From IMG/VR virus record IMGVR_UViG_3300034082_000085, positions 1-35,488 of that record: DNA of 35,488 nt; one strand, written 5' to 3'. This DNA comes from a virus. A program made the translations under genes and the position numbers. This document shows, one piece after another, positions 1 through 35,488 of this stretch; within the stretch, counting starts at the first letter, position 1, and the number at the start of each line of letters is the position of its first letter. The notes under the pieces were generated by a model. The model had not been told where the DNA came from, did no database searches, and saw nothing but the letters and a program-made list of their open reading frames with translations.

Positions 1-139
1 TGTGTGCGTGACAAGGGCAGACCGCTAGAAGCCGATTATTGGGTAGGTAGTATGAGTTTGCCCCATTTTGCCCTACACGCCCCCATGTATGTGCGTCAGT
101 CATTCCCTATTAGCCAAGCAAAGATTGTAGGCTCTGAGG
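1..139. repeat. Left copy of the contig-end repeat (circularisation overlap)
   Basis: Bases 1-139 are repeated at 35350-35488, differing only at base 13 (A here, G at 35362). The reading frame of one gene runs through the junction without interruption. The simplest reading is an assembly overlap of a circular or circularly permuted phage genome. A genuine short terminal repeat is possible but less likely, because the repeat lies in the middle of a coding sequence. Confidence 0.9.
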
Positions 140-558
140 GCTATTTAAACGCCATTCCAAGCGGTATTGAGCGTAAGGTAGGGGTCAACTGGCACGCCAG
201 TACAGGGCCACTCCATTACATTAAGTCTATTGATGTCACTATATTGCGTGAAATGCTAGGCAACGATGTCTATTCCTTAAATTTAGCCACAGACGATATA
301 TTTCAACCCCTACCCCCTGACGGGTGGAAAGAGAACTTCTTTAAGACCGCTTGCCACATGAAGTCTATGAAAGCGGTGGTTGCCCCCGATACGGCTACGG
401 CTCACCTTGCTGGTGCATTAGGGGTCAAATGTTTCTTGCTATTGCCTGAAGATGACTATATTTGTTGGCGTTGGAAAAATGCAACATGGTATGACTCTGT
501 TGTACCGCTTAGAAAACAGGATTGGCACAAATTACCACACTTATTGGAGAAGCTATGA
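1..558 (+). CDS. Glycosyltransferase-like protein (GT9/TPR-associated type), C-terminal part; continues from 35014
   Basis: This is the 3' part of a gene that starts at 35014; joining across the repeat gives 297 residues. The visible C-terminal half has the pattern of heptosyltransferase-like (GT9) C-domains: a GVNWHAS segment, then APDTATAHLAGALGV, where the family binds the nucleotide sugar, then a WRW...WY segment. Such proteins move a sugar onto LPS or protein. In a phage it could decorate virion proteins or alter the host surface, which is inference. It overlaps the next gene by ATGA at 555-558, so it is translated with the head genes. The partial frame here has no start of its own. Confidence 0.75.
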   Translation, partial: CVRDKGRPLEADYWVGSMSLPHFALHAPMYVRQSFPISQAKIVGSEGYLNAIPSGIERKVGVNWHASTGPLHYIKSIDVTILREMLGNDVYSLNLATDDIFQPLPPDGWKENFFKTACHMKSMKAVVAPDTATAHLAGALGVKCFLLLPEDDYICWRWKNATWYDSVVPLRKQDWHKLPHLLEKL

Positions 559-929
559 TTTGCCCTAAATGCGGTTACTCTGAATCAAATCATGTAATTA
601 CAAAATCAGACAAAGAGAAATACCTAGACTTTTGGGGGTTTCAGATGGGAACTCCTGAAGCTGAAGAAGCATGGAAACAAAAGCAAGAAATGACCGCCAA
701 AGAATCCCCGATGGTTATGTCAGACATTGAGGGCTATGTATCTCAGGTCGATGGCACATGGATTAAAAGCCGAAGTCATCACAGAGAACACCTTAAACAG
801 CACCGAATGATTGAGTTAGGTAACGATGTACCCAAGCAACACAAGCCTGTAGAGCTTAGTCGTAAAGAGCAAGAAACCCGTAAACGCAAGATTGCCGAGC
901 TTGCTTACGCCAAACTAACTTATCGTTAA
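555..929 (+). CDS. Small phage protein with N-terminal CPKC zinc-knuckle motif
   Basis: The protein has 124 residues. The start at 555 overlaps the previous stop as ATGA and has GGAGA at 546-550; a longer in-frame start at 522 lacks this support. The N-terminus is MICPKCGY, half of a zinc-ribbon, and no second Cys pair is seen. The centre reads MSDIEGYVSQVDGTWIKSRSHHREHLKQH with a following GNDV, a pattern I recall from small proteins beside portal/scaffold genes of many podoviruses. The C-terminus is basic and helical. It sits directly before the scaffold gene, which suggests a head-assembly role, but no function is established. The long central segment is quoted only as a pattern of SRS and HREHL. 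Confidence 0.8.
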   Translation: MICPKCGYSESNHVITKSDKEKYLDFWGFQMGTPEAEEAWKQKQEMTAKESPMVMSDIEGYVSQVDGTWIKSRSHHREHLKQHRMIELGNDVPKQHKPVELSRKEQETRKRKIAELAYAKLTYR

Positions 930-938
930 GGAGTAATC

Positions 939-2009
939 ATGGCAGACCGCAGAGAGATGTTGGAAGCAGCAATGGCAGATGTAGAAATCCCACAAGATGA
1001 GGGTAAACCCTTAGAGGAAGAACATGAGGAAGTGCAAGAGGAAGTTTCTCAAGACGAACTTGCTCGCAATGAGAAGGGACAGTTTGTCGCTAAAGATGAA
1101 GCGGTGGCAGAGGAAACGAGCATTGAGGCTGTTGCAGAAGATACGACTGAACCCGAACAGCCCGAAGAACAGCCTGAGAGTGGCGATATACCAAAGCCTA
1201 CAACTTGGAAGAAAGACCTTTTACCTCTTTGGGATAAGATAGCCAAAGGCGAAACATTAACTAAAGAAGAAAGCAGAAAACATCTTGAATACCTTAACCA
1301 ACGAGAAAACGAGTTTAAAAAAGGCGTTAGCGTATATAAAGCAGAAGCGGAGCGAGCAAAGGGTCTTGAGGAAGCGATTAACCCATTTATCCCTGAACTC
1401 CAAGCACAAGGAATACACCCAACCGCATGGATAAACAACTTAGGTCGGGCACACATGATTCTGACCAAAGCTCCCCATGAACAGAAAGTGCAAATGTTTC
1501 ATAGACTTGCACAAGATTATGGAGTAAACTTAAATCAAATTAACGAACCGCAACAACCAGTTGACGCATATACTCAACAGTTAATGCAACAACTTTATCA
1601 AGTTAATCAAGAGGTTAGCACGATAAAAGGGCGGTTTGAGCAAGAAGAACAAGCTCGATTGAATAATGAGATTGAGCGAGTACGAAGTGACAGAGAGCGG
1701 TTTCCGCACTTTGATATGGTTAGGGAAGAAATGGCTCAACTACTTGAGCTAGGTAAGGCCCAAGACCTTGAAACGGCTTATGCAAAAGCTGTGCGTATGA
1801 ACGATGAAGCCTTTAGGTTGGAACAGGAAAAACTCCTGAGCAACGCTACAAAGCAAGCATCTAAGGCACAACAAGTAGCACGAGCCAAAGCAACGGCTGT
1901 TAGCCCAAAATCCGTTACTCCTAACGGGACACAAGCGAAAGTCGAAGCAAAGGACAGGCGTTCTCTACTGATGGCTCAAATGACCGAAGCAGAGAGCGGT
2001 AGGCTTTAA
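939..2009 (+). CDS. Capsid scaffolding protein
   Basis: The protein has 356 residues and a good site (AAGGAGTAATC) before the ATG. The first 85 residues are very acidic (Glu/Asp-rich), with a NEKGQFVAKDE element common near the start of phage scaffolds. The middle and C-terminal parts (about 200-340) are rich in Gln, Glu, Lys and Arg and look helical or coiled-coil. The position directly before the major capsid gene and the composition are what identify it. Scaffolds line the inside of the procapsid and leave on DNA packaging. There is no visible protease domain. The call rests on context and composition rather than on a conserved catalytic motif. Confidence 0.8.
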   Translation: MADRREMLEAAMADVEIPQDEGKPLEEEHEEVQEEVSQDELARNEKGQFVAKDEAVAEETSIEAVAEDTTEPEQPEEQPESGDIPKPTTWKKDLLPLWDKIAKGETLTKEESRKHLEYLNQRENEFKKGVSVYKAEAERAKGLEEAINPFIPELQAQGIHPTAWINNLGRAHMILTKAPHEQKVQMFHRLAQDYGVNLNQINEPQQPVDAYTQQLMQQLYQVNQEVSTIKGRFEQEEQARLNNEIERVRSDRERFPHFDMVREEMAQLLELGKAQDLETAYAKAVRMNDEAFRLEQEKLLSNATKQASKAQQVARAKATAVSPKSVTPNGTQAKVEAKDRRSLLMAQMTEAESGRL

Positions 2010-2030
2010 TTAACTTAAAAAGGAAATATC

Positions 2031-3005
2031 ATGGCATTTGCTAACTCAGCAATCACCGATATTATCGCTACCACCATTCAAAGTCGTAGCGGTGAATTGG
2101 CTGATAACTTAACGCAGAACAATGCGATTCTGCAACGCTTAAACTCTAAGGGCAATGTACGCCCATTCTCGGGTGGTAATGTGATTTTGGAAGAAATCAT
2201 GTACAACGACCCTAACACCAACAACGCTAATTCATATAGCGGTTACGAAGTATTGAACATTGCTCCTGACAGCCCAATTTCTGCTGCTCAGTTCAAGATT
2301 GCTCAGTACGCTGCTGCTGTAACAATGAGCGGTTTAGAGATGCTCCAAAACTCAAGCAAAGAGGCAATCATTGACCTGTTAGATGGTCGTATGCAAGTTT
2401 CTGAAGCCCGTCTTTTGAACCGCATTTCAGGCGATTTGTATGGCGATGGACTTGGTAATGGCGGAAAAAACATTGACGGCTTAGCTGCCGCAGTAGCAGT
2501 TTCCCCATCCACAGGTACATATGGTGGTATCAATCGTGCTAACTGGGAATTTTGGCGTAACCAATCAACTACTGGTCTAACCTCTACTAACACCCTTGCT
2601 AAGATGACTGAAGCAGCCATCAAGCAGGTTCGTGGTACAGACAAGGCTGACTTGTACATTGCAGGTAACACCACATATCAGTATTTTGTAGGTGCATTAC
2701 AAGCAATTCAGCGTATTACTACCGAAGAAAGTGGTGCAGCAGGTTTCGCATCCCTCAAGTTCTACGGCGGTGGTACATCTGCTGATGTCGTACTTGGTGG
2801 TGGTATTGGTAATCAAGAAACTGCAACTTATATGTATCTCTTGAACACCAATTACATTTTCTTCCGCCCACACAAAGAGCGTAATTTCGTACCTATCGGT
2901 GGTGAGCGTCAAGCCATCAACCAAGATGCGATTGTTAAGCTCTACGGATGGGCTGGCAATTTAACCACCAGCAACGCTCAGTTGCAGGGTATTTTGACCA
3001 CCTAA
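2031..3005 (+). CDS. Major capsid protein
   Basis: The protein has 324 residues. It begins MAFANSAITDIIATTIQSR, a typical opening of capsid proteins of portal/SU10-adaptor podoviruses, and has a central LFGM-free Gly-rich loop region followed by NYIFFRPHKERNFVPIGG and a C-terminal VKLYGWAGNLTTSN strand. Length, position between scaffold and a small decoration-like gene, and a strong AAAGGAAATATC site fit a highly expressed HK97-fold shell protein. There is no N-terminal delta domain of HK97 type; scaffolding is supplied by the separate upstream gene. A terminator follows the next gene, so scaffold, capsid and decoration form the end of one transcript. Confidence 0.88.
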   Translation: MAFANSAITDIIATTIQSRSGELADNLTQNNAILQRLNSKGNVRPFSGGNVILEEIMYNDPNTNNANSYSGYEVLNIAPDSPISAAQFKIAQYAAAVTMSGLEMLQNSSKEAIIDLLDGRMQVSEARLLNRISGDLYGDGLGNGGKNIDGLAAAVAVSPSTGTYGGINRANWEFWRNQSTTGLTSTNTLAKMTEAAIKQVRGTDKADLYIAGNTTYQYFVGALQAIQRITTEESGAAGFASLKFYGGGTSADVVLGGGIGNQETATYMYLLNTNYIFFRPHKERNFVPIGGERQAINQDAIVKLYGWAGNLTTSNAQLQGILTT

Positions 3006-3022
3006 TTTGTAAAGGAAAAATC

Positions 3023-3331
3023 ATGGCTTACTCAGTACTCCCCATTGCAGGCGTTGAATTAGAAACAATTACGCCTGAATCGTTTGAATACACTAACGGC
3101 ACGACTGTTATTGGAATCCCAAGTTTTGGCCCACTCGGCTCACAGACTTTTGGTTCTGATGGTTTGCGTTATGTATTTGCTAAAGCAGGTGGCACGATTG
3201 CCGCAGGTGCAACCGATGTAACTGTTAATGCTTCAACCTTTGCCGCAACTGCTACTGGTGGCACTTATATTGCACCAGCAGAGTCGATGGTATCAGGTGA
3301 TTATGGTTGGTTTGGAAAAACTAGCGTTTAA
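3023..3331 (+). CDS. Capsid decoration/cement-like small protein
   Basis: The protein has 102 residues and is preceded by AAAGGAAAAATC. A longer frame from 2948 lies inside the capsid gene and has no site, so 3023 is used. The sequence is beta-rich with small residues, including GSDGLRYVFAKAGGTIAAG and GDYGWF near the end. I recall this pattern from small proteins next to podovirus capsid genes. Position and abundance-type translation signals suggest a head decoration or stabilising protein, which is inference. It is the last gene before the terminator at 3352. Confidence 0.75.
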   Translation: MAYSVLPIAGVELETITPESFEYTNGTTVIGIPSFGPLGSQTFGSDGLRYVFAKAGGTIAAGATDVTVNASTFAATATGGTYIAPAESMVSGDYGWFGKTSV

Positions 3332-3351
3332 TCAAAAATTGTAGTAAAAAC

Positions 3352-3391
3352 AAGGGGCTATCTCGTAATGGGGTAGCCCTTTTTTCTTTTT
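3352..3391 (+). terminator. Intrinsic terminator after the capsid/decoration genes
   Basis: AGGGGCTA at 3353-3360 pairs with TAGCCCTT at 3374-3381 with one G-U pair. A T-rich run (TTTTTTCTTTTT) follows directly to 3392. It lies 20 bases after the decoration gene stop and 34 before the next start. It probably limits high capsid transcription from running into the tail genes. Confidence 0.85.
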
Positions 3392-3424
3392 AACCGCAGT
3401 ATCCTAACCACTTGGGAGTTTTAA

Positions 3425-4063
3425 ATGATTGAAAGCGATAGCAGAGATGCAGATTCTCGTCTAGCAGTTAAGTTTTATAAACGAGCAATGAAACTAGAGA
3501 ATGAATCCAACGAAGCTGGCAGACCAATATTCAAAGATTACGACTTTGTACGCATTATGGTCGCTGGTGACACCCTTACTGAGATTGACACCTATGCACG
3601 AGATAGCCACAAACAGCGTTTTCCAAAGCAATGGCTTCAATATCAGGCTACACAAGACTCTAGTAGTGAAATGATTGGAACGCCTGTAGAGGAATGGACT
3701 TTAATTAGCCAATCCCAAGCCCAAGAGCTACGGGGTATTAAGTTTATGACAGTCGAATCCATCGCTAACGCATCAGACTTACAGCTTCAACGCATTGGCA
3801 TGATTGCTGGTATGTCACCCCACGCCTTTAGGGATAAGGCTAGAACCTTTTTAAACCTTGCCGAAGAAACCGCAGAAGCCACAAAAAGAACTGAAGAAAT
3901 TAATCAGTTAAAGCAAGAACTTGCCAAAAAAGACGAGGAAACTGCTAAAATCAAGGCTGAAACTGATGCGAAGCTCGCCCTAATGCAAGAACAAATGGCG
4001 GCTATACTTGCGGCAGTTGGTGAAAAGAAACCCCGCAAAAAGAAAAGCGTAGAGGAAGCCTAA
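3425..4063 (+). CDS. Conserved podovirus virion-associated protein with C-terminal coiled coil
   Basis: The protein has 212 residues. The N-terminal half contains the pattern AGRPIFKDYDFVRI and a KQRFPKQW...Q segment, followed by GTPVEEWTLIS and SIANASDLQLQRIGM. These recur in a family I recall between capsid and adaptor genes of podoviruses. From about residue 150 the chain is a Lys/Glu/Ala-rich coiled coil ending in a basic PRKKKS tail. No enzymatic motif is visible. Context suggests a head completion, head-tail or minor virion role. GGGAG at 3414-3418 supports the start. Confidence 0.75.
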   Translation: MIESDSRDADSRLAVKFYKRAMKLENESNEAGRPIFKDYDFVRIMVAGDTLTEIDTYARDSHKQRFPKQWLQYQATQDSSSEMIGTPVEEWTLISQSQAQELRGIKFMTVESIANASDLQLQRIGMIAGMSPHAFRDKARTFLNLAEETAEATKRTEEINQLKQELAKKDEETAKIKAETDAKLALMQEQMAAILAAVGEKKPRKKKSVEEA

Positions 4064-4066
4064 ACT

Positions 4067-4984
4067 ATGTCATCAACGATGCTCCAACTCGTGCAACAGA
4101 CCACTAGCGAGTTAAACCTTGCTATTCCTACCTATGTTGCGGGTAATACCAATCAAGATGTACAACAAGTTCTAGCCCTAATGAATCGTGCTGGCTATGA
4201 TTTGGTTAAGGAATATGATTGGCAAGCCTTACAGTTGGAGTATCGGTTTTACACCGATGCCGTAACCTTTGTAGGTGCTACAGTTAGCGACCAAAGTTAT
4301 AACATTATTGTTACTGGTGACGCTACAGCCCTAAACGGCAACTATTCGATTACAGGCACAGGCATTAACCAAGATACCTATGTGCAATCTGTAACTTTAA
4401 ACGGCACAACCTCTACCATTGTAATGAGCCAATTAGCTAGTGGCACATACACAGGAGTGACTTTTACCTTTTCACAGACTAAGTACCCATTACCCCCTGA
4501 TTTTGAAACCATTACGGACAATACGCATTGGAACAAAACAAAGCATTGGCAGATGTTAGGCCCTGAAGATGCTCAACAATGGCAATGGCTAAAGTCGGGT
4601 TATATCTCGACAGGCCCACGCATTAGGTGGCGTATTTTAGGCAATAAGTTTCAAATTTGGCCGCCTTACAACACACAGGAATATTTAGGTTTTGAGTACC
4701 GCTCAAAAGGTTGGGCTAGAAGTGTTACTGACCAAGTAAAGAATAGCTTTACGGCTGATACTGATACGACCATATTTGACGATACAGTATTGGTTTTAAG
4801 CACAAAACTTAAATATTTCCAAATCAAAGGATTTGATACTACTGCATTGCAACAAGACTATTTCCGCTATCTAAATGTCGCTAAAGCCAACGATAAAGGC
4901 TCTGCTAACCTGTCGTTTGCACCATACCCAACTAAGGTGCTTATCGGTTACGCTAACATTCCTGATACTGGTTACGGAACTTAA
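4067..4984 (+). CDS. Head-tail adaptor protein (SU10-adaptor-like, P22 gp4-like role)
   Basis: The protein has 305 residues. The N-terminus has the LMNRAGYDLVKEYDWQAL pattern typical of the adaptor that docks beneath the portal of SU10-like and P22-like podoviruses. Residues about 70-140 (DQSYNIIVTGD to GVTFTFSQ) form a beta-rich insert resembling an Ig-like surface domain, after which the adaptor fold resumes with YPLPPDFETI. It directly precedes the nozzle gene, which is the normal order. The insert is an embellishment not required for the fold and may be exposed on the tail collar. Confidence 0.82.
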   Translation: MSSTMLQLVQQTTSELNLAIPTYVAGNTNQDVQQVLALMNRAGYDLVKEYDWQALQLEYRFYTDAVTFVGATVSDQSYNIIVTGDATALNGNYSITGTGINQDTYVQSVTLNGTTSTIVMSQLASGTYTGVTFTFSQTKYPLPPDFETITDNTHWNKTKHWQMLGPEDAQQWQWLKSGYISTGPRIRWRILGNKFQIWPPYNTQEYLGFEYRSKGWARSVTDQVKNSFTADTDTTIFDDTVLVLSTKLKYFQIKGFDTTALQQDYFRYLNVAKANDKGSANLSFAPYPTKVLIGYANIPDTGYGT

Positions 4985-4986
4985 AC

Positions 4987-6756
4987 ATGGCTGTAGCTCA
5001 ACAAAGACGGGCAGTTACAGCTTCTCTACCATCCCCCATTGGGGGTTGGAACGCTAGAGATTCTTTGGCTGAAATGAACCCACTTGATGCGGTTCAGATG
5101 GTCAATTTCTTTCCTACACCTACGGATGTAACGATGCGTAAAGGCTATACAAAGTCCTCTACAGGTATTACGGGTGCGGTACTAGCTTTGATGAATTACA
5201 GTAGCCCAACCACAAATAAGATGTTTGGGGCTACCGCCACCATTATTTATGATGTCAGCACATCTACGGCTACCCAAAGTCTAACAGGCAACACCGATGG
5301 TAAATGGATACATTCAAGCATTACAACGGCTGGTGGCTCGTTTATGCCTGCTGTAAACGGGGTTGACCCGATGGTCGTTTATGATGGTACAAGATGGTCA
5401 AGAAGTGCTACAACCGACACCGCACAAACCATTTCTACTCAAACTAGGGGCGGTACAGGCAATTTAACTGCCACAGTTACTACTTCTGTAGCTCATGGAT
5501 TAGTTACAGGTAACACCATAACAGTCGCAGGGGCAACACCCACCCAATTTAACGGCACTTTTCGCATTACTGTTACAGGTGCGACAACTTTTACCTACCT
5601 AATGGCTACCGCACCAAGTGGTGATGCTAGTCCCGTAGGTACTTATACGATTGATTATTACATTACAGGTCTAAATTCCAATACATTTGCAACTGTAAAC
5701 TTGTTTAAAGAGCGTCTTTACTTTGTAGAAAAAAACAGTTTGAGCTTTTGGTACTTGCCTGTTGACAGTATTAACGGGGCAGTTAGCGAATTCCCTCTTG
5801 GTGGCATCTTTAAAAAGGGTGGCTACCTACAAGCAATGGGAACTTGGACTATTGACGCTGGTTATGGAGTCGATGACCTAGCCGTTTTTGCTACAAGTAA
5901 CGGAGAAGTAGCTGTTTACAAGGGTTCTGACCCATCTGACCCTGATGATTGGGCTTTAGTAGGTATTTGGAACATTGGACAGACTTTTACTCGCAAATGT
6001 ATGTTTAAGTTTGGGGGTGACATCCTTATTTTGACCGAAGATGGTCTTGTACCCTTATCAGCAGGCTTGCAATCTACTCGTTTAGACCCACGAGTTAACA
6101 TTACTGACAAGATTTTTTACGCTATTAGCCAAGCTGCTGACCGATATTCCACTAATTTTGGCTGGCAAATCAATTACTTTGCTAAAGTTAATATGCTGAT
6201 TGTCAATATTCCCGTAACTGGGGGTTCTGAACAATATGTTATGCACAACATTACGAAGTCGTGGGGAAGATTTACCAATATCAACGCAAATTGCTGGGAA
6301 TTAAGCGGTGATGACATTTATTTTGGTGGAAATGGCTTTGTAGGCAAGTTTTATGACACTTTTGCCGATGCTGGCACAAACATTAGAGCTTTTGTACAGC
6401 AAGCCTACTCGTATTTTGAGTCTAGGGGGCAACAAAAACGCTTTACTATGGTACGCCCTATCCTACAGACAGATAACGGCTTACCGACTGTTTTATGCGG
6501 TTTAAGCACCGATTTTGATACTGTTGACCTTACAAGCCAAATATCCTTTAACCCGTCTATTTTGCAAACAGGCGAATGGGATTTAGATACATGGGATAAC
6601 GCCAACTGGGGCGGTGGTTTAACCACTACAAAGATATGGCAAGGCGTGACAGGATTAGGCTATGCTGGTTCGGTCAGTATGAATGTGGTTAGTCAAAATA
6701 TTGAGTTTCATTGGGCATCAACCGATTTTGTAATGGAGCGTGGCGGGGTATTGTGA
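4987..6756 (+). CDS. Tail nozzle/stabilisation protein (P22 gp10-like role)
   Basis: The protein has 589 residues. It opens with SPIGGWNARDSLAEM, a hallmark of podovirus tail nozzle or stabilisation proteins, and has NFFPTPTDV soon after. The central and C-terminal regions contain repeated beta-propeller-like strands: LYFVEKNSLSFWYLP, a YKGSDPSDPDDW turn and DILILTEDGLVPLS. Around residues 150-220 lies an inserted beta domain (AHGLVTGNTITVAG to FTYLMA) of a type common in tail proteins. The nozzle closes the tail channel below the adaptor. The gene ends in GTGA overlapping the next start, so the two are translationally coupled. Confidence 0.82.
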   Translation: MAVAQQRRAVTASLPSPIGGWNARDSLAEMNPLDAVQMVNFFPTPTDVTMRKGYTKSSTGITGAVLALMNYSSPTTNKMFGATATIIYDVSTSTATQSLTGNTDGKWIHSSITTAGGSFMPAVNGVDPMVVYDGTRWSRSATTDTAQTISTQTRGGTGNLTATVTTSVAHGLVTGNTITVAGATPTQFNGTFRITVTGATTFTYLMATAPSGDASPVGTYTIDYYITGLNSNTFATVNLFKERLYFVEKNSLSFWYLPVDSINGAVSEFPLGGIFKKGGYLQAMGTWTIDAGYGVDDLAVFATSNGEVAVYKGSDPSDPDDWALVGIWNIGQTFTRKCMFKFGGDILILTEDGLVPLSAGLQSTRLDPRVNITDKIFYAISQAADRYSTNFGWQINYFAKVNMLIVNIPVTGGSEQYVMHNITKSWGRFTNINANCWELSGDDIYFGGNGFVGKFYDTFADAGTNIRAFVQQAYSYFESRGQQKRFTMVRPILQTDNGLPTVLCGLSTDFDTVDLTSQISFNPSILQTGEWDLDTWDNANWGGGLTTTKIWQGVTGLGYAGSVSMNVVSQNIEFHWASTDFVMERGGVL

Positions 6757-7187
6757 GGCAAGTTACGACTGAAAATCAGCGATATTTGGGGGAATGGCTG
6801 GTTCGAATACTTAACTTTCCCTTACCTGAAACCACCCAATGTATTGGGCAGTTAAAAGACGGCAATTTGGTAGCGGTAGCAGGATATACCAACTTTATGC
6901 CAAAGGCTTGTGAGATACATATTGGTAGCGTTGGTGAGCATTGGGCTAGTAAAGATTTTATATGGGCGGTATTTGATTACCCCTTTAATAAACTTGGAGT
7001 TAGCGTTATACTAGGGCAAATCTGTGCTGATAACACAGATGCCCTAAAGTTAAACCGACATTTGGGCTTTAAGGTTGTAGCTGAAATACCTGATGCCCAC
7101 ATGAGTGGTGATTTAGTGATTATGGCTATGAGAAAAGAGGAGTGTCGGTTTCTGAACATCCGATGCTCTTTAAACAAGGGAGAATAG
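6753..7187 (+). CDS. GNAT-family N-acetyltransferase-like protein
   Basis: The protein has 144 residues from a GTG start at 6753 that overlaps the nozzle stop as GTGA; an upstream in-frame ATG at 6711 lies within the nozzle gene and is less likely. The fold pattern is of the GNAT family: a beta strand (DGNLVAVAGYTNF), a central ASKDFIWAVFDYPF helix region and ADNTDALKLNRHLGFKVV, which matches the acetyl-CoA-binding helix and following strand. The glycine-rich pyrophosphate loop is weak. Phages of this type often carry such a gene among tail genes. Its target is unknown; virion or host protein modification is possible. Confidence 0.75.
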   Translation: MRQVTTENQRYLGEWLVRILNFPLPETTQCIGQLKDGNLVAVAGYTNFMPKACEIHIGSVGEHWASKDFIWAVFDYPFNKLGVSVILGQICADNTDALKLNRHLGFKVVAEIPDAHMSGDLVIMAMRKEECRFLNIRCSLNKGE

Positions 7188-7188
7188 T

Positions 7189-8247
7189 ATGGGTGGTGGT
7201 GGATTTTTAGGATTAGGGCCTGCTCCAAGTGCCCCTGCTGCTCCTAATTATGCGGCAGCAGCACAAGAAACTGCGGCTGGTAATTTAGATGCCGCTAGAC
7301 AAGCAACTGCGGCTAACCGAGTTAATCAAGTCACGCCTTATGGCAATCTTAGCTATTCTATTACTGGTGCTGACCCTTATGGCAACCCTACATGGACAGC
7401 TACTCAGACTTTAAGCCCCGCCCAACAACAACTGCTTGATTATCAAAACCAAGCTAGTCTTGGATTAGGCAAACTTGCAGGTCAAGGCTTAGGTTATGTC
7501 GAAAATATGCTCAAAACCCCGTTTAATACGGCTGCTTTGCCAAGCACAGGGTTTAATCCTAGTCAGACATACCAAGAAGCCTACATGCAACGGCTTGCCC
7601 CACAATTACAACAAGGGCGTGAGCAATTACAGCAACGATTAGCAAATCAAGGTATTGACATTGGCTCTACAGCCTATGACCGAGCCATGATGCAACAAGC
7701 TCAGCGTGAAAATGACCTATTGGCTGCCGCCACAACTCAAGGATTTGGTGTTGGTCAGCAAGCCCGTCAGACTGCATTACAAGAGCAAGCCTACCTTAGA
7801 AACGAACCATTAAACACCCTATCTGCGGTGCGTACAGGGGCACAAGTACAAGGCCCACAATTTGTTAATTCTGCCCAACAAGCTACGACTGCTGGCCCTG
7901 ATATATTAGGTGCTGCAGGGATGCAATACAACGCCCAAATGGGTGACTTTAACGCTAAGCAAGCCGCCCAAGCTAACCTTAATCAAGGATTAATGGGATT
8001 AGGTGGTGCTGGAATTATGGCGTTTTCGGATGTTAGATTGAAAGAAAACATTAAACCTGTAGGCGTAATGCCTAACGGCTTAACCCTTTATAGCTTTGAA
8101 TATGTTGATGAAATTAAATCCCACCCATTAGCAGGCGATGGTGTTCATGTTGGTGTAATGGCACAAGAAGTAGAACAAGTATTCCCATACGCAGTTAAAA
8201 CCCTAGATGACGGCTATAAAGTCGTAGATTACGGACTATTACCATGA
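7189..8247 (+). CDS. Internal/ejection-type virion protein with C-terminal peptidase S74 chaperone domain
   Basis: The protein has 352 residues. The N-terminal 280 residues are Ala/Gln-rich and helical (for example PQLQQGREQLQQRLANQ and YDRAMMQQAQREN), like podovirus ejection proteins. Residues 280-352 form an intramolecular chaperone of endosialidase (peptidase S74) type: SDVRLKENI, then HVGVMAQEVEQVFP and VVDYGLLP. The family's Ser-Lys dyad would be S280 and K284, and it self-cleaves before that Ser after trimerisation. S74 domains normally end tailspikes and fibres, so its presence on a helical, ejection-like protein is notable. The stop overlaps the next start by ATGA. Confidence 0.8.
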   Translation: MGGGGFLGLGPAPSAPAAPNYAAAAQETAAGNLDAARQATAANRVNQVTPYGNLSYSITGADPYGNPTWTATQTLSPAQQQLLDYQNQASLGLGKLAGQGLGYVENMLKTPFNTAALPSTGFNPSQTYQEAYMQRLAPQLQQGREQLQQRLANQGIDIGSTAYDRAMMQQAQRENDLLAAATTQGFGVGQQARQTALQEQAYLRNEPLNTLSAVRTGAQVQGPQFVNSAQQATTAGPDILGAAGMQYNAQMGDFNAKQAAQANLNQGLMGLGGAGIMAFSDVRLKENIKPVGVMPNGLTLYSFEYVDEIKSHPLAGDGVHVGVMAQEVEQVFPYAVKTLDDGYKVVDYGLLP

Positions 8248-8570
8248 ATATGTACAACCCCTACATTCAGCAGATGCCCCAAACCCAAGATTTAGGTGGG
8301 TTATCCCCATATATGCAAAACATAGCAAATCAACAAGCTATGCAAAATATGGCTATGCAACAGGCTCAGGGTTTAACACAAGATGCAGGGCGTACAGTAC
8401 AAGGTGGTATGAATCCATTAGCTATGGCTATGATGTTACGAAAAGGTCAAGACAAACAAAATATTAATGCTGCAAACGCTGAAATGGCTAATTTTAATAT
8501 GCGACCTGCACAGAATTATTATTCTGCTGGTATGAATCCTATGAATATTCAAAGCGATATGGACTATTAA
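8244..8570 (+). CDS. Met/Gln/Asn-rich small virion-type protein
   Basis: The protein has 108 residues of strongly biased composition (Met, Gln, Asn, Ala), for example ANQQAMQNMAMQQAQG. It has no recognisable domain. It is coupled by ATGA to the S74 gene and followed within two bases by another ejection-type gene. Composition and position suggest a small internal virion component or a partner of the flanking proteins. The function is not known. Confidence 0.7.
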   Translation: MNMYNPYIQQMPQTQDLGGLSPYMQNIANQQAMQNMAMQQAQGLTQDAGRTVQGGMNPLAMAMMLRKGQDKQNINAANAEMANFNMRPAQNYYSAGMNPMNIQSDMDY

Positions 8571-8571
8571 T

Positions 8572-9780
8572 ATGTCAAACGGACAAATGCCCATGATAAA
8601 TGTAGGCGGTGGATTGCCACCTGAAATCCTACAGCAACAGCAAGCTTTAAACCGCCAACAACAGATGGCTCAGTTGCTAATGCAACAGGGTCAATCTATG
8701 CCGTCAGGTCAAATGGTAAGTGGGCGTTATGTTGCACCTAGTTTTTTTCAGTACGCTGCACCTTTAGCCCAAATGTATGCGGGTTCACGCCTTGCCGAAA
8801 AAGGCGAAAAAGCTGCATTAGATTTGGCTGCAAAATTGCGTGAAACACAAAGTAAAGAAATTGAACAGTTTGGTGAGTTAATGAAAACTGACCCTGCTGC
8901 TGCATATCGTCTTGCTGCACAATCTTATGTGCCTGAATTAAGAGCTACTGGCGTTAAGAAAATGATGCCTGAAGATGTAACCTTAGGCGAAGGTCAAAAA
9001 CGATTTATGGTAATGCCTGACGGCACAACTCGTGTTATAGCTCAAGGCGAAGAAAAATTTAAACCACCATTACAGGTTGACACAGGAACTTCTATTGAGT
9101 TTCGTGACCCTCGTGACCCAACTAAAGTATTACAAGTTATACCTAAATCTCAAATGCCTACTGCTGGACAAGTGGTTGAGCGTGAAGAAGGTACTTTCTT
9201 GGTTGACACAAGAACTGGGCAAGCAAAACCCGTTGTTGGCCCACAAGGACAGGCTTTAATTGGTGGAAAACCTTTAACAGAAACCCAATCTAACGCTGTT
9301 GCTTTTGGTATGCGAGCAGTTGAATCTAATAAATTAGTTACAGATTTAGAGAACAAAGGGTTTACTAACACAGGTGTTATTCGTACTGCTGTTGGTGGCA
9401 CAATGGGTCAAGCACCTATTGTTGGCGAAAAGCTAGAACAAGGTGTTCGTTCCACATTTAATGTTCTACCTCAAGTATTAGGTGGCCCAAGCCCTGAACA
9501 ACAACAAGTTGACCAAGCTCGTAGAAACTTTATTACTGCTGTACTGCGTAAAGAATCAGGTGCAGTTATTTCGCCAAAAGAATATTCTGATGAAGAACGC
9601 AAATATTTCCCACAATTAGGTGACAGCGATAAAGTTATTAAACAAAAACAAGATGCTCGTAAGTTGGCAATTCAAGCTTTAGAAGCTCAAGCTGGGCCAA
9701 GTGGAAAGCGTTTAATTGATAAAAATGTTGGTCAATCAGGTCAAGTTGTTGACTTTAACCAATTACCAAGCGGAAGATAA
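8572..9780 (+). CDS. Ejection/internal virion protein
   Basis: The protein has 402 residues. The N-terminus is Gln-rich. Around residues 310-360 it has the strongly conserved block ARRNFITAVLRKESGAVIS followed by KYFPQLGDSDKVIKQK. I recall this block from DNA-transfer/internal virion proteins of many podoviruses and some siphoviruses. A repeated short motif (GTFLVDTRTGQAKPV) sits in the middle. In P22-like phages such proteins leave the capsid with the DNA and form a channel in the cell envelope. There is no lytic transglycosylase signature. Order and spacing place it as the second of the ejection set. Confidence 0.78.
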   Translation: MSNGQMPMINVGGGLPPEILQQQQALNRQQQMAQLLMQQGQSMPSGQMVSGRYVAPSFFQYAAPLAQMYAGSRLAEKGEKAALDLAAKLRETQSKEIEQFGELMKTDPAAAYRLAAQSYVPELRATGVKKMMPEDVTLGEGQKRFMVMPDGTTRVIAQGEEKFKPPLQVDTGTSIEFRDPRDPTKVLQVIPKSQMPTAGQVVEREEGTFLVDTRTGQAKPVVGPQGQALIGGKPLTETQSNAVAFGMRAVESNKLVTDLENKGFTNTGVIRTAVGGTMGQAPIVGEKLEQGVRSTFNVLPQVLGGPSPEQQQVDQARRNFITAVLRKESGAVISPKEYSDEERKYFPQLGDSDKVIKQKQDARKLAIQALEAQAGPSGKRLIDKNVGQSGQVVDFNQLPSGR

Positions 9781-9782
9781 GC

Positions 9783-11594
9783 ATGGATGTAAGAATGCCC
9801 GATGGTACGCTAGTTAAAAATGTACCTGATAACATAACGCAAGCCGATTTGTTGGCTCGCTATGACGCATTTAAAACCCCCGATACAAGGGGTAACATTA
9901 TTAGTGGTGATGTGCCTACTGTTGTAGGTCAAGTGGCAAATCCACCTGTAGTTGAAACACCAAAACGCTCCATGCAAGAAAAGATGATGGCTCTTTATGA
10001 AGTGCCAGCCACTATGCTTTCAGGTGCAGCGTTAACTGTGCCAAGTGCAATATCCGCTATGGTTACAGGCGAAGGGCCAACAGCTATGGCACAACGCAAT
10101 ATGTACCAACCTAGAAGCGGTGCAAGCCAAGATGTATTGCAAAGCATTGGTAGTGCATTTGAAGCGTCTAAATTGCCACCAGTATTGCCTACAGGCATGA
10201 TTCCTAGCTATGCTCGTATGGTTGGTGCTACTCAACCACCTGTAACACAAGCTGTACAGCAAGTTCCTCGCATGGCTGATATGTTACGCAGAGAACAGCC
10301 CACAATGGCTGGTGTAGGTGCTGCCGCAACCCCTGAAACTGTAACAAGAACCCAAATGGCTAGTCAGTTGCGTGTGCCTGTTCAGTTAAGCAAAGGTCAA
10401 GCAGAGCGTGAATTAGGTCAACAACAGTTTGAAATTGAAACACCCAAAATTAGCCCTGAACTTGGCAAACCTTTGGTAGAAGCCCAAGCAAGACGCAATG
10501 ATGCTATTTTGCAAAACTTTGATGCGTTTGTAGATGCTACAGGTAAACAAACTTTTGGTTTACGGGCTACTGGTAAAGTAGTGACAGATGTGCTTAATAA
10601 AGAAGCGGATTTAGCCAAAACAAAGATTGAAAAAGCATACAACTTAGCTAAAGAAAAAGGCGAAACCGAAGCCCCAATTGAATATGCACCATTAAAAGCA
10701 TTTATTGAAAATGAAACGCCTACAACTAGAACAGCAAATGCCCCAATATTAAATATTGTTTATGAGCAACTTGCTAAAAACGACCCTAAAAATACAGGTC
10801 AAATATCTATAAATGCTTTAGAAGATATTTACAAAGTTATTAATAAAAATTATGTACCTGCTACGCCAAATGCAAGTTATGGGCGTGATATGCGTAATAT
10901 TATTAATGAAATTACAGAAGGCAAAGGTGGTGATTTATACCAACAAGCTCGTAGACTACGCCAAGATTATGCAAAACGCTTTGAAAACATTGGTGCAATT
11001 GACCGACTAATTAGCACTAAAGCCAACTCTGATGACAGAGTAGTCGCACTTGAGGATGTATTCCAAAAGTCTATTATTAATGGTTCGTTAGATGATGTCA
11101 AAAACTTAGGTTTTGCTCTTAAAAAATCAGGGCCACAAGGTCAACAAGCCTTTAAAGAGCTACAAGGTCAAACTATTGAATTCTTGAAAGATAGAGTAAC
11201 TCAGTCTATTGATACCGATATGTTTGGCAATCCTGTAGTTAGCCCCGCTAAATTTAAGTCTGCTGTAAGGGAATTAGACCAAGACGGCAAACTAGACTAT
11301 TTGTTTGGCAAAAAAGGGGCACAAGAGATTCGTGACCTTATGGAAACCACCATATTGGTAAATGCCCCATTAAAAGGTGCAGCAAACTATTCTAATACTG
11401 CTAGTGCCGTAATTCGTGGCTTAGATATGATTAATCGTAGCCCAATTGGTGCAATTCCTGTATTAAATAAGATTACCAAATACAGTTTTGAGAAAGCACA
11501 AGAAGCTGAATTAAAGAAAAAAATTAAAGAATCCATTAATTATTCGCCTAGTAAAATGGCTGAAGAATTGAAAAAAGGAAGCAAAAATGAGTAG
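9783..11594 (+). CDS. Large ejection/internal virion protein
   Basis: The protein has 603 residues. It begins MDVRMPDGTLVKNVPDNITQ followed by ADLLARY, a widespread N-terminal motif of phage internal virion proteins. A hydrophobic Gly/Ala stretch (about 70-95) could enter a membrane. The remainder is long, helical and charged (residues 200-600), with NTASAVIRGLDMI near the end. No enzymatic motif is evident. It is the last and largest of the ejection group, as is usual in P22-like orders. Its stop overlaps the next gene by eight bases. Confidence 0.75.
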   Translation: MDVRMPDGTLVKNVPDNITQADLLARYDAFKTPDTRGNIISGDVPTVVGQVANPPVVETPKRSMQEKMMALYEVPATMLSGAALTVPSAISAMVTGEGPTAMAQRNMYQPRSGASQDVLQSIGSAFEASKLPPVLPTGMIPSYARMVGATQPPVTQAVQQVPRMADMLRREQPTMAGVGAAATPETVTRTQMASQLRVPVQLSKGQAERELGQQQFEIETPKISPELGKPLVEAQARRNDAILQNFDAFVDATGKQTFGLRATGKVVTDVLNKEADLAKTKIEKAYNLAKEKGETEAPIEYAPLKAFIENETPTTRTANAPILNIVYEQLAKNDPKNTGQISINALEDIYKVINKNYVPATPNASYGRDMRNIINEITEGKGGDLYQQARRLRQDYAKRFENIGAIDRLISTKANSDDRVVALEDVFQKSIINGSLDDVKNLGFALKKSGPQGQQAFKELQGQTIEFLKDRVTQSIDTDMFGNPVVSPAKFKSAVRELDQDGKLDYLFGKKGAQEIRDLMETTILVNAPLKGAANYSNTASAVIRGLDMINRSPIGAIPVLNKITKYSFEKAQEAELKKKIKESINYSPSKMAEELKKGSKNE

Positions 11595-12087
11595 AAACGG
11601 GTCAGGCACATATTCTCTACCTGCGGGTAATCCCGTAGTTACAGGCACAACTATATCTAGCTCATGGGCTAATAACACCATGAATGACTTGGCTGCCGCT
11701 ATTACAGATTCTATTGCAGCAGATGGTCAAACGACTATTACTGGTGCATTAGTCGGCATTAATAATACTGTTCAATTTGGTGGCACAGGACAAATTACAT
11801 TACCAATAGGAACTACTGCAGAACGAAGTGCTACCCCAAATTCAGGAATGATTCGTTATAACTCTACATTTGGACAATTCGAAGGCTATCAAAGCGGTGA
11901 ATGGGGTCAACTTGGGGGTGGTGCTACAGGTGGTGGCGGAGATGAGGTTTTTCAAGAAAACAGCCTAATCGTAACGACATCCTATACATTTACCACAGGT
12001 AAAAACGCAATGAGCGTAGGCCCAATCACTATTAATTCGGGTGCTGTAGTTACTGTTCCTAGCGGTCAAAGATGGGTGGTATTGTAA
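11587..12087 (+). CDS. Tail fibre protein, short, with N-terminal virion-binding motif
   Basis: The protein has 166 residues. The N-terminus MSRNGSGTYSLPAGNPVV followed by GTTISSSWANNTMNDLA is a common anchor of podovirus tail fibres. The C-terminal 45 residues (from FQENSLIV to RWVVL) form a beta-rich tip. A diverged copy of the same tip ends the distant long fibre gene at 32675-34225. The middle contains IRYNSTFGQFEGYQSGEW, typical of fibre head-shaft transitions. It starts an adhesin block and overlaps the large ejection gene by eight bases. Confidence 0.8.
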   Translation: MSRNGSGTYSLPAGNPVVTGTTISSSWANNTMNDLAAAITDSIAADGQTTITGALVGINNTVQFGGTGQITLPIGTTAERSATPNSGMIRYNSTFGQFEGYQSGEWGQLGGGATGGGGDEVFQENSLIVTTSYTFTTGKNAMSVGPITINSGAVVTVPSGQRWVVL

Positions 12088-12123
12088 GATGAAAACCACT
12101 AAAATATACAAAAGGAGTAAATA

Positions 12124-12696
12124 ATGTCTATTGTCTTACAAGGCTCAACATCGGGTAGCGTTACATTACAAGAACCAGCCGTTGCTGGTACTACTGTATT
12201 GGACTTGCCAGCCGTATCAGGAACAATCCTAACCACAGGTTCTAGCGGTCAGTCTATTCCTAAAGCCGCATTACCTACTGGTTCTGTGTTGCAAGTGGTT
12301 AGTGCCGCAACAGCAACGCTAACTTCCACATCTAGCACATCATTTGTTGATTGCACAAATGTTACTGCGTCTATTACACCAACAAGTGCAAATAGCAAAA
12401 TATTAGTTTTAATAACTGCTTCAGGTTTATACAAACAAAGCGTTTCAGGTCAAGCAATTTCTTTAAGAGTTTTAAGAGGTGCAAGTGAGATTGCTGCTCA
12501 AATTAACAATACATATTCAACCACACAATTTGATTTTGTAACAGAATCAGGATTTGTTGTTTTAGACTCTCCAGCAACCACTTCTTCTACAACTTACAAA
12601 TTGCAAATAAGAGCAAGGGTTAGCGGAACAGTTCAAATAAATCAAGATAACGCTAGTGATGTAAGCACAATTACTCTTATGGAGATTGCAGCATGA
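12124..12696 (+). CDS. Tail fibre/adhesin protein with jelly-roll-like C-domain
   Basis: The protein has 190 residues, with AAAAGGAGTAAATA before the ATG. The N-terminal 50 residues (VLQGSTSGSVTLQEP, then LDLPAVSGTILTTG) are the repeat-type anchor often seen in marine and freshwater phage adhesins. The C-terminal domain from about residue 65 alternates strands (STSFVDCTNVTASI, SKILVLITAS, TYKLQIRARVSGTVQIN) and resembles the TNF/C1q-like beta-sandwich used for receptor binding. It is coupled by ATGA to a small gene, forming the first of three fibre-plus-partner pairs. Confidence 0.75.
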   Translation: MSIVLQGSTSGSVTLQEPAVAGTTVLDLPAVSGTILTTGSSGQSIPKAALPTGSVLQVVSAATATLTSTSSTSFVDCTNVTASITPTSANSKILVLITASGLYKQSVSGQAISLRVLRGASEIAAQINNTYSTTQFDFVTESGFVVLDSPATTSSTTYKLQIRARVSGTVQINQDNASDVSTITLMEIAA

Positions 12697-12968
12697 ACTT
12701 TGCAATAGCTATTCACAAATTAAACCCATCCGTAGTTACTATTCGTGGCGATGTAGCTTACGATGCAGACGGCAACGAAGTCGCATACGATAAAGATGCA
12801 GTACAGGCTTATGTAGATGCTCATGCTTATATTGCTAAAAGAGCCGCAGAATATCCAAGCATCACCGATTACATTGATGGTGTAGTAAAGGGTGACCAAG
12901 CACAGATTGATAAATACATTGCTGACTGCTTGGCGGTCAAAGTTAAGTATCCGAAGGGAGTAGCATAA
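12693..12968 (+). CDS. Small fibre-partner protein (possible fibre assembly chaperone), pair 1
   Basis: The protein has 91 residues. It opens with short strands (AIAIHKLNPSVVTIRG), has an acidic turn (DADGNEVAYDKDAV) and ends EYPSITDYIDGVVKGDQ then AVKVKYPKG. The YPS..D.LD..VKG and final KYPK patterns recur in small proteins that follow phage adhesin genes, and resemble tail-fibre assembly/capping proteins. Start and stop overlaps (ATGA before, TAATG after) tie it to both neighbouring fibre genes. Whether it is a chaperone or part of the virion cannot be told. Confidence 0.7.
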   Translation: MNFAIAIHKLNPSVVTIRGDVAYDADGNEVAYDKDAVQAYVDAHAYIAKRAAEYPSITDYIDGVVKGDQAQIDKYIADCLAVKVKYPKGVA

Positions 12969-13534
12969 TGGCATCAATTATTACAGCCACAACCACAAGT
13001 GGATTAACCCAATCTGCTGACAATAGCGGTGTATTACAGTTAGCATCGGGTACTGGTAACTTAGTTACTGTTCCATCGGTAACAGGCACAGCGATGGTTA
13101 GCGGTAATATGCCAGCGTTTAGAGCGTATTTAGCATCGAATCAAACAGTAAGCAATGTGACAAATACAAAAATTACTTTAGATACAGAAGTTTTTGATAC
13201 GGCTAACTGTTTTAATACAAGCACAAATCGTTTTACACCAAATGTCGCAGGATATTATCAATTTAATGTAACACTAGGAGCAACTGCATCAACAACATTA
13301 ATTTACAATTATATACAAATATATAAAAACGGCACCGCTGATTCTATTGCAATTTATGGGCCATACTCTAACGCAGGAAGTTATGGTGTTTTATCAACTT
13401 TAATTTATATGAATGGCACTACTGATTATATTGAACTTTATGTTCAAATATCAGGAGTAGGAACACTATTAGTTAGTGGTGGAGCTACATCAATTTCTAC
13501 TTATATGTCTGGCTTTTTAGCGAGGGCAGCATAA
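12968..13534 (+). CDS. Tail fibre/adhesin protein with C1q-like domain
   Basis: The protein has 188 residues. After a short anchor (QLASGTGNLVTVPSVTGTA) comes a C1q/TNF-like jelly roll from about residue 50: PAFRAYLASNQTVSNVTNTK, then FNTSTNRFTPNVAGYYQFNV and YMSGFLARAA at the end. The FTPNVAGYYQF element is the hallmark strand of C1q-type domains and is common in phage receptor-binding proteins. TAATG junctions link it on both sides. It is the fibre of the second pair. Confidence 0.82.
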   Translation: MASIITATTTSGLTQSADNSGVLQLASGTGNLVTVPSVTGTAMVSGNMPAFRAYLASNQTVSNVTNTKITLDTEVFDTANCFNTSTNRFTPNVAGYYQFNVTLGATASTTLIYNYIQIYKNGTADSIAIYGPYSNAGSYGVLSTLIYMNGTTDYIELYVQISGVGTLLVSGGATSISTYMSGFLARAA

Positions 13535-13695
13535 TGACTTTATATGAAAAGATTATGGCTATTTATCCTAGCCTTACAGACCAAGACTTTATGACTGTAA
13601 TCACACTACAAAACGATTCAGACGGCAAAGGCGATTATATAAAGTTTTGGTCGCATCCCACATTGCCAAGACCAACAGATGAGGAGTTAGCATAA
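13534..13695 (+). CDS. Small fibre-partner protein (XkdW/fibre-assembly-like), pair 2
   Basis: The protein has 53 residues. The start overlaps the previous stop as TAATG and its own stop overlaps the next start the same way. It contains IYPSLTDQDF, LQNDSDGKGDYIKFWSHPT and a final RPTDEELA. The DSDG-GDYI-W-HP-PT pattern is that of XkdW-like/tail-fibre-assembly N-domains. It is the small partner of the preceding C1q-like fibre or the following one. Confidence 0.75.
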   Translation: MTLYEKIMAIYPSLTDQDFMTVITLQNDSDGKGDYIKFWSHPTLPRPTDEELA

Positions 13696-14705
13696 TGCCT
13701 ATAACCTTAGACGGCACAAACGGAATAACACAGGCTGGAGAGTTTAACTCCGATAGTAGCTTTGGTTTCAAGAACCGCATCATCAATGGTGCGATGGTGA
13801 TTGCACAACGAGGAACAAGTTCTTTAACAAATGATTCAGGTGCTCTTAGTTTTGCGGTTGACAGAACATTTGCTTATGGAAATGTATCATCAAAATTTAC
13901 TGTACAACAAAATGCTGGTTCTGTTACTCCACCAGCAGGCTTTATAAATTATTTAGGTTGCACTTCATCTTCTGCATATACTGTTGGTGCGGCTGAATAT
14001 TTTGTTGTAGCACAATACATTGAAGGACTTAATGTTGCTGATTTAGCTTGGGGAACTGCTAGTGCAAAAACTGTAACTCTTAGCTTTTGGGTTCGCAGTT
14101 CTTTGACAGGTACTTTTGGCGGTGCTTTTCAAAATAGTGCGACAGATAGAAGTTATCCATTTTCTTATACCATTTCAGCCGCAAATACTTGGGAATACAA
14201 AACTATAACTGTTGCTGGTGATACTAGCGGAACTTGGCTAACTACAAATGGTGTTGGTATAAGGGTTTGGCTTGGTATGGGTGTTGGTACTTCGTTTAGT
14301 TCAACTGCTGGTGCTTGGGCGGCTGGAGATTTCAAATCAGCCACAGGAGCAACATCCGTAGTCGGCACAAACGGAGCAACTTTTTACATCACAGGAGTTC
14401 AGCTAGAGGTAGGCTCTACAGCTACTAGCTTTGATTACAGACAGTACACAACAGAACTAGCTTTATGCCAACGCTATTTTGCCGTTACTGCGGCTATACT
14501 TTATGGAAGCATATCAGGTGCGGCTGGACAAGGTGCGGTTAATTGGTTCTATAAATCTACTATGAGAACTGCACCAACTGTTACAGGAAATGCGGCAACC
14601 ACAGTTGTTACTTCAACTGCTGACTTTGCGGCTGGATTAACAAACAATACAGGTGGCTTCTACGCTTCTTTTGCTTCAGGTTCAACTGCTTCTGCGGAGT
14701 TATAA
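13695..14705 (+). CDS. Tail fibre/receptor-binding protein with carbohydrate-binding-like domain
   Basis: The protein has 336 residues. It begins ITLDGTNGITQAG and FGFKNRIINGAMVIAQRG, an N-terminal motif common in environmental phage fibres. The body is a concanavalin/CBM-like beta-sandwich (TVTLSFWVRSSLTGTFG and WEYKTITVAGDTSGTW), closing with YITGVQLEVGSTATSFDYR and CQRYF. That last region is a strongly conserved junction in such adhesins. The final 70 residues are a variable tip. It is the fibre of the third pair. Confidence 0.8.
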   Translation: MPITLDGTNGITQAGEFNSDSSFGFKNRIINGAMVIAQRGTSSLTNDSGALSFAVDRTFAYGNVSSKFTVQQNAGSVTPPAGFINYLGCTSSSAYTVGAAEYFVVAQYIEGLNVADLAWGTASAKTVTLSFWVRSSLTGTFGGAFQNSATDRSYPFSYTISAANTWEYKTITVAGDTSGTWLTTNGVGIRVWLGMGVGTSFSSTAGAWAAGDFKSATGATSVVGTNGATFYITGVQLEVGSTATSFDYRQYTTELALCQRYFAVTAAILYGSISGAAGQGAVNWFYKSTMRTAPTVTGNAATTVVTSTADFAAGLTNNTGGFYASFASGSTASAEL

Positions 14706-14912
14706 ATGTATAAACTAATAAACAATCCTATTACAAATGAAACCGTAGGAATTTTGCGTATTGCAGATAACGCAACTATTCCTCTTGCACCTGCCAACAC
14801 AGACTACCAAACCTTCAAAAAAGAAGTCTTAGCTGGTGCAGAACTGCAAGATGCCGATGGGAATGTGATGACACAAGAACAGGCTAATCAATTTGTTGCG
14901 AGCCTACCATAA
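14706..14912 (+). CDS. Small fibre-partner protein, pair 3
   Basis: The protein has 68 residues and starts directly after the fibre stop. It has a beta-hairpin start (MYKLINNPITNETVGI), then IPLAPANTDYQTFKKEVLAG. The P-ANTDYQ-F motif recurs in small proteins following phage fibre genes. It ends with TAATG shared with the next gene. It may be a fibre-assembly or capping protein; there is no direct evidence. Confidence 0.7.
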   Translation: MYKLINNPITNETVGILRIADNATIPLAPANTDYQTFKKEVLAGAELQDADGNVMTQEQANQFVASLP

Positions 14913-15082
14913 TGTTTATCATTGACTGGGTTTTCGATAAGATGGGCTACACCAAAAAGGTGCATTGGCTAACTTTACTCAATGATTGGGAAGGCACAAT
15001 AAAAGCCACGCCCAAAAAACCTGCGGTTAAACGCAAACCTGCCGTCAAGAAAACTCCTACTGTCAGGAAAAAAAATGGCTAA
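14912..15082 (+). CDS. Small protein with basic Pro/Lys tail
   Basis: The protein has 56 residues, starting in a TAATG overlap. The N-terminal 30 residues are aromatic and hydrophobic (MFIIDWVFDKMGY and WLTLLNDW). The rest is a Lys/Pro/Val repeat (KPAVKRKPAVKKTPTVRKK) of histone-tail type, likely to bind nucleic acid or membrane phosphates. Similar small proteins sit at the start of lysis blocks in related phages. It overlaps the next start by eight bases. Confidence 0.7.
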   Translation: MFIIDWVFDKMGYTKKVHWLTLLNDWEGTIKATPKKPAVKRKPAVKKTPTVRKKNG

Positions 15083-15242
15083 CGAGATTGAAAAAGAAAT
15101 CGTCAAAGAAGCCATTAAAGAGTGGTTAAACGAGAAAGTAACCCAGTTTGGTTGGTTCTCTATACGAACATTGTTTTATGTCTTTGTAGCTGGTTTAGGC
15201 TATGCCTACCTAACAACTCATGGGTGGTCTTTGCCAAAATGA
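15075..15242 (+). CDS. Small single-pass membrane protein of the lysis block
   Basis: The protein has 55 residues. A charged helix (NEIEKEIVKEAIKEW) is followed by one transmembrane segment at about residues 28-47 (SIRTLFYVFVAGLGYAYL) and a short tail. It lies between fibre genes and the holin/lysin pair, so an accessory lysis (antiholin or pinholin-like) role is plausible but unproven. The start is inside the previous gene's poly-A stretch. Confidence 0.65.
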   Translation: MANEIEKEIVKEAIKEWLNEKVTQFGWFSIRTLFYVFVAGLGYAYLTTHGWSLPK

Positions 15243-15246
15243 AACT

Positions 15247-15681
15247 ATGGAACTTCACGAAGGGATTAAAACCCTAACCAGTAACCTTGATACAAGCCGT
15301 CAATCGGCTAAAGAACTGTCTAAAAGTATTGAGAATGTACAAAAAGAAGCCACCGATGTTGCAGTACAAAGGAACATAGATAGACGCAGAGAGTTACGAG
15401 AAAACGAAGTTCGCAAAGAGTTATTCCTAAAACGGGTCTTGATTCAATGGGAACACGAAGAACGAGTTAGACGAGAAGAAGCACAGATTAGGGCAGATTT
15501 TCTTAAAAAATACGGCAAACGATGGGCAGAAGTCGAAGCCCTCAAAGCCAAGCTAGAGAAGCAAGAGAAAGATTTTCAGAAAGAATTTAACAAAGATTTA
15601 AACAAGGCTAGAAATGCACAGTTTTGGTGTTTTGCAATAGCTGGCGTAATAGCTTATTTTTTAGTATGGGGTTATAAATAA
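15247..15681 (+). CDS. Coiled-coil protein with C-terminal transmembrane anchor
   Basis: The protein has 144 residues from the ATG at 15247; an in-frame ATG at 15220 overlaps the previous gene and has no better site. Residues 1-115 are a long charged coiled coil (RNIDRRRELRENEVRKE, KAKLEKQEKDFQKEF). Residues about 122-141 (FWCFAIAGVIAYFLVW) are one membrane segment at the very C-terminus. That is the reverse of classical i-spanins, which have an N-terminal anchor. It may organise the lysis complex or tether to the inner membrane. It overlaps the holin start by one base. Confidence 0.7.
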   Translation: MELHEGIKTLTSNLDTSRQSAKELSKSIENVQKEATDVAVQRNIDRRRELRENEVRKELFLKRVLIQWEHEERVRREEAQIRADFLKKYGKRWAEVEALKAKLEKQEKDFQKEFNKDLNKARNAQFWCFAIAGVIAYFLVWGYK

Positions 15682-16079
15682 TGTTTCCATTGACCGCTAT
15701 TTTAGACATCGGCACTAAGCTCATTGACAAGCTCATTCCTGACCCTGAAGCTAAAGCCAAAGCACAACTAGAACTGGTAAAACTCCAACAAGAAGGCGAA
15801 CTGGCTAAGATGCAAGCCGATATAGCCGAAGCCCAAGAGGTTACAAAGCGTTGGGAAGCCGATATGTCTAGCGACTCTTGGTTATCCAAAAACATTCGCC
15901 CAATGGCTCTAATCGCTATTTTTGGGGCTTATTTCCTATTTGCCATGATGTCAGCCTTTGGGTATGACGCTAATCAGAACTATGTGCAGTTGCTCGGTCA
16001 ATGGGGACAAATCGTGTTTTTAGCCTATTTTGGTGGTAGAACGGCTGAAAAGATTATTGAGATGAAAGCTAAGAAATGA
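15681..16079 (+). CDS. Holin (GTA-type 3TM holin family)
   Basis: The protein has 132 residues. An N-terminal amphipathic segment (LTAILDIGTKLIDKLIPDP) and a charged helix lead to two clear membrane segments at about 74-96 (IRPMALIAIFGAYFLFAMMS) and 106-122 (WGQIVFLAYFGGRTAEK). The SWLSKNIRPM-free-loop-YFGGRTAEKI pattern matches the 3TM holin family of gene transfer agents and many proteobacterial phages. It is coupled by ATGA to the lysin gene at 16076. It would permeabilise the inner membrane to release the muramidase. Confidence 0.88.
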   Translation: MFPLTAILDIGTKLIDKLIPDPEAKAKAQLELVKLQQEGELAKMQADIAEAQEVTKRWEADMSSDSWLSKNIRPMALIAIFGAYFLFAMMSAFGYDANQNYVQLLGQWGQIVFLAYFGGRTAEKIIEMKAKK

Positions 16080-16618
16080 CAGGTGAGTTTGAAAAGGCTT
16101 TAAAACGCATCCTAAAGCACGAGGGCGGTTTTGTTAATGACCCCCTAGACTCAGGCGGTATGACCAATCTAGGCGTTACTAAGCGTGTTTGGGAAGAATT
16201 TGTGGGTCATCCTGTATCTGAAGCTGATATGCGAGCCTTGACCCCCGAAAAAGTCGGCTCAATGTATAAACTAAAGTATTGGAACTCCAGTTATTGTGAA
16301 GTCCTACCGAAAGGCTTAGATTATGTGGTATTCGATTTTGCCGTTAATGCAGGCACAGGCAGAAGCGTTAAGACGCTACAACAGGCAATCGGATGCGTGG
16401 CTGATGGAGTTATCGGGCCTAAGACTATGGCAGCAATTAATGATGCAAACCCTAAAGACCTTATTGCAAAGTTTTCAGACGCTAGGGCAGACTTCTATCA
16501 AGGCATAGTTGCAAGAAAACCCGACCAAGCTCGCTTTATTAAAGGGTGGCTTAATCGGGTTGAGGATGCTAGAAAACTAGCTCTTGAGGAATATAACCAA
16601 GACAATAAAGAGTCCTAG
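16076..16618 (+). CDS. Endolysin, glycoside hydrolase family 108 muramidase
   Basis: The protein has 180 residues. The N-domain carries the GH108 signature HEGGFVNDPLDSGGMTNLG, with E16 the predicted catalytic acid. The C-terminal part (DFAVNAGTGRSVKTLQQAIG and DGVIGPKTMAAI) is the PG_binding_3-type domain usual in this family. Length is normal for a two-domain lysin. No signal peptide or SAR segment is visible, so it depends on the upstream holin. Its last 42 bases overlap a gene on the opposite strand. Confidence 0.92.
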   Translation: MTGEFEKALKRILKHEGGFVNDPLDSGGMTNLGVTKRVWEEFVGHPVSEADMRALTPEKVGSMYKLKYWNSSYCEVLPKGLDYVVFDFAVNAGTGRSVKTLQQAIGCVADGVIGPKTMAAINDANPKDLIAKFSDARADFYQGIVARKPDQARFIKGWLNRVEDARKLALEEYNQDNKES

Positions 16619-16780
16619 TAGCAACAGACCTTTTTCAGTCCAATACGCCCTGTTAAGACGGGCTGGGTCGTGAATTAAATAAGACTGAAGTTCAAGCATA
16701 TCGGTGTCTTTTTCGACATACTTAGGTGGCACATAATACTTACCAATGCTGACTTTGCCGTTATTGTATGGGACATTCAT
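16577..16780 (-). CDS. Small protein with C-terminal transmembrane segment, micro-operon gene 4
   Basis: The protein has 67 residues from the ATG at 16780, which overlaps the previous stop as ATGA; a GTG 36 bases upstream is possible but uncoupled. The soluble part contains GKVSIGKYYVPPKYVEKD and DMLELQSYLIHDP, a pattern I recall from small proteins near phage lysis genes. The final 17 residues (GLLLLGLFIVLVIFLKS) are a membrane segment. Its 3' end overlaps the endolysin 3' end by 42 bases, tail to tail. The function is unknown; envelope location is likely. Confidence 0.7.
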   Translation of the reverse strand: MNVPYNNGKVSIGKYYVPPKYVEKDTDMLELQSYLIHDPARLNRAYWTEKGLLLLGLFIVLVIFLKS

Positions 16781-16863
16781 AGATAGCTCGCTAAACCATA
16801 ACCTAGAGTTGTACACGCTACTGCAAATAACACAAATAAAATTGTAGCTACAAATGGATTCAT
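16777..16863 (-). CDS. Tiny hydrophobic protein (28 aa), micro-operon gene 3
   Basis: The protein has 28 residues and is below usual length cut-offs. It opens and closes with ATGA overlaps. Almost the whole chain is one membrane segment (MNPFVATILFVLFAVAC then TTLGYGLASYL). An AVAC sequence is a weak lipobox look-alike, but there is no n-region charge, so a lipoprotein is not claimed. Support comes from the unbroken overlap chain with its neighbours. Confidence 0.6.
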   Translation of the reverse strand: MNPFVATILFVLFAVACTTLGYGLASYL

Positions 16864-17063
16864 GAGTTCACCATATCGTTAATTGCTTCTTGGATTTGGT
16901 CAAAGATTGGGCTGTTACCAACCATCTCATAAATGCTAATACCACCTACTTCTAAGTCCTCAATCTCAACATAATTGCCCATAATGCCCACATCAGGTTC
17001 AGCAGAACATTCTGTGCCATATACATCAATAGGCGTATCGCCAATCGTTACAGTACCAATCAT
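16860..17063 (-). CDS. Small acidic protein, micro-operon gene 2
   Basis: The protein has 67 residues. The start at 17063 is chosen because GGGGGAATATC precedes it and it overlaps the upstream stop as ATGA; a longer frame begins at 17084 without a site. It is acidic and beta-rich (MIGTVTIGDTPIDVYG, NYVEIEDLEVGGISIYEM), with a short final helix (IFDQIQEAINDMV). No family is recognised. It is the only soluble product of the micro-operon and could bind one of its membrane partners. Confidence 0.7.
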   Translation of the reverse strand: MIGTVTIGDTPIDVYGTECSAEPDVGIMGNYVEIEDLEVGGISIYEMVGNSPIFDQIQEAINDMVNS

Positions 17064-17152
17064 GATATTCCCCCAGTTCTCCACACATAAACAATAGCAG
17101 GTATGCCAAATGCCAACACACCTGCAACCATACCTAATAAAAAGTCTTTCAT
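17060..17152 (-). CDS. Tiny membrane protein (30 aa), micro-operon gene 1
   Basis: The protein has 30 residues, with GGGGGATTT before the ATG. One membrane segment (DFLLGMVAGVLAFGIPAIVYV) is followed by WRTGGIS. The stop overlaps the next start by ATGA. A TTGCAC-N17-TAATAT promoter lies 29 bases upstream. A promoter, ribosome site and coupled stop together make a real gene likely despite its size. Confidence 0.65.
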   Translation of the reverse strand: MKDFLLGMVAGVLAFGIPAIVYVWRTGGIS

Positions 17153-17180
17153 AAATCCCCCTTAGTTAAACAACGATTAA

Positions 17181-17209
17181 ATATTAAGCCAACTTAACTA
17201 TTTGTGCAA
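17181..17209 (-). promoter_or_regulatory. Sigma70-type promoter with TTAAG palindrome operator, for the micro-operon
   Basis: Read leftward, TTGCAC (17209-17204), a 17-base spacer and TAATAT (17186-17181) form a near-consensus promoter. The perfect palindrome TTAAGCCAACTTAA (17184-17197) covers the downstream spacer and part of the -10. The same arrangement and much of the same spacer occur at 19251-19279. A protein bound there would block RNA polymerase. The nearby Cro/YdaS-like protein is the candidate. Confidence 0.75.
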
Positions 17210-17222
17210 GAATTATTTAATA

Positions 17223-17388
17223 TGTGGCTAAAAAGCAACAGGGCAGATTTGGTAGCTGTTTCATGTAACGCAGAAAGCCACAAAATTCGTTACTTGCTAC
17301 ATCCTCTTGCGATGGCTTAACGCCCTGCGAAAAGGTGGGGTGGCCCTCAGTGTGAAGGAGATTGTGGCAGGGGGATTGCCGCCACCCC
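17223..17388. ncRNA. Candidate structured RNA with possible pseudoknot and switch
   Basis: No convincing gene fills this gap. Complementary pairs are dense: CAGGGC 17239-17244 with GCCCTG 17322-17327; GTAGC 17252-17256 with GCTAC 17296-17300; GTAACG 17265-17270 with CGTTAC 17288-17293. AAGCCA 17275-17280 with TGGCTT 17313-17318 would make a pseudoknot. The last segment could instead pair with TGTGGCT at 17223-17229. A second domain has GGGGTGGC 17337-17344 with GCCACCCC 17381-17388 and an inner hairpin GGCA/TGCC with GGGGGAT in its loop. On the minus strand the same hairpin could also end the exonuclease operon. Transcription and strand are unknown. Confidence 0.45.
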
Positions 17389-17395
17389 GTAATCA

Positions 17396-18139
17396 TTATA
17401 GTTTGTTTTTAGCCCTATAAAACGCTAATAAATGGGTAAAACATTCCCACCCAATTCTCAGGTCATCTTCAGGTATCTCTACTAGTTTAGCCTTATTTTG
17501 TAGGGCGTTGACATAAACAATGGCACACCGAGCTTTGGGCATCTCAAACCCCATTCGGTAGGCTGATAACTGCATTTGGTGGTCAAAGAAGTAATCGAGC
17601 TTGTCTAGGTCTTTCTCAGTCGTTTTAAAGTCAACCACAAAGCCTGACTTGGCAACTAGGTCGCATTTACCGCCAAATCCACCATAAGCAAAGGACTTCT
17701 CAGAAATCCATAGCTGTGAGCCAAAATGCTCGTTTATGGCATTTTCTACGGCTCGGACATAAGGTGGTAGCTCAGGTATATAAATGCCCTCGTAGAAGGC
17801 TTCTATGACCCCATGTATCTGAGTGCCACGCTCTGCTGCCGATTTAGCGGTTTCCTTGCTATCAGCAACAACCCGACTTAGCCAATCTTCCTCAGATTCA
17901 CCCTCTAAGCGAGGTAATGTAAGAGCGGACAATATGGCTTGTTGTTGTTTCCATACATCCAATGCGGGTTTTGACGCACAACCAATAATTGTGGTAACTG
18001 AGGGCAGTAAGCCATGTTCTCTTGCGTCTTTGACAGTTGAGTTTCTTTCTTTCCCGTTCTTGCCAACGATGCGATAGGCTGGACTGCCATCGGGTAAGTA
18101 CCAATGACCGCTCTCACTTGTATTCTCTTTCACTAACAT
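17396..18139 (-). CDS. PD-(D/E)XK exonuclease, RecB/Cas4-like phage family
   Basis: The protein has 247 residues; GGGGGAATT precedes the ATG. The N-part has LPSVTTIIG, a typical opening of this phage nuclease family, then GTQIHGVIEAF (H109) and an active site with E147, GKCDLVAK (D160) and VVDFKTTEK (D170, K172), followed by HQMQLSAYRMG. These match the RecB-type PD-(D/E)XK core with the Q-motif helix. With the SSB-like protein it probably makes a recombination or end-processing pair, as in lambda-Exo-type systems. No single-strand annealing protein is recognised beside it. It is the last gene of the leftward operon. Confidence 0.85.
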   Translation of the reverse strand: MLVKENTSESGHWYLPDGSPAYRIVGKNGKERNSTVKDAREHGLLPSVTTIIGCASKPALDVWKQQQAILSALTLPRLEGESEEDWLSRVVADSKETAKSAAERGTQIHGVIEAFYEGIYIPELPPYVRAVENAINEHFGSQLWISEKSFAYGGFGGKCDLVAKSGFVVDFKTTEKDLDKLDYFFDHQMQLSAYRMGFEMPKARCAIVYVNALQNKAKLVEIPEDDLRIGWECFTHLLAFYRAKNKL

Positions 18140-18157
18140 AATTCCCCCTGTTAAACA

Positions 18158-18355
18158 TTACATTAACTGTAGTATTGCCGTTCTATCTTCTAGGTTTTTA
18201 ACCCTGTCGGCACAAGCCTGAACCACAGTCTTAATGACAGTTTCCAAGTCATCTTGAGCAAACCCGATGATGGGTACTTCTTCATCGTAGCCCCGTTCTT
18301 GAAAGGTCTTGACTGTATATTTTTGGTCAATAAAGTCTTTAATCATGTGGTTCAT
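18158..18355 (-). CDS. Small hypothetical protein of the recombination operon
   Basis: The protein has 65 residues, with a good AGGAG at six bases before the ATG. It is charged and helical (MIKDFIDQKYTVKTFQERGY, then DDLETVIKTVVQACADRV). No family is recognised. It lies between the SSB-like and nuclease genes and so is probably co-transcribed with them. It could modulate the nuclease, which is a guess from position. Confidence 0.65.
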   Translation of the reverse strand: MNHMIKDFIDQKYTVKTFQERGYDEEVPIIGFAQDDLETVIKTVVQACADRVKNLEDRTAILQLM

Positions 18356-18379
18356 AGCTCGCTCCTAAAGGTTACCCCC

Positions 18380-19003
18380 TCAAAACGGGACGGAATCGTC
18401 CTCTATTGCTGCGTCTTGCAACTGCTTATTTACATCAGGTTTATTAAAAGTATTGCGGTACTCGGCTGACAGCATGATTTGGTCTTTTAGACCTTGCGAT
18501 AAGCTGTCAAAAACTTCTTGGTCAAACTTCTGCAAGTCAAACAATATGCAAGGGTTTACGCCCTGTGGTACACCCGCTTTTTGTACGATTGCAGGAACTG
18601 GCGTAATAGCCACCGCATCAGCGTAGGTATTGCCGTTATTAGCGGTTCTATGCTGAACAGTAACCATGCACCATTTATCTAACAAATTGCGTAAGTCAAA
18701 GCCACGCAACTCATCATCGGTAAATGATTTGCCACGCCAAGATTCCAAGTCTTTCCGTAACGAAGCCTTATCGCCTAGCGACAGCGTGTAGTTGCGTGTT
18801 TGGATAAGGGGTTTGCCCTCAATCTTTAAATCATCGCCATGAAGCTCCCAAAAGAATTTCACTTTGCGTAGCATCTTGACTTGACCCATGTACTCGGACT
18901 TCTGTGTACCTAAGTCAATAATTCGGTATAAACGAGCTAGGTGCGACCCTACTGGGGCTACCTTAAACTCTTTCTTTTCTGTAGTTGTGCCTGTCACAAT
19001 CAT
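18380..19003 (-). CDS. Single-stranded DNA-binding protein, phage type
   Basis: The protein has 207 residues. The first 150 residues alternate strands in a way consistent with an OB fold (HLARLYRIIDLGTQKSEY, VKFFWELHGDDL, WCMVTVQHRTANNGNTYAD). The C-terminus is QDAAIEDDSVPF, the acidic tail with final Phe that SSB-type proteins use to bind partners. Proteins of this type occur beside RecB-like nucleases in many phages. GGGGGGAAACA precedes the start, and the start overlaps the previous gene's stop. It would coat single strands during replication and recombination. Confidence 0.8.
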   Translation of the reverse strand: MIVTGTTTEKKEFKVAPVGSHLARLYRIIDLGTQKSEYMGQVKMLRKVKFFWELHGDDLKIEGKPLIQTRNYTLSLGDKASLRKDLESWRGKSFTDDELRGFDLRNLLDKWCMVTVQHRTANNGNTYADAVAITPVPAIVQKAGVPQGVNPCILFDLQKFDQEVFDSLSQGLKDQIMLSAEYRNTFNKPDVNKQLQDAAIEDDSVPF

Positions 19004-19212
19004 TGTTTCCCCCCAAAAATATTAGAAAAATCATCCACAATAGCAGTCAATAATGGATTAACCCTACGCTTGTTAGGGAGTCCACAATGAAACCTGATTA
19101 GGTCTATCTCTGCCAAAGTCAACATATCGCCATCCTCTGCCTTGTCTAAAGCTATTTCAAGGCGTTCTTGGTCTTGCAACTGTTCGTTATGTAATTCCTG
19201 TAAGTCATCCAT
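19000..19212 (-). CDS. Small helical protein, first gene of the recombination operon
   Basis: The protein has 70 residues. GGAG lies seven bases before the ATG at 19212; in-frame starts further upstream have worse spacing. It is Glu/Asp/Leu-rich and helical (LHNEQLQDQERLEIALDKA) with a more basic second half (CGLPNKRRVNPLLTAIV). No family is recognised. Being the first gene behind the operator-controlled promoter, it is an early product. Confidence 0.65.
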   Translation of the reverse strand: MDDLQELHNEQLQDQERLEIALDKAEDGDMLTLAEIDLIRFHCGLPNKRRVNPLLTAIVDDFSNIFGGKQ

Positions 19213-19250
19213 AATCATCTCCAAAAGTAAACAGCTTATGCTGTACCACC

Positions 19251-19279
19251 ATATTAAGGCAATTTAAGCGTTTGTGCAA
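19251..19279 (-). promoter_or_regulatory. Sigma70-type promoter with TTAAG-type operator, for the recombination operon
   Basis: Read leftward, TTGCAC (19279-19274), a 17-base spacer and TAATAT (19256-19251) give a near-consensus promoter. An imperfect palindrome TTAAGGCAATTTAA (19254-19267) covers spacer and -10. It matches the micro-operon promoter in -35, -10, spacing and most palindrome positions. It is divergent from the Cro-like gene at 19332, an arrangement usual for an autoregulated phage switch. Confidence 0.78.
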
Positions 19280-19331
19280 ATTTATTTGTAAGTGTTGGAT
19301 AAATGTGACTATTTAATGTTAAGATAATTGA

Positions 19332-19568
19332 ATGAAGAAAAAAGTGTTTACCGATAGCCAAATTATCGAGTTACTGGGTGGGCCTACCAAAATAGCCAAA
19401 ATCTGCAAAATTAGCGTACCTGCTGTAAGTATGTGGAAAAACTCAGGGATTCCTGCCGATAAAATGGTTTATTTGGGGGCTTTGTTAGAACAAGAATCCA
19501 AAGGTTTAGTAAGCCGTAAAGACTTATTTCCTGACTCATACCAGTTGATATGGCCTGAGCTACGATGA
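19332..19568 (+). CDS. Cro/YdaS-like helix-turn-helix regulator
   Basis: The protein has 78 residues. The N-terminus MKKKVFTDSQIIELLGG, then PTKIAKICKISVPAVSMW and SGIPADKMVYL, has the pattern of the YdaS/Cro family: helix-turn-helix at about 18-38 followed by a GIP turn. Such proteins are Cro-like repressors or antitoxin-type regulators in prophages and phages. The gene diverges from the recombination operon and lies 65 bases from that operator. No ribosome site is visible before the ATG, so it may be leaderless or weakly translated. No CI-like partner with a peptidase domain is present in the genome. Confidence 0.85.
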   Translation: MKKKVFTDSQIIELLGGPTKIAKICKISVPAVSMWKNSGIPADKMVYLGALLEQESKGLVSRKDLFPDSYQLIWPELR

Positions 19569-20284
19569 GAACAGTTTGCTGGTTTTCTTGCGGTGCTGCT
19601 AGTGCCGTAGCTACAAAAATAGCCCTAAAAGAAGCTACAGGCGAAGTAGTTATAGCTTACACAGAAGTTAAAGAAGAACACCCTGATAACAAGCGATTCT
19701 TAGCCGAGTGCGAGGAATGGTTTGGGCAAAAGATTGAAATTCTTGGGAATGACTTTTACGACAGGTCAATCTATCGGGTATTTGAAAAGAACTACATCCG
19801 TACCCCCAAAGGTGCTCCATGCACTAGAGCCTTAAAAAAGCAGATTCGGGAGCGTTTTGAGAAGCCTACAGACAGACAAGTATTTGGGTACACCGCAGAA
19901 GAACAAGCCCGATTAGACCGATTTATAGACGCTAATGCCGATGTCAACATATGGACACCCCTTATAGATAAAGGCTTAGGTAAGGAAGATTGCCTTGCTA
20001 TCCTTAAAAACGCCAATATTGAACTTCCAGCTATGTACAAGCTTGGCTATCACAATAACAACTGTATTGGGTGCGTTAAGGGTGGTATGGGCTACTGGAA
20101 CAAGATAAAAGTGGACTTTCCTGAGCATTTTGACCGCATGGCAAAGCTCGAAAGATTTAAAAAGCAGACCATATTTAAAGACCGCTACCTTGATGAATTA
20201 AAGCCCACAGATGGAAACTATCCCCAAGAACCCAATATTGAGTGTTCTATTTTCTGTCAGATGGTTGAGCAAGATTTGAAATAG
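19565..20284 (+). CDS. PAPS-reductase-like PP-loop ATP pyrophosphatase family protein
   Basis: The protein has 239 residues; the start overlaps the regulator stop as ATGA. The N-terminal loop WFSCGAASAVATK contains the SxGxxS PP-loop (S8, G10, S13) that binds ATP or adenylyl groups. A Cys pair lies in NNNCIGCVKGGMGYWNKI around residues 166-180, and further Cys occur at about 101 and 231. Phage proteins of this family are annotated as phosphoadenosine phosphosulfate reductases but often lack the canonical ECGIH tail. Roles suggested for relatives include thiolation or other nucleic-acid modification. The true substrate is unknown. It is followed by the structured non-coding region. Confidence 0.82.
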   Translation: MRTVCWFSCGAASAVATKIALKEATGEVVIAYTEVKEEHPDNKRFLAECEEWFGQKIEILGNDFYDRSIYRVFEKNYIRTPKGAPCTRALKKQIRERFEKPTDRQVFGYTAEEQARLDRFIDANADVNIWTPLIDKGLGKEDCLAILKNANIELPAMYKLGYHNNNCIGCVKGGMGYWNKIKVDFPEHFDRMAKLERFKKQTIFKDRYLDELKPTDGNYPQEPNIECSIFCQMVEQDLK

Positions 20285-20297
20285 CGTTATACTGTAT

Positions 20298-20437
20298 GGG
20301 CAGAGTGATGTCTGTCTAGTAAGTAGCTCTATACACAAGACCCTTTTGGGTTGTTCTGAGTGTTTAGTAAATGAATAGAGCCATTTATTAAGCAACATCA
20401 CCTTAGAGCAACCCAAAGGGGTTTTTCTATTTCTGCC
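20298..20437 (+). terminator. Terminator region with two mutually exclusive folds (possible attenuator)
   Basis: An 18-base arm at 20340-20357 pairs with 20405-20422 using two G-U pairs, and TTTTCTATTT follows: a strong intrinsic terminator, with TTAGTAAATG (20364-20373) and CATTTATTAA (20382-20391) pairing inside. A competing fold uses GTGATGT 20305-20311 with ACATCAC 20395-20401, GCTCTAT 20326-20332 with ATAGAGC 20375-20381, and two small ACCC/GGGT hairpins. The sets cannot form together. A seven-codon ATG frame (20296-20319) sits at the front. Termination after the PAPS-like gene is well supported; switching is inference. Confidence 0.7.
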
Positions 20438-20607
20438 ACCCGAAACGACAGGGTGTTAGAAAAAGTCGGGGATGGGCTAGAGGCCGATGGAGATTCAGCA
20501 TCGGAGCGAGGGTCGACACCTGCGATAGCCGCCAAGATACTGGGTCAAGCCAGCTTGGGTAGAGTCGTTACTCGATACATCTCTTGACAGTATCGCCACT
20601 TGTGGCG
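20437..20607 (+). ncRNA. Candidate structured non-coding RNA
   Basis: The segment is GC-rich (about 54% by hand count over 20441-20620, against about 23% in the next 120 bases). It is packed with complementary arms: CACCC 20437-20441 with GGGTG 20451-20455; GGCTA 20475-20479 with TAGCC 20526-20530, enclosing CCGATG 20484-20489 with CATCGG 20499-20504; and GATACTG 20536-20542 with CAGTATC 20588-20594, enclosing CAAG/CTTG and GAGT-CGTT-ACTC hairpins. CGCCAC 20594-20599 with GTGGCG 20602-20607 follows. A 44-codon GTG frame (20453-20587) crosses it but has no ribosome site. Together with the previous entry this fills most of the 520-base gap. No known RNA family is recognised; the strand is assumed. 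Confidence 0.5.
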
Positions 20608-20640
20608 TTGGTCGTTCTATGGGAAAAGAGCTTGCAAGTA

Positions 20641-20768
20641 AATGGTTCTTTAATACAAAAAGTTATATGTAAATTATATATACCAACATAATGTAACTTA
20701 TAGGTTACTTTATAGGCGTTAATGTAATACTTATGAGTTATAAGGGTTTATACCTATATACCTTATTA
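20641..20768. other. AT-rich intergenic segment (promoter region, possible unwinding element)
   Basis: This stretch is very AT-rich and carries small inverted repeats such as GTAAC-N6-GTTAC around 20692-20707 and TATAGG/CCTATA. It lies between the structured RNA and the operator at 20769. It probably contains the promoter of the genes from 20806, though no clean -35 is seen; TATATA near 20755 is a possible -10. An origin of replication is also conceivable, as AT-rich elements close to early genes often serve this purpose, but no iterons were found. Confidence 0.35.
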
Positions 20769-20782
20769 TTAAGTAAACTTAA
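20769..20782. promoter_or_regulatory. Third TTAAG-N4-CTTAA palindrome (predicted operator)
   Basis: TTAAGTAAACTTAA is a perfect palindrome in its five-base arms with a four-base centre, the same as at 17184-17197. It lies 24 bases before the start at 20806 and just downstream of TATATA/TTATTA, where a repressor would block initiation. It extends the predicted regulon to the rightward early genes. Confidence 0.6.
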
Positions 20783-20805
20783 CCTACAGTCTTTAAGGGG
20801 GAATA

Positions 20806-21069
20806 ATGAAACTACTAATCACCGCATTAATCACCGCAACACCTGTAATGGCTCAAACTTATGTGGTTACAAATCCACAGGGAAATGTTTCTTATTATGT
20901 ACAAAAACAAGGTAATCAGGTTCAAATAGTAAACAATCAGGGGGTGGTGCAAAACGCCACAATTTACTCAAATCAGGTCGTTACACCGCAAGGTTATGCT
21001 ATTGGTACGCCTAGCTATACAGTACCTATGAGTCCACCAAGCCCACCTAGCCCAAGGGTTTTACAATGA
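20806..21069 (+). CDS. Small secreted/periplasmic protein with signal peptide
   Basis: The protein has 87 residues; AAGGGGGAATA precedes the ATG. Residues 1-16 (MKLLITALITATPVMA) are a Sec signal peptide with a cleavage site after AxA-like VMA, and QT begins the mature chain. The mature part has repeats of Asn/Gln/Val (VTNPQGNVSYYVQKQGNQ) and a Pro/Ser-rich C-terminus. No family is recognised beyond similar small exported proteins in phage early regions. An early exported product could alter the envelope, for example superinfection exclusion, which is inference. The stop overlaps the next start by ATGA. Confidence 0.75.
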   Translation: MKLLITALITATPVMAQTYVVTNPQGNVSYYVQKQGNQVQIVNNQGVVQNATIYSNQVVTPQGYAIGTPSYTVPMSPPSPPSPRVLQ

Positions 21070-21254
21070 CTACATTTACAACTGAGGACAGACTTAATGC
21101 GTATAGTCATTACAAGATTTATGACGAAAATGGCGAATTAATGCGTACAGTAAAGACTAAGCATGAAGCCGAGCATTTAATTAAAACTTATACCGATTGG
21201 ACTTACCAGTTTGTTAAAGCTGATAAACCTAAATTTGAGGATGCACCATTTTGA
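21066..21254 (+). CDS. Small early protein of unknown function
   Basis: The protein has 62 residues, ATGA-coupled to the exported protein. It contains HYKIYDENGELMRTVKTKHE followed by AEHLIKTYTDWTYQFVK. The pattern of a strand, ENG turn, strand and a KxEAE helix resembles a small family I recall in phage early regions, loosely like SPOR-type folds. No catalytic residues are apparent. The last bases overlap a TTG start of the next gene. Confidence 0.65.
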   Translation: MTTFTTEDRLNAYSHYKIYDENGELMRTVKTKHEAEHLIKTYTDWTYQFVKADKPKFEDAPF

Positions 21255-21397
21255 GTTCTTGGTTAATTATTGTGACGGGTCTTATTTATGCCTATATAGG
21301 TATAGAACAAGGCTTTAAAGGTAATACAGCTATGGCAGTTGTATATAGCGGTTATGCTTTTAGTAATGTTGGACTTTATATACTTGCAACAAAATAG
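21251..21397 (+). CDS. Small two-segment membrane protein (48 aa)
   Basis: The protein has 48 residues from a TTG start that overlaps the previous stop as TTGA. Two hydrophobic segments (SWLIIVTGLIYAYIGI and AMAVVYSGYAFSNVGLYIL) flank EQGFKGNT. I recall the EQGFKGN...GYAFSNVGL pattern in small membrane proteins of several phages. Its position right after an exported protein suggests an envelope-targeted early cluster. The function is unknown. Confidence 0.7.
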   Translation: MSSWLIIVTGLIYAYIGIEQGFKGNTAMAVVYSGYAFSNVGLYILATK

Positions 21398-21405
21398 GGG
21401 GATGT

Positions 21406-21780
21406 GTGGATTTTGAAAAGTTTTGGATAAATTGGCCCAAAAAGGTCGCAAAGAAAAAAGCTGAAATTGCTTGGAAAAGATTGACTGACCTTGAACAGCG
21501 TGAAGCCTTAGAAGCCTTGCCTAAACACCTTAGACATTGGCAACTTAAACGCACCGAAATAGACTATATTCCATACCCTGCCAGTTGGATAAACGCTGCA
21601 CGATGGGAAGATGTTTTAGACATGACCCCCGCCAAAGAAAAGGTGGACAGGTCGTGGATGTTTAGCCAACAAGGTATTGAGAACAAAGCTCGTGAACTAG
21701 GAATACTTGGTAACGGATACGATAGCTACGAAACCTTAAAAAAGAAATGTATGATGCGAATGGGTATGGAGATTGATTGA
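21406..21780 (+). CDS. Replication-associated protein with DnaT/phage-O C-terminal-like domain
   Basis: The protein has 124 residues from a GTG preceded by AGGGGGAT. It starts DFEKFWINWPKKVAKKKAE, continues AWKRLTDLEQREALEALPKH and has YIPYPASWINAARWEDVL. This FW..WP+K...W..L and P.P.+W+N..RWED pattern is the C-terminal element of many phage replication initiators and helicase-loader-like proteins. Here it stands alone without the usual N-terminal winged-helix domain. It may load or recruit the host helicase, because no phage helicase or polymerase is present. The call rests on motif recall. Confidence 0.75.
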   Translation: MDFEKFWINWPKKVAKKKAEIAWKRLTDLEQREALEALPKHLRHWQLKRTEIDYIPYPASWINAARWEDVLDMTPAKEKVDRSWMFSQQGIENKARELGILGNGYDSYETLKKKCMMRMGMEID

Positions 21781-21952
21781 ACACCAATACAAATGTGCAG
21801 TACGGCAGTTATGCAAATGGCGTAGTCAATGGGGGTTAGCAAAGTTTAGAGAATACCTATCAAAATACCAAATTGATAGTAATTTACTTAAAGGCTACGC
21901 TGACCAATATAGTAAAAAAAACAGAGGTAATTGGGGGGAATGGATTGAATGA
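21773..21952 (+). CDS. Small conserved-type phage protein (59 aa), TTG start
   Basis: The likely start is TTG at 21773, overlapping the previous stop by eight bases; no ATG or GTG is available in this frame. The chain begins LIEHQYKCAVRQLCKWRSQW and ends KKNRGNWGEWIE. The H-Y-C-VR opening and the NRG-WG-W ending match a small phage family I recall near methylase genes. The function is unknown. The stop at 21950-21952 lies inside the starts of two other reading frames, so all three frames are used around 21945-21952. Confidence 0.65.
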   Translation: MIEHQYKCAVRQLCKWRSQWGLAKFREYLSKYQIDSNLLKGYADQYSKKNRGNWGEWIE

Positions 21953-22754
21953 GTTGGCTCTTTTCGCAGGTGCTGGTGGAGGAATACTTGGGGGCAAGTT
22001 GCTTGGATGGAGAACAGTCTGTGCAGTCGAGTGGGAGCCATACCCAGCAAGCGTACTGTGCGCCAGACAAAATGACGGCCTTCTCGAAAGTTTCCCGATT
22101 TGGGATGATGTACAAACCTTTGACGGAAAACCTTGGCGAGGAATTGTTGATGTCGTATCGGGTGGTTTTCCATGCCAAGACATCTCTGCCGCAGGCAAAG
22201 GAGCAGGGATTGACGGAGAGCGGTCAGGAATGTGGAAAGAAATGGCAAGGGTCATTTGCGAAGTACGACCAAAGTTCGTGTTCGTGGAAAACAGCCCAAT
22301 GCTCACTCATAGAGGACTTGACCGAGTTTTCGCAGACTTGGCCAACATGGGGTTCGATGCGGAATGGGGAGTGCTGGGAGCGTCAGACATCGGGGCTAAA
22401 CATCACCGAAAGAGAATTTGGATTGTTGCCCGACAACGAGAAGTTTTTCCATACCCCAACAACAGGCAGTTCAGGGGGCAGCAACAGCAGGAAAGCCATG
22501 CAGAAACGGGGGGTAATATGGCCAACACCGACAACACCATCGGGCGGGGGCAACGCTGGGGGTTCGGGAGCGACAAGAACAGCCAAAGCCAATGGAACTT
22601 ACATACCATCTTCAATCAACCCGAACCTTTACGAGTGGCTGATGGGGTGGCCGCAAGAGTGGACAGACTTAAAGCCCTTGGCAACGGACAAGTACCGCAA
22701 GTGGCTGCTGTTGCATGGCAATTATTAATGGAGAGATTAGATGAAAGAGTATGA
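21945..22754 (+). CDS. DNA (cytosine-5-)-methyltransferase, Dcm-type
   Basis: The protein has 269 residues from TTG at 21945, chosen because GGGGGG sits six bases upstream and the product begins MNELALFAGAGGG like relatives; a frame open to 21873 adds unrelated residues. Motif I is FAGAGG (7-12), motif IV is GGFPCQDIS with catalytic C77, motif VI is VENSP (E115), and motif VIII is AKHHRKRIWIVA. The C-terminal LKALGNGQVPQVAAVAW is motif X. Residues 170-225, where the target-recognition domain lies, are short and unusual. It methylates cytosine in DNA, probably to evade restriction. Almost the whole gene is also read in another frame (21949-22728). Confidence 0.9.
   Translation: MNELALFAGAGGGILGGKLLGWRTVCAVEWEPYPASVLCARQNDGLLESFPIWDDVQTFDGKPWRGIVDVVSGGFPCQDISAAGKGAGIDGERSGMWKEMARVICEVRPKFVFVENSPMLTHRGLDRVFADLANMGFDAEWGVLGASDIGAKHHRKRIWIVARQREVFPYPNNRQFRGQQQQESHAETGGNMANTDNTIGRGQRWGFGSDKNSQSQWNLHTIFNQPEPLRVADGVAARVDRLKALGNGQVPQVAAVAWQLLMERLDERV
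21949..22728 (+). CDS. Nested overlapping gene within the methylase gene
   Basis: The protein has 259 residues in the +1-shifted frame, entirely inside the methylase gene. It is not a random shadow. It contains SSCSWKTAQCSLIEDL, TEFSQTWPTWGSMRNGECW, WPTPTTPSGGG and NPNLYEWLMGWPQEWTDLKP. These match a conserved sequence I recall as the C-terminal half or companion of phage DNA methylases (pattern SSWKTAQ, F..TWPRWG.MR.G..W, WL MG.P.GWTDL). Its start at 21949 shares the G-rich ribosome site with the methylase. It may help target recognition, but its function is not established. Expression is predicted, not shown. Confidence 0.7.
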   Translation: MSWLFSQVLVEEYLGASCLDGEQSVQSSGSHTQQAYCAPDKMTAFSKVSRFGMMYKPLTENLGEELLMSYRVVFHAKTSLPQAKEQGLTESGQECGKKWQGSFAKYDQSSCSWKTAQCSLIEDLTEFSQTWPTWGSMRNGECWERQTSGLNITEREFGLLPDNEKFFHTPTTGSSGGSNSRKAMQKRGVIWPTPTTPSGGGNAGGSGATRTAKANGTYIPSSINPNLYEWLMGWPQEWTDLKPLATDKYRKWLLLHGNY

Positions 22755-23070
22755 CCCGCACGAAGCAATAGACTTTATATTCAAAACAGCACCGCAATAT
22801 GCTAAGGCAAGCGGTGAACTAGCCCAGCTTGAGAACTTTAGGCATAGTCTTAAAGCCATCAAGATGTCGCAGACCGAAGAACAATCGTTAGGGGCACAGG
22901 AACGGGAAGCCTATCGCAGTCCTGAATACCAAGACTTATGCAAAGCCATAGGGGTAGCGGTAGAGCAAAAAGAAGCCCTTAGATGGCAATTAGAAGCCGC
23001 TAAGATGCGTTTTGAAGCATGGCGTACCCAACAAGCTAATGACAGAAACTTAGAAAGGTTGACACGATGA
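22741..23070 (+). CDS. Conserved phage helical protein near recombination nucleases
   Basis: The protein has 109 residues; GGAGAG lies before the ATG, which overlaps the methylase end by 14 bases. It reads FKTAPQYAKASGELAQLENF, then SLGAQEREAYRSPEYQ and RWQLEAAKMRFEAWRTQQA. The QEREAY..P.Y and WRLxAA...WR patterns recur in a common helical phage family found near nucleases and recombinases. It is probably an accessory recombination or replication factor by context. No enzyme motif is present. It overlaps the next gene by ATGA. Confidence 0.72.
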   Translation: MKEYDPHEAIDFIFKTAPQYAKASGELAQLENFRHSLKAIKMSQTEEQSLGAQEREAYRSPEYQDLCKAIGVAVEQKEALRWQLEAAKMRFEAWRTQQANDRNLERLTR

Positions 23071-23234
23071 GAGGATTTGCAGAAGTATTCCTAGATTTAA
23101 CTCGCACCATTAAACGGGTGCATGAACTTAAACTTAAAAATGACCATACCGAAGCCTATTTGCTTAGTTGCGATATAACCGACTATGCCCAAGAACTAGA
23201 GGATGTACTGCAAAAAGATGCAAACATTCAATAA
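23067..23234 (+). CDS. Small helical protein (55 aa)
   Basis: The protein has 55 residues with an ATGA overlap to the previous gene. The sequence is helical (GFAEVFLDLTRTIKRVHEL, DYAQELEDVLQKD). Similar short proteins follow this helical family in other phages, as I recall. The function is unknown. Its 3' end overlaps the likely start of the following nuclease gene. Confidence 0.6.
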   Translation: MRGFAEVFLDLTRTIKRVHELKLKNDHTEAYLLSCDITDYAQELEDVLQKDANIQ

Positions 23235-23601
23235 GATAATGCGTAATGCCTACGCCACCCATATTGACTATGGTGCGTTCAAAGGCTTAATACCTACTAA
23301 CCAAAACTTTTGCCCCAGTAACATAGATGGGATTGCAGAGCGTAATGGTAAGTTTTTGGTGATGGAGTGGAAACGCCCCAATGAAAAGGTTAGCGAGGGT
23401 CAAAAACGCTTATTGCAAGCCTTTGCTAAAACCCCTAAATTTACAGTCGTTATTGTGCAAGGTAACACAGATGACCAGTTAGTTATAGAGAACTTTTGGC
23501 AAGTCCAACCCTTTGGATGCACTAAACTAGGCAACGGGGTTGACGAATTTAAGGCTTTCTATCTAATGTGGTACGACTACGCTAATGAACAAAAAGGATA
23601 A
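23218..23601 (+). CDS. PD-(D/E)XK nuclease-like phage protein
   Basis: The protein has 127 residues from ATG 23218; ATG 23203 and 23239 are alternatives and none has a strong site. The active-site pattern is CPSNIDGIAERNGKFLVMEWK, with D37, E50 and K52 placed as in PD-(D/E)XK enzymes, then SEGQKRLLQAFAKTPKFTVV, a helix and strand typical of the fold. I recall this family beside HNH and VRR-type genes in phages. It could be a junction or nicking nuclease. Substrate specificity is unknown. The next gene overlaps by 17 bases. Confidence 0.72.
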   Translation: MQTFNKIMRNAYATHIDYGAFKGLIPTNQNFCPSNIDGIAERNGKFLVMEWKRPNEKVSEGQKRLLQAFAKTPKFTVVIVQGNTDDQLVIENFWQVQPFGCTKLGNGVDEFKAFYLMWYDYANEQKG

Positions 23602-23857
23602 AAAACGCCATGACGATATTGCAAGACTTGGTTGCGTCTTATGCTACCACATGGGCTACCATGACACCCCCGCAGAGCTTCACCATGTCAGACGATTCGG
23701 TGGAAAGCGGTCAGAAGCACCAATACTTCCTTTATGTACCGAGCATCACAGAGGTGCTACAGGTGTGCATGGACTCGGAGCAAAGGCTTTCGAGAGATAC
23801 CACCAAATTGAGTTCGATACCTTACTAGGTATAGTCAAGGCTAGGCTACAACTCTAG
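23585..23857 (+). CDS. Ref-like HNH nuclease (P1 Ref family)
   Basis: The protein has 90 residues. Zinc/HNH residues are seen in CVLC (C17, C20), ELHHVR (H33, H34), PLCTEHH (C51, H54, H55) and RGATGVHGLGAKAFERYH. This arrangement matches the Ref family, named for the RecA-dependent nuclease of phage P1, and the HNH domain of DUF968-like proteins. It probably nicks DNA during RecA-driven recombination. It is convergent with the leftward SprT-like gene and overlaps it by 12 bases. Confidence 0.82.
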   Translation: MNKKDKKRHDDIARLGCVLCYHMGYHDTPAELHHVRRFGGKRSEAPILPLCTEHHRGATGVHGLGAKAFERYHQIEFDTLLGIVKARLQL

Positions 23858-24199
23858 CGGGTCAAAGCCAAATTCTTCTGCAACCATACGGCAACGCCTA
23901 CGAAATTCTTTGCCATGTGACATCCATTTATCGCCCTTTTGACGATAAAAACTCATATGGACGCATTCGTGGGCTAATGTTCTACAGATGGTGTCCCAAA
24001 ACGCACACCTAGCAGCCGAAATGGTGATGTAATGCTGGTAATCTTCTTCTGTGTCTAGCAAATAAGTTCCCATCGCATCTACATCTTGCGTTATCTCAAA
24101 TTTCACTTCTTGGGGCAAAGGCATATCCCACTTACTAAATGGGTAAGCACAGCAAAATGACCCGTATAAATTAGATAAGATTTCAGGCGTAATCTTCAT
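23846..24199 (-). CDS. SprT-like zinc metallopeptidase-fold protein
   Basis: The protein has 117 residues. The zinc motif is LAHECVHMSFY (HExxH), followed by WMSHGKEFRRRC and MVAEEFGFDPLEL, which fits the third ligand (H of SHGKEF) in SprT-like domains. SprT/Spartan-type proteins cleave DNA-protein crosslinks. In a phage it could clear proteins from DNA or process a host target. The gene overlaps the upstream phosphoesterase gene by ATGA, forming a leftward pair inside a rightward region. Confidence 0.8.
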   Translation of the reverse strand: MKITPEILSNLYGSFCCAYPFSKWDMPLPQEVKFEITQDVDAMGTYLLDTEEDYQHYITISAARCAFWDTICRTLAHECVHMSFYRQKGDKWMSHGKEFRRRCRMVAEEFGFDPLEL

Positions 24200-25227
24200 A
24201 CTTCTAATATTTCACCACGAAACTCTACCTCGTTTTCCCCACAAACTTGAATCATCTCAGGCATTAAAAGCCTACCACGCTCCCACGAAGCCATAACAAA
24301 CCCTTGTCGCCAATCCTTTGCGTTATCTTCTGTATAGCTAAAGCTATCCGCATTGATGTCGGCTAAAGTGCCTGTTTGTACACCCCAGTAAGTCTTTTGG
24401 TCAAAAGTTGATATAGGGCTTAGAGTTAAGACATGGGTATGCCCTGTAAATATATTACTAAAACTGGCTTGGACATTGTTATAACCTGCGTACCTACCGC
24501 CTTTATGCCTATGTTTAATTACAGTATCGTCATTGACCCAAAATGACCAACAAGTTTCCCAATGGGGGAAATGGTACTTTAAGTTAAAGCCATCCACCCC
24601 CGAAAACTCAGGGGCACGAGCCACCAAAGCCGACTCATAACGCATATCGTGATTACCTAGAGTCCAAATTAACCGACAGCCCGCAGGTCTAACCTTTTCA
24701 ATAGCATCTAAATGCGTCTTACAGTAGTTTAGTTCGTCTAATACGCTAGGTTGTCGGTCATAGTTAATCTTTGGGAATCGACTTAATACAGCCCCGTCAA
24801 ACGCATCTCCGTTACAGATAATAGCTTTGGGTTTGAAATGCTCAATAAATTTAATAAGGGCTTTAAACCCTGTTGTAGTGCAGTCGGTAAAGTGGGCATC
24901 CGAAAAGATAATGACTCGACCCTTTTCTAACTCCATACCCCGTCTAACGCTATGGGTGGCAGCATCTAGGCGTTCTTGTAGTAATTCTTGGCGTTTTGCC
25001 TTGTCAGCCCTAGCTCTCTCAATATAATCTTTGCTTTTTTCTTGTTTATAACTAAGGTCGGTTACAAGTTCTATGTTCTGCCTAATTTCTACTGACCGCC
25101 TACGATTCATAACGGCACGAACACCGATACCTAAATGTTCTGCTAATGCTGTAGGGCTAGGATATGCTCGCCATTTCTCTATAAATTCGTCATCACCAAT
25201 GTAATCACCATACTGATTTTTAGCCAT
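24196..25227 (-). CDS. Metallophosphoesterase (calcineurin-like) with N-terminal HTH-like segment
   Basis: The protein has 343 residues from ATG 25227 (MAKNQYGDYI); the frame is open ten codons further to 25257. The metal-binding motifs of calcineurin-like phosphoesterases are all present: DAH (110-112), GDAFDG (140-145), GNHD (191-194), KHRH (about 239) and GHTH (262-265). Residues 18-48 (KWRAYPSPTALAEHLGIGVR) look like a helix-turn-helix, and a coiled segment links it to the catalytic part. Such phage enzymes are often suspected to act on DNA ends or nucleotides. An HTH on the enzyme suggests DNA targeting. It is the first gene of the leftward pair. Confidence 0.85.
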   Translation of the reverse strand: MAKNQYGDYIGDDEFIEKWRAYPSPTALAEHLGIGVRAVMNRRRSVEIRQNIELVTDLSYKQEKSKDYIERARADKAKRQELLQERLDAATHSVRRGMELEKGRVIIFSDAHFTDCTTTGFKALIKFIEHFKPKAIICNGDAFDGAVLSRFPKINYDRQPSVLDELNYCKTHLDAIEKVRPAGCRLIWTLGNHDMRYESALVARAPEFSGVDGFNLKYHFPHWETCWSFWVNDDTVIKHRHKGGRYAGYNNVQASFSNIFTGHTHVLTLSPISTFDQKTYWGVQTGTLADINADSFSYTEDNAKDWRQGFVMASWERGRLLMPEMIQVCGENEVEFRGEILEV

Positions 25228-25260
25228 ATAAGACCCTAATCGTGATAAAGTTAGCATATC

Positions 25261-25278
25261 TTAACTGAATATTGTTAA
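25261..25278. promoter_or_regulatory. Inverted repeat between divergent genes
   Basis: TTAAC at 25261-25265 and GTTAA at 25274-25278 form an inverted repeat with an eight-base AT-rich centre. It lies in the short divergent gap between the phosphoesterase gene and the nuclease gene at 25285. Arm sequence and spacing differ from the TTAAG-N4-CTTAA operators. It may be a regulator site, but the length is small enough to occur by chance in AT-rich DNA. Confidence 0.3.
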
Positions 25279-25284
25279 AAAACA

Positions 25285-25578
25285 ATGGCATACGCCAAAA
25301 GAACCGATGCAAATCAAACAGAAATAGTAGAAACCCTCAGAAAAGCGGGGGCAGATGTCTATATTTTATCAATGGTAGGCAGAGGAATACCTGACCTGAT
25401 GGTGTGCTTTAACGGAGAAACTATCTTGATGGAAGTTAAGCGTGACGCTAAAGCTAAGTTCACCGCAGACCAACTTAAATTTATAGCCAACTGGAAGGGT
25501 GGGCCACTTAGTCGGGTAGATAGCCCTGAATCTGCTTTACGGGCAATAGGACTAATTCGTGTTAGTGAACAATCTTAA
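25285..25578 (+). CDS. VRR-NUC-like nuclease
   Basis: The protein has 97 residues. The catalytic pattern is MVGRGIPDLMVCFNGETILMEVKRD, with G-x-PD (P36, D37), E50 and K52, followed by KFTADQLKFIANWKGG. This matches small VRR-NUC domain proteins of phages, related to Holliday-junction-type PD-(D/E)XK nucleases. No ribosome site is evident before the ATG. It would act in recombination or genome maturation. It overlaps the next gene by 20 bases. Confidence 0.82.
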   Translation: MAYAKRTDANQTEIVETLRKAGADVYILSMVGRGIPDLMVCFNGETILMEVKRDAKAKFTADQLKFIANWKGGPLSRVDSPESALRAIGLIRVSEQS

Positions 25579-26239
25579 AGTCACCGAATACACCCAAGAC
25601 TATTATGACGAGCATAAAGACGCTGGTTTAGATTATCTTGGGCATGGTTACTGGCAAGAAGAATACGCCAAAATGGTTGTAGAAGCCTGTAAAACGCCTC
25701 GTGACGGCTTTGTTGTAGATGCTGGGTGTGCGTGTGGCTCTATCCTAAAAGGCTTTCAAAAGCTCAATATGCGTGTTTTAGGGGTAGATTTAAATGATGC
25801 CATGATTGGGTTAGGTCGTACCCATTTTGAGTATTACGCCAATGAATTGGTTTGTGGGTCTATTGCTGACACCCCCGCCCTAACAGAAAGCGTTGATTTG
25901 GTGCATACCGCCCAAGTTTTAGAGCATATTCCCGAAGAACAGATGGATGCCATTCTTCAAGAATTTTCAAGAATTATCAAGAAATCAGGGCGTTTGTTTA
26001 TTTGCTTAGATGCCGTCAAGGATGGGGAAACCAAAGAAATGTATATGGGCGACCCTACACATTGCAATATTCAGCCGATTGAATACTGGTATAGGCTATT
26101 CCAAAAGCATGGATTTATGTTTGATGTCGAGGCATATAACAAATTTGTTAGGTCTAAATACAAACCAACAGAGGATAAAGACGATAACTTTTTTAACGCC
26201 TACCCTTATTGGAGTGTATGGATTTTGCAAAAAACCTAA
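25559..26239 (+). CDS. SAM-dependent class I methyltransferase
   Basis: The protein has 226 residues from GTG 25559; GTG 25565 is an alternative. Motif I is FVVDAGCACGSILKGF (V53-G60 core), followed by an acidic strand end VLGVDLND, and post-I/IV region VDLVHTAQVLEHIP; SGRLFICLDAV is the motif V-VI strand. This is a methyltransferase type-11/12 fold usually acting on small molecules, proteins or sugars rather than DNA, as no NPPY or PC motif is present. The final 60 residues (PTHCNIQPIEYWYRLF) resemble capping domains of sugar or lipid methylases. Its role in the phage is unknown. Confidence 0.83.
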   Translation: MLVNNLKVTEYTQDYYDEHKDAGLDYLGHGYWQEEYAKMVVEACKTPRDGFVVDAGCACGSILKGFQKLNMRVLGVDLNDAMIGLGRTHFEYYANELVCGSIADTPALTESVDLVHTAQVLEHIPEEQMDAILQEFSRIIKKSGRLFICLDAVKDGETKEMYMGDPTHCNIQPIEYWYRLFQKHGFMFDVEAYNKFVRSKYKPTEDKDDNFFNAYPYWSVWILQKT

Positions 26240-26245
26240 TATAAT
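26240..26245 (+). promoter_or_regulatory. Possible promoter -10 element before the 26267 gene
   Basis: A perfect TATAAT lies 21 bases before the ATG at 26267. The best -35, TATGGA, is 17 bases upstream and weak. It falls in the only intergenic gap between the methyltransferase and the packaging/structural run. It could start transcription of that run, but AT-rich chance matches are common. Confidence 0.4.
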
Positions 26246-26266
26246 TGGGTATGTAAAGGAGATTCT

Positions 26267-26623
26267 ATGGAAAATTGTGCATTATTCGTAGCTACATTGC
26301 TACATTCTGCGACTAACACGCATTTCTTCCATTTCACAACGGATTCCTACTCACGCCACAAAGCGTTGCAAAAATACTACGAAGCTATTGTAGATTTAAC
26401 TGACAGCTTTGCTGAATCCCACGCTGGTATTTATGGTAAGTTCACCGCATTTCCAAATGTGTACCACCAACCTAAAGACCCTTTACGCTACATGGAATCT
26501 TTACAGAACTTTGTTAAAGAAGCCCGCCAAGATTTACCGCAAGACAGCGAACTACAGAACATTATTGATGAAATTGCCGACTTAATTAACACTACGACTT
26601 ATAAACTTAAATTCTTGAAATAA
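26267..26623 (+). CDS. Phage ferritin/Dps-like helical protein (DUF5856-type)
   Basis: The protein has 118 residues, with AAAGGAGATTCT before the ATG. The sequence FVATLLHSATNTHFFHFTT then SRHKALQKYYEAIVDLTDSF and ESHAGIYGKF follows the pattern of phage proteins annotated as DUF5856, whose helices and His/Glu placement recall Dps/ferritin-like bundles. H and E residues in the first two helices could bind metal. A role in protecting or handling DNA or iron is speculative. It begins the run of small genes before the terminase. Confidence 0.72.
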   Translation: MENCALFVATLLHSATNTHFFHFTTDSYSRHKALQKYYEAIVDLTDSFAESHAGIYGKFTAFPNVYHQPKDPLRYMESLQNFVKEARQDLPQDSELQNIIDEIADLINTTTYKLKFLK

Positions 26624-26634
26624 AAGGATAAATC

Positions 26635-26820
26635 ATGCCATTAGTCAAATCAGGTAGCAAAGAAGCGGTAGGCAAAAACATCAAAAAAGAGATGGAAGCT
26701 GGCAAACCGAAGAAACAAGCCGTAGCTATTGCTCTTGCAACTGAGCGTAAGTACGCCAAAGGCAACCGCAAGAATAAGCTAGAAGAAGCCTACGGCAAAT
26801 ACATTGAAAGCAAAGCATGA
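26635..26820 (+). CDS. Small basic phage protein (DUF6496-like)
   Basis: The protein has 61 residues, AAAAGGATAAATC before the ATG. It reads MPLVKSGSKEAVGKNIKKEM, then GKPKKQAVAIALATERKYAK. The GS...NI..EM..GKPKKQAVAIAL pattern is a widespread small phage family with no known function. The charge suggests nucleic acid contact. It overlaps the next start by ATGA. Confidence 0.75.
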   Translation: MPLVKSGSKEAVGKNIKKEMEAGKPKKQAVAIALATERKYAKGNRKNKLEEAYGKYIESKA

Positions 26821-27008
26821 AAGACGGACTATATGCCAATATTCACCGCAAACGGGCTAGGATTAAGGCGGGTTCAGGCGAAAAGATGAACAAGGTTGGT
26901 AGCAAAGATGCCCCTAGCAAACAAGACTTTATTGAGTCGGCTAAGACCGCAAAACCGCCCAAAAAGACTAGAAAACAAATGCTTACCGATAAGATGAAGG
27001 ATATGTAA
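26817..27008 (+). CDS. Small basic phage protein, conserved type
   Basis: The protein has 63 residues and is ATGA-coupled to the previous gene. The opening MKDGLYANIHRKRARIKAG followed by GEKMNKVGSKDAP is a recurrent motif of small proteins encoded before terminase genes. The rest is Lys-rich (KPPKKTRKQML). The function is unknown; possibly internal or DNA-bound. Its stop forms TAATG with the next gene. Confidence 0.75.
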   Translation: MKDGLYANIHRKRARIKAGSGEKMNKVGSKDAPSKQDFIESAKTAKPPKKTRKQMLTDKMKDM

Positions 27009-27154
27009 TGTTTAAAAAAGAAAAGATTAAACCTGAAAACTCTTTGTTGCAACCGCACAAACAGACCACGCTAGAAAAGAACGAAGATAAGCGTATGAAG
27101 CGTAAAGCAGAGCTATCTAAGCACTTTAACCAATTTGTTAAACAGATGGCATAA
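27008..27154 (+). CDS. Small basic protein (48 aa)
   Basis: The protein has 48 residues beginning in a TAATG overlap. It is Lys/Gln/Glu-rich and helical (MFKKEKIKPENSLLQPHKQ, KRKAELSKHFNQFVKQ). No family is recognised. It is the third of a consecutive set of small basic proteins, and its stop directly abuts the start of the ART-like gene at 27155. Confidence 0.62.
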   Translation: MFKKEKIKPENSLLQPHKQTTLEKNEDKRMKRKAELSKHFNQFVKQMA

Positions 27155-28315
27155 ATGGATAAATTAGCCGATTTGCTCCGTCAAGGTGCAGATAAGTTAG
27201 TTAATCTGCCAACTGAAGCACAACGCTTTGTGACTAATCCACAGGCGTTTGTTCAGCTTTTGACAGGCAAAAACGCATTACCTAAAGAAACTGGGTTTGC
27301 GGCAGGTGCTACAGGATTACCCGCTCAACAAGGCACAGTATTAGACCCCAACTACCAAGCTTATATGCAAGGCTACGAACAAGGTGAGCCATTTGGTTAT
27401 GCTGCTATGGCAACCCCCGCAGTAGTACCAGTTGCTAAAGCATTAGCCCCCAAAGCAGGGCAGATGGCTGAAAACTACATGGTAAATCAAGGTTTTATGC
27501 CAAGCATCGTTGCTTATCATGGCACACCCCATACCATTAAAGGCAAGTTTGACATAAGCAAAATAGGAACTGGCGAAGGAGCACAGGCTTATGGGCATGG
27601 TATGTATTTTGCTGAAGCCAAACCAGTAGCAATGGAATACGCAAAACAAAATCTCAAATACCCTAATACGCCATTAGGCGATGCACAGTTGTTTTTAAGG
27701 CAAAACTTGTTCGATTATGATGCCGCTAAAAAAGATGTGTTAAAAAATATTGATTCTTTGGAAAAATTTCAAAAAGGTAAATTTGGATATGAAGAATCTA
27801 AAGCTAAATATCAAGAAACGCTTAATTTGCTAAATAAAGGTAATGTGCCTAAGTTAGAAGGCAATTTATACAAAGTAGATATACCTGATGAATACATCCC
27901 TAATATGCTGGATTGGGATAAGCCATTGTTGCAACAAACACCGCAGGTACAAGAAGCACTTGCAAAACTAGGTATTAAAACTGACAAACAAAAATTAAGC
28001 CAATTTGATGATGCTTTACTTGACGCATTAATGAATGATGCTAGTAAACCTTTACCAAAACAACCAATTAATCCTAAAGGTCAAGACATATATCAAAAAT
28101 TTGTACAAGACAATCCACAACTGACATCACAAAAATTTAGTGAAGTAGGAATTAAAGGTATACGCTATAAGGATGCTATGTCTAGGGGTGCTGATGACGG
28201 CACATCTAACTTTGTAGTATTTGACCCTAGCAATGTAAAGATACTAGAACAAAACAGCAAGCCAATGACCCGTAAAGAAATTATTGAGCAAGAACTAAAA
28301 AAGGTAGTAGAATAA
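27155..28315 (+). CDS. ADP-ribosyltransferase-like protein (ART-PolyVal-type domain)
   Basis: The protein has 386 residues. After a 115-residue Ala/Gly-rich leader comes a catalytic-type region: VAYHGTPHTIKGKFDISKIG (H122, the YHGT motif) and GEGAQAYGHGMYFAEAKPVA (143-160). This matches the NAD-binding strand and turn of the ART-PolyVal families of phage polyvalent proteins. A C-terminal GIKGIRYKDAMSR and NFVVFDPSNVKILE closes the fold. The catalytic Glu is not certain. The product could be packaged and injected to modify host proteins early, as known for ART enzymes of T4-like phages, but this is inference. It is immediately before the terminase genes. Confidence 0.78.
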   Translation: MDKLADLLRQGADKLVNLPTEAQRFVTNPQAFVQLLTGKNALPKETGFAAGATGLPAQQGTVLDPNYQAYMQGYEQGEPFGYAAMATPAVVPVAKALAPKAGQMAENYMVNQGFMPSIVAYHGTPHTIKGKFDISKIGTGEGAQAYGHGMYFAEAKPVAMEYAKQNLKYPNTPLGDAQLFLRQNLFDYDAAKKDVLKNIDSLEKFQKGKFGYEESKAKYQETLNLLNKGNVPKLEGNLYKVDIPDEYIPNMLDWDKPLLQQTPQVQEALAKLGIKTDKQKLSQFDDALLDALMNDASKPLPKQPINPKGQDIYQKFVQDNPQLTSQKFSEVGIKGIRYKDAMSRGADDGTSNFVVFDPSNVKILEQNSKPMTRKEIIEQELKKVVE

Positions 28316-28345
28316 ACCCTAACTTAATCAATCACTTGGATAAGT

Positions 28346-28633
28346 ATGGAAAATAAACAATTAAGAAATATCAAAGGTGCTGGCAGACCTGCTGGTAGCC
28401 CTAATAAATCAACCGCATTGGCTAGAGAAGCCATAGCACGCTTTGTTGATGGTAATAGCCATAAGTTACAAGAGTGGCTAGTAGCGATTGCTGATGACCC
28501 CAAATATGGCCCTAAACACGCATTCGACTGCTTTATGCAAGTGGCTGAATACCATGTACCTAAACTAGCCCGTACTGAGCATACTGGTAGCGAAGATAAA
28601 CCCATCCGTTATGTGGTTACATGGAAGAAATAG
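28346..28633 (+). CDS. Terminase small subunit-like protein
   Basis: The protein has 95 residues. The motif GAGRPAGSPNKSTALAREAI at the N-terminus is a basic DNA-binding opening common in small terminase or DUF5681-like proteins. It continues PKYGPKHAFDCFMQVAEYHV and PKLARTEHTG, which I recall from the gene directly before large terminase genes of podoviruses. It overlaps the large subunit by 13 bases. It would recognise the packaging site. Confidence 0.78.
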   Translation: MENKQLRNIKGAGRPAGSPNKSTALAREAIARFVDGNSHKLQEWLVAIADDPKYGPKHAFDCFMQVAEYHVPKLARTEHTGSEDKPIRYVVTWKK

Positions 28634-29979
28634 ACTTTGATGAACGGGTCATAGAGCTATACACCCCAAGAACTGTATTTGAGGACTTCCATAACAGACA
28701 ACAACGATGGGCTGTGATTATTGCCCACCGCAGGGCTGGTAAGACTGTAGCCTGTATTAACGACATTCTTTGGCGAGCTTTGACCGAAACTAAGGAAAAT
28801 GCCCGATATGCCTACATTGCCCCGTACTATGCTCAAGCTAAGTCTATTGCTTTTGATTACCTTATGCAGTTTAGCGAGCCTGCTAGGGTTAAGCACAATA
28901 TCTCAGAGTTGTGGGTGGAGTTATTCAACGGGGCTAGAATTCGTCTATTTGGTGCAGACAATCCTGATGCTTTGCGGGGTTTATACCTAGATGGCGTAGT
29001 CCTAGACGAATATGCCGACATGAAGCCAAAGATATGGGGCGAGGTAATTCGACCCCTATTGGCTGACAGACAAGGTTGGGCTACATTTATTGGTACGCCA
29101 AAGGGTCATAATACCTTTTACGACATATACCAGTACGCCACGATTAATAAGAATGAATGGTATAGCTCTGTCTTACGGGCTAGTCAGACCCAATTAATCT
29201 TACAGGCTGAATTAGACGATGCCCTAAAGTCTATGAGCGTTGACCAATATCAGCAAGAGTTTGAATGTAGCTTTGAAGCTGCCATCATTGGGGCTATATA
29301 CGGCACAGAGATGCGGTTACTGACCGATGCAGGGCGTATTGACAAGGTTGAGTGCGATACCTTATTCCCTGTGCATACGGCTTGGGACTTGGGCTTTAAC
29401 GATGCTACGGCTATATGGTGGTATCAGGTCGTACATGGAGAGATACGGGTATTGGATTACCACGAAGCTCATGGGCAACCGATTGTGTATTACGCCAACC
29501 AAATTAAAGAACGACCATACGAATATGGTACGCATTGGCTACCACACGATGCACGAGCAAAGACTTTAGCAAGCGGTGGTAAGTCAATAATTGAACAATT
29601 AATAGATAAATTGCCCCTAAAAAGCGGAAATTTGTTTAAAATCGTACCTAATCTGTCATTACAAGACGGCATACAAGCTACAAGAATGGCGTTAAGTCGC
29701 ACTTGGTTTGATGCCATGAAGTGTTCAGAAGGCATTGAATGTTTGCGTCAGTACCAACGGGAATACGATGAAGATAAGAAAGTATTTAGAGATAAGCCTA
29801 GACATGATTGGACTAGTCATGGAGCGGATGCTTTTAGGATGCTTTCTGTGGCTTGGCGAGATGAAGCAGAAATTGCGAAGCAAAACGCACCGATTCGTGG
29901 CATCGTTGTTGGACAGAATGAGGTTACGCTAGAGGAAATGTGGAAAACCGCCCCACAAAATAAATATCAAAGGTATTAA
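28621..29979 (+). CDS. Terminase large subunit
   Basis: The protein has 452 residues. The Walker A motif is AHRRAGKT (35-42), Walker B is GVVLDEYA (125-132) and a coupling-motif region FIGTPKGHN follows. The nuclease domain starts with HTAWDLGFNDATAIW (first catalytic Asp) and ends with the DWTSHGADAFRML segment, which usually carries the last metal ligand. This is a complete packaging ATPase-nuclease of normal length. It follows the small terminase and precedes the portal by two bases. Its packaging mode (headful or cos) cannot be read here; the permuted contig ends hint at headful. Confidence 0.95.
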   Translation: MEEIDFDERVIELYTPRTVFEDFHNRQQRWAVIIAHRRAGKTVACINDILWRALTETKENARYAYIAPYYAQAKSIAFDYLMQFSEPARVKHNISELWVELFNGARIRLFGADNPDALRGLYLDGVVLDEYADMKPKIWGEVIRPLLADRQGWATFIGTPKGHNTFYDIYQYATINKNEWYSSVLRASQTQLILQAELDDALKSMSVDQYQQEFECSFEAAIIGAIYGTEMRLLTDAGRIDKVECDTLFPVHTAWDLGFNDATAIWWYQVVHGEIRVLDYHEAHGQPIVYYANQIKERPYEYGTHWLPHDARAKTLASGGKSIIEQLIDKLPLKSGNLFKIVPNLSLQDGIQATRMALSRTWFDAMKCSEGIECLRQYQREYDEDKKVFRDKPRHDWTSHGADAFRMLSVAWRDEAEIAKQNAPIRGIVVGQNEVTLEEMWKTAPQNKYQRY

Positions 29980-29981
29980 CT

Positions 29982-32261
29982 ATGAACGATACGCTAAACA
30001 AGACTTACGAAGATTGGTACAACACCATCGCCCAGTACGACAAGTCTTTTAGGGAATGGGAAGCAAGAGTACCAAGAATCATTAAGCGTTATCGTGATGA
30101 CAGCCGTACCCGTAATAACCCCAATGCTCGCTTTAATATCCTTTGGTCTAATGTTCAGGTCATTAAGCCTGCCATCTTTGCTAGACTCCCACGCCCCGAT
30201 GTAAGCCGAAGATTTAGAGATAACGACCCAATAGGTCGAGTAGCGTCAATGATGCTAGAACGGGCTTTAGAGTACGAAGTCGAGCATTACCATGATTATC
30301 GTTCCGCTATGGATAACGCTGTGCTTGACCGCTTATTAGGTGGTAGAGGTACAGCATGGGTTCGTTATGAACCACATATTGTTGCAGAGCAAAATAACAT
30401 CAACGAAGGTATTGCAGGTCAAATGCCCGAAGATGGGCTACAGATTACAGAGGATGCCGATGAAGCAGAAACGGAAAACGCTGAACTGGTGGAGTCGCAG
30501 GAACGCATTGAATATGAGTGTGCCCCTGTTGATTATGTGCATTGGCGTGATTTTGGTCATACTGTTGGACGGACTTGGGAAGAAGTAACAGCCGTATGGC
30601 GTAAAGTCTATATGAGCCGACAAGCTCTGATTGACCGCTTTGGTGAAGAAGTTGGTAGCAAGATTCCGCTAGATACTAAGCCTGAGTCAGACAAATGGGC
30701 TACCAAACAAATGACTGCCGAGCATTTCCAAGCCTGTATCTATGAGATTTGGGATAAAGAACAAGGCAAAGTCTTTTGGGTTAGCAAGTCGATGGGTGAG
30801 ATTCTTGATGAAAAGGATGACCCACTACAGTTAGAGGGATTCTTCCCTTGCCCTAAACCAATGTACGCCACATTGACTACAGACAGCTTAGAGCCTGTGC
30901 CTGACTTTGTACTATACCAAGACCAAGCCAAGCAATTAGACACGCTTGCAGACCGCATAGATGGCTTTATTAACGCCTTGAAAGTACGGGGTGTCTATGA
31001 CGCATCCGAACCTAGCCTTGCAAGACTATTCTCTGAGGGCGAGAACAACACCCTGATACCTGTTAAGAACTGGGCTGCTTTTGCTGAGAAACAAGGCATG
31101 AAAGGGGCTATTGACCTAGTAGATATAACCCCAATTGCTCAAGGTTTGACGATGGCTTATCAGGCTATGGAGCAAGTCAAGGGTCAGATTTACGAGATTA
31201 TGGGTATTGCCGACATTCAACGGGGACAGACTGACCCCAATGAAACGCTTGGTGCTCAGATTATTAAGTCAAATAACGCAGCAGGCAGACTTAAGAATAT
31301 GCAACACGCAGTCGTTGACTTTGCTACCGAGCTTCTAAGTATCAAGGCTCAGATTATCTGCAAGCACTTTACTGACGATACGATTGTCAAGATTAGTGGT
31401 GCAATGCAACTAAGCCCACAAGACCAACAGTTAGTACCGCAAGCCTTACAGCTATTGAAAGACGAACCCGCCAAGAACTTCCGTATTGAGGTTACTAGCG
31501 ATTCGATGATTTATCAGGATGAGCAACAAGAGAAAGCCGACAGAATCGAGTTCTTAGGTGCTTTATCCCAGTTTATGAACCAAGCCTTACCAGTAGCTAC
31601 CCAAGCCCCTGAACTAACCCCATTACTCATGGAGATGCTCAAGTTTGGCGTGACTGCGTTTAAGGCTGGTAAAGGTATGGAAGGGCTTATTGATGAAACT
31701 GCCGACCAATTTAGAAATAAAGCTAAAGCGATGGAAGGCCAACCCAAGCCACCCCCACCTGAAGTGCAAAAGATTCAGGCTCAGACTCAGGCTAAGATGC
31801 AAGAAATGCAGATGTCGGTACAACTGGAACAGCAAAAGATGGCTGCTCAAATTGAATTTGAAAAGGCTAAACAGGAATATCAGGCACAAGAGAATCAACT
31901 TAAATTCCAACTTGAAGAACAGCGTAATGCTCAAGACCGAGAGATGGAGATGAAGTTAGCTCAGATGAAGATGATGACTGAGCGTAATACTCAACTCTTG
32001 CTTGCTTATATCAATAACGGGGCTAAGATTGAAACGGCTCGTATCTCAGCAGGTGTAGATAGTGGCGAGGGAATTGCTGAAGAATACACAATGGATGAGG
32101 ATATGCTACGGGCACAAGAACACCCCCTAGCCCCCATAGCTAACGCTATTGCACAAGGTAATCAAGACATGACGGCTACTTTAGGTGCTTTAATTGACAG
32201 ACTAAACCAACCCAAACAAGTTCTGCGTGACGAGAACGGCAAAATCATAGGAGTCCAATAA
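29982..32261 (+). CDS. Portal protein
   Basis: The protein has 759 residues. The N-terminal half has the podovirus portal pattern: NARFNILWSNVQVIKPAIFA, then RPDVSRRF and a region DYVHWRDFGHTVGRTWEEV. The stem/wing region follows with ADIQRGQTDPNETLGAQIIK. Residues about 590-670 are a Gln/Glu/Lys-rich coiled coil (QKMAAQIEFEKAKQEYQ, QDREMEMKLAQMKMM), expected of the barrel. Length is in the upper range for P22/SU10-type portals. It forms the ring through which DNA is packaged and ejected. It overlaps the next gene start by one base. Confidence 0.92.
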   Translation: MNDTLNKTYEDWYNTIAQYDKSFREWEARVPRIIKRYRDDSRTRNNPNARFNILWSNVQVIKPAIFARLPRPDVSRRFRDNDPIGRVASMMLERALEYEVEHYHDYRSAMDNAVLDRLLGGRGTAWVRYEPHIVAEQNNINEGIAGQMPEDGLQITEDADEAETENAELVESQERIEYECAPVDYVHWRDFGHTVGRTWEEVTAVWRKVYMSRQALIDRFGEEVGSKIPLDTKPESDKWATKQMTAEHFQACIYEIWDKEQGKVFWVSKSMGEILDEKDDPLQLEGFFPCPKPMYATLTTDSLEPVPDFVLYQDQAKQLDTLADRIDGFINALKVRGVYDASEPSLARLFSEGENNTLIPVKNWAAFAEKQGMKGAIDLVDITPIAQGLTMAYQAMEQVKGQIYEIMGIADIQRGQTDPNETLGAQIIKSNNAAGRLKNMQHAVVDFATELLSIKAQIICKHFTDDTIVKISGAMQLSPQDQQLVPQALQLLKDEPAKNFRIEVTSDSMIYQDEQQEKADRIEFLGALSQFMNQALPVATQAPELTPLLMEMLKFGVTAFKAGKGMEGLIDETADQFRNKAKAMEGQPKPPPPEVQKIQAQTQAKMQEMQMSVQLEQQKMAAQIEFEKAKQEYQAQENQLKFQLEEQRNAQDREMEMKLAQMKMMTERNTQLLLAYINNGAKIETARISAGVDSGEGIAEEYTMDEDMLRAQEHPLAPIANAIAQGNQDMTATLGALIDRLNQPKQVLRDENGKIIGVQ

Positions 32262-32665
32262 TGCCAACCAACCTTAAATATTCCAACGGAACTCGTAATG
32301 CCCAACAAAATGGGCTTATTACCTATGCTGGGTCAGGTTCTTTAATCAACATCTATTCAGGTAGCCAACCTGCTAACGCCAATACAGCCATATCAGGGCA
32401 AACCCTACTGGTTACTTTGACAGTATCAGGCTCATTTGGTACGGATAGCAACGGAACGATTACCTTATCGACTGTGACCAATGGAACTGCGGTGGCTACT
32501 GGAACTGCGTCATTCTTTAGAATTACCCAATCTAACGGCTCAACTGTAGTGATGGATGGGTCGGTAGCTACTAGTGATGCCGACTTGGTACTAAACAATA
32601 CAAGTATCGCAACAGGTCAGGTTGTAAGCATCTCCGCAGGTACGATTATTAGAGCAAACCAGTAA
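32261..32665 (+). CDS. Beta-rich virion protein next to the portal
   Basis: The protein has 134 residues, starting in a TAATG overlap. The sequence is strand-rich with small residues (LINIYSGSQPANANTAIS, GTASFFRITQSNGSTVVMDG, ADLVLNNTSIATGQVVS). The GTAVATGTASFFRI..NGSTV..G pattern recurs in small structural proteins before tail fibre genes. A collar or fibre-attachment role is plausible. No catalytic motif is visible. Confidence 0.75.
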   Translation: MPTNLKYSNGTRNAQQNGLITYAGSGSLINIYSGSQPANANTAISGQTLLVTLTVSGSFGTDSNGTITLSTVTNGTAVATGTASFFRITQSNGSTVVMDGSVATSDADLVLNNTSIATGQVVSISAGTIIRANQ

Positions 32666-32674
32666 GGATAAATT

Positions 32675-34225
32675 ATGGCTTTAGTCCTAAAGGATAGGGT
32701 CAAAGAAACGACCACTACCACAGGCACAGGCTCATTTAGCCTTGCTGGTGCGGTTACGGGGTATGATTCTTTTGGTCAAATTGGTAGTGGAAATACCACT
32801 TATTACGCTGTTTACCTTGATGGGGGTTCAGAGTGGGAAGTCGGTATTGGCACATACACAAGCCCATCGACCCTATCTCGTGACACCATCTTAGCGTCTA
32901 GTAATAGCGGTAGCGTGGTTACATTTAGTGCAGGGCAAAAGACCATTTGGTGCGATTACCCCGCAGGTAAAGCTGTTTATACCGATGCTAGTGGTTCAAT
33001 ATCTCAGCCTATTGTTAATATCTCAGGCATTACTGGGGCTATTTCTACAGTCGATACCATTGCGTTTGACACCACTTATGCCACAACTTTGACGGCTGGG
33101 CAGATTGGATGGAACGGAAACGATACGCTAGGTTTAGGCATGATTGGCGGTAATGTCGTGCAACATATTGGCGAAGATACATTCTTTTATGTAAAAGCTA
33201 GTTCTGCTATCACCAAAGGTCAGCTATGTATGTTTACTGGTGCGGTTGGCTCAAGTGGCGTATTGACTGCTGCTCCAGCTACTGCCATCCCATTTGCTGA
33301 AGCCATTATTGGTGTAGCTGCTGAAAATATAGCCAACAACGCATTTGGTTTAATTCAAAACACAGGAACATTAAAAGGTGTTAATACATCAGCTTTCTTG
33401 GATGGTGACATTCTTTATTACAACTCTGCCGTAACTGGTGGGTTTACAAAGACATACCCTGCAAGTGGCCCTGTTGTTATTGCTGCTGCGGTAGCTAAAT
33501 CCGGTTCAGGCGGTTCAGGCATCCTTACTGTTCGTATTTCATTCCAAACAAGGGTAACTGGAAGCACAGGGCTTTCCGTAGTTCAGGCTAATGACACAGT
33601 AGCCTTGACTAATACAGGTGTGACTTCTGCGGTAGCTGGTACAGGCATTAGCGTTAGTGGTGCTACTGGTGCGGTAACCATTACCAATACCGCCCCCGAC
33701 CAAACAGTCAGCCTTACGGGTGCTGGTACTACAAGTATTTCAGGGTCTTACCCTAACTTTACAATTACAAGTAACGACCAATACACAGGAACAGTTACAA
33801 GCGTTGCTGCGTTAACTTTAGGTACGACAGGCACAGACCTTAGTTCTACAGTTGCAAACGGCACTACGACCCCTGTAATCACGCTACAAGTACCAACAGC
33901 GTCAGCTACCAATCGAGGTGCGTTAAGTTCTACCGATTGGACTACCTTTAACAGCAAGGCAAACGCCTTTACCTATACGACCAACTATATCCCGTATGGT
34001 CAAGGAACGACAACGCCTAACCAATCGGCTAACCTGACTTATGACGGCACAACTTTAAAAGCCCAAGCGGTCAATGCCACCAATGGAATTGTGGTTAATA
34101 GCAAGACTGTATCGGCAAACTATACGATTGCAAGTGGTGATAACGCAATGTCATCAGGGCCAGTCACCTTATCAAATGGTGTAACAGTTACAGTATCGAG
34201 TGGCTCACGCTGGGTAGTGCTGTAA
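32675..34225 (+). CDS. Long tail fibre protein
   Basis: The protein has 516 residues. The N-terminus MALVLKDRVKETTTTTGTG, then LSRDTILASSNSGSVVTFSA, is a frequent virion-binding domain of environmental phage fibres. The central part is Gly/Thr/Ser/Val-rich repeats of beta type (GTGISVSGATGAVTITNTA, TGTDLSSTVANGTTTP), then the RGALSSTDWTTFNSKANAF motif common in shafts. The last 45 residues, ending SGSRWVVL, are a tip that is a diverged copy of the end of the short fibre at 11587-12087. AAGGATAAATT precedes the ATG. Confidence 0.85.
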   Translation: MALVLKDRVKETTTTTGTGSFSLAGAVTGYDSFGQIGSGNTTYYAVYLDGGSEWEVGIGTYTSPSTLSRDTILASSNSGSVVTFSAGQKTIWCDYPAGKAVYTDASGSISQPIVNISGITGAISTVDTIAFDTTYATTLTAGQIGWNGNDTLGLGMIGGNVVQHIGEDTFFYVKASSAITKGQLCMFTGAVGSSGVLTAAPATAIPFAEAIIGVAAENIANNAFGLIQNTGTLKGVNTSAFLDGDILYYNSAVTGGFTKTYPASGPVVIAAAVAKSGSGGSGILTVRISFQTRVTGSTGLSVVQANDTVALTNTGVTSAVAGTGISVSGATGAVTITNTAPDQTVSLTGAGTTSISGSYPNFTITSNDQYTGTVTSVAALTLGTTGTDLSSTVANGTTTPVITLQVPTASATNRGALSSTDWTTFNSKANAFTYTTNYIPYGQGTTTPNQSANLTYDGTTLKAQAVNATNGIVVNSKTVSANYTIASGDNAMSSGPVTLSNGVTVTVSSGSRWVVL

Positions 34226-35017
34226 ATGCTTGGCTTTAACGCCTTTTCTGAACTAGCAATATCGGACATTAGTTTGCCCGTTATTACGGGAGTTTTAAAC
34301 GCTACAGATAGTAATGACACCGCAGCTTTAATAGGCGAAGTATTAGTTGAAGGCGTAATCAATACTACCGATGGCAACGACTTTGCCTTACTAAGCGGTG
34401 AGAATAGGGTTGACGGGGTAATAGACACTACCGATAGCCCTGATACTGATGCTTTTATAGGTGCAGTAGCCGTATCAGGTGTAATAAGTGCAACGGATGG
34501 CACAGACACAGCAAGCCTATTGGGTGCAGTTAATGTATCAGGAATCATTGATACTACCGATGAAAACGACACCGCATTACTGTTAGGTGAAACTGGCCCA
34601 AGCCCTGAGCCATCGGGAATAGATACCCATGACGGCTTTACACCTGAAGAAATCCGCAGAGCTAAACGCCTAGATGCCAAGATTAGGGCTAGACAGCTTG
34701 CACTTTACAAAGCCCAACAAGAAGCCAAAATACGCAGAAAACAACAACTGCGTGATGCAATCGACCCACCAAAAATTGTTGCAAAACAGAAACAAAATAA
34801 ACTACAATCTATTCAAGAGGTTAAGGCTGGTACACCGCCAGTTGATACTACAGAACTAGAGCAGTCTATTGCCTACCTTGAGAACCAACGCAGTAAGTTA
34901 TTCAGGGCGGCAGAATTAAGACAGCAACAAGCCTATATATCGGCACAGTTAGCGATTCTTGAAGCCCAGCGACTTGCTGAAGCGGATGATGAGGAAACTA
35001 TACTGATGCTTTTATGA
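34226..35017 (+). CDS. Virion-type protein with five 21-residue tandem repeats and a coiled-coil tail
   Basis: The protein has 263 residues; the ATG directly follows the fibre stop. Residues 19-123 form five exact-period 21-residue repeats with consensus VxGVIxTTDxxDTAxLxGxV; the Gly positions are 22, 43, 64, 85 and 106. The Asp-rich turns (TTDGND, TTDSPDTD) could bind calcium, which is inference. Residues 130-263 are basic/helical (EEIRRAKRLDAKIRARQLAL, LENQRSKLFRAAELRQQQ). Proteins with TDxxDT repeats occur in proteobacterial phage tail regions. It overlaps the glycosyltransferase-like gene by ATGA. Confidence 0.75.
   Translation: MLGFNAFSELAISDISLPVITGVLNATDSNDTAALIGEVLVEGVINTTDGNDFALLSGENRVDGVIDTTDSPDTDAFIGAVAVSGVISATDGTDTASLLGAVNVSGIIDTTDENDTALLLGETGPSPEPSGIDTHDGFTPEEIRRAKRLDAKIRARQLALYKAQQEAKIRRKQQLRDAIDPPKIVAKQKQNKLQSIQEVKAGTPPVDTTELEQSIAYLENQRSKLFRAAELRQQQAYISAQLAILEAQRLAEADDEETILMLL
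34280..34594 (+). repeat. Five in-frame tandem repeats of 63 bases (coding)
   Basis: Five units of 63 bases encode the 21-residue repeats described for this gene. The DNA copies have diverged considerably while the protein period is exact, with Gly-Val/Ile-Ile and TTD/ATD at the same positions in every unit. This points to selection on the protein repeat rather than recent duplication. Confidence 0.85.
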
Positions 35018-35488
35018 CACCTTTCGGGCAATATAAAAAAGGACTAGACCTGCTCCACATGGGGCATTACCATTCAGGGTTTCGGCTCTATGAGTTTCGG
35101 TGGCATCCCAAGACTAGGGAAGCATCGGGTGAAAAATGGGATAAATGGGTAAAAGCCCCCAAATGGAATGGTGAACGCCTGTATGGTAAACACATTACTG
35201 TGCAGATGGAACAAGGCTTTGGGGACATTATTCAGTTCTCCCGATTCCTACCATTACTAAAGGCTTGGGGGGCTAAAGAACTATCGGTTATGTGCCATCA
35301 GTCAGTTATGCAACTTTTAGGGCAGATGGATTGTATTGACACCCTTTCGTGTGTGCGTGACGAGGGCAGACCGCTAGAAGCCGATTATTGGGTAGGTAGT
35401 ATGAGTTTGCCCCATTTTGCCCTACACGCCCCCATGTATGTGCGTCAGTCATTCCCTATTAGCCAAGCAAAGATTGTAGGCTCTGAGG
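35014..35488 (+). CDS. Glycosyltransferase-like protein (GT9/TPR-associated), N-terminal part; continues at 1-558
   Basis: The start at 35014 overlaps the previous stop as ATGA. The frame is open to the contig end and joins the frame at base 1. It reads YHSGFRLYEFRWHPKTRE, then GKHITVQMEQGFGDIIQFSR with FLPLLKAWGAKELSVMC. The EQGFGD-IQF-RF-PLL pattern is that of TPR-linked glycosyltransferases of GT9/GT41-like fold, where it contributes to the donor site. The single mismatch between repeats changes Glu (here) to Lys (left copy). The complete product is 297 residues; its acceptor is unknown. Confidence 0.78.
   Translation, partial: MTPFGQYKKGLDLLHMGHYHSGFRLYEFRWHPKTREASGEKWDKWVKAPKWNGERLYGKHITVQMEQGFGDIIQFSRFLPLLKAWGAKELSVMCHQSVMQLLGQMDCIDTLSCVRDEGRPLEADYWVGSMSLPHFALHAPMYVRQSFPISQAKIVGSE
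35350..35488. repeat. Right copy of the contig-end repeat
   Basis: It is identical to bases 1-139 except for G at 35362 against A at 13. It marks circular closure of the assembly. See the left copy for interpretation. Confidence 0.9.

Follow-up and report, generated by a model that had tools for sequence, protein, structure and literature searches.

The 35,488-nucleotide stretch of viral DNA analysed here (the window) is read, with a probability of about 0.86, as encoding a Cro-type repressor that regulates its own gene and either tunes the early promoters of a phage without lysogeny genes or shuts them off. The original prediction was that a lone Cro-like protein may shut down early genes on both strands, and this proposal is supported by 94 operator-type sites in relatives, by the covariation of recognition helix and operator, and by a site of the same sequence in phage P22. 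The system is new as a combination, not in kind, and literature searches found no description of such a system.

Regulator Protein

The regulator gene (19332–19568, + strand) encodes a 78-aa Cro/YdaS-like helix-turn-helix (HTH) protein, a size that fits the Cro class of small HTH proteins of less than 100 aa. It matches phrog_35 (transcriptional repressor) and scores 33.6 bits against Pfam YdaS_toxin PF15943 (cut-off 30) and 26.4 bits against P22_Cro PF14549 (cut-off 30.2). Pairwise comparison gives 37% identity to P22 Cro over 51 aa, and the regulator is a distant P22 Cro homologue that falls outside the P22_Cro family by Pfam's rule. The AF2 model (pLDDT 88) is an HTH fold with helices at residues 18–25 and 29–38, and the recognition helix occupies about residues 29–38 (S28 VPAVSMWKN). 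In the fold search, Cro, YdaS and CI structures were retrieved at weak E-values, the best being 0.1. Members of the family in the genome collection lie on MAG contigs, and the single isolate match spans only 26 residues.

Operators and Promoters in the Window

Three palindromes had been placed at 17184, 19254 and 20769, and these positions are exact: in a pattern scan of the 35,488 bases they are the only matches to TTAARNNNNYTTAA. The S1 operator TTAAGCCAACTTAA (17184–17197) and the S3 operator TTAAGTAAACTTAA (20769–20782) are perfect, while the PL operator TTAAGGCAATTTAA (19254–19267) is imperfect; none of them is assigned to a strand. Relatives keep TTAAG-N4-CTTAA at S1 with variable inner bases, TTAA-N6-TTAA at PL, and the S3 operator even where the flanks are unrelated, as in L042/L043 (TTGCAATAAATGTTAAGTTGGCTTAACCT). 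A fourth, degenerate operator-like site, TTAAGATAATTGAA (19319–19332, +), overlaps the −10 and ATG of the regulator gene itself. In relatives it occurs undamaged as TTAAACTTGCTTAATG at the same −10/ATG position, with a perfect TTAAACTTGCTTAA in L010, L014, L016, L017, L032, L042–L044 and L052, and TTAAACTGACTTAA in L056; that is, the putative autoregulation site is a perfect palindrome in several relatives and degenerate in the window. The three sites stand as first described, and the size of the proposed regulon was slightly underestimated, since the fourth site lies at the regulator's own promoter. Each promoter carries one TTAA-N6-TTAA, with no cluster of several sites.

The S1 and PL promoters were described as nearly identical, and both are indeed TTGCAC-N17-TAATAT on the − strand with the palindromes overlapping the −10: the −35 and −10 lie at 17204–17209 and 17181–17186 for S1, and at 19274–19279 and 19251–19256 for PL, each conserved in relatives. 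As a sigma-70 −35, TTGCAC is poor, but many relatives conserve the layout TTGCA-N17-TAATAT. The consensus promoter scan of the window gave no excess, and neither promoter was listed by it. The S3 promoter has no TTGCAC; its putative −10, TAACCT (20780–20785, +), is assigned from the spacing seen as TTGCAA-N17-TAACCT in L043. As for the regulator, whose start lies 64 bases beyond the PL operator (65 in the original prediction), an extended −10, TGTTAAGAT (19317–19325, +), follows a pattern kept in relatives, that is, TGnTAArmT, about 6 nt and then ATG. Transcription is predicted to begin on the A of the ATG or close to it, so that the mRNA is probably leaderless.

In addition, a second palindrome of the TAGGG-N4/5-CCCTA type (20742–20756, +) abuts the S3 −35 position as a candidate activator site, and most relatives have such palindromes upstream of S1, of S3 or of both. 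The pattern has 226 matches against about 40 expected by chance; in 98 cases an operator follows on the same strand, no more than about 60 nt downstream, at distances that cluster at 15, 27–28 and 34–39 nt. This second palindrome indicates that a further factor probably acts at S1 and S3 as well.

Genes in the Controlled Units

The PL operon runs leftward from a small conserved protein gene (19000–19224, −), which more likely begins at the ATG of MDDLQ, through a conserved gene called 'recT' (18380–19003, −; phrog_862, function unknown) and a small gene conserved in relatives (18158–18355, −), to a PD-(D/E)XK exonuclease (17396–18139, −; phrog_298, PF12705). The name 'recT' is only a label, with the neighbours suggesting recombination. 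A pseudoknotted RNA absent from Rfam was observed at the end of this operon; the Rfam search of the window gave only a chance-level hit (E 0.77), and the S1 region had no match. Behind S1 lie a hydrophobic 30-aa protein gene (17060–17152, −) and a small gene of phrog_18992 with unknown function (16860–17084, −). The S3 unit begins with a conserved small gene whose product is possibly exported (20806–21069, +) and includes a replication-initiation-like protein (21406–21780, +; phrog_270). The PL and S3 units are taken to be early from their gene content; the S1 unit may be early too. Directly behind the regulator is a PAPS-reductase-like gene (19565–20284, +; phrog_424), and since the regulator-to-S3 distance differs among relatives, this stretch is variable. 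The segment 20440–20640 was considered as a structured RNA and rejected, its folding being no better than that of shuffles (z 0.33).

Operator Sites in Relatives

The window alone is marginal: three palindromes stand against 0.65 expected, at least three occur in 5 of 100 dinucleotide shuffles, and with two mismatches allowed there is no operator excess (14 found, 16.2 expected). Statistics of this kind were rejected as too weak to decide the matter. It is the relatives that settle, by sequence recurrence, that the palindromes are real operator-type sites. In 60 non-redundant contigs (519 kb) whose regulators have the same recognition helix as that of the window, 94 TTAAG-N4-CTTAA sites were counted where 1.6 are expected. 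Every one of them falls inside the S1, PL or S3 intervals; those of S1 and S3 are broad (1.7 and 1.2 kb). The geometry of overlap with the −10 and spacer is conserved, and the flanks and inner bases vary.

Helix and Operator Change Together

Since the palindromes vary across relatives together with the DNA-reading helix, they are tied to the regulator. Regulators with the helix QAVH[KR]W instead of PAVSMW have TAAAC-N4-GTTTA at the same promoters: in phages of types B, C and D, with the helix [ST][VT]QAVH[KR]W, sites of this type are found at S1 and S3, and in type C also at the start codon. At PL, only half of their site is recognisable (TAAAC-N4-TTTTA); the strict pattern misses several of the sites at S1 and S3, and the type C phage L115 retains TTAAGACAACTTAA near S1. 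Type F phages, with exonuclease 48–61% and recT about 42–46% identical to those of the window, have the same helix and TTAAG-N4-CTTAA, whereas types B/C/D, with exonuclease mostly 78–84% and recT 76–88% identical, have the other helix and operator. The operator is therefore predicted by the helix and not by the genomic background.

L118 and L119 carry the PAVSMW helix and TTAA operators at S1, PL and S3. In the exonuclease tree they are grouped with the 12 QAVH phages (14 rows, support 98/99), and 0% of the bootstrap trees unite the PAVSMW phages. These support values suggest that helix and operator have switched together independently; AU tests on the same tree do not reject a single clade either for PAVSMW (p 0.13) or for QAVH (p 0.31).

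Comparison with Known Systems

One site of the annotated P22 OR region, AGTTAAGTCATCTTAAAT, contains an exact TTAAG-N4-CTTAA, and further sites come near it (ATTTAAGTGTTCTTTAAT and ATTTAAGACTTCTTAATT). The P22-type dyad NAAG-N4-CTTN is likewise present in the S1 and S3 operators of the window. The helix of P22 Cro (SDAAVSQW) corresponds to SVPAVSMW in the homologous window regulator, and the targets of P22 Cro are the early-left and early-right promoters, as proposed here. P22 also has the c2 repressor, c1, and operator triplets clustered at each promoter, whereas neither CI nor CII nor integrase was found here. Other differences from P22 are the single operator at each promoter, S1 as a third promoter under proposed control, and a regulator that diverges from PL with nothing between them.

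YdaS of the E. coli prophage CP-933P (8CO2, 8C7K) shares PF15943, the C-terminal WPE motif and the fold with the window regulator. Unlike the latter, it belongs to a temperate switch whose other members are the CI-like PaaR2 and the CII-like YdaT, and its inverted-repeat consensus is GTTTAGTAA, not TTAAG. Among annotated cultured phages, about the closest relative is Cro of temperate Acinetobacter phages such as Ab1656-2 (47% identity), which lies in a cI-cro-cII region and has the helix ITPPSVSGW, with no TTAA-N6-TTAA in the examined stretch. The nearest terminases in the annotated collection are those of HTVC010P-type pelagiphages, Rhodoferax phage P26218 and Methylophilales phage Venkman (genomes of 33–39 kb). 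The terminase points to pelagiphage/P26218-type podoviruses, though only at 41–44% identity. The early genes of P26218 include a DNA polymerase and a helicase; its annotation contains no regulator of this type, and TTAAG-N4-CTTAA is absent.

The earlier statement that no CI-type repressor is present holds, as S24/CI (PF00717) had no match in 24 near-complete records and HTH_3, found in 3 of the 24, is not in the window. Integrase PF00589 was also found in none of the 24 (the control was positive in 14 of 14 genomes; the search covered this integrase family alone). What lies divergent from the regulator is the PL operon, not a CI-type repressor gene. Judged from sequence, the marks of a lambdoid immunity region, namely CI, integrase and clustered operators, were not found.

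Alternative Explanations

The palindromes could be sites of a borrowed host transcription factor, and the second palindrome at S1/S3, which has no known phage binder, indicates that other factors probably act there. This is very unlikely for the operators, because the half-site covaries with the phage recognition helix at syntenic promoters, including the regulator's own, and because P22's own operators are of the same sequence type. A conserved promoter or spacer sequence serving RNA polymerase, with no repressor, would account for the overlap with the −10 and for the two nearly identical minus-strand promoters. It is given the least credence of all, since S3 retains the palindrome in different flanks, the arms are kept while the inner bases vary, and the promoters of the same genes in types B/C/D bear a different palindrome.

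Moreover, the top Pfam match of the regulator is named YdaS_toxin, which would fit a toxin or antitoxin instead of a lytic-cycle regulator. The toxin meaning of this historical name was rejected on published work: YdaS of CP-933P acts like Cro, with operator binding seen by EMSA and footprinting, and its authors do not regard YdaS-YdaT as a toxin-antitoxin pair (PMC8630535). The motif evidence, in which the regulator controls several distant phage operons, likewise makes this reading improbable. Somewhat more room, still small, is left for a regulator that serves mainly in superinfection immunity or a carrier-like state, that is, CI-like rather than Cro-like. Leaderless mRNAs are reported for cI and paaR2 (PMC8630535), and the regulator may have one too; specificity classes also differ between co-occurring phages. 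On the other hand, no integrase was found in the near-complete records, each promoter has a single operator instead of cooperative triplets, and there is no sign of positive autoregulation.

Proposed Mechanism

In the preferred reading, that of an autoregulated Cro-type repressor, the 19332 protein would bind TTAAG-N4-CTTAA, presumably as a dimer. Its operators would cover the −10/spacer of PL, in front of the leftward recombination operon, of S1, in front of small genes read in the same direction, and of S3, in front of the rightward replication operon, with a fourth, weaker one over its own −10 and start codon. At phage entry, PL, S1, S3 and the regulator promoter would fire; the accumulating regulator would then block RNA polymerase at the perfect operators of S1 and S3, and more weakly at the imperfect ones of PL and its own promoter, so that early transcription would be shut off or tuned in a self-limited way. 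We infer binding, repression, transcription starts, affinity order, timing and leaderless translation from sequence patterns. As neither CI nor CII nor integrase turned up, the regulator would be a stand-alone lytic repressor, not an arm of a lysogeny switch.

Biological Meaning

This phage group is abundant, freshwater and largely uncultured, and hundreds of uncultured relatives appear to use such a regulator. The early promoters of these phages can now be predicted. The recognition helices fall into dozens of types, and for many of these an operator can be recognised at the same promoters; together they form a natural series of protein–DNA specificities, enough for the recognition code to be read by comparison. 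It is tentatively speculated, as a doubtful extension, that the lone Cro has split into many helix/operator classes, swapped as co-adapted sets between similar genomes and acting as immunity groups without lysogeny. If so, a resident phage would use its regulator to silence a co-infecting phage that belongs to its own class, selection would favour new specificities, and diversification of the immunity type would take place without lysogeny. The finding suggests that, even where CI and integrase are missing, Cro can persist and diversify as the remaining half of the lambda/P22 switch. This is relevant to the purpose of Cro in the lytic cycle.

Operators in the window and its relatives

Exact matches to TTAARNNNNYTTAA in the whole window, which is the entire virus record of 35,488 bases, are three palindromes and no others, at 17184, 19254 and 20769, precisely where the original prediction had placed them. 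The first two are located in the minus-strand promoters S1 (small genes) and PL (recombination operon), both of which read TTGCAC-N17-TAATAT with the palindrome over the -10, as had been claimed; the third precedes the rightward replication unit, at promoter S3. Judged from the window alone the palindromes are only suggestive, with 0.65 expected by chance and at least three reached in 5 of 100 shuffles.

Relatives were collected from viral contigs, the regulator (gene 19332..19568, plus strand) as query giving 64 loci and the protein at 18380-19003 (labelled recT) giving 80, and by profile searches, which reported 353, 548 and 538 relatives, 80 of each being taken on. Contigs with a near-identical regulator carry TTAA-N6-TTAA at the same three positions and almost nowhere else, with operator-to-gene distances differing by hundreds of bases; the arms are constant and the inner bases vary (GCCAAC, GCTAAC, GTTAAC, GCAAAC, GACAAC, GTTATC). 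In 60 non-redundant contigs with the recognition helix SVPAVSMW (519,159 nt), TTAAG-N4-CTTAA occurs 94 times against 1.6 expected under a first-order Markov model, that is, 52 sites at S3, 39 at S1, 3 at PL and 0 elsewhere, counted in wide intervals (1.7 kb for S1, 1.2 kb for S3). Most PL sites are absent from this count because they are imperfect (TTAAGCCAAATTAA, TTAAGGCAATTTAA). Scans of whole records of close relatives agree with this distribution.

Operator sequence and recognition helix

At the same locus, some relatives carry regulators just 48-53% identical to that of the window: type B (L112-L114, helix SVQAVHKW), type C (L115, L126, STQAVHRW) and type D (L116, L120, L129-L142, TTQAVHRW). 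Their S1 and S3 promoters hold palindromes of the TAAAC-N4-GTTTA type (TCAACTTTAGTTTA, TAAACTTTAGTTTA, TAAACTAAAGTTTA, TAAACAAAAGTTGA), and the start-codon site is TAAACTAGAGTTTA in type C and TAAAATTACTTTTA in type D. The type F regulators (part of L188-L206, and L288-L290) are more distant proteins, yet they have the helix SVPAVSMW as in the window, and their operators are TTAAG-N4-CTTAA at S1 and usually S3, with TTAA-N6-TTAA at PL. Where measured, type F genomes are about 48-61% identical to the window in the exonuclease (17396..18139, minus strand) and about 42-46% in recT, and B/C/D genomes mostly 78-84% and 76-88%. Since type F is farther away but window-like in both helix and operator, these comparisons indicate that operator sequence follows the recognition helix rather than general relatedness. 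Further helices are accompanied by further half-sites at the same promoters: APPAVAQW by TTAACAAAAATTAA, EPAAVSQW by TTAACATAACTTAA and TPNAVSMW by GTAAGCATATTTAC.

In an exonuclease tree of types A to D with F as outgroup, L118 and L119, whose helix is PAVSMW and whose operators at all three promoters are of the TTAA kind, cluster with the 12 QAVH phages (support 98/99), and the PAVSMW phages are united in 0% of 200 bootstrap trees; in the AU test of this tree a single clade was not rejected for PAVSMW (p 0.13) or QAVH (p 0.31). The exonuclease gene is flanked by PL and S1, which suggests, but does not prove, that the regulator and its distant operators switched together around it.

The regulator promoter and the search for lysogeny genes

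In several relatives the regulator's own promoter bears a perfect operator, TTAAACTTGCTTAATG, whose final A doubles as the first base of the ATG; the window's copy is degenerate (TTAAGATAATTGAA). This operator overlaps an extended -10, TGTTAAGAT, whose position predicts a transcription start at or adjoining the ATG, so that the regulator mRNA is likely leaderless. Three contigs (L031, L035, L039) have a ~340-bp insertion resembling an HNH endonuclease gene fragment between PL and the regulator, and no fourth operator was seen in them.

Among 24 near-complete records, none matched PF00589 integrase or PF00717 S24 peptidase, the latter in line with the claimed absence of a CI-type repressor; HTH_3 was found in 3, the window not among them. 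In 84,980 species genomes the regulator family is represented by five MAG contigs and one isolate match spanning 26 residues.

Relation to P22 Cro and YdaS

The annotated P22 record gives AGTTAAGTCATCTTAAAT and ATTTAAGTGTTCTTTAAT in the OR region and ATTTAAGACTTCTTAATT in OL, and AGTTAAGTCATCTTAAAT includes TTAAG-N4-CTTAA exactly, which is the window-type operator. P22 Cro, with helix SDAAVSQW, can be aligned with the window regulator (37% over 51 aa). The AlphaFold2 monomer of the regulator is confident (pLDDT 88; helices 18-25 and 29-38), and the fold search returned Xfaso1 Cro, YdaS, lambda CI and P22 Cro, every E-value being weak. Cro-like operator binding has been demonstrated for another member of the regulator's Pfam family, YdaS of CP-933P (PMC8630535).

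Structured RNAs and neighbouring genes

The PL operon, with the exonuclease as its last gene, carries a conserved RNA (17226-17332, minus strand) at its 3′ end; the S1 promoter lies shortly downstream of this RNA, and a T-run follows it. The RNA consists of five helices, with nested stems and a pseudoknot (AAGCCA:TGGCTT in the window, AAGCCGC:GCGGCTT or AAGCAAG:CTTGCTT in others). In its model 92.9% of cells are paired and 16 pairs are altered on both sides; covariation is 0.453, compared with 0.187 after shuffling and no more than 0.106 after sliding. It was found in 17 of 27 searched records, some of which helped to build the model, and an Rfam search of the window and the S1 region gave no match to it. 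At the extreme 5′ end of the PL leader there is a short hairpin, ACAGCATAAGCTGT (19231-19244, minus strand), which differs in sequence but keeps its pairing in other phages (ATAGCAATTTTGCTAT, CCTGACTACTCAGG, ACCGAATACTCGGT); of 109 distinct leader stretches, 96 can form a stem of at least 5 bp, compared with 28% of shuffles, and the hairpin possibly shields the mRNA 5′ end.

Directly 3′ of the regulator is a PAPS-reductase-like auxiliary gene (19565-20284), and because the regulator-to-S3 spacing is very variable in relatives, the gene seems to occupy a slot for variable cargo. The protein at 26267-26623 matches phrog_858 ("starvation-inducible transcriptional regulator") and Pfam DUF5856.

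Proposed regulation

Since the operators cover the -10 or spacer, bound regulator should block RNA polymerase. The sites of S1 and S3 are perfect and those of PL and of the regulator's own promoter imperfect, which suggests graded, self-limiting repression. Most relatives also have a second palindrome, of the TAGGG-N4/5-CCCTA type, upstream of the -35 of S1 and/or S3, and none was found at the other two promoters, PL and that of the regulator. In the window it lies at 20742-20756, upstream of the S3 -35, with its centre about 43 bases before the predicted start, where a class II activator would bind, and in other relatives it is displaced by about one helical turn; it is a candidate activator site.

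The operator excess in relatives, the co-variation of helix and operator and the P22 match support, at the sequence level, the proposal that a single Cro-like protein may control the shared operators. In summary, the observation is confirmed, and its reading as a P22-type Cro regulon that stands alone, with a specificity that can be exchanged, is supported; the combination is new and the kind already known.

Follow-up and report, generated by a model that had tools for sequence, protein, structure and literature searches.

The gene arrangement closest to the one considered here is that of the EcoHK31I methylase in which, as Lee, Kam and Shaw reportedly found in 1995, a small open reading frame is contained, in a different frame, within the large one, and activity requires both proteins. 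The small subunit of EcoHK31I has 176 amino acids and the target of the enzyme is YGGCCR; M.AquI, also made of two proteins, has the target CYCGRG. In a 2012 account citing the 1995 study (PMC3404938), M.EcoHK31I is described as two polypeptides, the larger carrying motifs I-VIII and X and the smaller motif IX, and it is the larger that is given the predicted recognition domain. For M.AquI, the same account (PMC3404938) has motif IX together with motif X in the small subunit, and the recognition region shared between the subunits.

The locus analysed here lies in a window of 35,488 bases, a virus record taken at its full length, and from the comparison with known methylases it appears best described as working like EcoHK31I. 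As is said of EcoHK31I, a small frame (frame B) lies within a large one (frame A) and is read in another frame. Unlike in EcoHK31I, frame B opens 4 nucleotides after frame A, its product has 259 amino acids where the EcoHK31I subunit has 176, the gene is phage-borne, and many relatives of B contain several swappable modules. The distribution of motifs agrees with that given for M.EcoHK31I in the published description (PMC3404938), with I-VIII and X in A and IX in B; unlike the assignment made there, however, selection at the present locus puts the recognition domain in the nested frame and not in the large subunit. This suggests that in EcoHK31I-like enzymes the recognition domain resides in the small subunit. 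The locus also resembles M.AquI in that a C5 methylase is divided between two proteins at a point after motif VIII, but motif X of the window is in A and not, as in M.AquI, with motif IX in the small subunit. Three relatives, gp6/gp5 of phage Firecracker and loci L235 and L245 (loci of relatives are numbered in this way), are AquI-like in the placement of motif X, with a long overlap. The family phrog_1008 and the paired 'DNA methylase' genes of actinophages are annotated simply as DNA methyltransferase, with a nested recognition role unstated, and M.HaeIII and M.HhaI, which share the catalytic fold of frame A, have the recognition domain and motif IX in their single chain.

Frame A extends on the plus strand from 21945 to 22754, with a TTG start at 21945 and the stop codon at 22752-22754. 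Frame B is a nested coding sequence in the +1 frame of the same strand (21949-22728, from ATG 21949 to a stop at 22726-22728), and is the proposed target-recognition subunit; it is open in relatives, has a conserved ATG and matches phrog_1008. It is highly probable, judging from sequence comparison, that the pair encodes a two-polypeptide C5 methylase like M.EcoHK31I, in which A is the catalytic and B the nested recognition subunit. Computation established two conserved frames, selection on frame B in the recognition stretch, a conserved B start, a frame A product without a recognition domain, and homology of B to a recognition domain with motif IX. Under this reading, frame A would yield a catalytic subunit consisting of motifs I-VIII, a disordered linker and motif X, whereas frame B would yield a recognition subunit consisting of a domain of about 70 residues, one or more recognition modules and motif IX. 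The two would then assemble into an enzyme of ordinary C5-methylase shape, with B as the small target-reading domain, and the enzyme would probably methylate the phage's own DNA as a protection against host restriction.

The assignment of frame A to the C5 cytosine methyltransferases is based on a match to Pfam PF00145 (E 8e-33; 114.7 bits against a curated cut-off of 22), a match to phrog_363 (E 9e-69), and a PDB sequence search in which residues 1-167 match M.HaeIII and M.HhaI. The catalytic PCQ, ENx and RxR elements are present, and residues P76, C77, E115, N116, R155 and R157 are invariant in 65 aligned A proteins, the codon of the catalytic cysteine of motif IV (C77) being at 22173-22175 on the plus strand. 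Invariant positions in this alignment are almost all in motifs I-VIII and near-invariant ones are found again around motif X (VDRLKALGNGQVPQVAAVAW, 22659-22736, plus strand), with almost no conserved positions across the recognition stretch. An AlphaFold model of A (pTM 0.76) is confident apart from residues 179-226 and the edges, with pLDDT exceeding 90 over most of 1-165 and over 251-269 and falling under 50 almost throughout 179-226; its C-terminal helix (241-268), to which motif X corresponds, has pLDDT above 90 over the last 19 residues. In a Foldseek search of this model, M.HaeIII and M.HhaI were matched over about 170 columns, representing the catalytic domain only. The disordered 179-226 segment and the restriction of the structural match to the catalytic domain indicate that A is without a recognition domain. 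The first-pass annotation had placed all C5 motifs in frame A; this is correct for I-VIII and X, but IX belongs to frame B. The alignment of 65 proteins, the module identities and the AlphaFold model agree that the recognition domain and motif IX are absent from the A chain, which sets it apart from an ordinary single-chain enzyme.

The product of frame B can be divided into an N-terminal part of about 90 residues, a domain of about 70 residues over motifs VI-VIII, and recognition modules followed by motif IX. The domain over motifs VI-VIII reads SxSWKTxQ...TWPxWGxMRxGECW, with P132, G135 and G140 invariant, and corresponds to a dual-coding segment (B residues 93-160; 22225-22428, plus strand) in which both frames are conserved. 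The modules, repeats of the form [W/F/L]xTPxx..., occupy 22429-22617 on the same strand, and are supported by frame-B selection, B identity and module swapping. After the modules comes the nearly invariant stretch NPxWxEWLMGWPxGWTDLKP, with motif IX (NPNLYEWLMGWPQEWTDLKP) at 22618-22677 on the plus strand.

The identity of these elements is provided by actinophage relatives. In the mycobacteriophage Firecracker, the same region is annotated as two genes, gp6, with motifs I-VIII, and gp5, which is in another frame from gp6 and contains the recognition domain, motif IX and motif X; in phage Estave1, the whole methylase is one in-frame chain. The motif IX of B is thus found in frame with motif X in both. 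Frame B matches phrog_1008 (E 5e-21), a family also matched by Firecracker gp5 (1e-58) and by the C-terminal half of the Estave1 single chain (9e-50). In addition, B aligns with gp5 by hhalign (99.2%, E 1e-19), and gp5 aligns with Estave1 from the recognition domain to motif X (E 2e-20). Together, these alignments and the shared family indicate that EWLMGWP is motif IX and that the preceding modules are the recognition domain; on this sequence evidence, the C-terminal half of B shares homology with the recognition domain and motif IX present in split as well as single-chain methylases of actinophages. With frame B, neither Pfam nor PDB sequence searches gave a match. Pfam likewise left the recognition domain and motif IX of Firecracker gp5 unrecognised and covered Estave1 in its N-terminal part alone; as Pfam is blind to this region, the homology of B rests on hhalign, BLASTP and PHROGs. 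An AlphaFold model of B alone is unusable (pLDDT 56, pTM 0.22), as would be expected, though this is not proof, of a subunit that folds with its partner. In the single-chain methylases of Estave1 and Neville (L259, 923-1498; L261, 926-1504), the +1 frame keeps a SWKT...SETWPxxG domain and a recognition-like module, which may be a remnant of the split form or may represent a further specificity.

Of the two roles that the first-pass annotation offered for B, target recognition and regulation, the former is strengthened by frame-B selection, by the model of A without a recognition domain, and by this homology, and has good support from sequence evidence. That B is a real protein acting as a regulator or partner of the methylase is very improbable: the function of B is deduced from homology and selection, which leaves room for such a role, but what A lacks, a recognition domain with motif IX, is exactly the part of single-chain methylases with which the C-terminal half of B shares homology.

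Selection along the gene was assessed from substitutions in 50 disjoint pairs of relatives, the third codon position of A being the second position of B. At frame A residues 5-68, differences at the three codon positions were 0.076, 0.026 and 0.182, whereas at residues 186-232 the pattern was reversed (0.295, 0.139 and 0.152). The rate of changes that alter A and are silent in B, divided by the rate of changes that are silent in A and alter B, each per opportunity, was 0.12-0.19 in the first third of the gene. The same ratio was 2.74 (95% 2.15-3.64) in the recognition stretch, which indicates frame-B selection there. Substitution rates in the middle of the gene indicate constraint in both frames. 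Selection therefore switches frame along the gene, from A in the first third, to both frames in the middle, to B in the recognition stretch. The finding of a nested coding sequence is to be qualified for the first 90 or so residues of B, where selection in frame B is not seen and conservation is due solely to A.

As an independent test, recognition modules were compared with one another. At 60-70% DNA identity they are 69% identical when read in B and 35% identical when read either in A or in the unused third frame, and B identity exceeds A identity in 552/552 module pairs of this band, the pairs having been chosen by B similarity (a search by A translation yields under half as many similar pairs, 5841 versus 12702). 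The A residues concerned form the linker (residues 179-226; 22479-22622, plus strand), where conservation of A is no higher than that of the third frame. Across the recognition stretch, frame A is nonetheless stop-free in 233 of 238 loci, and the third frame has 1202 stops. This openness indicates that A is translated through the stretch, as a linker of free sequence, to reach motif X. Internal frame A stops do occur in a few loci, for instance in the recognition stretch of L152 and L186, where frame B is intact, and in L145, where frame B is open.

At the start of the methylase, three reading frames meet. A third-frame ORF of 59 amino acids, ORF C (21773-21952, plus strand), ends in a TGA (21950-21952) that overlaps the frame B ATG as ATGA, just within frame A. 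PHROG and Pfam searches with ORF C found no family above threshold. It is a conserved small phage gene with the family consensus AVRQLCKWRxxWGLxxFRxY...GNxGxxGEW, and relatives of it flank the methylase, on one side or the other, in about 35 of the loci of relatives. As ORF C is a real small gene with relatives, three coding frames come together at 21945-21952, bearing out the earlier claim that all three are in use here. A Shine-Dalgarno-like run of six G residues (21933-21938, plus strand) lies 6 nucleotides 5' of TTG 21945 and 10 nucleotides 5' of ATG 21949, and is the predicted ribosome site for both starts; the coordinates and spacings first given for this run, for frames A and B and for the third-frame ORF all proved correct on re-reading. 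In the window, coupling to ORF C through the ATGA may also help translation of B.

All 121 sequences holding that site have the frame B ATG, although elsewhere the A codon from which it arises (AAT) is chosen only about half the time. The start of A lies 4 nucleotides 5' of that of B in 93 of 114 loci; the other 21 have a non-start codon at this position, nearly all with an in-frame upstream ATG available to A. In several loci with an upstream A start, a Shine-Dalgarno-like site is found inside A, 7-8 nucleotides before the B ATG (for instance L028, ATGAACAAGGAGAATTTAAATGAG). A conserved ATG that in several relatives has a separate Shine-Dalgarno-like site speaks for two proteins with independent starts rather than for frameshifting. 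The lack of frame-B constraint over the first 90 or so residues makes an internal B start conceivable, and Met68, with GAGGAA upstream, was considered as a candidate and rejected, as that ATG is found in only 67 of 123 sequences, whereas ATG 21949 is universal.

Programmed frameshifting could in principle yield a single A-B-A chain, with motifs I-VIII from A, the recognition domain and motif IX from B, and motif X from A. Such a chain would have its motifs in the canonical order, which is also the order in which selection changes frame along the gene. However, two programmed shifts are needed, and the conserved ATG of B and the separate Shine-Dalgarno-like site before it, the openness of B from its very start, the dual constraint over motifs VI-VIII, and the openness of A through a recognition stretch that would go unread are all left unexplained. 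In addition, the relatives in Firecracker and Vash are plainly two genes. A frameshifted chain is thus very improbable.

The openness of frame B was compared with chance expectation. With the A protein held fixed and genome codon usage applied, 11.7 frame-B stops are expected and none is observed (P<2e-4; 0/5000 simulations), and 7.9 are expected when the gene's own synonymous codons are shuffled; in the window, 12 stops interrupt the third frame. In 123 distinct relatives, the mean number of frame-B stops is 0.065, against 5.7 expected. A search by frame A alone provides an unbiased test of openness, and among the best 80 viral relatives so found frame B is open in 79, over 228-316 codons. 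The first-pass annotation had held that stops in frame B of homologues at the neutral rate would speak against a nested gene, and this is not what homologues exhibit. The nested frame B is confirmed as open beyond chance. That B is a by-product of the composition and codon usage of A, with no functional protein, is hardly credible, for although the first 90 or so B codons evolve only as A and the apparent conservation of B is in part imposed by the conserved motifs of A, it is contradicted by stop avoidance and by frame-B selection where A is free.

Relatives are numerous. A viral scan gave at least 600 matches, and a scan of bacterial and archaeal genomes gave 211 relatives; in all of the best 80 of these 211, B is read in +1 relative to a methylase, in at least 10 phyla by record title, the scan having been queried with B and so describing layout and not the frequency of methylases without B. 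Two of these 80, L235 and L245, show the Firecracker type of split. Relatives are also found on Leptospira, Nostoc, Pseudomonas and archaeal plasmids, and four E. coli chromosomes carry a relative of a Salmonella phage gene. An E. coli prophage copy (L263, 2501-3262) is flagged as a pseudogene with an internal stop. The design, known but rare, thus has a wide distribution among phages, plasmids and bacterial genomes. In literature searches no earlier description of such a nested methylase gene in phages was found, and, to our knowledge, long conserved dual-coding genes have rarely been documented in DNA phages and bacteria.

The number of PTP-type modules per B is mostly one to four and up to six, and they span 33-203 residues. 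For instance, L189 and L233 are 84% identical over 51 module residues and 33% identical in the preceding domain; conversely, 101 pairs have near-identical preceding domains and unrelated modules. By these sequence comparisons, B modules move between backgrounds. What is new is the breadth of the arrangement, over hundreds of phages and at least 10 phyla, and the evidence for shuffled recognition modules in a nested frame; together with the clean switch of selection between frames, these are the features likely to interest specialists. We see an even chance that this represents a widespread third C5 methylase architecture, in which exchangeable and often multiple recognition modules lie in a frame nested inside the catalytic gene. 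Target choice would then be shuffled between phages as in HsdS, with the catalytic protein unaltered and the same DNA read in its frame as a meaningless linker.

Annotators usually keep one frame, and the recognition subunit is therefore missing from many genome annotations, which explains the database labels 'DNA methyltransferase' or 'hypothetical protein' for either frame. In the public records of L083 (1549-2049), L082 (1501-2229) and L085 (392-652), it is frame B alone that is annotated, as 'DNA-cytosine methyltransferase' or 'hypothetical protein', and frame A is omitted. A prediction of methylation specificity from frame A alone would fail. With the nested methylase it can be tested how one stretch of DNA may carry both the catalytic and the recognition half of an enzyme; there are hundreds of natural versions to study, and the readout is simple, namely which sites are methylated.

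As regards the record as a whole, bases 1-139 recur at 35350-35488 with one mismatch. Given this end repeat, the genome in the record is probably complete and either circular or terminally redundant, though such records may be classed as linear.
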